In this document: positions 1-42,326 of the stretch, piece by piece
How the letters are laid out: every line of letters begins with the position of its first letter
Position numbering within the stretch: the stretch's first letter is position 1
IMG/VR virus record: IMGVR_UViG_3300035698_005633
Location: 1 to 42,326 of that record
Source of the DNA: a virus
Length of the DNA stretch: 42,326 nt
Direction: 5' to 3' (one strand)
Notes under the pieces: generated by a model
Databases searched by the model: none
The model's input: only the letters and a program-made list of their open reading frames with translations
What the model was told of the DNA's origin: nothing
Program-made: the position numbers and the translations under genes

Positions 1-1
1 C

Positions 2-541
2 TTTACTGATCCAGGAATGCTCACACGAGATACTAATGATGGTATAGAAGATTTCACCTTTATTATGGATATTGATGTCGGTACGGATTTATATGGAACA
101 GGTGGATTTGGTGGAATTATATTTTGCGTAAATTCATCAACTCCTGATTCTAATAATTATATAATAAATTGGGGTGTTAATATATGGGATGCGAAATATG
201 GTAAGGCTGCAACTCTATTTTATTTTGGAAAAGATTCACCAGATGGCACTGCTGCCGCTGCTACTACTATTATGAATGGTTATTATGATTCAACATCAAC
301 AACATTTACAATTAAAGTTGTTAAATCTGGTAATGATATTAGTATATATTATGATGGGACACTAATAGATAAATTAGTTGGAACAGCTAATTTCACAGTA
401 AATGATACAACGTATGATACAGGTAATATAGGATTATCTTTTTCTGAATTGTATACTGCGACAAATACGGAGTTTACATTTGTTAGTCTAACTGACGATG
501 GAACTCCTACAGCACGTAGACGGATAATGATAATATCTTAA
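2..541 (+). CDS. C-terminal part of a lectin/LamG-like structural protein (partial)
   Basis: The reading frame is open to the left edge, so this is the 3' end of a longer gene; the Met at base 17 is probably internal. About 180 residues are visible. They are rich in beta-strand patterns with many Thr, Asn, Asp and Gly residues. A stretch of the type FTIKVVKSGNDISIYYDGTL followed by a GNIGLSFSE-like strand resembles concanavalin-like (LamG/laminarin-binding) jelly-roll domains, which in phages often sit at the ends of fibres or on virion decoration proteins. It ends in a short basic tail (TARRRIMIIS). It precedes the head genes by several small ORFs, so a virion or fibre role is an inference from context. 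I cannot name a family with certainty. Confidence 0.55.
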   Translation, partial: FTDPGMLTRDTNDGIEDFTFIMDIDVGTDLYGTGGFGGIIFCVNSSTPDSNNYIINWGVNIWDAKYGKAATLFYFGKDSPDGTAAAATTIMNGYYDSTSTTFTIKVVKSGNDISIYYDGTLIDKLVGTANFTVNDTTYDTGNIGLSFSELYTATNTEFTFVSLTDDGTPTARRRIMIIS

Positions 542-587
542 AAAATATATTGAAGTTAAATTTGCAATTTAGTATATGCGAAATTAA

Positions 588-595
588 TATAAATA
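588..595 (+). promoter_or_regulatory. T4-type late promoter box TATAAATA
   Basis: Exact TATAAATA in the 81-base gap before the gene at 623. In T4 this is the late promoter -10 element read by the gp55 sigma-like factor with the gp45 clamp. It lies 35 bases upstream of the ATG, leaving room for a short leader with the ribosome site. Confidence 0.7.
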
Positions 596-622
596 ATTAA
601 AATTAAGATTTATAGGAGATAT

Positions 623-1024
623 ATGGAAAATTTATATGAAGATCTTTATGGCGATATAAAACATATGCTCAATAATACTAAACGTAAATTGGGTGTGAAT
701 AATGTTAATCTTAATAAGTCTGATTCTGATGATGAAACCATCACGACGAATTCTAACTATAATAATGGTAAAATTGTTATAGATGAGGAATTTTGTAAAC
801 GATTAGTTTCGTATTTAGAAAAGGAAATTGATAAATCATTTCCAAACCAAACTAAACTGAAAGCAGTATTAACTCATGAAATACGTAAAGTTGCTAAGAA
901 TGGTGATGATAAAGAGCTTAAAAAAAATGTAGAAAAAATTAGAGATATTATACTTAAAGAGAAAGTTAAATTTATGGATAATGTTGAAAAACGGGTTGCT
1001 AAGATTCTTATTACTAAATATTAG
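623..1024 (+). CDS. hypothetical protein, charged and helical
   Basis: 133 residues, start at ATG 623 behind an AGGAG site. I do not recognise the family. The first 50 residues are hydrophilic with an acidic SDSDDE patch and an Asn-rich linker. The rest looks like a compact helical bundle rich in Lys and Glu, with a Phe-Cys-Lys-Arg segment near residue 57. There is no signal peptide or membrane segment. It is the first gene after a late promoter and heads a run of three small genes leading into the portal gene, so it is likely expressed late and may be a head-associated or assembly protein. That role is inferred from context only. Confidence 0.6.
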   Translation: MENLYEDLYGDIKHMLNNTKRKLGVNNVNLNKSDSDDETITTNSNYNNGKIVIDEEFCKRLVSYLEKEIDKSFPNQTKLKAVLTHEIRKVAKNGDDKELKKNVEKIRDIILKEKVKFMDNVEKRVAKILITKY

Positions 1025-1033
1025 GAGTTTTTT

Positions 1034-1231
1034 ATGGGCTATCATGCTTATCTAAAGTCTTTTTCAGACAAAAAAGAAGTCGTTATAAATATCAAAGAAA
1101 GTATGACAAATTCTAAAGATTTTGTTAATATTTTTTTGGAGTACACAGTTAATAAATCAGATGAAGATAAAAATAAATTATTCGACGAGGTTATTGGCGA
1201 GATGGCTAATATGATCGTTGGGTGTGATTAG
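1034..1231 (+). CDS. small hypothetical protein (65 aa)
   Basis: 65 residues from ATG 1034 with an AGGAG site that overlaps the end of the previous gene by position (9-base gap). The protein is a short helical, mixed-charge chain beginning MGYHAYLKSF, with no recognisable motif and one Cys near the C-terminus. It lies in the same orientation and probably the same transcript as its neighbours before the portal gene. Small genes in this position in T4-like phages include head-core or scaffold components, but nothing in this sequence proves that role. Confidence 0.55.
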   Translation: MGYHAYLKSFSDKKEVVINIKESMTNSKDFVNIFLEYTVNKSDEDKNKLFDEVIGEMANMIVGCD

Positions 1232-1241
1232 GTCGGGTATT

Positions 1242-1664
1242 ATGGACAGACAAGCAGAAACAAAAATTAGCAATCTATCTAATAGAAAGCAATCTCTTCA
1301 AGATAGAGTTAAAAAAGAAAAAGAAAAAATTACTAGTATTGGTGAAGTTGTTGGGCGGTTAGATGCCCAAATTCAAGACTTAGATGATAAGATTGATAAT
1401 ATTAAAAGTAAATATGATGATGATGAACCATCAGAAGAAATCGAGGAAGATGCTGATGCTGCCACAACTACAGGAGCATTAGATGCTGCGTCATCATCTA
1501 GTGGTGGGGATTTCGGAGGATGGAGACATTATTCTAAAATGGGTAGTATATTAAAGCGAAAACGTAAATCATCAGATGGTAAAAAGAAGAAAAAGAAGAA
1601 AAAAAATAAGGTATATGAAACTTATATAGATACTATGTGGATTGAATCTCAATTGAATGATTAA
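1242..1664 (+). CDS. hypothetical coiled-coil protein with poly-lysine tail
   Basis: About 140 residues. A TTG at 1218 is in frame upstream, but ATG 1242 fits the small gap after the previous stop and follows an AGG-containing stretch, so I use 1242. Residues about 5-55 form a heptad-like coiled coil rich in Lys, Glu, Asp and Gln. An acidic EE/DD segment and a Ser/Gly/Ala-rich linker follow. A strongly basic region then holds KRKRKSS and a run of eight lysines before a normal C-terminal helix. The acidic-then-basic layout suggests a scaffold-like or DNA/RNA-binding assembly protein, which is inference only. The lysine run is encoded by A-rich DNA that includes eight consecutive A bases and could be prone to slippage. 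Confidence 0.6.
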   Translation: MDRQAETKISNLSNRKQSLQDRVKKEKEKITSIGEVVGRLDAQIQDLDDKIDNIKSKYDDDEPSEEIEEDADAATTTGALDAASSSSGGDFGGWRHYSKMGSILKRKRKSSDGKKKKKKKKNKVYETYIDTMWIESQLND

Positions 1665-1679
1665 TTATGGAGTGTGATA

Positions 1680-3524
1680 ATGAATATACCTATTTTCGGT
1701 AAAGATAACCCGTTTGCTAAATTTTTTAGATTTTCTAGATTGAATGATACTAATGTACAAGAAGAGAAGGAAAAGGCTAATAATAGTCGAGGTTATTCCC
1801 AAGAACAAATTGATTTTGGTTATGCGTCATTTATGAACTACGGTCAAAGTAATTCTGATAATTATGGTATGTCATCTATTAGTATACAGTTTGAACAATA
1901 TTTTAGATTAAAAGCTCAGAGAATTTTTAAGTATAGAGAGATGTCATATTATCCTGATATAAATGATGGATTAGATATGATATGTGATGAGGCTATGGTT
2001 GATGATAATAATGGCGAATATATGTCATTAAAGATAACAGAAGAAATCCCTGAGCATATAGAAGAAAAAATACGTGAGTATTGGGATTACCTTATTCATG
2101 AAGTTTTTGCTATAAATGAAACAGGATGGGAATTGTTTAGACGATGGTTAGTTGATTCTGAATTATATATAGAATTGGTATTGAATGATGATGGTGATAG
2201 TATAATTGATTTTAAAGTATTACCCGCCCATACTATGACACCTATTTATGATGCAACATCAGATATTTCAGGATTTGTTCAAACTCCTAGTGTTGTACCA
2301 GGTGTTGGTGATAGTGGTGTTGTTAGTTCTAATAACGATACCCAAGATCAAAATAATGGGTATAATAGTAATACTTATGGGGAAGATGAACAAGCTTCTG
2401 CCGAAGATAAAGAGATCTTATTTGATAAAGAACAGGTTCTATATGTCAATTATGGTGAGACAGGACGAAACAAGTTGGATGTTAGAGGCTTCTTAGAGTC
2501 TAATATACGCATATACAACCAATTAAAGTACCTAGAGGATGCTGTGGTTGTATATCGCATCGTTCGTGCTCCTGAGAGGCGCATATGGAACGTTGGGGTT
2601 GGTCGTATGCCTAAAGGTAAAGCAGAACAATATATCCGTGGTCTTATTCAGCGATATAGAAAAAATGTTTATTATGATCCCGCTACAGGTGCTATGGATT
2701 CATCAAAAAATTTCCAAGCAATGACCGAAGATTTTTGGTTTGCTAAAGATGAAAATGGTGAGGGTACAACAGTTGACACATTAGCTGGTGGACAAAATCT
2801 TGGTGAAATGGATGATATTTATTATTTCGAACGAAAACTTCACCAAAATATGAAAATACCTCGTAATAGATGGGGTGCTGGTAGTGGTGATGAAGTTTCT
2901 GATGTTTATTCATCAGGTAAGGGTGGAGAAATAACTCGTGAGGAAATAAAATTTTCTAGATTTGTTCATAGATTACAAAAGAGATTTAGTTCAGTATTTA
3001 TGGACGCATTTATGACACTTCTTAGACTCCAAGGTGTTGATGACAGATATGTCGATGAATCTATATTTAAAATTGATTTTACTCAATCAAATCTTTGGCA
3101 ACAATATAAAGAGCTTGAAGTTCTTGAAGCCCGTTTTGGTATTCTTGGTGCTATAGAAACATATATCTATAAACCTGAAGAAAATGAAAATGCCCCATTC
3201 TCTATGGAATTTGTTTTGAGAAATTGGTTCTTAATGAATGACGATGAATTTGATGAGAATAAAGACTATCTTGATAAAGAAAAAGAAGCCGCTCGATTAG
3301 CTAGAGAAGATGTCGGATTTGATTCTGATGGAGAAGGCGAAGAGGGTGAAGAAGAATTTGGTGGTGAAGAAGCTGGTGGTGAAGAAGGTGGATTTGGTTT
3401 CGGCGGAGAAGACGCTGGCGGTATGGATGCTGGTGATGGATTTGGTGGAGCGGAAGCTGATGCTGTTGGTGGGGAAGAGTTTGGTGCCGCCGAAGGTGAT
3501 GCGGGCGAATTTGATATGGGATAA
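1680..3524 (+). CDS. gp20: portal vertex protein (T4 gp20-like)
   Basis: 614 residues. GTG 1674 is in frame, but ATG 1680 is spaced 7 bases from GGAG and is preferred. This is the dodecameric portal at the unique head vertex that nucleates head assembly and acts as the DNA channel for terminase and neck. Family signs are the early YYPDINDGLDMICDEAMV segment and, centrally, NQLKYLEDAVVVYRIVRAPE followed by R-x-W-x-VGVGRMPKGKAEQY and a Y-x-K-x-VYYDPATG stretch, which closely follow gp20 of T4-like phages. It is longer than T4 gp20 (about 524 aa). The extra part is a tail from about residue 543 built almost wholly of Glu, Asp, Gly and Ala. It sits directly upstream of protease, scaffold and capsid genes, as expected. 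Confidence 0.95.
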   Translation: MNIPIFGKDNPFAKFFRFSRLNDTNVQEEKEKANNSRGYSQEQIDFGYASFMNYGQSNSDNYGMSSISIQFEQYFRLKAQRIFKYREMSYYPDINDGLDMICDEAMVDDNNGEYMSLKITEEIPEHIEEKIREYWDYLIHEVFAINETGWELFRRWLVDSELYIELVLNDDGDSIIDFKVLPAHTMTPIYDATSDISGFVQTPSVVPGVGDSGVVSSNNDTQDQNNGYNSNTYGEDEQASAEDKEILFDKEQVLYVNYGETGRNKLDVRGFLESNIRIYNQLKYLEDAVVVYRIVRAPERRIWNVGVGRMPKGKAEQYIRGLIQRYRKNVYYDPATGAMDSSKNFQAMTEDFWFAKDENGEGTTVDTLAGGQNLGEMDDIYYFERKLHQNMKIPRNRWGAGSGDEVSDVYSSGKGGEITREEIKFSRFVHRLQKRFSSVFMDAFMTLLRLQGVDDRYVDESIFKIDFTQSNLWQQYKELEVLEARFGILGAIETYIYKPEENENAPFSMEFVLRNWFLMNDDEFDENKDYLDKEKEAARLAREDVGFDSDGEGEEGEEEFGGEEAGGEEGGFGFGGEDAGGMDAGDGFGGAEADAVGGEEFGAAEGDAGEFDMG

Positions 3525-3544
3525 CCCATAATTTAAGTAAAAAG

Positions 3545-3552
3545 TATAAATA
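3545..3552 (+). promoter_or_regulatory. T4-type late promoter box TATAAATA
   Basis: Exact TATAAATA in the 59-base gap after the portal gene, 32 bases before the ATG of the 54-residue ORF. It would provide late transcription of that ORF and gp21. Confidence 0.7.
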
Positions 3553-3583
3553 CTATTGATTTGTAATATATAGGAGGATTAAT

Positions 3584-3748
3584 ATGGGATCAGTAATGGA
3601 AATGATTTTGGATAGTGATTGGGTTGAGTTAGGTAAATATACTGAACAGCAAGCTGCCGACAAAATTAAAGAAAAAATAGGTGCTAAAAAGTCTGAAATC
3701 GTGGCGGCTATGAATGCTGGATATGATTCAGACGATGTGACACCGTAA
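3584..3748 (+). CDS. small hypothetical protein between portal and protease (54 aa)
   Basis: A 54-residue ORF, ATG 3584 to TAA 3748, with a strong TAGGAGG site 8-9 bases upstream and its own late promoter box. The protein begins MGSVMEMILDSDWVEL and has a helical middle rich in Lys, Glu and Gln (YTEQQAADKIKEKIGAKKSE), ending in an acidic tail (YDSDDVTP). T4 has the small prohead-core genes 67 and 68 at this place between 20 and 21, so a small core protein is possible by position. I see no convincing sequence match. The strong ribosome site makes it a likely real gene. Confidence 0.7.
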   Translation: MGSVMEMILDSDWVELGKYTEQQAADKIKEKIGAKKSEIVAAMNAGYDSDDVTP

Positions 3749-3761
3749 TAAGGAGACTGTT

Positions 3762-4424
3762 ATGAAATTACTAACAGAATATGTTTCTTTTGAAGATTTG
3801 CAGGTGATTTCGGAAGCAGTTGATGGTAAAAGTAAAAGTTATATGTTGAAGGGTCCGTTTTTACAGGCAAATGTTAAAAATCGTAATGGGAGAACATATA
3901 TGCGTGAAACACTCACGCGTGAAGTTCAAGAGTTTTATGATACTAAAATTAAAACACATCGTTCTATAGGTGAATTAGATCACCCACCAGAACCTGTTAT
4001 TAATTTGGATAGAATATCACATCTTATTACTGATTTGAAAATGGAGGGTGACATTGGTTATGGTTGCGCTAAACTATTAAACACCCCTATGGGTATGATT
4101 GCTAAGGCATTGATTGATGATGGCGTGCAATTAGGAATGTCAACTCGTGGAGTTGGAACTCTTGATGGTGATAGAGTTAAGGATGATTATAAATTAATTA
4201 CAGTTGATATTGTTGCTGACCCGTCAGCTCCAACAGCTTTTGTCGAGGGTGTTCTAGAAAATAAAGAATACATTGTTGCACAGACAGGAGAGATTGTTGA
4301 GAGAGCTGTTGAACAATTAAAACGCGATATGGACGAAGCATGTTCACATAAATATAATAAAGAAGTGTTCTCAAGTGAGGTTCTTTCTTATTTAGATTGC
4401 TTTATGAACTCTATTCATGTGTAG
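3762..4424 (+). CDS. gp21: prohead core protease (T4 gp21-like)
   Basis: 220 residues, ATG 3762 behind AAGGAG. This serine protease of the herpesvirus-assemblin-like fold matures the prohead by cutting scaffold, portal-associated and capsid proteins. Visible features are an N-terminal segment ending in NRNGRTYMRE, the catalytic His in GELDHP (His74), the nucleophile Ser in LGMSTRG (Ser127) and a VDIVADPSAP segment (residues 148-157), all arranged as in gp21. Length matches T4 gp21 (about 212 aa). It lies between portal and scaffold, the conserved place. The tail after about residue 165 is helical and is probably the part removed by self-cleavage, an inference from the T4 case. Confidence 0.95.
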   Translation: MKLLTEYVSFEDLQVISEAVDGKSKSYMLKGPFLQANVKNRNGRTYMRETLTREVQEFYDTKIKTHRSIGELDHPPEPVINLDRISHLITDLKMEGDIGYGCAKLLNTPMGMIAKALIDDGVQLGMSTRGVGTLDGDRVKDDYKLITVDIVADPSAPTAFVEGVLENKEYIVAQTGEIVERAVEQLKRDMDEACSHKYNKEVFSSEVLSYLDCFMNSIHV

Positions 4425-4439
4425 TATTTAAGTAAAATA

Positions 4440-4447
4440 TATAAATA
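4440..4447 (+). promoter_or_regulatory. T4-type late promoter box TATAAATA (distal of two)
   Basis: Exact TATAAATA, 16 bases after the gp21 stop and 204 bases before the gp22 ATG. It would give a long untranslated leader ahead of the scaffold and capsid genes. Confidence 0.6.
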
Positions 4448-4610
4448 CTACTGAATGTGTTAGAAATATCCGTTTAGTATAAAGTTAGGAAAAATTAAAA
4501 TTTATTTAATTTCTTTTGTAAATTATTGAAATTTATTGAGTTATGAGGTTTTTAATCTTTTTATTCATTAATTAAATTAAAAAAACTCACAGTATATTAA
4601 AAGAAATTAA

Positions 4611-4618
4611 TATAAATA
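4611..4618 (+). promoter_or_regulatory. T4-type late promoter box TATAAATA (proximal to scaffold)
   Basis: Exact TATAAATA 33 bases before the gp22 ATG, the same distance seen at other boxes here. Together with the box at 4440 it gives tandem late promoters before scaffold and capsid, the most abundant head proteins. Confidence 0.72.
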
Positions 4619-4650
4619 CTTGTGTAGATATGATTTAGGAGGAATATCTT

Positions 4651-5496
4651 ATGTCAAAAAACATTACCCAGAAGATCAGGGAGCTTTTGACACCAGAAGA
4701 TTTGAAGATATTCGAGGGTGCTATTGGAAGTATGATTGATGAAAAAGTTCAAGATAAACTTTCAGATTTAATTCAACTAAAAGAAGATGAATTAAAATCA
4801 AAATACGAAGCACTCGCGGAAGAATATGTTCAAAAGAAGGTGGACACAGAGTTAACTGAAGAAAAGGCTAAATTAGTGGAAAGTTACGATAGTAAACTAG
4901 CACTTCTTGAGCAGAAAATTGTAACTAAACTTGATTCATATCTTGACCATGTTATTAGTGAACAAATTTCGGATGAAATGTTAGAAAAAATTGCGATTAA
5001 TGAAACACTTACTCCCGTTGTGGAAGGTATTCGTTCGGTTTTTACTGATAATCATTTGAAACTTGATTCTAAAGCTCAGGCTACTATTAATGGTTTAGGA
5101 TCAGAACTTAGTGAAACTAAAGGTGAATTATCAGAATCTATTGATAAGAGAATTCAGCTTGAAAGTAAACTAGAGCAGAGTGCAGTATATCTTTTAATAT
5201 CAGAAAAAACTAATGGTCTTAAAAAATCCGACAAACAAAAAGTTGTTGAGATGTTTAAAGAAAAAGAGTTTGATGAAGTTGAAAAAAATATTGATAACTA
5301 CTTATCTCTGATTAAAGAATCCGTTAGTATCAAAACGAAAAAGAAAACAGAAGTTAAAACTTCTACTAAAAAGAAAGTAGGGTCTGTTAATGAGGGTGCA
5401 TTTGTTGATTCTCATAAAGAACCTATAAAGGTTATAGAAGAGAAAGATGATAGCTTCACTATGAGTGATATAGCTAACAGATTTTTAGCCGGATAA
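4651..5496 (+). CDS. gp22: prohead scaffold protein (T4 gp22-like)
   Basis: 281 residues, ATG 4651 with TAGGAGG upstream. This is the major core protein around which gp23 assembles; it is degraded by gp21. It is almost wholly alpha-helical and charged. It starts with a LLTPEDLKIFEGAI segment like gp22 N-termini, then a long coiled coil (about residues 30-190) with many Glu, Lys, Gln and Leu residues, then a Lys/Thr-rich linker (about 225-245), and a short C-terminal motif with IANRFLAG. There is no enzyme motif. Position between protease and major capsid, plus length near T4 gp22 (269 aa), make the call strong despite low sequence conservation in this family. Confidence 0.9.
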   Translation: MSKNITQKIRELLTPEDLKIFEGAIGSMIDEKVQDKLSDLIQLKEDELKSKYEALAEEYVQKKVDTELTEEKAKLVESYDSKLALLEQKIVTKLDSYLDHVISEQISDEMLEKIAINETLTPVVEGIRSVFTDNHLKLDSKAQATINGLGSELSETKGELSESIDKRIQLESKLEQSAVYLLISEKTNGLKKSDKQKVVEMFKEKEFDEVEKNIDNYLSLIKESVSIKTKKKTEVKTSTKKKVGSVNEGAFVDSHKEPIKVIEEKDDSFTMSDIANRFLAG

Positions 5497-5525
5497 AAAC
5501 AAAGTAATATATAGGAGGACTTAGT

Positions 5526-6884
5526 ATGTCTAATTACAAAGAAAGATTGGTTCGCAAGTGGGAGGACGCTAAGGGTCCCATGAGCATTAAAAATATAGAT
5601 GATCCTTATCTTAAAGAGAATCTAGCTCAGTTACTTGAGAATCAAGAAATTAAAGATGTGAATGGTAATCAGATTTTCTTAGGAGAGTCGGATGGGGCTA
5701 CAAGTACGGGATCAATGGATACCGCATTTGGTAGTGACGCTAATACTGCTGGTGACGGTGGACCATCGGGTTGGACTGGTGGAGATTGGAGATTTCGTCC
5801 AGTAGCACTTGCGCTTATGCGTAGAACATTCCCTGACCTTTTTGCAAATAAAGTTGTTGGTGTGCAAGCTATGAGTACCCCTGTGGGTCTTTCATACGCA
5901 CTTCGATTCACTTATGCTAAAAACGGTACAGGTGCTGAAGCTGCTTGGGACGGAGTATCGGATAATGCTGGATATTCTGGTAATAACGATAACACGTTTT
6001 CACTTTACCCACCGGGTGCTACAGGAGTTTCTGCTGTTTCTGGTACTAATGGTGCTGGTTTATTAACATCCGCTGGTGAACAACTACAAATTTCTGATTC
6101 ACGTACTACATGTCTATCAGCTTGTGGTGAAACAGAATGGCAACAACTTGGTCTTAGAATTGACCAACAAGCTATTGAAGCTAGAACTCGTAAACTTGCA
6201 GCTAGTTTCTCACTTGAAGCGGCTCAAGATATTAAAGCTATGCACGGTGTGGATATCGAACGAGAAATGGTGAATGTGCTTCAGTATGAAATTACTGCTG
6301 AACTCGATAGAGAACTTCTAAGCAATCTTAAAAGAGTTGCTACTGATACTACTAAAGAGGGTGTGATTATTCCTGCTGTTGATGTGTCATCAAATGATGC
6401 ATACGGTCGTTGGAATGCTGAGAAATATATGAGTATCATCTCATCTATTATTTATCAATCTAATCAGATTGCTATCTCTACTAGACGTGGACCTGGTAAC
6501 TTTGTTATAGTTTCTCCTGATATTGCTACAGCTCTACAGGCTGCAGGACATCAGTTTGTTAACTACACACAGAGTGTTAATCCTGGAACAACTATGGCGG
6601 CTATTGGTAAACTAAACGGTACTATTGACGTATATCGTGACCAATATGCAACTACTTCTTATGCTCTTGTAGGATATAAAGGACCTGGTGTTTCTGATGC
6701 TGGTGTTATCTTTAGTCCATACATTATGGGTCTTCAGAATAGAGCTATTTCTCCAGACGATTTTAGTCCTAGAATGGGTGTTATGTCAAGATATGCTTTG
6801 ACTGATTCACTTCTTGGTGCTGGACGTTACTATAGACTTATACCATTCATGAATGTTAAGAGTCTTATTCCTGGTGCTGTATAG
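5526..6884 (+). CDS. gp23: major capsid protein (T4 gp23-like)
   Basis: 452 residues, ATG 5526 with TAGGAGG. It forms the hexamers of the head shell (HK97 fold). Family signs are RPVALALMRRTFPDLFANKV and VGVQAMSTPVGLSYALRFTY, matching the gp23 pattern of an RR-x-x-P segment followed by GVQPM-x-x-PTG. It also has an E-x-x-AQDIKAMHG helix, VNVLQYEITAELDRELL and a C-terminal FSPRMGVMSRY. T4 gp23 loses its N-terminus to gp21 at a Leu/Ile-x-Glu site. A matching site here is FLGE/S at residues 51-55, which would leave a mature protein of about 398 residues; that cut is predicted from the motif. A strong terminator follows. Confidence 0.96.
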   Translation: MSNYKERLVRKWEDAKGPMSIKNIDDPYLKENLAQLLENQEIKDVNGNQIFLGESDGATSTGSMDTAFGSDANTAGDGGPSGWTGGDWRFRPVALALMRRTFPDLFANKVVGVQAMSTPVGLSYALRFTYAKNGTGAEAAWDGVSDNAGYSGNNDNTFSLYPPGATGVSAVSGTNGAGLLTSAGEQLQISDSRTTCLSACGETEWQQLGLRIDQQAIEARTRKLAASFSLEAAQDIKAMHGVDIEREMVNVLQYEITAELDRELLSNLKRVATDTTKEGVIIPAVDVSSNDAYGRWNAEKYMSIISSIIYQSNQIAISTRRGPGNFVIVSPDIATALQAAGHQFVNYTQSVNPGTTMAAIGKLNGTIDVYRDQYATTSYALVGYKGPGVSDAGVIFSPYIMGLQNRAISPDDFSPRMGVMSRYALTDSLLGAGRYYRLIPFMNVKSLIPGAV

Positions 6885-6911
6885 CCTAGGATTGTAGGAT
6901 TATAGATTTTT

Positions 6912-6949
6912 AAAGAAAAGGGAGATTATTCTTCCTTTTCTTTTTTTTT
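6912..6949 (+). terminator. intrinsic terminator after gp23
   Basis: Thirteen-pair stem AAAGAAAAGGGAG (6912-6924) with CTTCCTTTTCTTT (6931-6943), including one G-T pair, six-base loop ATTATT, then T to 6949. It ends the scaffold-capsid transcript. Confidence 0.88.
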
Positions 6950-6959
6950 GTCCAATTTA

Positions 6960-6967
6960 TATAAATA
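6960..6967 (+). promoter_or_regulatory. T4-type late promoter box TATAAATA
   Basis: Exact TATAAATA directly after the gp23 terminator, 45 bases before the next ATG (7012). The flank AATTTATATAAATATTA recurs before the gp6-like gene at 26785. Confidence 0.75.
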
Positions 6968-7011
6968 TTAAGTGATAATGCATGTTTTATTGAACAATTG
7001 AAGAGGTTACT

Positions 7012-7494
7012 ATGTATGTTAGAAATGTTGCTGGTTATAATTTTGGTTTTAAATATCGCGGTATAGTTATTCATATACCTAGCGATGGTCAGATTTATTC
7101 TATCCCTGATGATAGTGGTGGAGCTGAATTTAAAGAATTGCGTGTTATTATGGCTATGAATATAAGAACTCAAAAAGTTATTTATATTAATAAAGATGGG
7201 TCAATAGCTAGTGATAATTTGGTAGGTCATAAAAGACGTGGTAGACCATCATTACAGGACGAAAAACCTAAATCCACACACAAACCTAAATCCAAAAAGA
7301 AAACAACCACAGTTACTGTTAATGGCGTTAATGGTGTTGATGGTGTGGTTATTATAGATATTGATTCCGAATTAGATGCAACATCAGAAGAGCCTCCAAA
7401 AAAGAAACGTGGTAGACCTCGTAAAGATGCGGAACCTCTTACTAAAGTTAAGAAAAAACGTGGTAGACCAAGAAAAACCCCAACAAAAAAATAG
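7012..7494 (+). CDS. AT-hook protein in the head/neck cluster
   Basis: 160 residues, ATG 7012 with a GAGG site. Residues 1-65 look like a small beta-rich domain (MYVRNVAGYNFGFKYRG...IPSDGQIYSIPDD). After it comes a disordered basic region with three AT-hook motifs: KRRGRPS (74-80), KKRGRPRK (131-138) and KKRGRPRK (148-155). A hydrophobic VTVNGVNGVDGVVIIDI strand region lies between the first and second. AT-hooks bind the minor groove of AT-rich DNA through the RGRP core. The gene has its own late promoter and stands between the capsid and neck genes, so the protein may be in the head or head-tail joint and contact the AT-rich genome, or be injected or act on host DNA. The function is inference; the motifs are clear. 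Confidence 0.8.
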   Translation: MYVRNVAGYNFGFKYRGIVIHIPSDGQIYSIPDDSGGAEFKELRVIMAMNIRTQKVIYINKDGSIASDNLVGHKRRGRPSLQDEKPKSTHKPKSKKKTTTVTVNGVNGVDGVVIIDIDSELDATSEEPPKKKRGRPRKDAEPLTKVKKKRGRPRKTPTKK

Positions 7495-7505
7495 GGAGAT
7501 TGGTT

Positions 7506-8267
7506 ATGAGTATAACACACCCAACGACTATAGACGATATGCGTGCATATGTTTATACTAGATTAGGTCGTCCAGTAATTAATGTAGAATTGGCCGAGAT
7601 ACAAGTTGATGTGGCTATATATGATACGATACAGGAAGTTCAAACTTATATGTATGGTGATGGTGTTCAATTAGAGAATACAACATTACTAGTATCTGCT
7701 GGTGTTACGGAATATTATGTGGGCGATGCTGATATAGAAGCGGCTTATGATATAAATATATCGATGGGTATAGATGGTATCAATACTTTATTTTCACCAA
7801 CACACATGTTACTATATAACGATTGGGTTACTAATGGTAATTATCCAGGTGGTACTGGTGGCGGGAGTATGGGTGGTGGTGGAGGCGTATTGTCTAATTT
7901 TGAAATATCTATGGAATATCTAGAATCAGCTAAGATGATGTTTGGTACACAACACACAGTAAAATATAATCCTAATAAAAAAACATTAGTAGTCACACCC
8001 ACACCGCAACAGAATATGATAGCAACTCTGAAGTTATATCGTAGGACGCAAGCGGAAATTTTATTTAATCACCATTTAGTAAAAAAATTAGCGGTAGCAA
8101 AGGCTAAAGTTCAATGGGGATTACAATTAGGTAAATTTAGTGTTACATTACCTGATGGTGCTACAATGAATGGTTTTGAGATTATGAACAAAGGGTATGA
8201 AGAAGAAGAAAAATGGTTTGAGTGGTTAAGATCTGAGGGTGAGCCTTGTGACATGTTTGTCGGTTAA
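7506..8267 (+). CDS. gp13: head completion / neck protein (T4 gp13-like)
   Basis: 253 residues. TTG 7500 is in frame, but ATG 7506 follows AGGGAG and is preferred. The N-terminus (IDDMRAYVYTRLGRPVINVE, then a helix with VDVAIYDTIQEV) follows the opening pattern of gp13 of T4-like cyanophages, where a short RRLG-x-PVI-x-INV segment is followed by D/E-rich helices. A Gly-rich loop (GGTGGGSMGGGGG, about residues 117-129) interrupts the middle. The C-terminal half is helical and ends in WFEWLRSEGE. gp13 joins the portal to the tail connector and seals the packaged head. Neighbours (terminase, sheath terminator) agree. gp14 is an alternative name I cannot exclude. Confidence 0.72.
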   Translation: MSITHPTTIDDMRAYVYTRLGRPVINVELAEIQVDVAIYDTIQEVQTYMYGDGVQLENTTLLVSAGVTEYYVGDADIEAAYDINISMGIDGINTLFSPTHMLLYNDWVTNGNYPGGTGGGSMGGGGGVLSNFEISMEYLESAKMMFGTQHTVKYNPNKKTLVVTPTPQQNMIATLKLYRRTQAEILFNHHLVKKLAVAKAKVQWGLQLGKFSVTLPDGATMNGFEIMNKGYEEEEKWFEWLRSEGEPCDMFVG

Positions 8268-8274
8268 ATATTAA

Positions 8275-8282
8275 TATAAATA
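8275..8282 (+). promoter_or_regulatory. T4-type late promoter box TATAAATA
   Basis: Exact TATAAATA just after the gp13-like stop, 35 bases before ATG 8317. Confidence 0.7.
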
Positions 8283-8316
8283 TATAAAAGAGTAATAAAT
8301 ATAATAGGAGAATGTT

Positions 8317-8709
8317 ATGTCATTTAAAAATTATTTAAAAGAACAAGAAGAACTTCAAATTGTACAAGCTGAAGAAGATTCTAAAAGTAAACTTGTAAAT
8401 TTCATTAAGACTATAGAGAATCTTAATGACGAAAAATTTAGACAATTTGCTGTTGATGAGTTAGGTATGACATCAGATGAAGCGGAAACTGTTGTGTATA
8501 AAATGCTTAGAGATTTCTTATTAACTAACGACGATGGTGGTGCTGAAATATCGGATGAAGTTGGTTTAGATGATCTTGGTGGTCTTGGTGACGAACTTGG
8601 TGGTCTTGGTGATACCGAAGACGTTGGTGATGAGTTTGGTGATGATATTGGTATTGGTGGTCTTGATGATGAAGAAGACGTTATCGGTGCGGAGCTTGGA
8701 GAACTATAG
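8317..8709 (+). CDS. acidic Gly/Asp-rich protein (130 aa)
   Basis: 130 residues from ATG 8317 with TAGGAG and its own late promoter. The N-terminal 70 residues are helical (MSFKNYLKEQEE..., then FRQFAVDELGMTSDEAETVV). From about residue 75 to the end the chain is a low-complexity acidic tail with imperfect repeats of the type GLDDLGGLGDELGGLGDTED. This resembles the acidic tail of the portal protein in the same cluster. The family is not recognised. Small acidic proteins such as T4 gp67 are prohead core components, but this gene lies in the neck cluster. DNA mimicry or charge shielding during head filling are other options, all inferred. Confidence 0.65.
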   Translation: MSFKNYLKEQEELQIVQAEEDSKSKLVNFIKTIENLNDEKFRQFAVDELGMTSDEAETVVYKMLRDFLLTNDDGGAEISDEVGLDDLGGLGDELGGLGDTEDVGDEFGDDIGIGGLDDEEDVIGAELGEL

Positions 8710-8717
8710 GAGTTTAT

Positions 8718-9341
8718 ATGAGATTTCTAGATGAATTGGAATTATATTTGCAGGAGGGTAAAGACCCTTTTGATATATATCCTGTCGATTACGATACTGA
8801 AAAAGGAATTTCGTTTGGTGTTGATCTTGATTCTAGTGACGATAATGTTGCTAGAGTCACTATTAAAACATTAGATGGGACACCAATTGATGCGTTGGCT
8901 GGCGGGTATGAGTATGATGATGTGTATGCTGATGTTGATGTAGAGGGTGATATTGATGATCCATCAAATTCTGATTTGGTTAATTGGGTTGTTAATAAAT
9001 TGAAAAATTTAGGGTATGATGAAAATACTATTAGAGTTGATGGTGAAGTGTTATACAAAAAGCCTGAAGAATTAGATCCTATGGATTCTGATGAATTAGA
9101 TGATGAGTCTATAGAACCCGACGAAAATACCGATTTTTATAATAATTTGGGTAATAACAGTGAAGAATCTGATGAAGAAGAATTTGAGGAAAAATCCGAT
9201 GATGAGTCTGATGGTGACGAAGAAGAATCTGATGAAGAATCCCCTGATGGTAAGGAAAAAGTTAAAAAGAAATTTCTGAAACTAAAGCCAAAATCTGATG
9301 AAGAGGATGACGACGAAGAGGATGAGGATTCTGAAACCTAA
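8718..9341 (+). CDS. very acidic hypothetical protein (207 aa)
   Basis: 207 residues, ATG 8718 with TAGGAG that overlaps the end of the previous gene. Residues 1-120 look like a folded alpha/beta domain (MRFLDELELYLQEGKDPFDI..., then a TIKTLDGTPIDALAGGY strand pair and a VNWVVNKLKNLGYDENTIRV helix-strand unit). The last 85 residues are mostly Asp, Glu and Ser with one basic island (KEKVKKKFLKLKPK) followed by a final acidic run. The family is unknown. It is paired with the acidic gene before it and precedes gp15, so a neck or head role is inferred. The acidic composition may give aberrant gel mobility. Confidence 0.62.
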   Translation: MRFLDELELYLQEGKDPFDIYPVDYDTEKGISFGVDLDSSDDNVARVTIKTLDGTPIDALAGGYEYDDVYADVDVEGDIDDPSNSDLVNWVVNKLKNLGYDENTIRVDGEVLYKKPEELDPMDSDELDDESIEPDENTDFYNNLGNNSEESDEEEFEEKSDDESDGDEEESDEESPDGKEKVKKKFLKLKPKSDEEDDDEEDEDSET

Positions 9342-9357
9342 TAAAGTAAGGTAAAAG

Positions 9358-10212
9358 ATGATAAAATATTACTATCCTAGAACAGTAAAAGCTATAACTG
9401 TAGCTCTTCTCGATATGTTCAATGATATTAAAGTTGTTAAATATGATAAATATGATAATATCGTTGGTGAAAGAGATGTGCCAATAACTTTTGGTCCTGT
9501 CGAGAAATATCACCAAGATAGAACTGAGGATCATTATTTTGACTCCAATAATGTCGAACATAATAATAGATATTATTTACAAATACCTAGAATAGCTTTA
9601 ATACCTAATGCTATTGTTTATGACCCTGAAAGAGCTTCAGGTGTTAATGAGTGGCGTTATTGGTTTAAAGAAACTTTCGAGTTAAATGAAACGCAATTGG
9701 ATGATATTGTTTCTGATTATCAACCGACACCATATAATTTTAATTTCACAATTTATGTGAAGAATGATTCTATGGATTATCTTTCGCAAATTTTAGAAAA
9801 CATATTACCATATTTTAATCCAACATTAATGCTTAGAGTAAAAGAATTTTCTTTTCTTAATGTCGAACGCGATATTCCTGTGACTCTTGATGGTGTTAGT
9901 TATGATTTTATAGATGACGAGACTGCAACAGACACACGATTTGTTAATGCGACTATGAATTTAACTGTTAAAGGTTATATGTATAGACCATTTATTAGTT
10001 CTAAAGTTATTAAACATATTGATAGTCAATATTTGGATTATAACACAAGTAAAGTATTAGAGGGATTTCAAACTTCGGGTGTACAAACATCTGCGGGTAT
10101 ACCTATAATAACAAGTGCTGTACCGACTAGTGGATCATTTTCTACGAGTGGGTATATAAGTACATATGGTAAGGAATTTGATTGGTATAAAGCACCAATG
10201 ACTATAAATTGA
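9358..10212 (+). CDS. gp15: tail terminator / sheath stabiliser (T4 gp15-like)
   Basis: 284 residues, ATG 9358. T4 gp15 is a hexamer at the top of the tail that caps the tube and sheath and binds the neck. The match is visible along the whole chain: YYYPRTVKAITVALLDMFND at the start, then DVPITFGPVEKYHQ, the LQIPRIALIPNAIVYD strand, a YQPTPYNFNFTIYVKN segment, then SQILENILPYFNPTLMLRV and RDIPVTLDGVSYD, and finally a GYMYRPF strand. These follow the gp15 order (NPSPIKM, QIVEQILPYFQPH and GWMYPP in T4). The C-terminal 50 residues are Ser/Thr/Gly-rich and look disordered. It sits before the terminase genes, as in T4 (15-16-17). Confidence 0.88.
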   Translation: MIKYYYPRTVKAITVALLDMFNDIKVVKYDKYDNIVGERDVPITFGPVEKYHQDRTEDHYFDSNNVEHNNRYYLQIPRIALIPNAIVYDPERASGVNEWRYWFKETFELNETQLDDIVSDYQPTPYNFNFTIYVKNDSMDYLSQILENILPYFNPTLMLRVKEFSFLNVERDIPVTLDGVSYDFIDDETATDTRFVNATMNLTVKGYMYRPFISSKVIKHIDSQYLDYNTSKVLEGFQTSGVQTSAGIPIITSAVPTSGSFSTSGYISTYGKEFDWYKAPMTIN

Positions 10213-10219
10213 GGTTAGT

Positions 10220-10837
10220 ATGTCTGATGATTTAACATATAAAGAATTAAATACCACATTTCATAGCATTAGTAATGCTTTGGATACAGTATTTATTGAA
10301 GAAGCTAGTATAGAAGATATCGACGAACAAATCAAAAAAGATTTTTCTAGTGTGATTGGCGATAAGGATCTTAAAAAAGAATCTAATGAGTTGATGACTA
10401 ACATTAAAAATGAAGTTGATATTATAGATGTTAAACGCGAAGAATTGTCTAATGCTATAACAACAGCAAGAATAAAAGATGCTGATTTCTTAGAAACTGA
10501 AATCAAATCTTTGATACTATCTAGTAAATCCGTCTTACAGACGCTTGAGCGTGATATTAAGGTTGGGGCACCCCCTCGTATGTATGAGGTGTATGCAACG
10601 CTCTTAAACGCTATTACAGGGCAATATAAAGAGCTTAGACAACTCAATGAAGCAATTGCTAAGTTTGTTATTGAAAATAAAAAACAAAATCTCGACGAAA
10701 CTAAAGAAGTTCATAAAGTTATGATGTCATCCACTGACGCATTGGATATGTATATGGCGGCTAAAAATGGCAGTCAAATGGACGTTATAGAAACTGACTT
10801 TTCGTTGGTTGATGAGGAATATAATAAAGACTCGTAA
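10220..10837 (+). CDS. gp16: small terminase subunit (T4 gp16-like)
   Basis: 205 residues, ATG 10220, 8 bases after gp15. The small terminase recognises DNA and stimulates the ATPase of gp17. The chain is nearly all helical: an N-terminal helical part rich in Asp, Glu and Lys, then a central antiparallel coiled-coil pattern, and a conserved-looking KVGAPPRMYEVYATLLNAI segment followed by KELRQLNEAI, which resembles small terminases of T4-like cyanophages. It is somewhat longer than T4 gp16 (164 aa). Position between gp15 and gp17 gives most of the confidence, because this family diverges quickly. Its stop codon lies inside the terminator hairpin that follows. Confidence 0.82.
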   Translation: MSDDLTYKELNTTFHSISNALDTVFIEEASIEDIDEQIKKDFSSVIGDKDLKKESNELMTNIKNEVDIIDVKREELSNAITTARIKDADFLETEIKSLILSSKSVLQTLERDIKVGAPPRMYEVYATLLNAITGQYKELRQLNEAIAKFVIENKKQNLDETKEVHKVMMSSTDALDMYMAAKNGSQMDVIETDFSLVDEEYNKDS

Positions 10838-10861
10838 TACTGTATGTGTTGCGAGTTTTTT
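10830..10861 (+). terminator. intrinsic terminator between gp16 and the broken terminase gene
   Basis: ACTCGTAATAC (10830-10840) pairs with GTGTTGCGAGT (10846-10856) over eleven pairs, two of them G-U, with a five-base loop, followed by T to 10861. It includes the gp16 stop codon. It would reduce read-through into the N-terminal terminase gene, which has no late box of its own. Confidence 0.75.
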
Positions 10862-10875
10862 AATTGGAGGTATAT

Positions 10876-11235
10876 ATGTATTTCGGAAAACCTAATTTAA
10901 GAGGTGAGGGTGAAACATACGAATTTACTAACGATAGATTGGAAGAATATTTTAAGTGCGCCGAGGATATTGTTTATTTTGCGGAAAAATATTATTACAT
11001 AGTAAATATCGATGAGGGTAAACATAAAATAAACTTATATGATTTTCAAAAAAAATCATTAAAAGTTTTTTGTTCGGATAGTGTTGATGGGAAGAAAAAT
11101 ACTATTATATTGATGCCGAGACAAATGGGCAAGTGTCTTTGTGGGGACACATTCATAAAAATTAAAAATCGTAAGACGGGGGAAATCAACGAGTTATCAA
11201 TATTAGAATTTTACGAGTTGTCGAAAAATGCTTAA
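10876..11235 (+). CDS. gp17: large terminase N-terminal part fused to N-intein (gp17-N::IntN)
   Basis: 119 residues, ATG 10876 (TTG 10864 is in frame but overlaps the GGAGG site, so it is rejected). Residues 1-86 are the N-extein: start of the packaging ATPase, with the adenine-binding LYDFQKKSL segment and a truncated Walker A, MPRQMGK. T4 gp17 has SRQLGKTT here. After the Walker lysine the frame enters an intein at Cys87: CLCGDTFIKI is a typical block A with nucleophile Cys. Only 33 intein residues follow before TAA. The rest of the terminase begins at 12635, in another gene. By itself this product cannot pack DNA; protein trans-splicing with the product of 12290-13906 would restore the GK-TT junction. 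Confidence 0.93.
   Translation: MYFGKPNLRGEGETYEFTNDRLEEYFKCAEDIVYFAEKYYYIVNIDEGKHKINLYDFQKKSLKVFCSDSVDGKKNTIILMPRQMGKCLCGDTFIKIKNRKTGEINELSILEFYELSKNA
11134..11232 (+). other. split intein, N-terminal half (IntN, 33 aa)
   Basis: Starts with Cys at the GK/C junction; block A motif CLCGDTFI. At 33 residues it is much shorter than the roughly 100-residue N-halves of DnaE-type split inteins and close to the atypically split terminase inteins of environmental phages (AceL-TerL type, about 25 residues as I recall). Confidence 0.9.
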
Positions 11236-11270
11236 TGGCTAATCATGTAGGCAAGTTTATTTTGAAAATA

Positions 11271-11278
11271 TATAAATA
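11271..11278 (+). promoter_or_regulatory. late promoter box TATAAATA before the homing endonuclease
   Basis: Exact TATAAATA in the 78-base gap after the N-terminal terminase gene, 43 bases before ATG 11314. It could give the endonuclease and the C-terminal terminase gene their own late transcript. Confidence 0.65.
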
Positions 11279-11313
11279 TATTTATAGTTGATATTAATAT
11301 GATTGGGGTATTT

Positions 11314-12288
11314 ATGGAATTATTTGGTTGTAATATTTGTGGAAAAGAATTTAAAAATAGTAGTACTCTTAAACATCACACACGAGAGTTGCATTCAGAA
11401 ACTCTAAAATATGTATGCGAGATTTGTGGTACTCGGTACGAAAGTATTGGTGGGTTGCAGAGACATTTGACATCAACCCACGGTTATGATGGGATATTGC
11501 GACAGAAATATTACGATAAATATATAAAATCTGCCAATGAGGGAAATTGTAAATATTGTGGTAAACGATTAAATTTGGTTAAAGGTCGATTTAGTGAAGG
11601 GTATATGAAATTTTGTCATAATACTAAATGTAATGTGTTGTGGCATAACAAGAATTCTGATAGATTGATGAAAGCGTCTATAGGAATTAAAAACTCTATA
11701 GAATCTCATCCAGAAAAATTGAATTCTAAGATAGAATATTGGTTGGCTAAGGGGTATACCCAAGATGTTGCAGAAAAAATGCTTTCAGAACGACAAACGA
11801 CATTCAGTAAAGATATATGTATTGAAAAATATGGCGAAGAAAAGGGGTTGGCTGTTTGGAAAGAACGGCAAGATAAATGGGGGTCAACTATGGACTCTAA
11901 GCCCGAAGAAGAAAAAAATAGAATAAATAGATTAAAAGCGTTTAGTAGTGGATGTATATCTGCATCAGAAAGAGAATTATGCGAAACATTGGGTATTAAC
12001 CCACAACTATGTATTTCGTCTGATATTGGATATGTTTATGATATGTATGAGGATAATAAAATAATTGAATATAATGGTGATTATTGGCATTGCAATCCTA
12101 ATAAATATAATGGTGATTTTTATAATAAAAGTATAAAAATGACGGCTAGTGATAAGTGGGAATATGATGCGTGTAAAATATCATATGCTATAGATAATGG
12201 ATACGATGTTTTGGTTATTTGGGAATTCGATTACAAAAAAGACAAAGATAAAGTTATTCAAGAATGTTTAGAATTTTTGCGGAGTTGA
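11314..12288 (+). CDS. free-standing homing endonuclease, zinc fingers plus Vsr-like nuclease
   Basis: 324 residues. ATG 11299 is in frame, but ATG 11314 follows TGGGGT at good spacing and starts directly before the first zinc finger. Two C2H2 fingers are clear: Cys6/Cys9/His22/His27 and Cys35/Cys38/His51/His56. A third Cys4-like knuckle uses Cys79/Cys82/Cys101/Cys106. The middle has an EKYGEEKGLAVWKERQDKW repeat-type segment seen in phage endonucleases. The C-terminal domain has IIEYNGDYWHCNP (Glu252, Asn254, His259) and a later VLVIWEFDY strand, the core of the Vsr/EDxHD nuclease fold. Such enzymes are known to sit between halves of split-intein genes. It probably cuts intein-free terminase alleles to spread the locus. 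The stop is 1 base before the next ATG. Confidence 0.88.
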   Translation: MELFGCNICGKEFKNSSTLKHHTRELHSETLKYVCEICGTRYESIGGLQRHLTSTHGYDGILRQKYYDKYIKSANEGNCKYCGKRLNLVKGRFSEGYMKFCHNTKCNVLWHNKNSDRLMKASIGIKNSIESHPEKLNSKIEYWLAKGYTQDVAEKMLSERQTTFSKDICIEKYGEEKGLAVWKERQDKWGSTMDSKPEEEKNRINRLKAFSSGCISASERELCETLGINPQLCISSDIGYVYDMYEDNKIIEYNGDYWHCNPNKYNGDFYNKSIKMTASDKWEYDACKISYAIDNGYDVLVIWEFDYKKDKDKVIQECLEFLRS

Positions 12289-12289
12289 T

Positions 12290-12634
12290 ATGGGGAAAAT
12301 AATTGAGTCGTATGATGTCAACGATTGGGATGTATTGAGTGATGATGGTTGGCACCCTATAACACAAGTACATAAAACTATAAAATATGATGTTTGGGAA
12401 CTATTAACAGATACCCACAAATTGATGTGTGCTGATGAGCATATATTAATAGACGATAATCATAATGAAGTGTATGCTGAGGATTTAAAAATAGGGGACA
12501 AACTTATCACTGATATTGGGGTGGAACGAGTATTGTCTATAAAAAAATTAGATATTGACCCTGAGCACATGTATGACATTTCTATTGATTCTGATGATCA
12601 CACATTATTCACGGACGGAATTTTATCTCACAAC
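12290..12634 (+). other. split intein, C-terminal half (IntC, 115 aa)
   Basis: Ends in His-Asn followed by Thr as +1 extein residue, the expected chemistry. Block B has Cys-Ala-Asp-Glu-His in place of the usual Thr-x-x-His, as also seen, from memory, in AceL-type terminase inteins. No endonuclease domain lies inside the two halves (148 residues in all). Confidence 0.9.
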
Positions 12635-13906
12635 ACAACTATGTCAGCGGTATTTTTATTACATTATATATTATTTAATAAAGATAAAGTTGTCGCAATT
12701 CTAGCTAATAAAGAAAAAGCCGCACAAGAAGTTTTGAGGCGTATTAAAGCCGCATTTGCTATGATGCCATTATGGATGCAACAAGGTATTGTTAAGTGGA
12801 ATGAGACATCGATAGAATTAGAAAATGGTGTTAGGTTGATAGCAGCAACAACATCTTCAGATTCTATTTCAGGTGAAACTGTATCATTACTATATTTGGA
12901 TGAGTTTGCTAAAGTTAAACCACACGTTGCTGACGAGTTTATTACCGCAACACTTCCTGTAGTATCATCAGGTAAAACATCTAAAGTTATAATAGTTTCA
13001 ACGCCGCTGGGAATGAACCATTTCTACCACTATTGGAAGGGCGCGACAGAGGTAGATGCCGAACTTGCTAACAACTTTTATCCTATTAAGGTTAATTGGT
13101 GGGATCACCCTGATAGAGATGAGGCATGGAAGAAAGAAGTATTAAAAACCTTTAATAATTCTAAGACTAAATTTAATCAGGAGTATGGAAACCGTTTCTT
13201 GGGTAGTTCTGACACACTCATAGATCCTGATGTATTGGAACGAATTTTAACACGTCAACCAACAGATACTAAATGGAATGGATTATTTAGCATCTACGAA
13301 GCCCCTGAAGAGGGTGTAATGTATATTATGGGTGTTGATACCGCTAAAGGTACTGGACGCGACTACAGCGTTATACAGGTGTTAAGAATAGATGGCGAAA
13401 AGAATATAAAACAAGTTGCTATATATCGAAATAATATGATATCACCTCATGACTTTTCACAAGTTTGTATTGGTGTATCAAAATATTATAATGATAGTAT
13501 GATGATGATAGAAAATAATGATATTGGTTCTTCTGTAGCCGATACTATTTGGTATGAATACGAGTATGATAATATAGTTAATATCGATCCGAAAGGATTA
13601 GGTATCAGGGCTACGAAAAAAAGCAAATTACAGGCTAACATGTTACTTAAAAGATATATTGATGATGGGTATTTGAGATTAGTTGATGAACCAACTATAA
13701 CAGAGCTTTCAAAATATATCGAAGTTAGACCTAATGTTTTTCAGGCTGAGACGCGAACATCACACGATGACTGCGTAACTTCGTTATTATGGGCGTTGTT
13801 TTTTATAAGTACAGATTTTTTTGATAATGATAATTTAGAGGTAAAAATCTTAGATGATAAGTACGATCTTACAAATAGTGGACCTATCATGTTTTTACCT
13901 GATTAA
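12290..13906 (+). CDS. gp17: C-intein fused to large terminase ATPase/nuclease (IntC::gp17-C)
   Basis: 538 residues, ATG 12290 with GGAG five bases upstream. Residues 1-115 are the C-intein, with block B-like CADEH (47-51) and a C-terminal GILSHN; splicing would join at Thr116. The remaining 423 residues are gp17: TTMSAVFLLHYILFNKDK completes Walker A, LLYLDEFA is Walker B plus catalytic Glu (Asp204, Glu205), and VIIVSTPLG is the coupling motif. The nuclease domain follows, with GVDTAKGTGRDYS (Asp350), MIENNDIG and SHDDCV (Asp493, Asp494). All key residues are present. The spliced terminase would be about 509 residues. It pumps DNA into the prohead through the portal and cuts concatemers. Confidence 0.95.
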   Translation: MGKIIESYDVNDWDVLSDDGWHPITQVHKTIKYDVWELLTDTHKLMCADEHILIDDNHNEVYAEDLKIGDKLITDIGVERVLSIKKLDIDPEHMYDISIDSDDHTLFTDGILSHNTTMSAVFLLHYILFNKDKVVAILANKEKAAQEVLRRIKAAFAMMPLWMQQGIVKWNETSIELENGVRLIAATTSSDSISGETVSLLYLDEFAKVKPHVADEFITATLPVVSSGKTSKVIIVSTPLGMNHFYHYWKGATEVDAELANNFYPIKVNWWDHPDRDEAWKKEVLKTFNNSKTKFNQEYGNRFLGSSDTLIDPDVLERILTRQPTDTKWNGLFSIYEAPEEGVMYIMGVDTAKGTGRDYSVIQVLRIDGEKNIKQVAIYRNNMISPHDFSQVCIGVSKYYNDSMMMIENNDIGSSVADTIWYEYEYDNIVNIDPKGLGIRATKKSKLQANMLLKRYIDDGYLRLVDEPTITELSKYIEVRPNVFQAETRTSHDDCVTSLLWALFFISTDFFDNDNLEVKILDDKYDLTNSGPIMFLPD

Positions 13907-13910
13907 AATA

Positions 13911-13918
13911 TATAAATA
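13911..13918 (+). promoter_or_regulatory. T4-type late promoter box TATAAATA
   Basis: Exact TATAAATA just after the terminase stop, 39 bases before the tail sheath ATG. Confidence 0.75.
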
Positions 13919-13956
13919 CTAAGGTAAGTTAGATTTATATTAATTAAGGAGGATAT

Positions 13957-15948
13957 ATGGCAGGTGGATATTCAGCTCCTGGTGTATACCGTAAAGAGAT
14001 TGACCTAAGCGAAATTTTAGTCGCTGGTGGTATATCTAATGGCGGTGTCGTTTTAAGAGCAAGAAAAGGACCAGTAAGTAGACCAGTTCTAGTTACTAGT
14101 GATAAAGAATTTATAGATACTTTCGGTGAGCCATATTTTGTTAGTGGTACTTCCCTAACAACTGAAGCGGGATCATTAACACCCGAATTGGGGTATGGTT
14201 CGTATGCGGCTTTACAATTTTTATCGGAATCTAATAGATTATACGTTTTCAGAGCATATGATGACGGATTAACATCAGACGATACTTATGGGTATGTTAA
14301 TGTTACATCTGGCGGTGTCGCGTCAGTTCCTGCAACGGGATTAATCCCAACAGCAGTATCAGAATTAGATGTTTTTGATACAAGAACAAGAATAGAGCGA
14401 TACGAAGCATATAACAGAACAGATCAAACAGATCCATTAATTATTGGTGCTGTAGGTCCTGGTGCGGATAATGATAATATTGCTGTTACTGTAGAAACGT
14501 TAAATCCGTATTCAGAATGGTTATATCAATATGATGAGTACCCAACTAGTGGTGTTGCTACATCAGCAGCTAATGCTGTGACAGATATAGTTTATACAGC
14601 GAAAGATACTTCAGCCACATTAAATGCTAAAGTTGCTGATATGTGGGTTACGGCTCAAGGTGGTAGTACGACATTAGTACAACAATATTTACCTGTTGCT
14701 AGTAGTGTTGTTAAAGTTTCAGTTTATAAAAAATCGGAAGATACTACTTGGGAAGATTTATATAGTGATGATACTGACAGATCTAGAAGTATTTTAAGAA
14801 TAGCTCCATTAGAAACATTTTATGGCTCATTATCACACAAAAAAGATTCGGATGGTAATGATTTATTCATAGAAACAGTTATTAATGGTAATTCTCAATA
14901 TGTATATATTAAATCATTATTAAGAGCTAACATAGGTCTTGATTCATGTTGGGATTTTGGTGGGATCAGTGCTACAACACCTACTTGGTATGATAATGGT
15001 GGATCATATGTAAAATTCACAGAAAATACTTATGACGCACAATTTTCAACATTAAGTGGTGGTAGTTTTGCACAAAAAACTGGTGCAGATGCTAGTGATG
15101 CAGATTTTTGGGGATTATTTGATAATAGAGATGAGCTTCCTGTTCAGATTCTTATCAATCCAAACTCTGATACTACTCATAAGTTAGAAGCTGCTAAACT
15201 GTGTGCTAAGAGACGTGACTGTATTGTTGCTAATCAAGTTGGTTCGATTACGGATAAAACTGTTGAGAAGGTATTAGAAGCCGAATCATATGGTTATCCT
15301 AATGCGTCATTTGTGGCTCTTTATTCAGGTTATTCTAAAGTGTATGATAAATATAATGATAGAGAGGTATTTCTTCCTAATTCTATTTATGGTGCGTCAT
15401 TAATGGCTAGAGGGGATACTATTGCAGATCCTTGGAATGCTCCTGCTGGTGTTGCTCGTGCAACTATGGCGGTACTTGATCAGAATAAACTTTTCAGTCA
15501 AGATCAAATTGGTAGATTGTACGATAAAAATATTAATTCTGTTAAATATGTTCAAGGTGCTGGATTCGCAATGTGGGGTCAAAAAACTGCACAGCTCAAA
15601 AAATCAGCTCTTGATAGAATAAATGTTAGAAGAACTATTATTTATATACAAACAAATATCGAACGCGCTCTTAATAGTTTTCTTTTTGAAAACAATACAG
15701 CTCAAACGAGACTTAGAGTATTTTCGATTGTTGATGAATTTTTATTAGGAATTAAAGCTAATCAAGGTTTGTATGATTATAAAGTTGTTGTTGATGAAAC
15801 TAATAATACTTCGGTAGTTATTGATTCTAATCAAATGAATGTGGATATTTATCTTCAGCCTGTTAAGACAGCGGAATTTATTCAATTCACTACAGTGGTT
15901 ACACGAACTGGGACAAGTTTCAGTGATGTGACTCTCAAATATGCTTAA
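13957..15948 (+). CDS. gp18: tail sheath protein (T4 gp18-like)
   Basis: 663 residues (T4 gp18 is 659), ATG 13957 with AAGGAGG. It forms the contractile sheath around the tube. The N-terminus (SAPGVYRKEIDLSEILVAGG, then GPVSRPVLVTSDKEFIDTFG and YAALQFLSESNRLYVFRAYD) follows the gp18 pattern of a Pro-Gly start, GPA-like loop and FGxP segment. The central part (about residues 85-350) is variable, Ser/Thr-rich and probably the surface-exposed protease-resistant domains. The C-terminal third (NIERALNSFLFENNTAQTR, then VDIYLQPVKTAEFIQFTTVV) is the conserved polymerising core. It is flanked by a late promoter and a very strong terminator, so it is likely a single-gene, high-level transcript. Confidence 0.96.
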   Translation: MAGGYSAPGVYRKEIDLSEILVAGGISNGGVVLRARKGPVSRPVLVTSDKEFIDTFGEPYFVSGTSLTTEAGSLTPELGYGSYAALQFLSESNRLYVFRAYDDGLTSDDTYGYVNVTSGGVASVPATGLIPTAVSELDVFDTRTRIERYEAYNRTDQTDPLIIGAVGPGADNDNIAVTVETLNPYSEWLYQYDEYPTSGVATSAANAVTDIVYTAKDTSATLNAKVADMWVTAQGGSTTLVQQYLPVASSVVKVSVYKKSEDTTWEDLYSDDTDRSRSILRIAPLETFYGSLSHKKDSDGNDLFIETVINGNSQYVYIKSLLRANIGLDSCWDFGGISATTPTWYDNGGSYVKFTENTYDAQFSTLSGGSFAQKTGADASDADFWGLFDNRDELPVQILINPNSDTTHKLEAAKLCAKRRDCIVANQVGSITDKTVEKVLEAESYGYPNASFVALYSGYSKVYDKYNDREVFLPNSIYGASLMARGDTIADPWNAPAGVARATMAVLDQNKLFSQDQIGRLYDKNINSVKYVQGAGFAMWGQKTAQLKKSALDRINVRRTIIYIQTNIERALNSFLFENNTAQTRLRVFSIVDEFLLGIKANQGLYDYKVVVDETNNTSVVIDSNQMNVDIYLQPVKTAEFIQFTTVVTRTGTSFSDVTLKYA

Positions 15949-15973
15949 TTAGTTATATTTGAAAATATGTTAT

Positions 15974-16014
15974 AAGTAAAAGGATAGTTCAATAACTATC
16001 CTTTTACTTTTTTT
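15974..16014 (+). terminator. intrinsic terminator after tail sheath
   Basis: Perfect 16-pair stem: AAGTAAAAGGATAGTT (15974-15989), loop CAAT, AACTATCCTTTTACTT (15994-16009), then T to 16014. The strongest terminator in the window. Confidence 0.93.
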
Positions 16015-16026
16015 AAAATGAATTTA

Positions 16027-16034
16027 TATAAATA
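16027..16034 (+). promoter_or_regulatory. T4-type late promoter box TATAAATA
   Basis: Exact TATAAATA 13 bases after the sheath terminator and 46 bases before the tail tube ATG. The terminator-then-promoter arrangement repeats that after gp23. Confidence 0.77.
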
Positions 16035-16079
16035 ATAATAGTAAAATGTATTAATTATTTATCAATATAGGGGATAATT

Positions 16080-16691
16080 ATGTCAGCATTAGATATTGTA
16101 ACAGGATTGCCTGTAAATCATAATAATATGACTATAAACGGACGAGCTAATAAATTTCCGGATATTCAACGCACATTTATGTGGGAAATGTTAATCCCAG
16201 GAATTAGTTCTGTTGCGGGTGCAGCTCTGTTGGATATGGAAGACTTAGCAGTAAGATGTAGAAGTATTAGTATACCTCAGAGATCAAATGAAGCTATCAC
16301 ATCAAATTTCATGGGAACAAGACAATTCTTCCCTGGTAAAGTTGATCCAGGTGGTGGCACAGTTTCGGTTAATTTTGAAGATACTGAAGATATGGCTATT
16401 GCTCGTATTTTTTATGAGTGGCAGCAAACTATTTTTAATATCAACCCGACTAGTCCTACGACTGCGGGTAAATCAAAAAAACCGTTAAAAAGACAATTAA
16501 CAAAAGATATATATTTATGGGTTTATGGGTATAATGGTTCATTGTTACCAAAAGTGATTAAATTCCATAATGCGTGGGTTCAAAATGTGGGTGAATCACC
16601 ACTATCGTATGAAGATAATGGAAGTGTTAAGTATGATGTTACATTTCAATATGACTATTGGACATTAACGCCTGACTTAACAGCAGTATAA
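16080..16691 (+). CDS. gp19: tail tube protein (T4 gp19-like)
   Basis: 203 residues, ATG 16080 with TAGGGG. Stacked hexamers form the inner tube through which DNA passes. Features of the gp19 family are NKFPDIQRTFMWEMLIPG at the start, a conserved strand with DLAVRCRSISIPQRSNEAIT, FMGTRQFFPGKVDPGGGTVS, then FYEWQQTIFNIN, and a C-terminal AWVQNVGESPLSYEDNGS with a final DVTFQYDYW strand. Length is a little above T4 gp19 (163 aa). It directly follows the sheath gene after a terminator and promoter, as in other T4-like phages. Confidence 0.93.
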   Translation: MSALDIVTGLPVNHNNMTINGRANKFPDIQRTFMWEMLIPGISSVAGAALLDMEDLAVRCRSISIPQRSNEAITSNFMGTRQFFPGKVDPGGGTVSVNFEDTEDMAIARIFYEWQQTIFNINPTSPTTAGKSKKPLKRQLTKDIYLWVYGYNGSLLPKVIKFHNAWVQNVGESPLSYEDNGSVKYDVTFQYDYWTLTPDLTAV

Positions 16692-16715
16692 TACTTTTAA
16701 TAGGTAGGGTGTGTT

Positions 16716-17441
16716 ATGGGTTTAGGTGGAGTTGTTAAGGGATTATTTTCAATAAATTCTGGTCAAGGTTCTTTTGGTAAATTCTTTTTAGATAAAAGTA
16801 TAACCAGAAGTTATCATTTTGCTGCGAGTTTTATGATTAACGATACTCCTGAAAATAAAAATTTAAAGCCTTTCGGTGATATGGATGCATATTATATCAA
16901 AGATGTTACTATACCAAAACACACATTTACTAAAGAAAGTGTTCATTATGGAAGTACACAATATTCGTTTCCTGTTTTTAGTAAAGATCAGAATTTAGAT
17001 TTAGCTATGACATTAGAAGAGGATAGGTATGGGTCAATCTCCAAATTTGTCAAGATTTTGGAGAATGTTAATTTTAAAGATGGTTTACATTCAGCCCCAA
17101 TTAATGCTAAATTTGGTAAAATAATAATAGCTCAATTGGATGTCCAACTCAATGTTGTTGTTTTGTGGACATTTCGTGATGTATATTTTCTTGGGGCTGA
17201 AACTATATCATTTTCTTATGATGAATCGGAAAATGTTAAATATAGTGTGACATTTGGGTGTGATGTCATAGAAACGGAAACAATGGATGTTGCACAGTAT
17301 GAAAACTATCCAACGAATTTGTTATCATTTCTTAATCCGACCCAATTCGCAACAAATCTTGTAGGTAGTGGTCGAGATGCGTTACTTGGTATAGAGAGAA
17401 ACCCTAAAGTTCCTTTTGGTAGTGGTGTATCTTTACCGTGA
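16716..17441 (+). CDS. second tube-fold protein (gp54/gp19-like, tube initiator candidate)
   Basis: 241 residues, ATG 16716 with TAGGGT. The sequence has the same strand layout as the tube protein: ITRSYHFAASFMINDTPENK, MDAYYIKDVTIPKHTFTKES, SKDQNLDLAMTLEEDRYGSI, and a C-terminal FRDVYFLGAETISFSYDESE followed by YSVTFGCDVI. The N-terminal 25 residues are Gly-rich, and a C-terminal extension after about residue 200 ends in GSGVSLP. In T4, gp48 and gp54 are tube-fold proteins that start the tube on the baseplate. This gene sits next to the tube gene and before hub genes, so a gp54-like initiator or a second tube protein are both possible. Confidence 0.68.
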   Translation: MGLGGVVKGLFSINSGQGSFGKFFLDKSITRSYHFAASFMINDTPENKNLKPFGDMDAYYIKDVTIPKHTFTKESVHYGSTQYSFPVFSKDQNLDLAMTLEEDRYGSISKFVKILENVNFKDGLHSAPINAKFGKIIIAQLDVQLNVVVLWTFRDVYFLGAETISFSYDESENVKYSVTFGCDVIETETMDVAQYENYPTNLLSFLNPTQFATNLVGSGRDALLGIERNPKVPFGSGVSLP

Positions 17442-17486
17442 TATTTTATTATTGTTAGTATGTAATTATATTTTAGGAGTTTATAG

Positions 17487-18398
17487 ATGAAAATGGATAA
17501 TATTGAAGAAATTGAAAATGTAGCAGTGGCTCCGATTGTAAACGAATCTGATGCCAAAGTTATGCAAATGATTAAAAATATGCAAAACGATGCTACAGCT
17601 CCGCAGGGAAAGCCTGTAGAGCCTAAAAATGGTCCTATGACCATAAAGTTGGATAAAGACGAAAAGTCCAATTATTGGGTGGTAGACGATTTACCAACAA
17701 AAGGTGATTTGTATCCCGAAGGTACAGTTATTACAGCTAGACCATTGAAAGTATTAGAAGTTAAGAAATTGACCTCTTTAACTGAGGAAAATGCTAATTA
17801 CGTTATTAATGATGTTCTGAGAAAATGTGTTCGAGGTATTGATGTTGGTGAGATATATTTAGCAGATAAAGTATATTTGATATTATGGTTACGTGCTAAT
17901 TCATTTAGAGATAATAAATATGTCGTTGATTATATTTGTCCTAAGTGCGAGTCCGAGTCGTCGTATCATTTTGATGTGTCGTCAATTGATGTGGATTATA
18001 TTAATGATGATTATGAAGCTGATAAAGTTATAACTTTATCTAACGGCGAAGAAGTTCGTCTTGGTGTATTAAAAATCAAAGATGAAATATCTATGGATAA
18101 TTTCAAAGAACGATACTATAAAATATATAGTGGTGCAGAAGAAATTGATGAAGATCTTCTTAACTTAGCGTTTATTATCAATACTGTTGATAATGTTGAG
18201 TTGGATTCTATAAAAAAATATGATTATGTTCTTGGTATGACTTCTGAAGATTATTCTACATTAGCAACATATCTTTCTGAGAATTCTATAGGCGTTAACC
18301 CGATCATGACAGTACAGTGTGATAAATGCGGAGGAGACTCCCAAATTGGGATTTCGTTTCGCCCCGATTTCTTTCTTCCCAAAGATGGAACTAGATGA
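17487..18398 (+). CDS. baseplate hub assembly protein with zinc-ribbon cysteines (gp26-like)
   Basis: 303 residues, ATG 17487 with TAGGAG at 7 bases. After a disordered 50-residue acidic start, the core has a DLPTKGDLYPEGTVITARPL turn, LKVLEVKKLTSLTEENANYV and VYLILWLRANSFRDNKYVVD, the pattern of the T4 baseplate family that includes gp26 (Pfam T4_baseplate). A CPKC pair (in DYICPKCESES) and a second CDKC pair near the C-terminus (VQCDKCGGDSQIGISFRPDF) look like a zinc ribbon. gp26 helps assemble the hub and is thought not to remain in the virion. The last 14 bases overlap the next gene in another frame. Confidence 0.75.
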   Translation: MKMDNIEEIENVAVAPIVNESDAKVMQMIKNMQNDATAPQGKPVEPKNGPMTIKLDKDEKSNYWVVDDLPTKGDLYPEGTVITARPLKVLEVKKLTSLTEENANYVINDVLRKCVRGIDVGEIYLADKVYLILWLRANSFRDNKYVVDYICPKCESESSYHFDVSSIDVDYINDDYEADKVITLSNGEEVRLGVLKIKDEISMDNFKERYYKIYSGAEEIDEDLLNLAFIINTVDNVELDSIKKYDYVLGMTSEDYSTLATYLSENSIGVNPIMTVQCDKCGGDSQIGISFRPDFFLPKDGTR

Positions 18399-18621
18399 TC
18401 TATTAGAAATTGAATTTCAGATAAGCTATGCTATGGGAATACCGTTTGATTACAATCATAAAGAATATTATGAGTTGGTTTGGTTTTTTGAGCGATTAGT
18501 CGCTGAACGTAAAAACGAAAATGACAATGCTAGACAAGAAGAAGGTAGAACTTCTTTAGGTAACTTAGGTGTTAATCCCACAGTGATGGGGCAAAACAAT
18601 AGAGATGGTGAAAATGGCTGA
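18385..18621 (+). CDS. small baseplate assembly protein, gp51-like candidate
   Basis: 78 residues from ATG 18385. The frame is open upstream to GTG 18319, but ATG 18385 begins a sensible protein: MELDDLLEIEFQISYAMGIP, then FDYNHKEYYELVWFFERLV, then a polar tail. The FDYN-x-x-x-YYELVWFFERL pattern is that of small chaperone-like proteins found between the gp26-like and hub/tape-measure genes in T4-type clusters, and gp51 is the likeliest equivalent. There is no good ribosome site before it (CCCAAAG directly upstream), so translation probably depends on coupling to, or frameshifting from, the preceding gene. It overlaps both neighbours (14 and 8 bases). Confidence 0.6.
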   Translation: MELDDLLEIEFQISYAMGIPFDYNHKEYYELVWFFERLVAERKNENDNARQEEGRTSLGNLGVNPTVMGQNNRDGENG

Positions 18622-20770
18622 TAACGATTTTTTAAGTGGTGTTAAGGTTGAACAGTTCATCAAACAAAGTAATGATGAACTCAAAAATTCTATTGGAGAT
18701 CTGAAACTCAGTATCTCCAATAACTTTAAATCCCTAATAACATACCAACAAAAGGCAACATCTACATTAACATCAATAGAAAAAAATTCTATTAAGATGT
18801 ATACTAGTGTTAATAAAATTTTATCTAATCAGGATAAACTTTTATCGACATTAGGTAAACGTAAAGATGGTATGTCTAAGCAGAATCTACAAACCCTTAT
18901 CAAACAAATTGATAAGGGCAAAACTGATGGTTCCCCCTCCCCCGTAGTTAAAGATTTTTATAAAAAAGAAGATCCTAATGCTGAAACTAACGAGAAATTA
19001 AGTAAGAGTAATAAATCTCTCAGAATGCTTGTTACGCAGGGTAATAAGAAGAAAAAGAAATTCAATTTGGCAGGATTATTGATGGGTGCTGGTGCCGCTT
19101 TTATGAAAGTGGGTCTTTTGGGTTATTTATTGACAGGTAAAAAAGAATTACTCAACAATATTGCCAAAGGATTAAGATATAGTGTGATGGGAGCATTTGA
19201 GGGTATAGTAAATCCTATATTGAAAAAATTAGGTCTAGCAAAGAGTGCTGTTGCTGAGAAATTAACACCAAAAGCTATTTCTAAACTTGCTAAAGTTAAA
19301 GAAAAATTAGCCAAAAAAGAGGCTAAGGCTTTAGTTAGGGACGCTAATAAAAAAGCTAAGGTTGTTAAGAAGCTTAAAAAACTAGAAATTGCTAAACAAA
19401 TTAAAATTGCTAAGGATGCTACGAAGCGGATTAAAGCTATTAATGCGCTAGATATTTCTAAGGATGCTAAAAAACTTTTAATAGCTAAACAAGCTAAAAT
19501 TGCTAAGGATGCCAATACTACTGTTGAAGCTTTAAAGGCAACTAAAGCAGTTAAGGCAACTAAAGCAGTTAAGGGTGCCAGTGGTGTATCTAAAGCAGTT
19601 AAGGGGGCAGATACCGCTGCTGATATAGGTAAAACTGTTAAGGGTGTATCGACTATAGGTAAAAGTGTTGCTAAGACCAGCGGAAAATTTGCAGGTAAAT
19701 CTGGTCTGAAAAAAATTCCTGTTGTTGGTGGTCTCATGGGGTTAGTTTTTGGGATACAACGATTCAAAAAGGGTGATGTAAAAGGTGGGCTATTAGAAAT
19801 AGCTTCGGGTTTTTCTAGTATGTTACATTTAATTCCTGGTGTTGGTACAGGAGCGGCGTTAGCTATTGGTATGGGTATTGATGCATTTCTAGCAATTAGA
19901 GATCTTAAAGGCGTTGATACAAAGGGTGGCGATATTAAAGAATTGGATGATGCTAACAACCTTTTAGATGGTATGAGTGGTACAACTAAAGATTCCACAA
20001 CCACAGGCGGTACAACTAAGGGCGGTACAGGAGACCCTGTTAAAGCACTATTAAAAAAGAAAAAAATAGATTATGACGAGTTATTAAAATCCGCAAGCTA
20101 TAATAAAAAGGGATCAAGTAAAGGTGTTTATAATAAATGGAAAAGGGATGTTGGTATTGGTGGTGTTAATAAAGGTGTATGGGATAACTTTTATGGTATG
20201 GCTCAAGAATTTAATAGTAAATACCCAAATAAACGAATTCAAATAAATTCAGGGTATAGATCAATAGAAGAACAACAGCAATTATATAATGATTACATCA
20301 GTGGGAAAAGAAAAGATCCCGCAGCATTTCCTGGTAAATCTATGCATAATTGGGGATACGCATTAGATATAAACTCACCTGAAGCTAATATATTGTCTAG
20401 TAGTGGGTTATTATCGAAATGGGGATTTAATAGACCTATGGGTGCCGAGCCTTGGCATATAGAACCATCAGGTATAGATTATGCTAAAGTTCGTGCGGGT
20501 ATAGATGGGGAATCAGATTCCCCGGATCCAATAGGTGATCCGATCTTATCACCCAAACCAATTAGTAAATCAGGTTTGAACAATAATTTACCAAAAGGTA
20601 ATGTAGCCAAAAAAGCTAATCCTAAAGATGTTGTTATGGTTAAATTAACATCAGAAGATATAACATTATTAGCAAATGCTTTTGGAAAACAAATGAAAGA
20701 TAATGCACCAAAGAAACAGACGGTTAATTCTGTTCCTAATAATACAGGAAATCCTAGAGGTAACTTATGA
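18614..20770 (+). CDS. tape-measure/hub protein with VanY-type D,D-carboxypeptidase domain
   Basis: 718 residues from ATG 18614 (ATG 18605 is also in frame). Residues 1-120 are helical and coiled. About 155-180 is a hydrophobic Gly/Ala/Leu stretch (LAGLLMGAGAAFMKVGLLGY). About 205-370 is a Lys/Ala helical repeat region with IAKDA and KATKAVK repeats, and 380-440 is a second Gly-rich hydrophobic segment. The C-terminal part (about 526-620) is a peptidase M15/VanY domain with SMHNWGYALDI (His578, Asp585) and EPWHIE (Glu612, His615), the zinc and catalytic ligands of that family. By place it corresponds to gp29, the tape measure, and the enzyme would cut cell-wall peptide stems during injection. 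The polar tail is Pro/Asn-rich. Confidence 0.82.
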   Translation: MADNDFLSGVKVEQFIKQSNDELKNSIGDLKLSISNNFKSLITYQQKATSTLTSIEKNSIKMYTSVNKILSNQDKLLSTLGKRKDGMSKQNLQTLIKQIDKGKTDGSPSPVVKDFYKKEDPNAETNEKLSKSNKSLRMLVTQGNKKKKKFNLAGLLMGAGAAFMKVGLLGYLLTGKKELLNNIAKGLRYSVMGAFEGIVNPILKKLGLAKSAVAEKLTPKAISKLAKVKEKLAKKEAKALVRDANKKAKVVKKLKKLEIAKQIKIAKDATKRIKAINALDISKDAKKLLIAKQAKIAKDANTTVEALKATKAVKATKAVKGASGVSKAVKGADTAADIGKTVKGVSTIGKSVAKTSGKFAGKSGLKKIPVVGGLMGLVFGIQRFKKGDVKGGLLEIASGFSSMLHLIPGVGTGAALAIGMGIDAFLAIRDLKGVDTKGGDIKELDDANNLLDGMSGTTKDSTTTGGTTKGGTGDPVKALLKKKKIDYDELLKSASYNKKGSSKGVYNKWKRDVGIGGVNKGVWDNFYGMAQEFNSKYPNKRIQINSGYRSIEEQQQLYNDYISGKRKDPAAFPGKSMHNWGYALDINSPEANILSSSGLLSKWGFNRPMGAEPWHIEPSGIDYAKVRAGIDGESDSPDPIGDPILSPKPISKSGLNNNLPKGNVAKKANPKDVVMVKLTSEDITLLANAFGKQMKDNAPKKQTVNSVPNNTGNPRGNL
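19535..19570 (+). repeat. perfect 18-base tandem duplication in tape-measure gene
   Basis: Two identical copies of AAGGCAACTAAAGCAGTT (19535-19552 and 19553-19570), encoding KATKAV twice, within a Lys/Ala helical region. In-frame repeat changes here could alter the helical spacer length and so tail length. Confidence 0.9.
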
Positions 20771-21696
20771 TACATTCAGTGATAAATTTGTCAGATTATA
20801 GCAGAATAGCGCAGGGTAAAGTTGCTTCACCAGATTATTATAATACTCTCGGTTATGGGATGATACAACTCACCCCAAATTTTTCTAAGTGGATTTATGA
20901 GGATGTAGAAGTTGATGGTGTGAAAGTTTCTGATATGTATAAACGAGTGTCCGCCCCGTTAGATAATGATGTGAATTATAGTGTTACATCGGTGTGGAAT
21001 CCTATGACTGATAATTTACCAAAAGTATTGAGTTTAGGTCTTGTTGATTCATTAGCAGCGGACGTTGGTATGGGTAATCTTGGTTCTGTATATAAAAGCA
21101 AACTTATTTGGCAACAGAGTGGTTATTTAACATTATCACCTAAAATAAAAATAGTTGATGTTAATGGTGATGGGTTATGTTTAAAGGTTGCACAGCAATT
21201 ATTATTATATGTTACCCCATCAGGGTTTACTGATATCAGTGGAGGTCTTGCTAAAACCTTCAAAGAGAATACTGGAAATGCTGCTGATAGGGTTGAGGTG
21301 CTTGTAAACAATGTTATCGACGTAGGGGAAAAACTTACCATATATGAAAAAGAAACCGCTGATATGGCTAAAACCGTGGCTAAAGCATCAACTAATGCGA
21401 TCAAAAGCAAATACCTCGATAATCTTGAAGATTATTTTAAATTACAACATTCTCCTCCCCCATTAGACATTGAGATTGGGCGGATATTCCGTAACAATGA
21501 TATGGTGTTACTTAGTGTTGATTTCACATTTTCAAAAGAATGTACCGCGGCAGGTCCATTATATTTGGAGGCTGCTTTAGAATTAAAAAGTAGATCAATA
21601 ATGGATAGTAATAAAGGTGTTGGTTTATTAGACACATCATCATTAAAAGATCCGAGAGTTGAGGTCAAAACAGGTAATGCACAGACAGGGGGGTAA
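20767..21696 (+). CDS. baseplate tube-cap protein candidate (gp48-like)
   Basis: 309 residues, ATG 20767 sharing ATGA with the previous stop, behind AGAGG. Mixed alpha/beta chain. The N-terminal half has YNTLGYGMIQLTPNFSKWIY, a VTSVWNPMTDNLPKVLSLGL helix and GYLTLSPKIKIVDVNGDG. A helical insertion (about 165-220) follows. The last third is strand-rich: PPPLDIEIGRIFRNNDMVLL followed by a FTFSKECTAAGPLYLEAALE strand pair. That last portion resembles the conserved end of the gp48/tube-cap family, where an IGxxF strand is followed by a FS-x-E-x-T-x-x-GP-L turn. Neighbours (tape measure, gp53, hub) fit a baseplate-tube joint. The assignment is moderate. Confidence 0.58.
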   Translation: MIHSVINLSDYSRIAQGKVASPDYYNTLGYGMIQLTPNFSKWIYEDVEVDGVKVSDMYKRVSAPLDNDVNYSVTSVWNPMTDNLPKVLSLGLVDSLAADVGMGNLGSVYKSKLIWQQSGYLTLSPKIKIVDVNGDGLCLKVAQQLLLYVTPSGFTDISGGLAKTFKENTGNAADRVEVLVNNVIDVGEKLTIYEKETADMAKTVAKASTNAIKSKYLDNLEDYFKLQHSPPPLDIEIGRIFRNNDMVLLSVDFTFSKECTAAGPLYLEAALELKSRSIMDSNKGVGLLDTSSLKDPRVEVKTGNAQTGG

Positions 21697-21698
21697 TT

Positions 21699-22028
21699 AT
21701 GTTAACATCTTTTAGACGTACAAACTTTTTAAGTCAAATAGAATTACCTAATGGTATTAAAGAATATGATTTATTATTAAACAATTGGGATTTATTTGAA
21801 ATAAATGATAATATAAAATTCGGTAATATAAAAATCGGTGATTTACAAAGACCTGATTATTTATCGTATCGTATATATGGTACTAGTGATTATTGGTGGA
21901 TATTATGTAAGGTCAACCAAATAGATGATATATGGAATGATTTGTATATTGGTATGGATATAATATTGCCTAGTAAAAATGATATAAAGGAATTTTATAA
22001 AAGAGTTAGAAAAAGGCTTAGAAAATAA
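21699..22028 (+). CDS. gp53: baseplate wedge protein (T4 gp53-like)
   Basis: 109 residues, ATG 21699 behind GGGGGG. The core YRIYGTSDYWWILCKVNQID followed by IWNDLYIGMDIILPS is the recognisable gp53/LysM-like baseplate segment; an aromatic YWWIL strand and a trailing LPS loop are typical. It is shorter than T4 gp53 (196 aa) and ends in a basic helix (FYKRVRKRLRK). gp53 attaches the wedge to the hub and allows circularisation of six wedges. Its stop overlaps the next start (TAATG), so the two are probably translated in coupling. Confidence 0.82.
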   Translation: MLTSFRRTNFLSQIELPNGIKEYDLLLNNWDLFEINDNIKFGNIKIGDLQRPDYLSYRIYGTSDYWWILCKVNQIDDIWNDLYIGMDIILPSKNDIKEFYKRVRKRLRK

Positions 22029-23242
22029 TGGAATTCGATTCGAAAAGATTTTATGATATTAAGATTTATATGAATAGTTCTAGAAATGAGCCTATTGTTG
22101 CTGATAAGACATTCGAACTCCACCCAGAAAGTATAATATCTCTTAATATTGTTGAGAGTGTTATTACAATATTACCTAAATTAGAATTATTAGTTTCTGA
22201 TACAGGCTCATTTATGGATTTAACGCCCATTGTTGATAAAACAATATTAACAGTTATGATGGGTAATGGTTATACCGATGATCCTGATGTAGAAATGGAA
22301 TTTATTGTTAGCGGATTTAGTATTGAAGCTGATAACCAACACCACGATAAAAATTTATTTAGGATCGTTGGGTATATGGCGTGTGATAATATGTTTACGC
22401 CATATCGTTCAAGAAGTTTTACAGGTAGTTCTGATTCGGTGTTAAAAAAGATTTGTGCTGAAAGTGATATTGTATTTAATAATCCTGTTTCGGGTGATGA
22501 TAGTAATATATGGTATCAGCGAGGAAATAATTATCAATTTATAAAACATATCGCTAATAGATCTTTTATTGCATCTGATGGTGTTTTTGTGTATGCCGAT
22601 AAAAGTGGGGCTATAAATTATAATTCATTAAAGAATGTATTATCTAAAGAAGTGGCGTTTACCGCTAAATATAATGCGCGTCGTACAGAGAATTCTGTGT
22701 TATTGGATGATGCTGATGATTCTAGTATAATGTTTTATAATTATTATGACATCAAAAATATTTCTGAGGTATATAATAATATATCAAATTATGGTGGAGA
22801 TTATTCATATTATAATTTGACTAAATATGTGACAGAATCTATTAAAACTCCGACCAAATTTACAGATCTAGCTAATAAGCATAAGGATTATGACGATACC
22901 GTAGTGTTTAGTGATGTTGTTGGTATTATTAATGATGAAAAATATTTTGATACGATATATAAAGGTCAGGTTCTTAACCACATGGTTAAATATCATATGT
23001 TTTCTATAACAATATCATTAAATATAAATAGCTCTACGGACGTTAAATTATTAGATGTTGTTGAGTTGGAGATAAATTCCGCACTGGACGACACATTTAT
23101 GGCTGAACCATATTCTGGTAAGTATGTTGTTGGATCGATATCATATTCTTTGGCTAAAAATACTCCATACACAAAGCGAATAGTTTTATGTCGATTTGGT
23201 ATAAATAAATCTGAAATAGATCAAAAGTATGAGGTTGTATAA
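22028..23242 (+). CDS. baseplate hub protein (gp27/gpD-like)
   Basis: 404 residues, start overlapping the gp53 stop by one base. The chain has the layout of the hub superfamily that includes T4 gp27 and P2 gpD: an N-terminal beta domain (SIISLNIVESVITILPKLEL, a TILTVMMGNGYTDDPDVEME strand), then an NLFRIVGYMACDNMF segment and SVLKKICAESDIVFNNPVSG, followed by a second barrel with FIKHIANRSFIASDGVFVYA (the motif for loading hub proteins of this class). A C-terminal tail includes VVGSISYSLAKNTPYTKRIV. A trimer of gp27 binds the spike gp5, whose gene is immediately downstream and also overlaps by one base. Sequence identity to T4 gp27 is too low for a firm symbol. Confidence 0.78.
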   Translation: MEFDSKRFYDIKIYMNSSRNEPIVADKTFELHPESIISLNIVESVITILPKLELLVSDTGSFMDLTPIVDKTILTVMMGNGYTDDPDVEMEFIVSGFSIEADNQHHDKNLFRIVGYMACDNMFTPYRSRSFTGSSDSVLKKICAESDIVFNNPVSGDDSNIWYQRGNNYQFIKHIANRSFIASDGVFVYADKSGAINYNSLKNVLSKEVAFTAKYNARRTENSVLLDDADDSSIMFYNYYDIKNISEVYNNISNYGGDYSYYNLTKYVTESIKTPTKFTDLANKHKDYDDTVVFSDVVGIINDEKYFDTIYKGQVLNHMVKYHMFSITISLNINSSTDVKLLDVVELEINSALDDTFMAEPYSGKYVVGSISYSLAKNTPYTKRIVLCRFGINKSEIDQKYEVV

Positions 23243-23949
23243 TGGAAGATATTGATAAACATCATAATAGAATAAAAAACAATATTGGTGCTGATGTCAT
23301 GGGTATTGTTTCTGAATTTATGGATAATCATAATGAGGAAGATTCTTTAGATGATAGATATGTTGGTGAGGTTATTAATAATGCTGATCCTGAAAAACTA
23401 GGTCGTTGTAGAATACGAATTTTTGGTGTTTTTGGTGATGATGTTCCTGATAACAAACTTCCTTGGGCTGTTCCTGACTTTGGGTTTGTGGGTAGTAATA
23501 AAGGGTCATTTATAGTGCCAACAGAGGGTACATTGGTTAATATATATTTTGATCGTGGTGAGATATATTTGCCACACTACACAACCAAAGTTTTAAACAC
23601 AAAACAATTGCCTACTAAAAAAGATGATAACTATCCTGATAATATGATATTTTTTGAAACCGATGATGGCGATAGCTTTGAAATTAACAGATCAACAAGT
23701 ATAGCAACATTTGAACATTCGTCAGGAACAACACTCAAAATATTAAAAGATGGTAGTGTTGATATTAGTAGTGTTGCTAACATAACAACAAATCATAGTG
23801 ACACATTAACGGTTAACGGTAATAGTGTAACTCCTACAGGTATTGGACCATTATGCGCAAAACGTATTTGTCCGTTTGATGGGACACCCCATACAGGAAC
23901 AACATGTAGCTCTATAGGTACGGTTTCTGTTGATGGGGATCTTTTTTAA
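23242..23949 (+). CDS. tail spike OB-fold protein with Cys/His tip (gp5-like, no lysozyme)
   Basis: 235 residues, ATG 23242. The region about 30-110 is the N-terminal OB-fold of gp5/VgrG-type spikes: DDRYVGEVINNADPEKLGRC, then RIRIFGVFGDDVPDNKLPWA, an EGTLVNIYFDRGEIYLPHY strand pair. A short beta-helix follows (EINRSTSIATFEHSSGTTLK, ILKDGSVDISSVANIT). The lysozyme domain found in T4 gp5 is absent; a lysozyme occurs in the next gene instead. The end has Cys205, Cys210, His217 and Cys222 (C-x4-C-x6-H-x4-C) in GPLCAKRICPFDGTPHTG, which suits metal binding at a needle tip, comparable in role to PAAR-type tips. That metal role is inference. Confidence 0.82.
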   Translation: MEDIDKHHNRIKNNIGADVMGIVSEFMDNHNEEDSLDDRYVGEVINNADPEKLGRCRIRIFGVFGDDVPDNKLPWAVPDFGFVGSNKGSFIVPTEGTLVNIYFDRGEIYLPHYTTKVLNTKQLPTKKDDNYPDNMIFFETDDGDSFEINRSTSIATFEHSSGTTLKILKDGSVDISSVANITTNHSDTLTVNGNSVTPTGIGPLCAKRICPFDGTPHTGTTCSSIGTVSVDGDLF

Positions 23950-23962
23950 TTGAGAGGTTATA

Positions 23963-26299
23963 ATGACTCCTGATGAATTTGTATCAACATATAGTGAATA
24001 TGGTATGTCTAAGGAAGGTAAAGTTCTATCTGACTTGGTGTTATCATATATGGTTAAAGAATTTTCGTCAAATATACCAGAATCAGAATCTATAACAGCA
24101 ACCGCAGGTTCTGAGGACGTGTTGTTGTGTTTCGGTAAACTTGGTAGATTGGATAATTATAAAACAAATCTGTGCATACAGCAAGGTATAACAGATTATG
24201 TTGAACAGTACGCATTAATAGAATTACAATCTTTTGGTACCGCATTACCATTGGTACCAGCCCCACCACTCACCCCACCATTAACTATAGATGAATCTTA
24301 TGGTTTAAACCATGTAGGGTCGTTATCGATAAACAATAACGCACTTTTTGCTAAATTGTTCACAACTTTTAGTATCGGTAGATTATTTGGTCATAGTGAA
24401 GAAACAACAGATAAAAATGATAAATCAGTCATACGAGAATTATTTGATAATATTGTTTCGTGGTTGTCATTTAGTATGACAAAAATGACAGCATTAAATG
24501 CTGTTGGGGTTACTAGCTCAGGTTTTGCTAAAGGTACCGCTATGAATGGGTCAGGGTCAATAGAATTTACATCAGAAGATGCTGATATAGATTTAATATT
24601 ATCAAATATGACTACATCATTAATTACTCTTGATGATACTAATGAAGAATATTATGTGGCTAATGGTGTGGATATAGATGATTATTTTGAAATTGTGTGG
24701 AGTATTATATGCACAGGTGTGGTGGTATTTTTAAATAAAAATAAAGTGAGTACTGATGATATTGGGTCTAGTTTTTATGGAGCGAGTGTATATAAATATG
24801 ATGGTATATCTATAGGTAGGGCTATATTTAAAGATACAAAACAGATGCCAGTGGAACTTATACTTTTAGAGATCTTAGGTGTTTCCGTATTAATGCAATT
24901 TTCTTTGGATATTGGGGATATAAATATTCCGATACGGGTACGCGATAAAAATGGGAATCTGAAAACTTTTAATTTTCCTATAGATTTTGGGAAGTTGGGA
25001 CTCAAATTAGCAGAAATTGGTAACAATATAACAGAGTTTATATCTAAGATTACAGATTTTATTGATAAAATAATGGCTGAGATAGAAGAAGTCCTTATGC
25101 GTATTGGGGCTGTTATCGAAGATATAGTTGAATATTTGGAGCAAGCATTAGCAAAAATAATGGAAGTTGTTAATAAAATTTTTGATAAGATCGCTGAGGT
25201 TATAGATAAGGCTCTTAGTGCGTTAAAAGATTTTCTGACGGAATACGCTGTGAGGGTTGCTAGAAAAATTGAGGTAGCAGCACTAAAACTTGCACCTATT
25301 ACGGCTCCTATAGCTGTACCTTATTATATACTTAAAGATGCTTATAATAATGCTGTTGCTAATATAGCTGTAGCAATAGGCAAGATAGAATATGCAGTTA
25401 ATAATATTGAAGTATTAACATCTATTAATAAAAAAATATCGCTTGTAACAGCACGAATGGAAACGATATTGGATAAAGATTTATATTGTTTTGAAATAGC
25501 GATACCTCCAATCCCATCGGCGTTACCCATACCAAATGTTGGTGATCTTATAACCATCCCACTCCCAGAAGAGGTTGGGGAGCCATCCATACCTTTACCA
25601 AAATCGTCTACTGATCCTATAGTATTTGACTCTGATGGTAATCTTGTTGGAGAATCCCCTGTTGTTGGTACAGCAATACCTTTAACAGTTGATGGATTGA
25701 TGCCACCAACACCATCAATATCAGCACCCCCTATAGATTACACGATAGATGCGGATCAAATCAAATCAAATCACCCAATAACCACTTCAACACAGGTTAT
25801 TGATGGTAATGGGTATAATGCTCCTAGTTCATACACAACAAGCACTGATATGAAAAATCATATAAAAGGTTATGAGTCTTTGAGTTTAAAGATATATATG
25901 GGTCTTGATGGGACGCACGCTAACATAGGATACGGGCACGCTTTGGGTTTATGGGTAGATAGGTTCAAGTTACAGCAAACATGCTCCATAATCGAAGCTA
26001 ATGCGTATTTAGAGCAAGATATAGCGGAGAAGGAGTCTGATGTAAAACGATATGTCAGAAAAAACCTAACTCAAGGTCAATTTGACGCGTTTCTTGATTT
26101 GTGTTATAATGCTGGTGGTGGACGATTTTCTAAATCTACAACATTACAGATATTCAATTCTGGTGATATTTGTGGGTGTGGGGAAATATATAAAAGATGT
26201 TTCGTCACAGGTGGTGGTGTGTTATTGAAAGGTCTTGTTAGAAGACGGGCATCAGGATTTCAATTCTTTTCAAGGGATTGGAGTGTAGGATGTGTTTAA
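23963..26299 (+). CDS. hub-associated protein with C-terminal GH24-like lysozyme domain
   Basis: 778 residues, ATG 23963 behind GAGAGG. Residues 1-340 are a folded domain of unknown type. About 342-480 is a long amphipathic helical region (many Ile-Glu-Lys heptads such as FIDKIMAEIEEVL). A Pro-rich linker follows (about 505-600). The last 150 residues look like a T4-type lysozyme: KGYESLSLKIYMGLDGTHAN then IGYGH (Glu638, Asp649, Asn654, His659), then an LTQGQFDAFLDLCYNAGGG helix and an RRRASGFQFF end. The T4 triad Glu-Asp-Thr is altered: one residue is inserted and Asn654 sits where Thr26 would be. In place it follows the gp5-like spike, so it may supply the cell-wall-cutting activity that T4 has in gp5. 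Confidence 0.75.
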   Translation: MTPDEFVSTYSEYGMSKEGKVLSDLVLSYMVKEFSSNIPESESITATAGSEDVLLCFGKLGRLDNYKTNLCIQQGITDYVEQYALIELQSFGTALPLVPAPPLTPPLTIDESYGLNHVGSLSINNNALFAKLFTTFSIGRLFGHSEETTDKNDKSVIRELFDNIVSWLSFSMTKMTALNAVGVTSSGFAKGTAMNGSGSIEFTSEDADIDLILSNMTTSLITLDDTNEEYYVANGVDIDDYFEIVWSIICTGVVVFLNKNKVSTDDIGSSFYGASVYKYDGISIGRAIFKDTKQMPVELILLEILGVSVLMQFSLDIGDINIPIRVRDKNGNLKTFNFPIDFGKLGLKLAEIGNNITEFISKITDFIDKIMAEIEEVLMRIGAVIEDIVEYLEQALAKIMEVVNKIFDKIAEVIDKALSALKDFLTEYAVRVARKIEVAALKLAPITAPIAVPYYILKDAYNNAVANIAVAIGKIEYAVNNIEVLTSINKKISLVTARMETILDKDLYCFEIAIPPIPSALPIPNVGDLITIPLPEEVGEPSIPLPKSSTDPIVFDSDGNLVGESPVVGTAIPLTVDGLMPPTPSISAPPIDYTIDADQIKSNHPITTSTQVIDGNGYNAPSSYTTSTDMKNHIKGYESLSLKIYMGLDGTHANIGYGHALGLWVDRFKLQQTCSIIEANAYLEQDIAEKESDVKRYVRKNLTQGQFDAFLDLCYNAGGGRFSKSTTLQIFNSGDICGCGEIYKRCFVTGGGVLLKGLVRRRASGFQFFSRDWSVGCV

Positions 26300-26323
26300 T
26301 AATTATAAAAATAGGGGATTATT

Positions 26324-26719
26324 ATGTTTAATACTGAGAATATAAAAAAGTATGCAGATACTTGGGAAATGGATATGTCAACACAAGCACTTAAAACACC
26401 AGAAATTTATAATGAAGATGTTATTAATCAAAGTATAGAAATGATTCTTTCTACCCCACTAGGTAGTAGGTTATTTAATTTGGGTTTTGGTTCTAATTTT
26501 TCATATAGAATATTCGATAATATGAATGAGGGATATCTTGAACAGGTTATTAATGATACCGTTAAGGCTATACAGCGTTGGGAAGATAGAATAGTGATTT
26601 TGGAGGATGATGTTAGACTTACAGCATATCCAGATGATAATGCGTTTCATCTTCTTATCCCATATTTTATGAACGATAGAAATATTCGTGGGGTGTTTTC
26701 AAAAATTATACGGGAATAG
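26324..26719 (+). CDS. gp25: baseplate wedge protein (T4 gp25-like)
   Basis: 131 residues (T4 gp25 is 132), ATG 26324 with TAGGGG. It initiates sheath assembly at the baseplate. The conserved core is SIEMILSTPLGSRLFNLGFG followed by SNFSYRIFDNMNEGYLEQVI, with a later RWEDRIVILEDDVRL strand. This matches the gp25/GPW family pattern of a short strand, a GER-like loop (here LGSRLF), a second strand and a helix, then the R-W-E-x-R signature. It precedes gp6 after a terminator and late promoter. Position and length agree well with T4. Confidence 0.93.
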   Translation: MFNTENIKKYADTWEMDMSTQALKTPEIYNEDVINQSIEMILSTPLGSRLFNLGFGSNFSYRIFDNMNEGYLEQVINDTVKAIQRWEDRIVILEDDVRLTAYPDDNAFHLLIPYFMNDRNIRGVFSKIIRE

Positions 26720-26747
26720 TATGAAAAATTAAATTTATTATTGATTT

Positions 26748-26774
26748 GGGTAGTCGCGAGGCTATCCTTTTTTT
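26748..26774 (+). terminator. intrinsic terminator after gp25
   Basis: GGGTAGTC (26748-26755) pairs with GGCTATCC (26760-26767) through a GCGA tetraloop (GNRA type), two G-U pairs, followed by T to 26774. Confidence 0.86.
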
Positions 26775-26784
26775 ATAAAATTTA

Positions 26785-26792
26785 TATAAATA
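26785..26792 (+). promoter_or_regulatory. T4-type late promoter box TATAAATA
   Basis: Exact TATAAATA ten bases after the gp25 terminator, 43 bases before the GTG start of gp6. The flank is the same as at 6960 and 16027 (AATTTATATAAATA). Confidence 0.77.
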
Positions 26793-26834
26793 TTAGGTGA
26801 AATGAAATAACTAAATTCTAAAGAGGCACATATT

Positions 26835-29800
26835 GTGGCAGAAAATAAATTAAAGTATACCAGTTTAACATATGATACCATACAAAGTGAAGTGTCTGAT
26901 ATTTTAAAATCGGGTGATTATACCAATTTTAATGAATCTTCTATAGCACAAACTCTTATTGAGGTGTTTACTGGTACTACTGACATATTGAATTATTATA
27001 TTAGTAGAAGAGCCGAGGAATGTTTTTTCGATACAGCACAATTAAAGAGTTCTGTTATCAGTTTATCTAGAATGCTTGGGTACGTGCCGAATAGAAAAGA
27101 GCCAGCCCGTGCGACACTTAAAATAAAAATTAAAGGTAATATTGGTGATAACCAAATTCAGATACCATTTTTCTCGAAATTTTCTGTAGCAGGTAATGAC
27201 TTTGTGTTGGTTGATTCAATGACATATAGACTTACAGCATCAGAATATGATAGAATGTATGAGTTGAATGAAGATTTTGAGTTAGAGATAACCACTGGAT
27301 CATTTGCGGGTGTGGACTCATCTGATAGACCTATACAAATAGCTCAGGGTGAAGTTAGAGAAAAAGTTATTTCGGGTCAAAAGAATACACAAGTTAATGC
27401 CCCATTCCAAATTTATAAAATAGAAGATAACGATTTTAGCAATGTATATGGAGAAAATGATTTTTTCAATTATGATGTTACTAGAGTTTATGTCGGTGAA
27501 AATAAAGTTGATGGGTATGGTGATACAGATACAGACGCAGATATAGGTACGACTCAATTTAAAATAGATAGACGTTCTCTTTTGAATTGGGAAAATATGG
27601 TTATATCGGATTTATCTGTATCACAGAGAGTATGCGCGTTAAGATCTACACCAGATGAATTTGTAGAAATATTGTTTGGTGATGGTGATACAACACAAAC
27701 AGCCACATCGAGTGGTCGTGGAGGTTTTGCTAGAAAGGGTGCTTTAACAAGAAAAGATAATGTATATGTTCAATATTTCGCTACTAATGGGGCATCTGCT
27801 AATACCTTTGGTGTTATAGGTGATAAAGTTAATTTTTCTGGCGAAATATATAATGGTAAAAATGAACCTGTAAGTGGTAAAATATCATTTGAATTAACAT
27901 CAAATATTACTGGTGGTAGTGATTTCGAGAGTATCGATTCCATTAAATACTCTGCACCAAAAATATATTATTCGTTAGACAGACTTGTTACTAAAAGAGA
28001 TTATATAGCATATTTAAAGTCACTAACAACACCTGTTAATGTTAAAAATGCTGTGGCTTGGGGTGAACAAGAAGAACGAGATAAAGCGGGATTAAATACT
28101 ATAGGTTTAGTTAAAATGTTTAATGTGGTATTATTTACTGTGGCTAGTAGTTTGTATAGTCATAATAACGATCTTAGTTTATATTGGGCTAAGAGTGGCG
28201 AAGAATTGGAATCAGCATTTTTAGATATAGGTTATAAACCAAACGAATTTCAGCTTCAGGGGTATTTTAATATTTTTGTTGTGCAACAATTGGTTAATCA
28301 ATTAAAGCGATATGACGCAAAATCATATTATAATAATATTGAAGGTGTTCCATTATTAACTATTAATGGGCAAGTTGTTGTTAGCGAAAATGGGCGTGAT
28401 TTGACAAATTACACACAATTGGCTGCTGAGGATGTGTTAATTGCTAACGCTATTAAAGCATTGTTTGTGGAGAATGATACCATGTCAATATCATTTACAT
28501 ACGGATCTGAGATATATGATAATGTCTCGTATCTTACTGATAGTGGTGCTGTTGATATAACAGGTATAAATGCTATGAGTACTAATGGTACAGCATATAT
28601 GGATGCTATTGCGGAGAAAATTAGCAATGCGTTATTATCGTTCAAGGACGTGCGTGGTAATAAAACTGATAATGCAAATTTTGACGAAATGGCGTTTATT
28701 GGGCGATTTGGTATTGAAGCACCTGGTGTTACAACATTAGTCAGATGGAATTTGCTTACGAAAAAATTCGAGATATCATTTAATGATGTGACTATAAATA
28801 CTACAGAAAAATCTCCGTGTTATATAGTTAATACGGGGGCTGACACATTTTTATCAAATATAGGGTTAAGTAGTCTTGGTAATATTGAAAGATATTCAGC
28901 GATTTTACAGAATGGTTTTAATTATAGAATTGCTAATATTGTTAAACAATTAGATACTCGTGCCCAAGTAAATACTAGAAGTATTTATGTTTCTCCAATA
29001 TTACACACATTTAATTTGGCTGGAACTATATTTGTGAAACCATTATATGATAAGGATTCTGTGACCACAGAGATATTTAACGAGATATATGAGTGGCTAG
29101 ATATTAATGCTGATTTTGGTGAATCAATATATTTATCGAATATAACTGAAATAATAGAATCTAATCCGGCGGTTCGTCATACGAATATTAGACTTGAACC
29201 TGCGGATATAACTATTAATGCGCCAACCCCTGATGAAATTGATGCAGGTGTGACGTTACCAAAATATAATAATACTACTAATGAATTTTATAACCCTTAT
29301 ATGAGTAATAGTGGGGTTTTAGTTGTTAACGATATGGGTAAACGATACGGTTCGCAGTTAATGACGGTGTTTGCTGAGGGGTTAGACTTATATTTTGCTA
29401 AGAAAACTTATATTAAAAGTGATAATACTCGATATTTTTATTCATCTAAAAATAATGTGGATGATATTACTCACAGAGAAGTATTAGAATCAGATATATA
29501 TGATATAAATAATTATGTGAACGAACGAACGTTCTATACAGATTTTGCGTATGAAATGTATAACACTATATACGAATTAGCTAGAGAGCAGAATGATGGG
29601 ACAACTATATATAATAGTGGTGATGCAGTGCCCGATAAGGTGGGAGATAATTTAGATCCTCATTGGGGGAAATTTTTAGGCACTCTTGGTGGCACAGAAA
29701 CAGCGTATAATTCGGATAATATAAAATATAATGTTGTTGATTCAGATTTTGCTAAAACTATGAATGCTATACATAAAGATTTAAGTTACATAATTATGAC

Positions 29801-29951
29801 TAACATGTTAGATAGTTATGGCAATATAGTTCACGAATATGACACGAAAGGTAATTATGTTAGAGGTGGCTATAGTTTAGAGTCAGAAATTGTTCAAATA
29901 GATTTAGAAAATTCTAAAATGAAAAATGTTCTGTCAATAGAATACAAATAA
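26835..29951 (+). CDS. gp6: baseplate wedge protein (T4 gp6 / baseplate J-like)
   Basis: 1038 residues from GTG 26835 (no ATG nearby, AGAGG spaced 8 bases), a rare start in this window. The N-terminus (KLKYTSLTYDTIQSEVSDIL, then FNESSIAQTLIEVFTGTTDI, LNYYISRRAEECFFDTAQLK) follows the gp6 helical head of the baseplate J/gp47 superfamily. Later signs are RMLGYVPNRKEPARATLKI, then a YYSLDRLVTKRDYIAYLKSL strand-helix, and NAVAWGEQEERD. A long central to C-terminal part has beta-rich segments such as RSIYVSPILHTFNLAGTIF. T4 gp6 is 660 aa, so the extra 380 residues are an elaboration of the wedge seen in other large members. gp6 dimers form the wedge ring that opens with sheath contraction. Confidence 0.9.
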   Translation: MAENKLKYTSLTYDTIQSEVSDILKSGDYTNFNESSIAQTLIEVFTGTTDILNYYISRRAEECFFDTAQLKSSVISLSRMLGYVPNRKEPARATLKIKIKGNIGDNQIQIPFFSKFSVAGNDFVLVDSMTYRLTASEYDRMYELNEDFELEITTGSFAGVDSSDRPIQIAQGEVREKVISGQKNTQVNAPFQIYKIEDNDFSNVYGENDFFNYDVTRVYVGENKVDGYGDTDTDADIGTTQFKIDRRSLLNWENMVISDLSVSQRVCALRSTPDEFVEILFGDGDTTQTATSSGRGGFARKGALTRKDNVYVQYFATNGASANTFGVIGDKVNFSGEIYNGKNEPVSGKISFELTSNITGGSDFESIDSIKYSAPKIYYSLDRLVTKRDYIAYLKSLTTPVNVKNAVAWGEQEERDKAGLNTIGLVKMFNVVLFTVASSLYSHNNDLSLYWAKSGEELESAFLDIGYKPNEFQLQGYFNIFVVQQLVNQLKRYDAKSYYNNIEGVPLLTINGQVVVSENGRDLTNYTQLAAEDVLIANAIKALFVENDTMSISFTYGSEIYDNVSYLTDSGAVDITGINAMSTNGTAYMDAIAEKISNALLSFKDVRGNKTDNANFDEMAFIGRFGIEAPGVTTLVRWNLLTKKFEISFNDVTINTTEKSPCYIVNTGADTFLSNIGLSSLGNIERYSAILQNGFNYRIANIVKQLDTRAQVNTRSIYVSPILHTFNLAGTIFVKPLYDKDSVTTEIFNEIYEWLDINADFGESIYLSNITEIIESNPAVRHTNIRLEPADITINAPTPDEIDAGVTLPKYNNTTNEFYNPYMSNSGVLVVNDMGKRYGSQLMTVFAEGLDLYFAKKTYIKSDNTRYFYSSKNNVDDITHREVLESDIYDINNYVNERTFYTDFAYEMYNTIYELAREQNDGTTIYNSGDAVPDKVGDNLDPHWGKFLGTLGGTETAYNSDNIKYNVVDSDFAKTMNAIHKDLSYIIMTNMLDSYGNIVHEYDTKGNYVRGGYSLESEIVQIDLENSKMKNVLSIEYK

Positions 29952-29966
29952 GGATATAATGATATT

Positions 29967-32900
29967 ATGGCTATAATAACAACAGATACTAATTATGGAT
30001 CTATCCGTGGACGCAGACTTGACTTTCCATCAGAGGCTTCAGAAATGTATGAATCTATCGTGGTTGGGGATACATTCATAGTTAAAGTGTATGATGGGTA
30101 TGAGAACTATCTAGCTACTTCCGAGTTTACTATGACCGAAAAATACCTTGGGTACAATATGTATGGTACTTGGTCAGTACCGATCCCCTCAGCATCTAGG
30201 AAATTCTTTCCTTATGAAATGATTGAGGTTGGCGTTGTTGTTGCTGATGAATATGTGGATTATGATGAAATTTATGTTGATTTAGATAATGATAATATGT
30301 CGTCAGTTAATTTGGATATTAATGGTGCGCCTATTTGTAGTAGTACAGCACCAATACCTACTGCTGGTACTAGGGCTAATCCTATATCATTTTTAGATCT
30401 CAGAAAATATGTTCAATTCCGATTAACTAATGTTGTTGGTGATACTAAAACATTTTATATAAAGGGTGATGTCGATAGAGAGTTAACCGAGGATTTTGTT
30501 GCGGGTAACGATAATTTATCATTATTTGCTTTTATGAATACTCGTTCAGCTCATAATAAATTTTCGGTCAATATAAAGAGTTGGACACCAAACGAAACAT
30601 ATATCATAAAACCTGTGATACATTTTATTTACAACGATCCTTATAATACTACTGATTATGATAATAAGGGTTTGGCTATACGTATTGATAATGTTAATTT
30701 GTATATCGAGAATGCTACAATAGAGGGTGCCACCTTCAAATTTGGCACCACAATAAGCCCTGTGACTAAAGATTTCGATTGTATAGAATTTATTGGTCCA
30801 AATATTGATGATATTAATTCTGAATTTGATGTCGAAAATCTTGATAGAACATCCCTACATTTATATAATTGTAGATTATTATCTAAAGGAACAGCACTAA
30901 GATACGTTAAGGACAACATGGCATCTTATAATCGTGTAGATAGTGTATCATATTTTTTCCACGATATACATAATGTTAAAATAGAATATTCTATATTATA
31001 TGCGTATGTGTCTAGTGTGATTTTTAACGCGTATAATTTATTATATACGAAGTTGCAGAATATTTATGGTAATTATGTGCATCTATACCGAGAATATTGG
31101 GCTAATAACATATTTCACGATAGCACTATATTTTTAAATATAGATAAATGTAAAAAAAGTGCTCCGTGGATTGGTGGGGATAAAATTTATGATACAGGAA
31201 CTAATAATGTTTATAGCGGCTTAGATTATTATTATAGTCGTAATGGTCGTAACACTCAAAACATGAATTCATCAAGTTATACGGTACAAGGGGAAAATTC
31301 TCAATACGGATTCTCAATACCATCAATAAGTTGGTCCGACATTAGTGCTGTACCAAGCACTGATTTTGATTATATTGATCCTGTTAAGGGGTGGAACCTC
31401 ATAACGTTAAAGGGTGGGGGTGCTAATACAACCCCTCCGATAGTAATAGATGATACAACAGAATCTTTATATAATATTTGTTTTGGTGGGCGTAGAGATG
31501 GTATCGGAGCATTATATTTTGGTGAAATGCCTATACCTACTATTGAGGCAACAGATTATATCCCAATTATTGGGGATATAGTTACGATGAATATACAAAA
31601 TTTGTCGTCGTTCGTTGCTGCATACACCCCGTCAAAATATATATGGAATACTAGTATAGATGGTAGGATTACAACTATAGATATTTATCAATATGAAGTG
31701 TTGGAGTCTGGCAGTAATACTGTTACACATACAATATATTCTAAGAATAGTTGGTATGGTAGACAAGCTACATTAGAACTGCGTGTTGATGTGGTGATAA
31801 TTATAACGGCTGGTCCTACATCGGGTACGCCTGCATCAATTGATGTATCTTTATTGGATGCTGTGAATAAAACATTATTACTGAATAATAGTATAGAAGT
31901 ATTTACACCGTTTGTGGTTAGGGTTGAGAATAACTCCGTGACAAAAACAAATTTGTTAGGGACAGGTATTGTTGATTTTGGTGGCGATAGTAGCAGTATT
32001 ATGGAATTAGTAACAAAAACGGTTGACATCGAACATACGTATAATAAAGTGGGTCCGCAGTTAGTTGAGGCTAAAGCTAATGTTATTGATGGGTCTATTG
32101 TATACGATTATGAGCAAGTAACTGTTGTAGATTTGACACCTAATGTGTATTATGTTGATGTTGATGAAGTTTATGAGGGCAGTAAAACATTAAAATTATC
32201 TTATGGTATTATTGAAGATTTTGAAGATTTTGGTATAAATGTTAATTTTGATAATGCATTTAAAAATAATTATTCTATCGTTAATATGTGGAAAGATAAT
32301 GTTGCTACAGGCACGGTTAAAGCTAAATTAATACCCACAACAATAAAAAAGGGTGAGTTTGATATAGAATTTTCTTTAGTTAGAAGCGAAATAAGTGATA
32401 TGCCTAAATTTTATGTCGATGTTGATGGAACCGAATCGTGTATTACTTGGGATTATTTATCTGATGTTATAAATATACTTGCTAATGGTGTCCCTAAAGT
32501 GAATTTTAATTACGGTAATCATATAAAAGATTTGAATTGTAATACATCTTTAAATACTATACATATAAAAATATTTTACGATAATACGGTTAGTATTGTT
32601 GTGGCTGATGATGAGTCTCAGACAACAGTTAGTGGGAATTTTGTATACCAATATAAAAAATCCCTTGATGGTGAATGGGTAACATTTTACACCCAAACAG
32701 TTAGTAAAGTGTCAACAGGGTTGATTAATTCTGCTATTGAATCTAATTTATTATTTTTTGATGTGATAACTTTATATGTTATGAGCACTACTAATACAGG
32801 ATTTGGGTATATATATATACAGGCTGATGTTATTGGTAGCGGGACATTAATTCCAAATGGTGGTACTGAATATCCATATACATATAATGAATTGGTTGAT

Positions 32901-33311
32901 CGGATTTCATTAATTGACGAAACTTCTAATGGGGATTATGGGGATAGATATTTATTTAAAAATTCTCGAACTGTTAGTAAGCAGTCATTTACTGTAGACC
33001 CAAATAAACAATACGAAATAGATGCGTGGGATTCAAGTGCGTATGGACCTTGGATGTTGGTTTATACAGAGATGCTTGGCGATGTTGATTGGGGTGGAGC
33101 AAAACTATTTAATGGTATAATATATGATATAGTATCTGAAATGGATTTTGATTTACGAGTGTCATTTGTATACAACATGTTTGTTACGTGGAATGGTATA
33201 GGTCAAATAGGATTGCACAGAATAGGTGATAGGTATACAGGTACGAGTACGGTTGTTAATATTATAGGATCAACTATAAGCTCTAAAAACGGATATTTCA
33301 CATATAATTAA
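29967..33311 (+). CDS. large baseplate/fibre protein with beta-helix and PKD-like domains
   Basis: 1114 residues, ATG 29967 behind AAGGATA. Residues 1-110 look like a particle-attachment or fibre-base domain (MAIITTDTNYGSIRGRRLDF...). From about 130 to 480 are right-handed beta-helix-like turns (GLAIRIDNVNLYIENATIEG, LHLYNCRLLSKG, VKIEYSILYA). About residues 640-715 fit a PKD/Ig-like domain (GTGIVDFGGDSSSIMELVTK, then VDIEHTYNKVGPQLVEAKAN), the HTY-x-x-x-G pattern. The C-terminal 350 residues are another beta-rich, possibly receptor-facing part. It is placed where T4 has gp7 and its neighbours, but I do not see gp7 motifs. A tail fibre, spike or decorated wedge are all possible. Confidence 0.6.
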   Translation: MAIITTDTNYGSIRGRRLDFPSEASEMYESIVVGDTFIVKVYDGYENYLATSEFTMTEKYLGYNMYGTWSVPIPSASRKFFPYEMIEVGVVVADEYVDYDEIYVDLDNDNMSSVNLDINGAPICSSTAPIPTAGTRANPISFLDLRKYVQFRLTNVVGDTKTFYIKGDVDRELTEDFVAGNDNLSLFAFMNTRSAHNKFSVNIKSWTPNETYIIKPVIHFIYNDPYNTTDYDNKGLAIRIDNVNLYIENATIEGATFKFGTTISPVTKDFDCIEFIGPNIDDINSEFDVENLDRTSLHLYNCRLLSKGTALRYVKDNMASYNRVDSVSYFFHDIHNVKIEYSILYAYVSSVIFNAYNLLYTKLQNIYGNYVHLYREYWANNIFHDSTIFLNIDKCKKSAPWIGGDKIYDTGTNNVYSGLDYYYSRNGRNTQNMNSSSYTVQGENSQYGFSIPSISWSDISAVPSTDFDYIDPVKGWNLITLKGGGANTTPPIVIDDTTESLYNICFGGRRDGIGALYFGEMPIPTIEATDYIPIIGDIVTMNIQNLSSFVAAYTPSKYIWNTSIDGRITTIDIYQYEVLESGSNTVTHTIYSKNSWYGRQATLELRVDVVIIITAGPTSGTPASIDVSLLDAVNKTLLLNNSIEVFTPFVVRVENNSVTKTNLLGTGIVDFGGDSSSIMELVTKTVDIEHTYNKVGPQLVEAKANVIDGSIVYDYEQVTVVDLTPNVYYVDVDEVYEGSKTLKLSYGIIEDFEDFGINVNFDNAFKNNYSIVNMWKDNVATGTVKAKLIPTTIKKGEFDIEFSLVRSEISDMPKFYVDVDGTESCITWDYLSDVINILANGVPKVNFNYGNHIKDLNCNTSLNTIHIKIFYDNTVSIVVADDESQTTVSGNFVYQYKKSLDGEWVTFYTQTVSKVSTGLINSAIESNLLFFDVITLYVMSTTNTGFGYIYIQADVIGSGTLIPNGGTEYPYTYNELVDRISLIDETSNGDYGDRYLFKNSRTVSKQSFTVDPNKQYEIDAWDSSAYGPWMLVYTEMLGDVDWGGAKLFNGIIYDIVSEMDFDLRVSFVYNMFVTWNGIGQIGLHRIGDRYTGTSTVVNIIGSTISSKNGYFTYN

Positions 33312-33322
33312 TAGGAATTAAT

Positions 33323-36300
33323 ATGACAACATATTATATAAATGGGTTTAACGATAGTACTAACTACCCACCAGGACCAGATACCACACCCACAGCACCA
33401 TACGACTCCCAAGACGGTGGTGCCCCAAATTTTGGAACATTACTTAGCACTGTTAATATTGCTGATGGTGATGAAATCATAGTTTATGGCGAATACATTT
33501 ATGATAATGTTGATCTTGCAGGGGTTTTGATTTATAGACGTGTTAAGATTGTTGGGCTGAGTTGGAGCGATACTACTAAACCAACGGTATTATTCCATCC
33601 TGATAGTGAAGGTCTTGTTATACATAGTGATGGTGTGACGATAGATAATATCGGTATGTCTAAACTAGGTACTATAGCAACTAAACCGTTATTAAGTATA
33701 CTTGCTAATGGTGTACAGTTGACTAATTCAGAAACATATATTTATGATGCAACAGTTGGTGTTCCATCTATATATATCCTTGGGGGAAATGATACACTTA
33801 TATCAAGATCAGTTATAAATGTAGATCACACTACATCACCAACATTAGGTGTTCATCATGGCATTCTTATTGATACGTGTAATAATGTTAAAATACTTAA
33901 CAATACTATTAAGTATCAGCATAGTGATGTTATCGGGATATATGTTGTGGGGGAATCCCATAATATGACGATATCTGATAATTTGATTTATGATTTTGAT
34001 GCTAGTACGGCAAATAATATATGTATAAGTTTTAATGGTTCACAAAATTATGCAACGATAACAAGAAATGTTTTAGGTGTTAATGGTTTAGGTTCTTATG
34101 GAATATTATATTCTTCTGATATTGATGGTGGGAAATTAACTAAAATTAGTAATAATGTTATATTTATAATGTCTGATGATACAGGATGTGGTGGAATATA
34201 TATACCTTTTTGGGAAACAAATTATGATTCGTATTATACAATAACAAACAATATTATTAGATTTGAAGATTTGGTTATTAATAATGATAGTTTTGCTATA
34301 GATGCTAGTATTTATCAAGGTGTTATTGATTATAATAATATTTATAATTTTAAAGGTACAAATGAATTTATAAATAATAATGCTCCAAATGTTATAACAA
34401 GTTTAGGTGATAACACTTATGATGTTAACCCGAAATTAAATTACGATGCTTCAGAAGGGGCTAAAACTATATGGAATTTTGATAATTTTTTATTATCAGA
34501 GGAAAGCCCTATGTTTGGTGCTGGTATAGGATATTCTGATATTGGTGTTGCTATTTTTGGTGAAGATGGTGAGGTTTATAATAGTAATATCAATATAGTT
34601 GATAGTGTGACAAAAAATTATGGCGGTATCACTTATGTTGGATATGGGAATAATGTTAAGAGTAATTTTTTGCATTCAGTATTTACGGAAACATACACAG
34701 TGTTTAATAATTCGTATCGTGGCGGTAATGATGTATACCCATCAAGTGATGTATATAAAAACCAATTTTCGTATATAGATAAACCGTTATTTCCTTTTGA
34801 GCATGGCGATAGCCTTTATGGTAAAGATTTTCTATATGTATTGGGCAATAAAATTCAATTAGAAGCGTTTACAGGTATAACCTGCCCACCTAACCCAGGA
34901 TTTGGGTATCCTACATACAATGGATACCAAAACGGTCTGTGGGGGCATCCTAGAACTTCATACGGAAATAGTTGTGGGGTAGATCCATGTACTATTATGG
35001 ATGATAGTGTTACTGATAGCGCATATACAGATCAATATCTTTCTAGTGAATATGATATAACAATAATCGATTCTATAAATCCTGAGTGTCTTAGTGACGA
35101 AGTTGGTCCTATATCGGGTACAACAGGTATAGGCAATATGCCAGTATTAACAATTTTAGGTGATGAAATATTATCAATACCCATAAATTCAACATATGTT
35201 GATGCAGGGGCGACAGCTTATGATACAGAAGACGGTGATATAACAGCAAATATTGTTGCTAGTGGTAGTATTATTTTGAGTGTGGCTGGGACATATTATA
35301 TATATTATTCGATCACTGATAGTGATGGTAATAGAGCAATTGCTACAAGAACAGTTAATATCGTTCCTACGACAGATTTGGGTGATACGCCAGTATTAAC
35401 GATTTTAGGTAGTAATCCAATTACAGTATACCAAAATTCAACATATTCTGATAATGGGGCTATTGCCTCGGATACGGAAGATGGAGACATAACAGGAAAT
35501 ATTGTTGTTAATGGTAATGTTATTATGACGGTTATAGGAACATATTACGTGAATTATTCAATTACCGATAGTGATGGTAATGTAGCTAATGCCACAAGAA
35601 TCGTTAACGTTATTGTTGAACCTATAGCTCAAAAGGTATTAGCAATATTAACATTTTCTGACGGATCTACATACGATATTATCGATGGTGAAAATAGATT
35701 TGGTACCGACGCATCACAGATAGATTTAAAATTATGGACGTTTGAAGTTTCTGGTGCAATATTGCGTGCGGGTAAATTAAAATCCGATGTTACTGGTGTG
35801 GAATTTATATCCGATTCAGGATTAACAGATATTCTTATCTATGCATTTAAATCTAATAGTCCTGCTGATTATGAAAATATTAGTGTTAATACTATAACTA
35901 TTCCTAATACAGTTACAATTATTAATGGTAACGCATTTTCGGGGTGGAGGGGTATGGGTGGTATGGTCAAATTTCCGTCTAATAGTGTGTTAAAAACCAT
36001 AGAACAGAACGTGTTTGCTGATTGGGTACTCGCAGGATCTAATACTAATATTAATTTAAAATTACCAATAAGTATAGAAAAATTAGATAATGGTGCATTT
36101 AGTGATTGGAATAAAATGCGTAAAGGTGTAGAGTTTAGTTATATGCATACAAATCTAAAAAGAATTGGTGCTAAGGCATTTGTAAATTGGTATGATGCTG
36201 ATATGTATATTGATTTATATATACCTAAATCTGTAGAATTTATTGGTGTATATGCTTTTGGTTGGTGGACATCTTTTGATAATGGTATAACATTTGAAGC

Positions 36301-36496
36301 GTCAACTCCTCCGATTATGGAATTTGGCGCATTCAATGAGTTTGGTAAAAATGGCACAAAAAATATTAGTATTCGAGTTGGTGGTGGTACTGTGAGTGAT
36401 GCAGTATTATCTCAATGGAAAGCTATGTTATTACCTGCTTCTGCACAACAAGGCTTTAAATCAATCAATTGGGTATCATGGGATGACATTGCCTAA
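33323..36496 (+). CDS. modular tail fibre: beta-helix, two DUF5011-like Ig domains, BspA-type LRR
   Basis: 1057 residues, ATG 33323. A short N-terminal part is followed by a right-handed beta-helix (about residues 60-400) with PbH1-type turns such as GVTIDNIGMSKL, ILIDTCNNVKILNNTIKYQH and NMTISDNLIYDF. About 607-690 and 690-765 are two DUF5011-like Ig domains, each beginning PVLTILG and having a DTEDGDIT motif and a GTYY-x-x-YSITDSDGN strand. From about 770 is a link segment (KVLAILTFSDGSTYDIIDGE) and then BspA/LRR_5-like repeats (NTVTIINGNAFSGWRGMGGM, SIEKLDNGAFSDW) to the end. Such domains bind glycans or cell-surface proteins, so this is probably a receptor-binding or adhesin-like fibre. 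Its link segment is related to the small ORF at 39645. Confidence 0.8.
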   Translation: MTTYYINGFNDSTNYPPGPDTTPTAPYDSQDGGAPNFGTLLSTVNIADGDEIIVYGEYIYDNVDLAGVLIYRRVKIVGLSWSDTTKPTVLFHPDSEGLVIHSDGVTIDNIGMSKLGTIATKPLLSILANGVQLTNSETYIYDATVGVPSIYILGGNDTLISRSVINVDHTTSPTLGVHHGILIDTCNNVKILNNTIKYQHSDVIGIYVVGESHNMTISDNLIYDFDASTANNICISFNGSQNYATITRNVLGVNGLGSYGILYSSDIDGGKLTKISNNVIFIMSDDTGCGGIYIPFWETNYDSYYTITNNIIRFEDLVINNDSFAIDASIYQGVIDYNNIYNFKGTNEFINNNAPNVITSLGDNTYDVNPKLNYDASEGAKTIWNFDNFLLSEESPMFGAGIGYSDIGVAIFGEDGEVYNSNINIVDSVTKNYGGITYVGYGNNVKSNFLHSVFTETYTVFNNSYRGGNDVYPSSDVYKNQFSYIDKPLFPFEHGDSLYGKDFLYVLGNKIQLEAFTGITCPPNPGFGYPTYNGYQNGLWGHPRTSYGNSCGVDPCTIMDDSVTDSAYTDQYLSSEYDITIIDSINPECLSDEVGPISGTTGIGNMPVLTILGDEILSIPINSTYVDAGATAYDTEDGDITANIVASGSIILSVAGTYYIYYSITDSDGNRAIATRTVNIVPTTDLGDTPVLTILGSNPITVYQNSTYSDNGAIASDTEDGDITGNIVVNGNVIMTVIGTYYVNYSITDSDGNVANATRIVNVIVEPIAQKVLAILTFSDGSTYDIIDGENRFGTDASQIDLKLWTFEVSGAILRAGKLKSDVTGVEFISDSGLTDILIYAFKSNSPADYENISVNTITIPNTVTIINGNAFSGWRGMGGMVKFPSNSVLKTIEQNVFADWVLAGSNTNINLKLPISIEKLDNGAFSDWNKMRKGVEFSYMHTNLKRIGAKAFVNWYDADMYIDLYIPKSVEFIGVYAFGWWTSFDNGITFEASTPPIMEFGAFNEFGKNGTKNISIRVGGGTVSDAVLSQWKAMLLPASAQQGFKSINWVSWDDIA
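35141..35638 (+). repeat. tandem duplication of a 249-base Ig-domain module
   Basis: Two DUF5011-like units begin with almost identical sequence (CCAGTATTAACAATTTTAGG at 35141 and CCAGTATTAACGATTTTAGG at 35390), exactly 249 bases (83 codons) apart. Divergence is moderate, so the duplication is not very recent. Confidence 0.85.
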
Positions 36497-36498
36497 TA

Positions 36499-36506
36499 TA
36501 TAAACA
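36499..36506 (+). promoter_or_regulatory. possible weak late promoter box TATAAACA
   Basis: One mismatch to TATAAATA, in the short gap between two fibre genes, 36 bases before ATG 36542. The spacing matches the exact boxes, so it may be functional. Confidence 0.4.
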
Positions 36507-36541
36507 CATTAAATAATTTCTTTATAATAAAGAGGGACAAT

Positions 36542-39500
36542 ATGGCTACAGAAGCTAAAAGAAGAATATTGCATATAAGAACAAATGATATCACTAATGT
36601 TCAAGATACACAAATAGGTTTTGAAACTGCTGGTGAGTTATCATATATTCATACTACTCTACACCCAACAACATGGGGTGCTAAAAGTTCTATAATAGAG
36701 GGTGGTACATCGGTAATATCAAGATTCACAGCATTTGATAGTATCGTTCGTTTTAGTAAAATTTATTTTGCTAACACAACCCCTATAATTATTGCTAGTG
36801 AGTATGAGGGTGAATGGGCAAGTGGCGGTGATAATCGTGATGCTGACCCATCAATAGCAACAACTAGATATGCATCATCTATTAATATTGGTATATGGAG
36901 TGGTAAAGGTAATACTAATCCATCAATAAATATTGGTCAATCTGCGGGATTCGAACAAACGACTTTCGACTTTGACACTATATACGCTGCAACATTTTCG
37001 GGATTTACCCCTGATGGTTGGGCGTATACACCGTTAATAACACCAGGTGGATTTGGTGTCACGGTTCCGACTATGATAGGTTCGAATATAAATCTTGGTG
37101 TAGAGTCTGGATATCTTGGAAGTTCATATCAATCTGTAAATATAGGTATTGGTGCGGGATCATATACATCCCAAGTAAACCAATCAATTAATATTGGTAA
37201 TGCTGCGGGTGCGTATTCAGCCACAACTCGGTCTATTATGATTGGTGCAGAAGCAGGGATACAAAAATCAGCAAGGCTATTATATATAAATGCTGCTACA
37301 CCTGCTAATGGCACATATAGGCGAATAGAAGAATTCGGCGTATATATCGGTCACGGTGCGGGAAAAGTCTCATCGGAAAGTAATGATAATGTATGTATTG
37401 GACACGATGCTGGCTATGGGTCGTATAATATAACTGTTGATGGGATTTCAACACACAGTGGTGAGAATGTATTTATTGGTCATGAGACTGGATATGGTAC
37501 AGCCGGGTACAGACAAACAGCTATAGGGGCATGGGCTGGTGTTAGTTCCCAAGGGAAAGAAAATATTAGTGTCGGATATCACGCTGGGGCGGGTCACATT
37601 GGATCTACAGATATCATGATTGGGACTGGAGCAGGTGGTTCGTCAACAACAACAATATCACCAACCACCGGTTCGATTGGGTCGTATAATATAACTGTTG
37701 GTGATGGTGCTGGACATGGTAATCATTCGTATCACGGTATACATATTGGTCGTGGTGCTGGACATGACATATCTAGTGCTAGTTATGACAACATTATACT
37801 TGGGACATTCGCAGGTAATTTCACTAGCCATACAAAATTAACAAATTGTGTTTTTATAGGCGCAAATTCTGGTGAGATTAGTAGTGGGGTTATAGTTACG
37901 GCTATGGGTAGTAGTACACTTAGCAATACAGCATCAGATTTATTTCATTTACGAAATGCTACAGGGACACTTCTTAGAGGTGATTTTTATTCTCAAAGAT
38001 TAGAGATAGAAAAAATATTGCATCTTAGGGATACAACAACTGCTAGTATATCAAGTCCATTTGTGGGCGATATAATATTTGAAGCGGGGGTACCAAAATA
38101 TTATGCTGGGTCCGCGTGGAATACTTTTGGTGGTTCTGTTGCAGGTTTAGCAGGAATGGAAAATCAAATTGTTGTTAGGAATTCTGTTGGTGGTATTGAA
38201 GCTAAGACTTCGGTGATTGGTGGTAATGGTACTATAATATATCCATCAGGTGCTACCGATACGTATTTAGATACGTTATCAGTATTATCCGTTCCTACTA
38301 AAAGTTGGGTATCAACTAGGGGTGGTCAATTAGTACCAATAACAGAATCAGCTAAAACAGGGTATATGCTGTACGGTGATAATAGGGCTAACAAAGGTGA
38401 TATTGGTTCGAGTGCTATAGATTTATCAGTTAGTACATCTTCTAGTAGTACGATGGGGGCTACGGGTTCTTATGCTTTCGCTATCGGACGAAATACTACT
38501 GCTTCAGATGAATATTCACATGCCGAGGGTGATAATACCACAGCTTCGGGTAAGTATTCACATGCTGAGGGGTATAATGTTACAGCTTCGGCTGATTATT
38601 CCCATGCTGAGGGAGGTAATACTACAGCTTCAGGTGAATATTCGCACTCTGAGGGCAAATTTTCTGTTGCTAGTGGGAACCATTCTCATGCTGAGGGTAG
38701 GTATTCCGAAGCTTGGGATGATAGTTGTCATGCGGAGGGAGCATATTCTGTTGCTAGTGGGAATTTTTCTCATAGTGAGTGTGAGAGAGGTATTGCTTAT
38801 GGTGACGCGTCCCATGCGGAGGGTAGACATACATTTGCGGGTAAAGGGTATTATGGTGTCGATGGGACACACAATTTCACTATAGCTGGTGTATCGGCAG
38901 CAAGCGACTTTACAACAGGGGATTGTGATTTTATTACATCAGGTCATAGTGTTGATACACTTAATGTGATTTCAGTAGTTACTGGTACGGGTGATACAGT
39001 AATAACATATGATGGTATTCCTGACCCCTTGATAACTATAGCTATACCAAATAATGCGTCATTAAATGAAGCCCAACACGCAGAAGGTTATAGAACTATA
39101 GCCCCTAATGATTATATGCATGTGTCGGGTCAGTTCAACGATCCTCAAACTGATACTATATTTGAGGTTGGTGTTGGCGTTAGTGAAACCACTAGGGCTA
39201 ATGGTTTCGAAATAAAAACAAATGGGTTAGAAGTACGGACACCACTAATGACTACAGCGTCTATTGCTTCGGAATCAACAGGTAAAGTATTGATTACGAA
39301 AGAATATGGTGATGCTTATTACGGAAAAGTTCAATATACAGATCCTACGAGTACAGCAATAACAGTGACTTTTGATTATGATGATGGGGATTTCCAAGAA
39401 TATACTGACGGATATGCATCAACTACAGATGTAAATATTACAGATCCTACTAATATGGTTAATGGTGATGCTATGGTTGTTGTTTTCGTAAAGACCTTAA

Positions 39501-39631
39501 CCAATCACGCTGTTAATTATGATTCAATAGAATTAATCAGTGCGGCTAATACTGGATCATTTATGTTCACAATTACTTATGTTGATAGTAGATTCTTAGT
39601 AACTCAAGCGTCAGAGCTATTAGTTTCATAA
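36542..39631 (+). CDS. trimeric tail fibre with IGxxAG and YadA-head repeats
   Basis: 1029 residues, ATG 36542 with GAGGG. Residues 1-110 start MATEAKRRILHIRTNDITNV and are the likely baseplate-attachment part. About 113-445 hold some 16 degenerate repeats of the form SINIGxxAG (INIGQSAG, NIGNAAGAYS, VCIGHDAGYG, FIGHETGYG, ISVGYHAGAG, IHIGRGAGHD). Around 450-650 is a linker with a chaperone-like strand region. Residues 657-768 are eight exact-length 14-residue YadA-head (Hep_Hag) repeats with the SHAEG signature. The end (about 900-1029) is a beta-rich tip. The repeats form left-handed trimeric beta-rolls as in autotransporter adhesins and many phage fibres, so this is very probably a host-recognition fibre. 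Confidence 0.85.
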   Translation: MATEAKRRILHIRTNDITNVQDTQIGFETAGELSYIHTTLHPTTWGAKSSIIEGGTSVISRFTAFDSIVRFSKIYFANTTPIIIASEYEGEWASGGDNRDADPSIATTRYASSINIGIWSGKGNTNPSINIGQSAGFEQTTFDFDTIYAATFSGFTPDGWAYTPLITPGGFGVTVPTMIGSNINLGVESGYLGSSYQSVNIGIGAGSYTSQVNQSINIGNAAGAYSATTRSIMIGAEAGIQKSARLLYINAATPANGTYRRIEEFGVYIGHGAGKVSSESNDNVCIGHDAGYGSYNITVDGISTHSGENVFIGHETGYGTAGYRQTAIGAWAGVSSQGKENISVGYHAGAGHIGSTDIMIGTGAGGSSTTTISPTTGSIGSYNITVGDGAGHGNHSYHGIHIGRGAGHDISSASYDNIILGTFAGNFTSHTKLTNCVFIGANSGEISSGVIVTAMGSSTLSNTASDLFHLRNATGTLLRGDFYSQRLEIEKILHLRDTTTASISSPFVGDIIFEAGVPKYYAGSAWNTFGGSVAGLAGMENQIVVRNSVGGIEAKTSVIGGNGTIIYPSGATDTYLDTLSVLSVPTKSWVSTRGGQLVPITESAKTGYMLYGDNRANKGDIGSSAIDLSVSTSSSSTMGATGSYAFAIGRNTTASDEYSHAEGDNTTASGKYSHAEGYNVTASADYSHAEGGNTTASGEYSHSEGKFSVASGNHSHAEGRYSEAWDDSCHAEGAYSVASGNFSHSECERGIAYGDASHAEGRHTFAGKGYYGVDGTHNFTIAGVSAASDFTTGDCDFITSGHSVDTLNVISVVTGTGDTVITYDGIPDPLITIAIPNNASLNEAQHAEGYRTIAPNDYMHVSGQFNDPQTDTIFEVGVGVSETTRANGFEIKTNGLEVRTPLMTTASIASESTGKVLITKEYGDAYYGKVQYTDPTSTAITVTFDYDDGDFQEYTDGYASTTDVNITDPTNMVNGDAMVVVFVKTLTNHAVNYDSIELISAANTGSFMFTITYVDSRFLVTQASELLVS
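36878..37876 (+). repeat. about 16 degenerate IGxxAG beta-roll repeats
   Basis: Protein-level repeats with core pattern (N/S)-I-x-I-G-x-x-A-G and variable 10-40 residue inserts. DNA sequence has diverged so they appear only in translation. Confidence 0.8.
38510..38845 (+). repeat. eight tandem 42-base YadA-head repeats
   Basis: Eight 14-codon units of the form (E/K/D)YSHAEG-x-x-x-TASG, each 42 bases, with no length variation. The first three or four keep near-identical DNA (TATTCACATGC, GAGGG, ACAGCTTCGG). Units five to eight are more diverged. Confidence 0.92.
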
Positions 39632-39644
39632 TAAAGGAGATAAT

Positions 39645-39770
39645 ATGAATACTAGTTTATTAGCAAAATATTTAATACCTGTAAATACTCATATTGCTAT
39701 ATTAACATATAGCGATTTGAGTACTTCGTATGTGATTGATACGAATATTAATAGGGCTGTGGATGAATAA
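39645..39770 (+). CDS. N-terminal segment of the LRR adhesin in a different frame (41 aa)
   Basis: Begins at ATG 39645 behind a strong AAAGGAG site and ends at TAA 39768-39770. Encodes MNTSLLAKYLIPVNTHIAIL, then TYSDLSTSYVIDTNINRAVD and Glu. The part AILTYSDLSTSYVIDTNIN resembles AILTFSDGSTYDIIDGEN at the start of the LRR part in the 33323 gene, so it is the natural N-terminus of an LRR protein. Here, however, the LRR frame is +1 to it and overlaps only in 39736-39770. So it may be a real start joined to the LRR gene by a +1 frameshift, an out-of-frame fossil of a deletion, or a sequencing/assembly error. It has the best ribosome site in the region. Confidence 0.65.
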   Translation: MNTSLLAKYLIPVNTHIAILTYSDLSTSYVIDTNINRAVDE

Positions 39771-41466
39771 TCAGACATTGACAATTCCAAGTAGTGTTAC
39801 TAGTATAGGGCTTGATGCATTTCGTAGTTGGTCGTTAAATAATCAGATATTAACAATTCCCAATAGTGTTACTATTATTTATGCTGGAGCATTTTATTTA
39901 TGGTCTGCTAATGATAAACAATTGACACTATCAAATACATTAACAAGTATTGGTGATTACGCATTTCGTGATTGGAATGTAAACAATCAACCATTAACAA
40001 TTCCTAATAGTGTTGCAACTATTGGTAGTGAAGCGTTTCGTGATTGGAATGCAAACAATCAGGTATTAACTATATCCAATACATGCACAAGTATTGGTAG
40101 TGTAGCATTTTATGCTTGGGAATTAAACAATCAGGTATTAACGATTCCGAGTAGCGTTACTAGTATTGGGCAGCAAGCATTTCGTAATTGGTTAGCGAAT
40201 AATCAGGTGTTAACAATTTCTAGTGGTGTTACGACTATTGGGGATAAGACTTTTAGTTATTGGACAACAAATGATCGAGTATTAACAATCCCTAATAGTG
40301 TTACTAGTATGGATAGTGGGGCATTTCGTGATTGGAACTTAAACAATAAGGTATTAACAATTTCTAGCGGTATTACGTCTATCGGAGAATCAGTATTTGC
40401 TTCGTGGTTTGCAAACGATCAAGTATTAACAATCCCAAGTAGTGTTACTAGTATTGGTGATTACACATTTCGTGATTGGCACGCAAACAATAAGGCATTA
40501 ACAATTCCTAATACTGTTACTAGTATTGGTGACTACGCATTTGAGGATTGGCGACAAAACAATCAGGTATTAACAATTTCTAGTGGTGTTACTAGTATTG
40601 GGTCATATACGTTTGGGTATTGGCTCGTAAACAATCAGGTATTAACAATTCCTAATAATGTTACCACTATTGGTAGTGAAGCGTTTCGTGATTGGGAATT
40701 AAATAATCAGGTATTAACAATTTCTAATACGTGCATAAGTATAGGGGAGGGATCATTTCGTAATTGGAAAGCAAATGATCAAGTATTAACAATCCCTAAT
40801 AGTGTTACTAGTATCGGAAATAACGTGTTTACTAATTGGCAAACAAACGACCAGGTATTAACAATTTCTAGCGGTCTTACGGCTATCGGGGAGTCAGTAT
40901 TTGCTGGGTGGTTTGTGAATAATCAAGTATTAACAATCCCAAGTAGTGTTACTAGTATTGGTGATCGCACATTTGATCGGTGGGAATTAAATAACCAGGC
41001 ATTAACAATCCCTAATACTGTTACTAGTATTGGTGTTGGTGCGTTTGAAGAATGGTACGCAAACAACCAAATATTAACAATTTCGAGTGGTGTTACTAGC
41101 ATAAGTAATGACGCATTTACTGATTGGCGAACAAACAATAAGGTATTAACGATTCCGAGTAGTATTACTAGTATTGGTATTAGCGCGTTTCGTACTTGGG
41201 AGGCAAACAATCAGGTATTAATAATCCCTAGTAGTGTTGTTAGTATTGGGGAAAGGGCGTTTTCTACTTGGAGTGCAAACACACAGCAACTAGAATTTTT
41301 GGGGGTAACTCCACCAACAATAGGGTCTAATGCGTTTGCTGATTGGAATGGTTCGATTGTTGTGATAGTCCCAGGTGCGGCAAATCTTTCTACTTGGAAG
41401 ACTGCATTGACAGGTGCTGGGGTATTTGCATCAATTAATGGAACTTCGTGGGCGTTGATACCATAG
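39763..41466 (+). CDS. BspA-type leucine-rich-repeat adhesin (21 x 24-aa repeats)
   Basis: From ATG 39763 (weak AGGG site at 39753-39756) 567 residues. A TTG at 39736 is in frame, and the frame is closed by TGA at 39733-39735. It is almost wholly made of 24-residue LRR_5 repeats with consensus NNQVLTIPSSVTSIGxxAFRxW, 21 of regular length (39766-41277), then one degenerate unit and a C-terminal cap (SIVVIVPGAANLSTWKTALT, then a short GTSWALIP end). BspA-type LRR proteins are surface adhesins in bacteria, and here they may recognise host surface structures or other cells. The ATG start overlaps the stop of the N-terminal ORF by 8 bases, so translation could be coupled. Confidence 0.78.
   Translation: MNNQTLTIPSSVTSIGLDAFRSWSLNNQILTIPNSVTIIYAGAFYLWSANDKQLTLSNTLTSIGDYAFRDWNVNNQPLTIPNSVATIGSEAFRDWNANNQVLTISNTCTSIGSVAFYAWELNNQVLTIPSSVTSIGQQAFRNWLANNQVLTISSGVTTIGDKTFSYWTTNDRVLTIPNSVTSMDSGAFRDWNLNNKVLTISSGITSIGESVFASWFANDQVLTIPSSVTSIGDYTFRDWHANNKALTIPNTVTSIGDYAFEDWRQNNQVLTISSGVTSIGSYTFGYWLVNNQVLTIPNNVTTIGSEAFRDWELNNQVLTISNTCISIGEGSFRNWKANDQVLTIPNSVTSIGNNVFTNWQTNDQVLTISSGLTAIGESVFAGWFVNNQVLTIPSSVTSIGDRTFDRWELNNQALTIPNTVTSIGVGAFEEWYANNQILTISSGVTSISNDAFTDWRTNNKVLTIPSSITSIGISAFRTWEANNQVLIIPSSVVSIGERAFSTWSANTQQLEFLGVTPPTIGSNAFADWNGSIVVIVPGAANLSTWKTALTGAGVFASINGTSWALIP
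39766..41277 (+). repeat. 21 tandem 72-base LRR repeats
   Basis: Each unit is exactly 72 bases (24 codons), typified by AATCAGGTATTAACAATTCC and AGTGTTACTAGTATTGGT. Third-position differences and alternations of IPSSVTSIG, ISSGVTSIG and IPNTVTSIG are seen. Units 9-12 match units 16-19 in order, a higher-order period of seven units (504 bases). Confidence 0.95.
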
Positions 41467-41489
41467 TAATCACAATATTTTTAATTAAT

Positions 41490-41524
41490 AAAAGAACCTT
41501 TCCATATATTGGATGGGTTCTTTT
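41490..41524 (+). terminator. intrinsic terminator after LRR adhesin
   Basis: AAAAGAACCTTTCC (41490-41503) pairs with GGATGGGTTCTTTT (41511-41524), nine consecutive pairs at the base, one G-T and one mismatch inside, seven-base loop ATATATT, followed by T/A-rich DNA. Confidence 0.8.
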
Positions 41525-41530
41525 ATTTTA

Positions 41531-41538
41531 TATAAATA
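41531..41538 (+). promoter_or_regulatory. T4-type late promoter box TATAAATA
   Basis: Exact TATAAATA seven bases after the terminator stem, 30 bases before the glycosyltransferase ATG. It makes the glycosyltransferase a late gene, transcribed apart from the adhesins. Confidence 0.72.
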
Positions 41539-41567
41539 ATAGGGATATATTAATATTGGGGTTGTTT

Positions 41568-42326
41568 ATGAATCATGACATTAAAATTTGTGTTCCGTAT
41601 TATAATGTAATAGAAGAAAAGACACAACAAGGTATTTATGATTTACTTGATACTTTTGAGCTTAATTGTGCTTATTTGAGTATGCAAGGCACTAATATAG
41701 CTAATACTAGAAACGCGTTAGTTAATGATAGTAAATCTGATATGGAATACCAAAAATTGGATACAGATTTCACGCACATATTATTTGTTGATGCGGACAC
41801 AATACCAACGGTAGAGGTAGTTAAAAAACTTCTTAGTTATAATGTTGATGTTGTTTCGGCATCATACAAGAGTAGAGAGCAATCTTATAGTTATGTTGGC
41901 GGGATATTTAGTTATAATGATAATGGGGAGTTTGTCGATGCTCTTAAAATGAAGAGTGATTCCGAAGGACTTATGGAAGTTGATTGGGTTGGGGGTGGAT
42001 GTGTTCTTATTAAGAAAGAAGTTTTTGAAAAGATATCATTTCCTTGGTTCAGATACCCAATAGTAGAGCTTAATAAAGATGGTAATGTATACAAAAAATT
42101 GATATATGAAGATGTTGGTTTTTGTATGAATTTAAAAGAACATGGGTTTAAAATTTATTTAGATTGTGATTCGCAAGTAACTCATTTGGCAAGACATTAT
42201 AATTCTAATATAGTGACTGATAGCGAAGTTTTATTTAAAAATGTTAATGATGATATCAATAAAATGTTTCAAGTTATAAGAAGTATGTCGTTTGAATTAA
42301 AACAAGCATACGACGAAATAGATAAA
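41568..42326 (+). CDS. GT-A family glycosyltransferase (partial, 3' end beyond window)
   Basis: 253 residues visible from ATG 41568, open to the right edge. It opens with IKICVPYYNV, the usual first strand of GT2-like enzymes. ANTRNALVND and ILFVDADTIPTVEVVKKLLS follow, containing a DxD-type metal motif (Asp-Ala-Asp), then VDWVGGGCVLIKKEVFEKI and LIYEDVGFCMNLKEHGFKIY, the acceptor-side Glu-Asp pair. These fit an inverting GT-A fold enzyme. It has no membrane segment in the visible part. Behind its own late promoter and next to fibre genes, it might glycosylate virion fibres or the cell surface; target and sugar are unknown. No start alternative is attractive. Confidence 0.82.
   Translation, partial: MNHDIKICVPYYNVIEEKTQQGIYDLLDTFELNCAYLSMQGTNIANTRNALVNDSKSDMEYQKLDTDFTHILFVDADTIPTVEVVKKLLSYNVDVVSASYKSREQSYSYVGGIFSYNDNGEFVDALKMKSDSEGLMEVDWVGGGCVLIKKEVFEKISFPWFRYPIVELNKDGNVYKKLIYEDVGFCMNLKEHGFKIYLDCDSQVTHLARHYNSNIVTDSEVLFKNVNDDINKMFQVIRSMSFELKQAYDEIDK

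What the first reader, a model, noticed from the sequence alone, without database searches (positions are those of the whole stretch)
10876..13906. Large terminase gene broken by an atypical split intein with a free-standing homing endonuclease between halves
The packaging ATPase is cut exactly after the Walker A lysine. The N-gene ends MPRQMGK plus a 33-residue IntN (block A CLCGDTFI), and the C-gene starts with a 115-residue IntC ending HN followed by Thr-Thr, the missing rest of Walker A. A zinc-finger, Vsr-like nuclease gene fills the 1-kb gap. This is the fractured-gene architecture known from environmental phages, and the very short IntN fits the atypical AceL-like class. Neither half can hydrolyse ATP alone, so packaging would depend on trans-splicing. 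This exact intein appears new to me, but I cannot search.
Basis: partly seen in the sequence, partly recalled or inferred. Interest (0 to 1): 0.95.

Follow-up and report, generated by a model that had tools for sequence, protein, structure and literature searches.

The report
Phage packaging gene split by intein
This phage makes its DNA-packaging motor in two pieces that a self-removing protein segment should stitch together, and its relatives suggest how such breaks arise: a DNA-cutting gene invades the segment, in some relatives written over it in another reading frame.

Summary
The window's only large-terminase gene (terL) is broken after the Walker A lysine: TerL-N + 33-aa IntN, then a zinc-finger/EDxHD (I-Bth0305I-like) nuclease gene, then 115-aa IntC + TerL-C starting at Thr-Thr. 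Splicing would give 509 aa, 58.6 kDa. This is a fractured gene with an atypically split intein, a known kind. It is not the AceL/GOS-TerL allele: those have Cys+1, this has Thr+1, and its closest solved structure is VidaL. Same-family inteins occur in 307-315 cultured-phage records and at least 327 IMG/VR contigs (some in other P-loop genes).

Relatives give the evolutionary picture: empty site; cis mini-intein; split with nuclease gene; split with only a nuclease remnant (the window's sister L003, whose TerL is in three pieces). Unexpectedly, in nine non-redundant relatives the intein is still continuous and the nuclease is overprinted in its +1 frame: zero stops in about 280-330 codons, against at least 5 in every synonymous permutation (five loci tested). 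Nuclease RBS and start mostly lie inside the IntN codons. Two nuclease families did this independently. The intein also sits in the P-loops of gp46 and a DnaB-like helicase. Splicing and homing are inferred, not tested.

The parts
10876..11133 (+). TerL N-extein, 86 aa, ends in the first part of Walker A (RQMGK, 11119-11133); GGAGG ribosome-binding site at 10866-10870
   Evidence: PHROG terminase large subunit 1.2e-14; matches profile positions 1-92 of intein-free TerL
11134..11235 (+). IntN, 33 aa with block A (Cys1), plus stop codon
   Evidence: aligns with IntN of split and cis same-site relatives
11314..12288 (+). free-standing homing endonuclease gene, 324 aa (329 from ATG 11299): two C2H2 zinc fingers, a conserved middle domain, C-terminal EDxHD/Vsr-like nuclease; GGGG at 11305-11308
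   Evidence: Pfam zf-C2H2; Foldseek 3r3p I-Bth0305I; homologues in the same gap of relatives
12290..12634 (+). IntC, 115 aa: block B CADEH, block F, block G ILSHN; GGAG at 12281-12284 inside the end of the nuclease gene
   Evidence: AlphaFold2 pLDDT 92.9 and Foldseek VidaL/gp41-1/Cat inteins; Pfam PT-HINT 5.7e-5, below its cut-off
12635..13906 (+). TerL C-extein, 423 aa: Thr-Thr completing Walker A, ATPase remainder and RNase H-like nuclease; stop at 13904-13906
   Evidence: Pfam Terminase_6N 6e-19, Terminase_6C 4e-11; 38% identity to T4-like cyanophage TerL over 100%

Best explanation
TerL is made as two polypeptides, TerL-N-IntN (119 aa) and IntC-TerL-C (538 aa), from adjacent genes each with its own ribosome-binding site. 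The short IntN docks on the nearly complete IntC. Class 1 protein trans-splicing (Cys1, Thr+1, His114-Asn115 of IntC) then joins Lys86 to Thr+1, restoring Walker A RQMGKTT and one 58.6-kDa motor. The gene between the halves encodes a mobile EDxHD homing endonuclease that cuts terL copies lacking the element, so that repair copies it in. The element most likely entered a cis mini-intein and broke it. Shown: the sequence anatomy, conserved intein residues, folds and comparative series. Inferred: splicing, cutting and homing.
For: Both halves are open with good RBSs, exteins join cleanly at the empty site of L002 and catalytic residues are invariant in 28 IntC. The IntC fold matches inteins and the nuclease domain matches I-Bth0305I. 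63 non-redundant same-family loci are split and 19 cis. The sister phage L003/L004 keeps both intein halves intact although its nuclease gene is reduced to a roughly 28-codon relic (score 62; the 23-aa core scores 58 against at most 44 in 2000 shuffles). This suggests the halves are kept for their own function. Campylobacter phages CP220 (cis) and F379 (split, nuclease gene between) are 97% identical in flanking DNA; 47 nt in one is replaced by 1159 nt in the other. F379, a complete genome of a cultured phage, has only the split terL.
Against: No splicing, cutting or homing was measured. The window is a fragment, so an intact second terL cannot be excluded. The block B Thr is replaced by Ala (CADEH), but this is invariant across 28 relatives and shared with VidaL. 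The trees do not resolve the order of events in the window's own clade.
Confidence: 0.9

Rival explanations
1. The broken terL is a dead or decaying copy and packaging uses another gene.
For: The window is a 42-kb fragment. Truncated TerL-ATPase-like ORFs occur near some related loci (L018, L107, L122).
Against: Both halves are full length with RBSs. Intein residues are conserved across dozens of split relatives. Complete F379 and the 224-kb record of L018 hold no intact second terL. L003 keeps the halves after losing the nuclease gene.
Confidence: 0.05
2. The halves work as a two-chain motor by non-covalent assembly, without splicing.
For: Genes-in-pieces enzymes that work without splicing are known in phages related to T4 (ribonucleotide reductase broken by a homing endonuclease gene, cited in PMC3322345).
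Against: The cut is inside the P-loop between Lys and Thr, where the backbone should be continuous to hold phosphate. His-Asn at the IntC end is invariant in 28 relatives and the +1 residue is Thr or Ser throughout.
Confidence: 0.03
3. The interruption is removed at RNA level, as a group I or II intron carrying the nuclease gene.
For: The terL of phage ICP1 is RNA-spliced (PMC10448857); IBB_35 was described with an intein plus intron in terL.
Against: No Rfam intron matches in the window. The flanks of the gap encode intein blocks, and the IntC-coding side has its own RBS and start.
Confidence: 0.02

Closest known systems
Fractured genes with split inteins (Dassa et al. 2009, NAR 37:2560, doi 10.1093/nar/gkp095; paper not held, known from citing papers and memory)
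   Same: Essential phage gene broken at a split intein with a free-standing Vsr-like/EDxHD homing endonuclease gene between the halves
   Different: P-loop site with Thr+1; relatives keep the nuclease gene overprinted in a still-continuous intein
AceL-TerL / GOS-TerL / Cat atypically split inteins (PMC11766414)
   Same: Same host gene, short IntN (25 and 37 aa) and long IntC (104 and 115 aa)
   Different: They are Cys+1 (Cys1 or Ser1). The window intein is Cys1/Thr+1 at Walker A. The AceL-type intein corresponds to a second site, present in sister phage L003
VidaL intein (PDB 6vgv)
   Same: Best solved match to IntC by sequence profile (54 bits) and fold (TM 0.81); an atypically split intein (from memory)
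   Different: About 23% identity; host gene and site of VidaL not checked here
Cis inteins at the same terL site in Ackermannviridae and Campylobacter phages (e.g. Marshall, VAP7, CP220)
   Same: Same insertion site; homologous IntC (41-46% identity at best, 36-39% for Campylobacter and Serratia phages)
   Different: Continuous mini-inteins with linkers of about 30-65 aa, no nuclease gene
Homing endonuclease I-Bth0305I (PDB 3r3p)
   Same: Catalytic domain fold (Foldseek prob 1.00, TM 0.65 to target)
   Different: Different DNA-binding part: C2H2 zinc fingers and a SERQ..F..C..KYGEE..W..RQ..W middle domain
Caulobacter phage Cr30 hypothetical protein AGS81079
   Same: Homologous nuclease, 36% over 96% of length
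   Different: Free-standing, directly upstream of an intact, intein-free terL

Membership tests
Fractured gene with split intein | Two separate ORFs, each an extein fused to a complementary intein half | tested here: met
Fractured gene with split intein | Free-standing homing endonuclease gene between the halves | tested here: met
Fractured gene with split intein | Halves trans-splice | not testable with these tools
   needs co-expression
Class 1 intein | Cys/Ser at position 1, penultimate His, terminal Asn, Cys/Ser/Thr at +1 | tested here: met
   Cys1, His114, Asn115, Thr+1; H114-N115 invariant in 28 IntC
Class 1 intein | Block B TxxH | tested here: inconclusive
   His51 kept, Thr replaced by Ala (A48-D-E-H51), invariant in 28 relatives and also AxxH in VidaL
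Class 1 intein | Hint fold | tested here: met
   IntC model pLDDT 92.9; 39 PDB matches at E<=0.001, the listed ones inteins or intein-like (BIL) domains
AceL/GOS-TerL allele | Short IntN, long IntC (atypical split) | tested here: met
   33 and 115 aa against 25/104 and 37/115
AceL/GOS-TerL allele | Cys+1 insertion site | tested here: not met
   Thr+1 at Walker A; AceL and GOS are Cys+1
EDxHD (I-Bth0305I) homing endonuclease | Catalytic domain fold with conserved E..G..WH | tested here: met
   3r3p match; invariant E252, G255, H259 in 21 homologues
EDxHD (I-Bth0305I) homing endonuclease | Cuts the intein-free target and homes | not testable with these tools
   needs biochemistry or phage crosses

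The most novel reading that the evidence does not exclude
Atypically split inteins can arise by decay of cis inteins whose homing endonuclease is overprinted in the +1 frame. The nuclease's ribosome-binding site and start codon sit inside the IntN codons, and the intein frame is held free of stops through the whole nuclease gene. Once a stop and a new IntC start appear, the intein is split and the nuclease gene becomes free-standing. The existence of overprinted copies is near certain; that the split copies, including the window's lineage, descend from this state is the uncertain part.
Probability: 0.4. Interest if true: 0.82.

Novelty: new variant of a known kind. Interest (0 to 1): 0.62.

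Why it matters
How natural split inteins arise is an open question. This family has every state at one site (empty, cis, cis with an overprinted nuclease gene, split with nuclease gene, split with a relic), some of it in cultured phages, so the route can be tested. An overprinted homing endonuclease inside an intein would, as far as I could search, be a new arrangement: one stretch of DNA coding a nuclease in one frame and a dispensable intein loop in another. The same intein and nuclease family in the P-loops of three different ATPases makes P-loop targeting testable. Phages with two split inteins in one protein (three-piece TerL) are natural sources of mutually compatible split inteins for protein engineering.

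Tried and rejected
Intron: no Rfam match, rejected. AceL-TerL identity: rejected on +1 residue and family comparison. IntN-to-IntC phase in all split loci showed no clear excess of phase 0; the geometry signal appears only when the nuclease phase is added, and kinship is not corrected. Profile search of PDB with the nuclease alignment listed only zinc-finger-type matches; the fold search was needed. Literature searches for an overprinted nuclease gene in an intein found nothing, but the library lacks most subscription papers and the 2009 fractured-genes paper. Campylobacter phage CJLB-12 (frameshifted, without the nuclease gene) was set aside: no obvious IntC start, possibly a sequencing error.

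Full report
What is there. The window is a 42,326-base IMG/VR fragment with a T4-like structural module. TerL is interrupted after the Walker A lysine. TerL-N (10876-11133, ends RQMGK) runs into a 33-aa IntN (11134-11232). A nuclease gene follows (11314-12288). The next ORF (12290-13906) begins with a 115-aa IntC ending HN and continues with Thr-Thr and the rest of TerL. Each ORF has a plausible ribosome-binding site; that of IntC-TerL-C lies inside the end of the nuclease gene. Pfam and PHROGs confirm TerL. The joined exteins give 509 aa and 58.6 kDa, and intein-free L002 reads through the same point as ARQSGKTTVSSIF.

What the intein is. IntC is 46% identical over 98% of its length to same-site inteins of cultured Vibrio phages, and 315 phage records hold a match; some of these may lie in other P-loop genes. 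Salmonella phage Marshall's record annotates its cis version. The window IntC folds confidently (pLDDT 92.9) and is closest to VidaL (TM 0.81, 1.3 A). AceL-TerL and GOS-TerL share the host gene and the atypical split but have Cys+1 (PMC11766414). Their site matches a second split intein in sister phage L003 (NQEYN|CKF; CatC 36 bits).

What the nuclease is. It has two C2H2 zinc fingers, a conserved middle part and a C-terminal domain that matches I-Bth0305I. Relatives of it hit DUF559/MTES_1575. In some same-site relatives the middle part is kept while the catalytic domain differs: F379 has a weak T5orf172 match (GIY-YIG type) and L040 appears GIY-YIG-like by eye.

Comparative series. 327 viral contigs encode this IntC; 80 were fetched, plus 63 with the nuclease and 80 more by IntC, many overlapping. 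After removing redundancy, 63 split and 19 cis loci were classified. States at the one site: empty (L002); cis mini-intein (CP220, VAP7, Kuja, Marshall); cis with overprinted nuclease gene; split with nuclease gene (window, F379 and many others); split with relic or no nuclease gene; and nuclease gene beside an intact terL (Cr30, L130, L136). The sister phage L003 has the split but only a C-terminal relic of the nuclease gene in the roughly 100-nt gap (score 62; 23-aa core 58 against at most 44 in 2000 shuffles), and a second split intein, so its TerL is in three pieces. The Campylobacter pair CP220 and F379 has 97% identical flanks; 47 nt of cis linker in one is replaced by 1159 nt with a nuclease gene in the other. 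F379 has no other terL. This is the most direct evidence that nuclease-gene insertion and splitting go together.

Overprinting. In L044, L089, L053, L032, L098, L101, L114 and L117 the intein-TerL frame is unbroken through the intein while the nuclease is encoded in the +1 frame inside it. L086 does the same with an unrelated HNH/NUMOD3 nuclease. The intein frame has 0 stops; in five loci tested, 5000 synonymous permutations of the nuclease codons gave means of 15-19 and never fewer than 5. In split relatives with the nuclease in +1, the same frame holds about 15-58 stops. Near-identical overprinted copies come from several metagenomes, which argues against assembly error. Between close copies, changes fall on nuclease third positions (24 of 31), so the nuclease is the constrained protein; the linker sequence is not conserved beyond staying open. 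GGAG-spacer-ATG lies inside the IntN codons in 7 of 9 overprinted, 14 of 28 split-with-nuclease and 3 of 13 other split loci, always in +1, and in 0 of 6 cis mini-inteins. Overprinted nucleases do not form one clade (p-AU 3e-5). Among 28 split loci with the nuclease, 12 keep the overprint geometry (nuclease +1, IntC in phase) against 1 in 9 expected (p 2e-5, kinship not corrected). This suggests, but does not prove, that splits descend from overprinted ancestors. The window's own geometry is different (nuclease in phase with IntN, IntC +1). Its clade's nearest cis relative is the mini-intein L038, so direct insertion as in Campylobacter phages is equally possible for it.

Wider host range of the element. 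The same intein family, in several cases with the same nuclease family, also sits at Walker A of gp46/SbcC-like subunits (L061, L069, L076, L177, L216) and DnaB-like helicases (L060, L066, L067, L082, L084) (L216 by sequence likeness to L177).

How it works (inferred). IntN docks on IntC, and class 1 trans-splicing restores the P-loop. The nuclease spreads the element by cutting copies that lack it.

Limits. Nothing here measures splicing or homing. Classification of loci was automatic and rests on profile hits. The literature library is partial, so priority claims for overprinting are tentative. Taken alone the window copy is a new member of a known kind; the rating of new variant rests on the family seen around it.

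Noticed in passing
L044 679-1603; L053, L032, L098, L101, L114, L117, L086: Homing endonuclease genes overprinted in the +1 frame of a continuous TerL intein, with RBS and start inside the IntN codons in most.
   Followed up: yes
L003 4542-8039 (also L012, L021, L027, L052, L110): TerL in three ORFs, apparently with two split inteins (Walker A and the QEY|C site), so two trans-splicing events would be needed.
   Followed up: partly
L014 367-4714; L011 2464-6333: TerL genes with three inteins or intein-like insertions at different motifs, some of them split.
   Followed up: partly
L018 3299-3991 (similar partial ORFs in L107 1765-2418, L122 2335-2976): A short free-standing TerL-ATPase-like ORF; in L018 it lies inside the intein gap and has an intact PRQMGKT Walker A. 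Function unknown.
   Followed up: no
L061, L069, L076, L177, L216; L060, L066, L067, L082, L084: The same intein family at the P-loop of gp46/SbcC-like and DnaB-like helicase genes.
   Followed up: partly
L008 3423-4445, L130, L136: Homologous nuclease gene directly upstream of an intact terL without the Walker A intein (Caulobacter phage Cr30 and two contigs).
   Followed up: partly
L156 2104-5563 (Vibrio phage Va1); L006 2476-5818 (Vibrio phage VP-1): At the QEY|C site, nuclease fused in frame to IntC (Va1) or to IntN (VP-1).
   Followed up: no
window 36542-39631 and 39736-41466: Repeat-rich proteins: SHAEG-type repeats (YadA-like) and a leucine-rich-repeat-like protein (LTIPNSVTSIG), probably tail fibre or adhesin parts.
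   Followed up: no

What the first reader, a model, noticed from the sequence alone, without database searches (positions are those of the whole stretch)
11314..12288. Homing endonuclease with two C2H2 fingers, one Cys4 knuckle and a Vsr-like catalytic core
Tandem eukaryote-looking C2H2 fingers joined to an IIEYNGDYWH nuclease core is a rare domain mix. The fingers probably give sequence specificity for the intein-free terminase allele. The gene has its own late box and could mobilise both intein halves as one unit.
Basis: partly seen in the sequence, partly recalled or inferred. Interest (0 to 1): 0.7.

Follow-up and report, generated by a model that had tools for sequence, protein, structure and literature searches.

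The report
Zinc-finger nuclease inside split terminase intein
A virus of bacteria carries its DNA-packaging motor gene in two pieces joined at the protein level, and between the pieces lies a zinc-finger DNA-cutting enzyme that probably copies the whole insertion into related viruses; the arrangement is of a known kind, but the zinc-finger guidance and its evolution are worth following.

Summary
ORF 11314-12288 (324 aa) has two C2H2 fingers (Pfam E 9e-10), a Cys4 knuckle and a C-terminal domain whose AlphaFold model matches Vsr (Z 10.9) and the homing endonuclease I-Bth0305I (Z 9.7). It lies between the halves of TerL, each carrying half of an atypically split intein inserted at Walker A (GK|TT). 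This is a 'fractured gene' with an EDxHD/Vsr-type homing endonuclease: a known kind. The domain mix is not rare in the family: 31 of 73 full-length members have a C2H2 motif. Of 77 non-redundant members, 76 lie between intein halves, in TerL, gp46, gp41, gp44 and another ATPase. L116 keeps fingers and target but has another nuclease core. L098 lost the nuclease, leaving a 3' relic, while the split intein stays; L096 has an empty site. A T4-type late box precedes the nuclease in 28 of 76 loci (3.3 expected). Cleavage and homing are untested.

The parts
10876..11133 (+). TerL N-extein, ending at Walker A ...PRQMGK
   Evidence: PHROG terminase hits 1.1e-14; intact homologue L096 reads ARQSGK|TT
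11134..11235 (+). IntN, 33 aa (CLCGDTF...SKNA) plus stop
   Evidence: aligns with the first block of contiguous inteins at the same site in L014 and L016
11271..11278 (+). T4-type late promoter box TATAAATA
   Evidence: 43 nt before ATG 11314, other boxes in the window lie 35-53 nt before ORFs; box upstream of HEN in 28 of 76 loci, shuffle mean 3.3
11314..12288 (+). homing endonuclease (HEN) gene, 324 aa
11329..11394 (+). C2H2 finger 1 (CNICGKEFKNSSTLKHHTRELH)
   Evidence: Pfam PF00096; model residues 1-62 match tandem C2H2 2dlq, Z 4.5
11416..11481 (+). C2H2 finger 2 (CEICGTRYESIGGLQRHLTSTH)
   Evidence: Pfam PF13894; a finger of some relatives is ROS/MUCR-like
11548..11631 (+). Cys4 knuckle CKYC...C....C
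   Evidence: four Cys invariant in three sequences; similar Cys4 patterns in gp41-associated relatives
11728..11880 (+). conserved middle module KIEYWL...KERQDKW
   Evidence: near-invariant residues across 46 relatives; no Pfam hit here
11950..12285 (+). Vsr-like nuclease core with IIEYNGDYWH
   Evidence: 1cw0 Z 10.9, 3hrl 10.1, 3r3p 9.7; 3r3p is the top PDB profile hit, E 0.014
12290..12634 (+). IntC, 115 aa, ends ILSHN
   Evidence: PT-HINT 5.7e-5, below its cut-off; TIGR01443 intein_Cterm 17.5 bits against cut-off 15.6
12635..13906 (+). TerL C-extein (TTMSAVF...)
   Evidence: Terminase_6N 6.1e-19, Terminase_6C 3.8e-11

Best explanation
The gene is an EDxHD/Vsr-type homing endonuclease sitting in a 'fractured' terminase gene. 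It is made from a late promoter. Its N-terminal part (two C2H2 fingers, Cys4 knuckle), probably with the middle module, binds the Walker-A coding region of an intein-free terL, and the Vsr-like core makes the break. Repair from the intein-bearing genome copies IntN, the nuclease gene and IntC together. The two TerL halves are then joined by protein trans-splicing, so packaging is not harmed. Shown: the domains, the arrangement, the conserved site, empty and nuclease-less relatives, tracking of target by the N-part, the late box. Inferred: binding, cutting, homing, trans-splicing.
For: Arrangement N-extein+IntN / HEN / IntC+C-extein in the window and in L001, L002, L005, L006, L116 and others. 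IntC followed by a C-extein of at least 30 aa found for 70 of 77 non-redundant HENs; of the 7 others, 6 show part of the intein at a contig end or on the other strand, 1 (Cr30) has none. Vsr and I-Bth0305I fold match. N-part similarity predicts target: AUC 0.82 (largest of 200 shuffles 0.55), core 0.50; on 25 representatives 0.83 (0.72) against 0.47. L116: N-part 64% over 184 aa, core 30% over 100 aa, its core 64% like L061. Empty site L096; HEN relic in L098, 32.5 bits, best of 1000 shuffles 5.0. NG86 dN/dS 0.09-0.36 in 9 of 10 HEN pairs tried. Late box.
Against: No cleavage, binding or homing data. L098/L099 keep the split intein without the enzyme, so the enzyme is dispensable to the phage. 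Cr30 carries a relative (36% identity) beside an intein-free TerL, so some members may act elsewhere. 15 of 38 full-length TerL-associated HENs have no C2H2 motif, so fingers are not the only way to reach this target. The tenth pair for dN/dS (L075/L077) gave 0.46 but differs too little to tell.
Confidence: 0.8

Rival explanations
1. The nuclease is a passenger that no longer homes; it is kept only because the split intein around it cannot easily rejoin, and it is on the way to loss.
For: L098/L099 lost it and L098 shows a 3' relic while the split intein stays.
Against: The window copy has an intact core and intact zinc ligands. dN/dS 0.09-0.36 in nine pairs of relatives (the window itself has no close relative to test, and against L003 synonymous sites are near saturation). 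A late box is maintained upstream in many loci.
Confidence: 0.12
2. It is a free-standing homing endonuclease that spreads by intronless homing in the terminase region with a cut site other than the intein site.
For: Cr30 relative lies between gp16 and an intein-free TerL. Free-standing T4 enzymes differ from intron enzymes in where they cut relative to their own insertion (PMC2988022, passages); collaborative homing exists (PMC10448857, passages).
Against: 76 of 77 members lie inside a split intein, and N-part similarity follows the interrupted gene.
Confidence: 0.06
3. It is a packaging-associated nuclease recruited by the phage, as proposed for the HNH protein of HK97.
For: It sits in the terminase operon; the HK97 case is told in PMC10448857 (passage).
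Against: Relatives sit in replication and recombination genes gp46, gp41 and gp44 too.
Confidence: 0.02

Closest known systems
Fractured genes: split inteins around a free-standing Vsr-like endonuclease (Dassa et al. 2009, not held; known here through citing papers)
   Same: Gene in two ORFs, each with half an intein, a separate endonuclease ORF between (arrangement partly recalled); a citing paper names this HEG domain EDxHD/Vsr (PMC12350094, passages)
   Different: Here the split is near the intein's N end (33-aa IntN), the target is TerL Walker A, and the DNA-binding part has tandem C2H2 fingers; whether the 2009 paper already notes fingers could not be checked
I-Bth0305I, EDxHD homing endonuclease (PDB 3r3p)
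   Same: Catalytic-domain fold: Z 9.7, 91 residues, 2.8 A
   Different: Treated among group I intron endonucleases (PMC3943268, passages); no finger tandem known to me there; sequence similarity is weak (E 0.014)
Aeromonas phage Aes123 PolB and Tenacibaculum phage PTm1 PolB loci
   Same: Annotated split PolB with intein parts and a 'VSR endonuclease' between; weak but real similarity to the window core, E 5e-7 and 4e-6
   Different: Other target gene; similarity confined to about residues 255-328 of the 329-aa query
AceL TerL and GOS TerL atypically split inteins
   Same: Naturally split TerL inteins with short IntN, split after the first helix (PMC13014065, passages)
   Different: Whether they enclose an endonuclease gene was not seen in what I read
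I-TevI and other intron endonucleases of T4
   Same: Middle or late promoters inside early/middle units; I-TevI late promoter (PMC2988022, passages)
   Different: Group I intron and GIY-YIG core; no Rfam intron here

Membership tests
EDxHD/Vsr homing endonucleases | Vsr-like catalytic fold | tested here: met
   AlphaFold model pLDDT 87.7; 1cw0 Z 10.9, 3r3p Z 9.7, 1vsr Z 9.3
EDxHD/Vsr homing endonucleases | E-D-x-H-D active-site residues | tested here: inconclusive
   D39, E48, G51 and H55 of A4 are invariant and D81 near-invariant in 45 sequences; the residue-by-residue assignment to the named motif is recalled, and the 3r3p chain shows A where our core has H
EDxHD/Vsr homing endonucleases | Site-specific cleavage and mobility | not testable with these tools
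   needs bench work
Fractured-gene split intein locus | N-extein+IntN ORF, endonuclease ORF, IntC+C-extein ORF in this order | tested here: met
   same in 76 of 77 members as far as contigs reach (one with the nuclease on the other strand)
Fractured-gene split intein locus | Intein splice-junction residues (Cys1, HN, +1 nucleophile) | tested here: met
   GK|C...HN|TT in the window; same in contiguous inteins L014, L016
Fractured-gene split intein locus | Trans-splicing | not testable with these tools
   needs bench work
C2H2 zinc finger | Pfam zf-C2H2 curated cut-off | tested here: met
   38.9 bits against 25.2, two stretches
ROS/MUCR zinc finger | Pfam PF05443 match | tested here: not met
   no match up to E 0.01 in the window protein, though 14 of 46 family members match
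Intron-encoded endonuclease | Group I or II intron around the gene | tested here: not met
   no Rfam match at gathering threshold in 10000-14500; intein halves explain the interruption

The most novel reading that the evidence does not exclude
One modular family of P-loop-hunting mobile elements: a common nuclease core is given different N-terminal DNA-binding cassettes (C2H2 tandems, Cys4 knuckles, or helical repeats), each aimed at the Walker-A codons of a different phage ATPase, with cores exchanged in nature under a fixed cassette (window/L116). In many members a late promoter is written into the intein's own codons (ATA AAT AC in 21 of 21 'INT' IntNs), about 8 nt from the surviving half of the homing site, so that bound enzyme could shut off its own gene as I-TevI does.
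Probability: 0.3. Interest if true: 0.72.

Novelty: new variant of a known kind. Interest (0 to 1): 0.5.

Why it matters
If the N-terminal part sets the target and the core is exchangeable, this is a natural counterpart of engineered zinc-finger nucleases, with dozens of paired sequences and known target genes from which finger-to-DNA rules in phages could be learned. The series intein-free (L096), full element (window, L116), nuclease lost with relic (L098) shows three states expected of a homing cycle in related terminases. The embedded late box makes a testable claim about how a selfish gene inside an early gene gets late expression.

Tried and rejected
Group I/II intron: no Rfam match. Special RNA structure upstream of the HEN (hiding of its ribosome site, as recalled for T4 enzymes): none, z 0.83, 154 of 200 shuffles fold at least as well. 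Defence-system protein: only a chance PADLOC match, E 0.27. Direct sequence link to a solved Vsr by the single protein or by profile A2: mainly zinc fingers were found; the core profile A4 put 3r3p first at E 0.014, so the claim rests on the fold. Assembly artefact: rejected, the same interruption occurs in independent contigs. A strict link 'fingers = TerL' is rejected: 15 of 38 full-length TerL HENs have no C2H2 motif and 5 of 11 gp41 HENs have one.

Limits. The 80 loci are the best of 424 relatives and were ranked by likeness to the window, so family proportions are biased. The AUC test used 68 HENs: those under 280 aa, those without a target label, and L007, L011, L012 and Cr30 were left out; L116, found later, was added. 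gp46 members are related, but the result holds without them (0.78 against 0.49) and on 25 representatives. The core tree is of quick quality with 27 of 67 branches open. The 200-nt late-box count includes near relatives by descent; four control regions gave 5 of 77, 0 of 74, 2 of 74 and 5 of 72. 'Not in print' is not claimed: searches showed no listed title on C2H2-Vsr homing endonucleases, but Dassa 2009 and Taylor 2011 were not read.

Full report
What is there. The window is a T4-like structural gene cluster. gp17, the large terminase subunit (TerL), is in two ORFs. The first ends with Walker A ...PRQMGK followed by a 33-aa intein N-fragment; the second starts with a 115-aa intein C-fragment ending ILSHN, then TTMSAVF... 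and the rest of TerL. Between them lies the reported ORF. The stop of the nuclease (12288) and the start of IntC (12290) are adjacent, so translation is probably coupled (sequence; inference).

The protein. The first 56 residues hold two C2H2 fingers above Pfam's cut-off. Residues 79-106 hold four cysteines, invariant in window, L003 and L001. Residues 139-189 are a conserved middle module. Residues 213-324 form the nuclease core. An AlphaFold model on 46 relatives has mean pLDDT 87.7 (pTM 0.48, so domain arrangement is uncertain). The core matches E. coli Vsr (1cw0, Z 10.9, 105 residues), 3hrl (10.1) and the catalytic domain of I-Bth0305I (3r3p, 9.7). Foldseek gave 3r3p at probability 1.00 but E only 6.7e-3. 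Part of the wider family also matches Pfam MTES_1575 (22 of 46 at E 0.01 or better) and ROS_MUCR (14 of 46); zf-C2H2 itself is hit in 8 of 46.

Relatives and their places. Two scans of viral contigs gave, with the window and Cr30, 77 non-redundant HENs. IntC plus at least 30 aa of C-extein follows in 70: 39 TerL, 16 gp46/SbcC-like, 11 gp41/helicase-like, 3 gp44-like, 1 other ATPase (gene names from sequence motifs and clustering, not each scanned by Pfam). Of the remaining seven, L003 and L010 end inside the HEN with IntN present, L028, L037 and L048 end in or just after IntC, L079 has the HEN on the opposite strand between the two TerL halves, and Caulobacter phage Cr30 has the HEN beside an intein-free TerL. 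The insertion is at GK|[TS] of the P-loop nearly throughout; L023 and L064 lie three residues upstream. The same arrangement is in a contig binned as Nitrosarchaeum (L101). Contiguous inteins without a nuclease sit at the same TerL site in Vibrio phage SD25 and Klebsiella phage Magnus, with extra linker residues at the place where the window intein is split.

States of the element. Among the closest terminases, L096 is intein-free (58% identity, GK|TT intact). L098/L099 keep the split intein but have only about 97 bases between the halves. These bases read, in frame and up to a stop, as the last residues of the HEN...HIKESDYNNNKEEVIERCLKFING, 32.5 bits to the family profile against 5.0 for the best of 1000 shuffles (read in L098). 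So the nuclease was deleted and the split intein persists.

Which part sets the target. I cut 68 HENs into N-part (before residue 139), middle and core. N-part similarity separates same-target from other pairs with AUC 0.82 (largest of 200 label shuffles 0.55); middle 0.58 (0.59), core 0.50 (0.58). With close pairs dropped: 0.80, 0.55 and 0.45; 25 representatives: 0.83, 0.58 and 0.47; without gp46: 0.78, 0.50 and 0.49. The nearest HEN by N-part shares the target in 63 of 68, by middle in 47, by core in 45. Natural swap: L116, same site, TerL-C 67% identical, shares 64% of 184 N-terminal residues with the window but only 30% over 100 aa in the core; the L116 core is 64% like L061. On a tree of the core, the target label needs 12 changes (shuffled mean 26.4) and C2H2 presence 13, so the core does carry some target signal at the level of close clades. 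All this supports, but does not prove, that the finger-bearing part gives specificity; a general likeness among fingers may add to the AUC.

Expression. TATAAATA occurs 26 times in the window (15.0 expected, largest shuffle 24), one at 11271. Within 200 nt upstream of the HEN start it occurs in 28 of 76 loci (shuffle mean 3.3, max 8); controls gave 5/77, 0/74, 2/74 and 5/72. In many relatives it lies inside IntN: of 42 IntNs found by pattern, 21 carry 'INT', all 21 spelled ATA AAT AC., 16 with the full box against 3.2 expected by codon use; the chance of ATA in all 21 is 1e-8 by codon use, ignoring relatedness. T4 intron endonucleases likewise have middle or late promoters inside early or middle units (PMC2988022, passages).

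Known or new. Split inteins around a Vsr-type endonuclease are known (Dassa 2009, cited in PMC12350094, PMC3653736 and PMC6892783, passages read; annotated in Aes123 and PTm1), and domain shuffling of phage homing endonucleases is known (PMC8263062, passages). New here, as far as I could see: tandem C2H2 fingers as the DNA-binding part in a TerL fractured gene, the target-tracking N-part, the window/L116 core swap, the L098 relic and the embedded late box. I rate it a new variant of a known kind.

Noticed in passing
L098 and L099, 1208-4714: TerL is split twice: the Walker-A split intein without nuclease, and a second split intein after NQEYN whose own nuclease ORF (2659-3660) has a C2H2-like finger and knuckle but an HNH-looking core (Pfam DUF7487); the finger cassette seems shared between nuclease types.
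   Followed up: partly
L097 310-3270: TerL with Walker-A IntC plus a contiguous maxi-intein with a LAGLIDADG_3 domain at a second site.
   Followed up: partly
L079 3347-4570: Nuclease gene lies in the opposite orientation between the two split TerL halves.
   Followed up: yes
L013 4923-7641 (Cr30): Relative of the nuclease lies directly upstream of an intein-free TerL; either a relic of intein loss or a free-standing form.
   Followed up: partly
L002 3167-4462: TerL C-half is interrupted again by another intein-like start (RGKS|CLTGDTRV) followed by a GIY-YIG-like ORF.
   Followed up: no
L015 1102-3216 (Vibrio phage vB_VmeM-32): TerL carries a second, contiguous intein near the Walker B region (YVDE|C...HN|CAF); the same phage has a split uvsX annotated with a HintC part.
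   Followed up: no
L001 2030-3040 and 9569-10396: Two further nuclease-like ORFs (a repeat-rich one and a GIY-YIG-like one) in the same structural cluster.
   Followed up: no
window, whole: TATAAATA is biased to the + strand (21 of 26) and sits 35-53 nt before several structural ORFs, as T4 late promoters do.
   Followed up: partly
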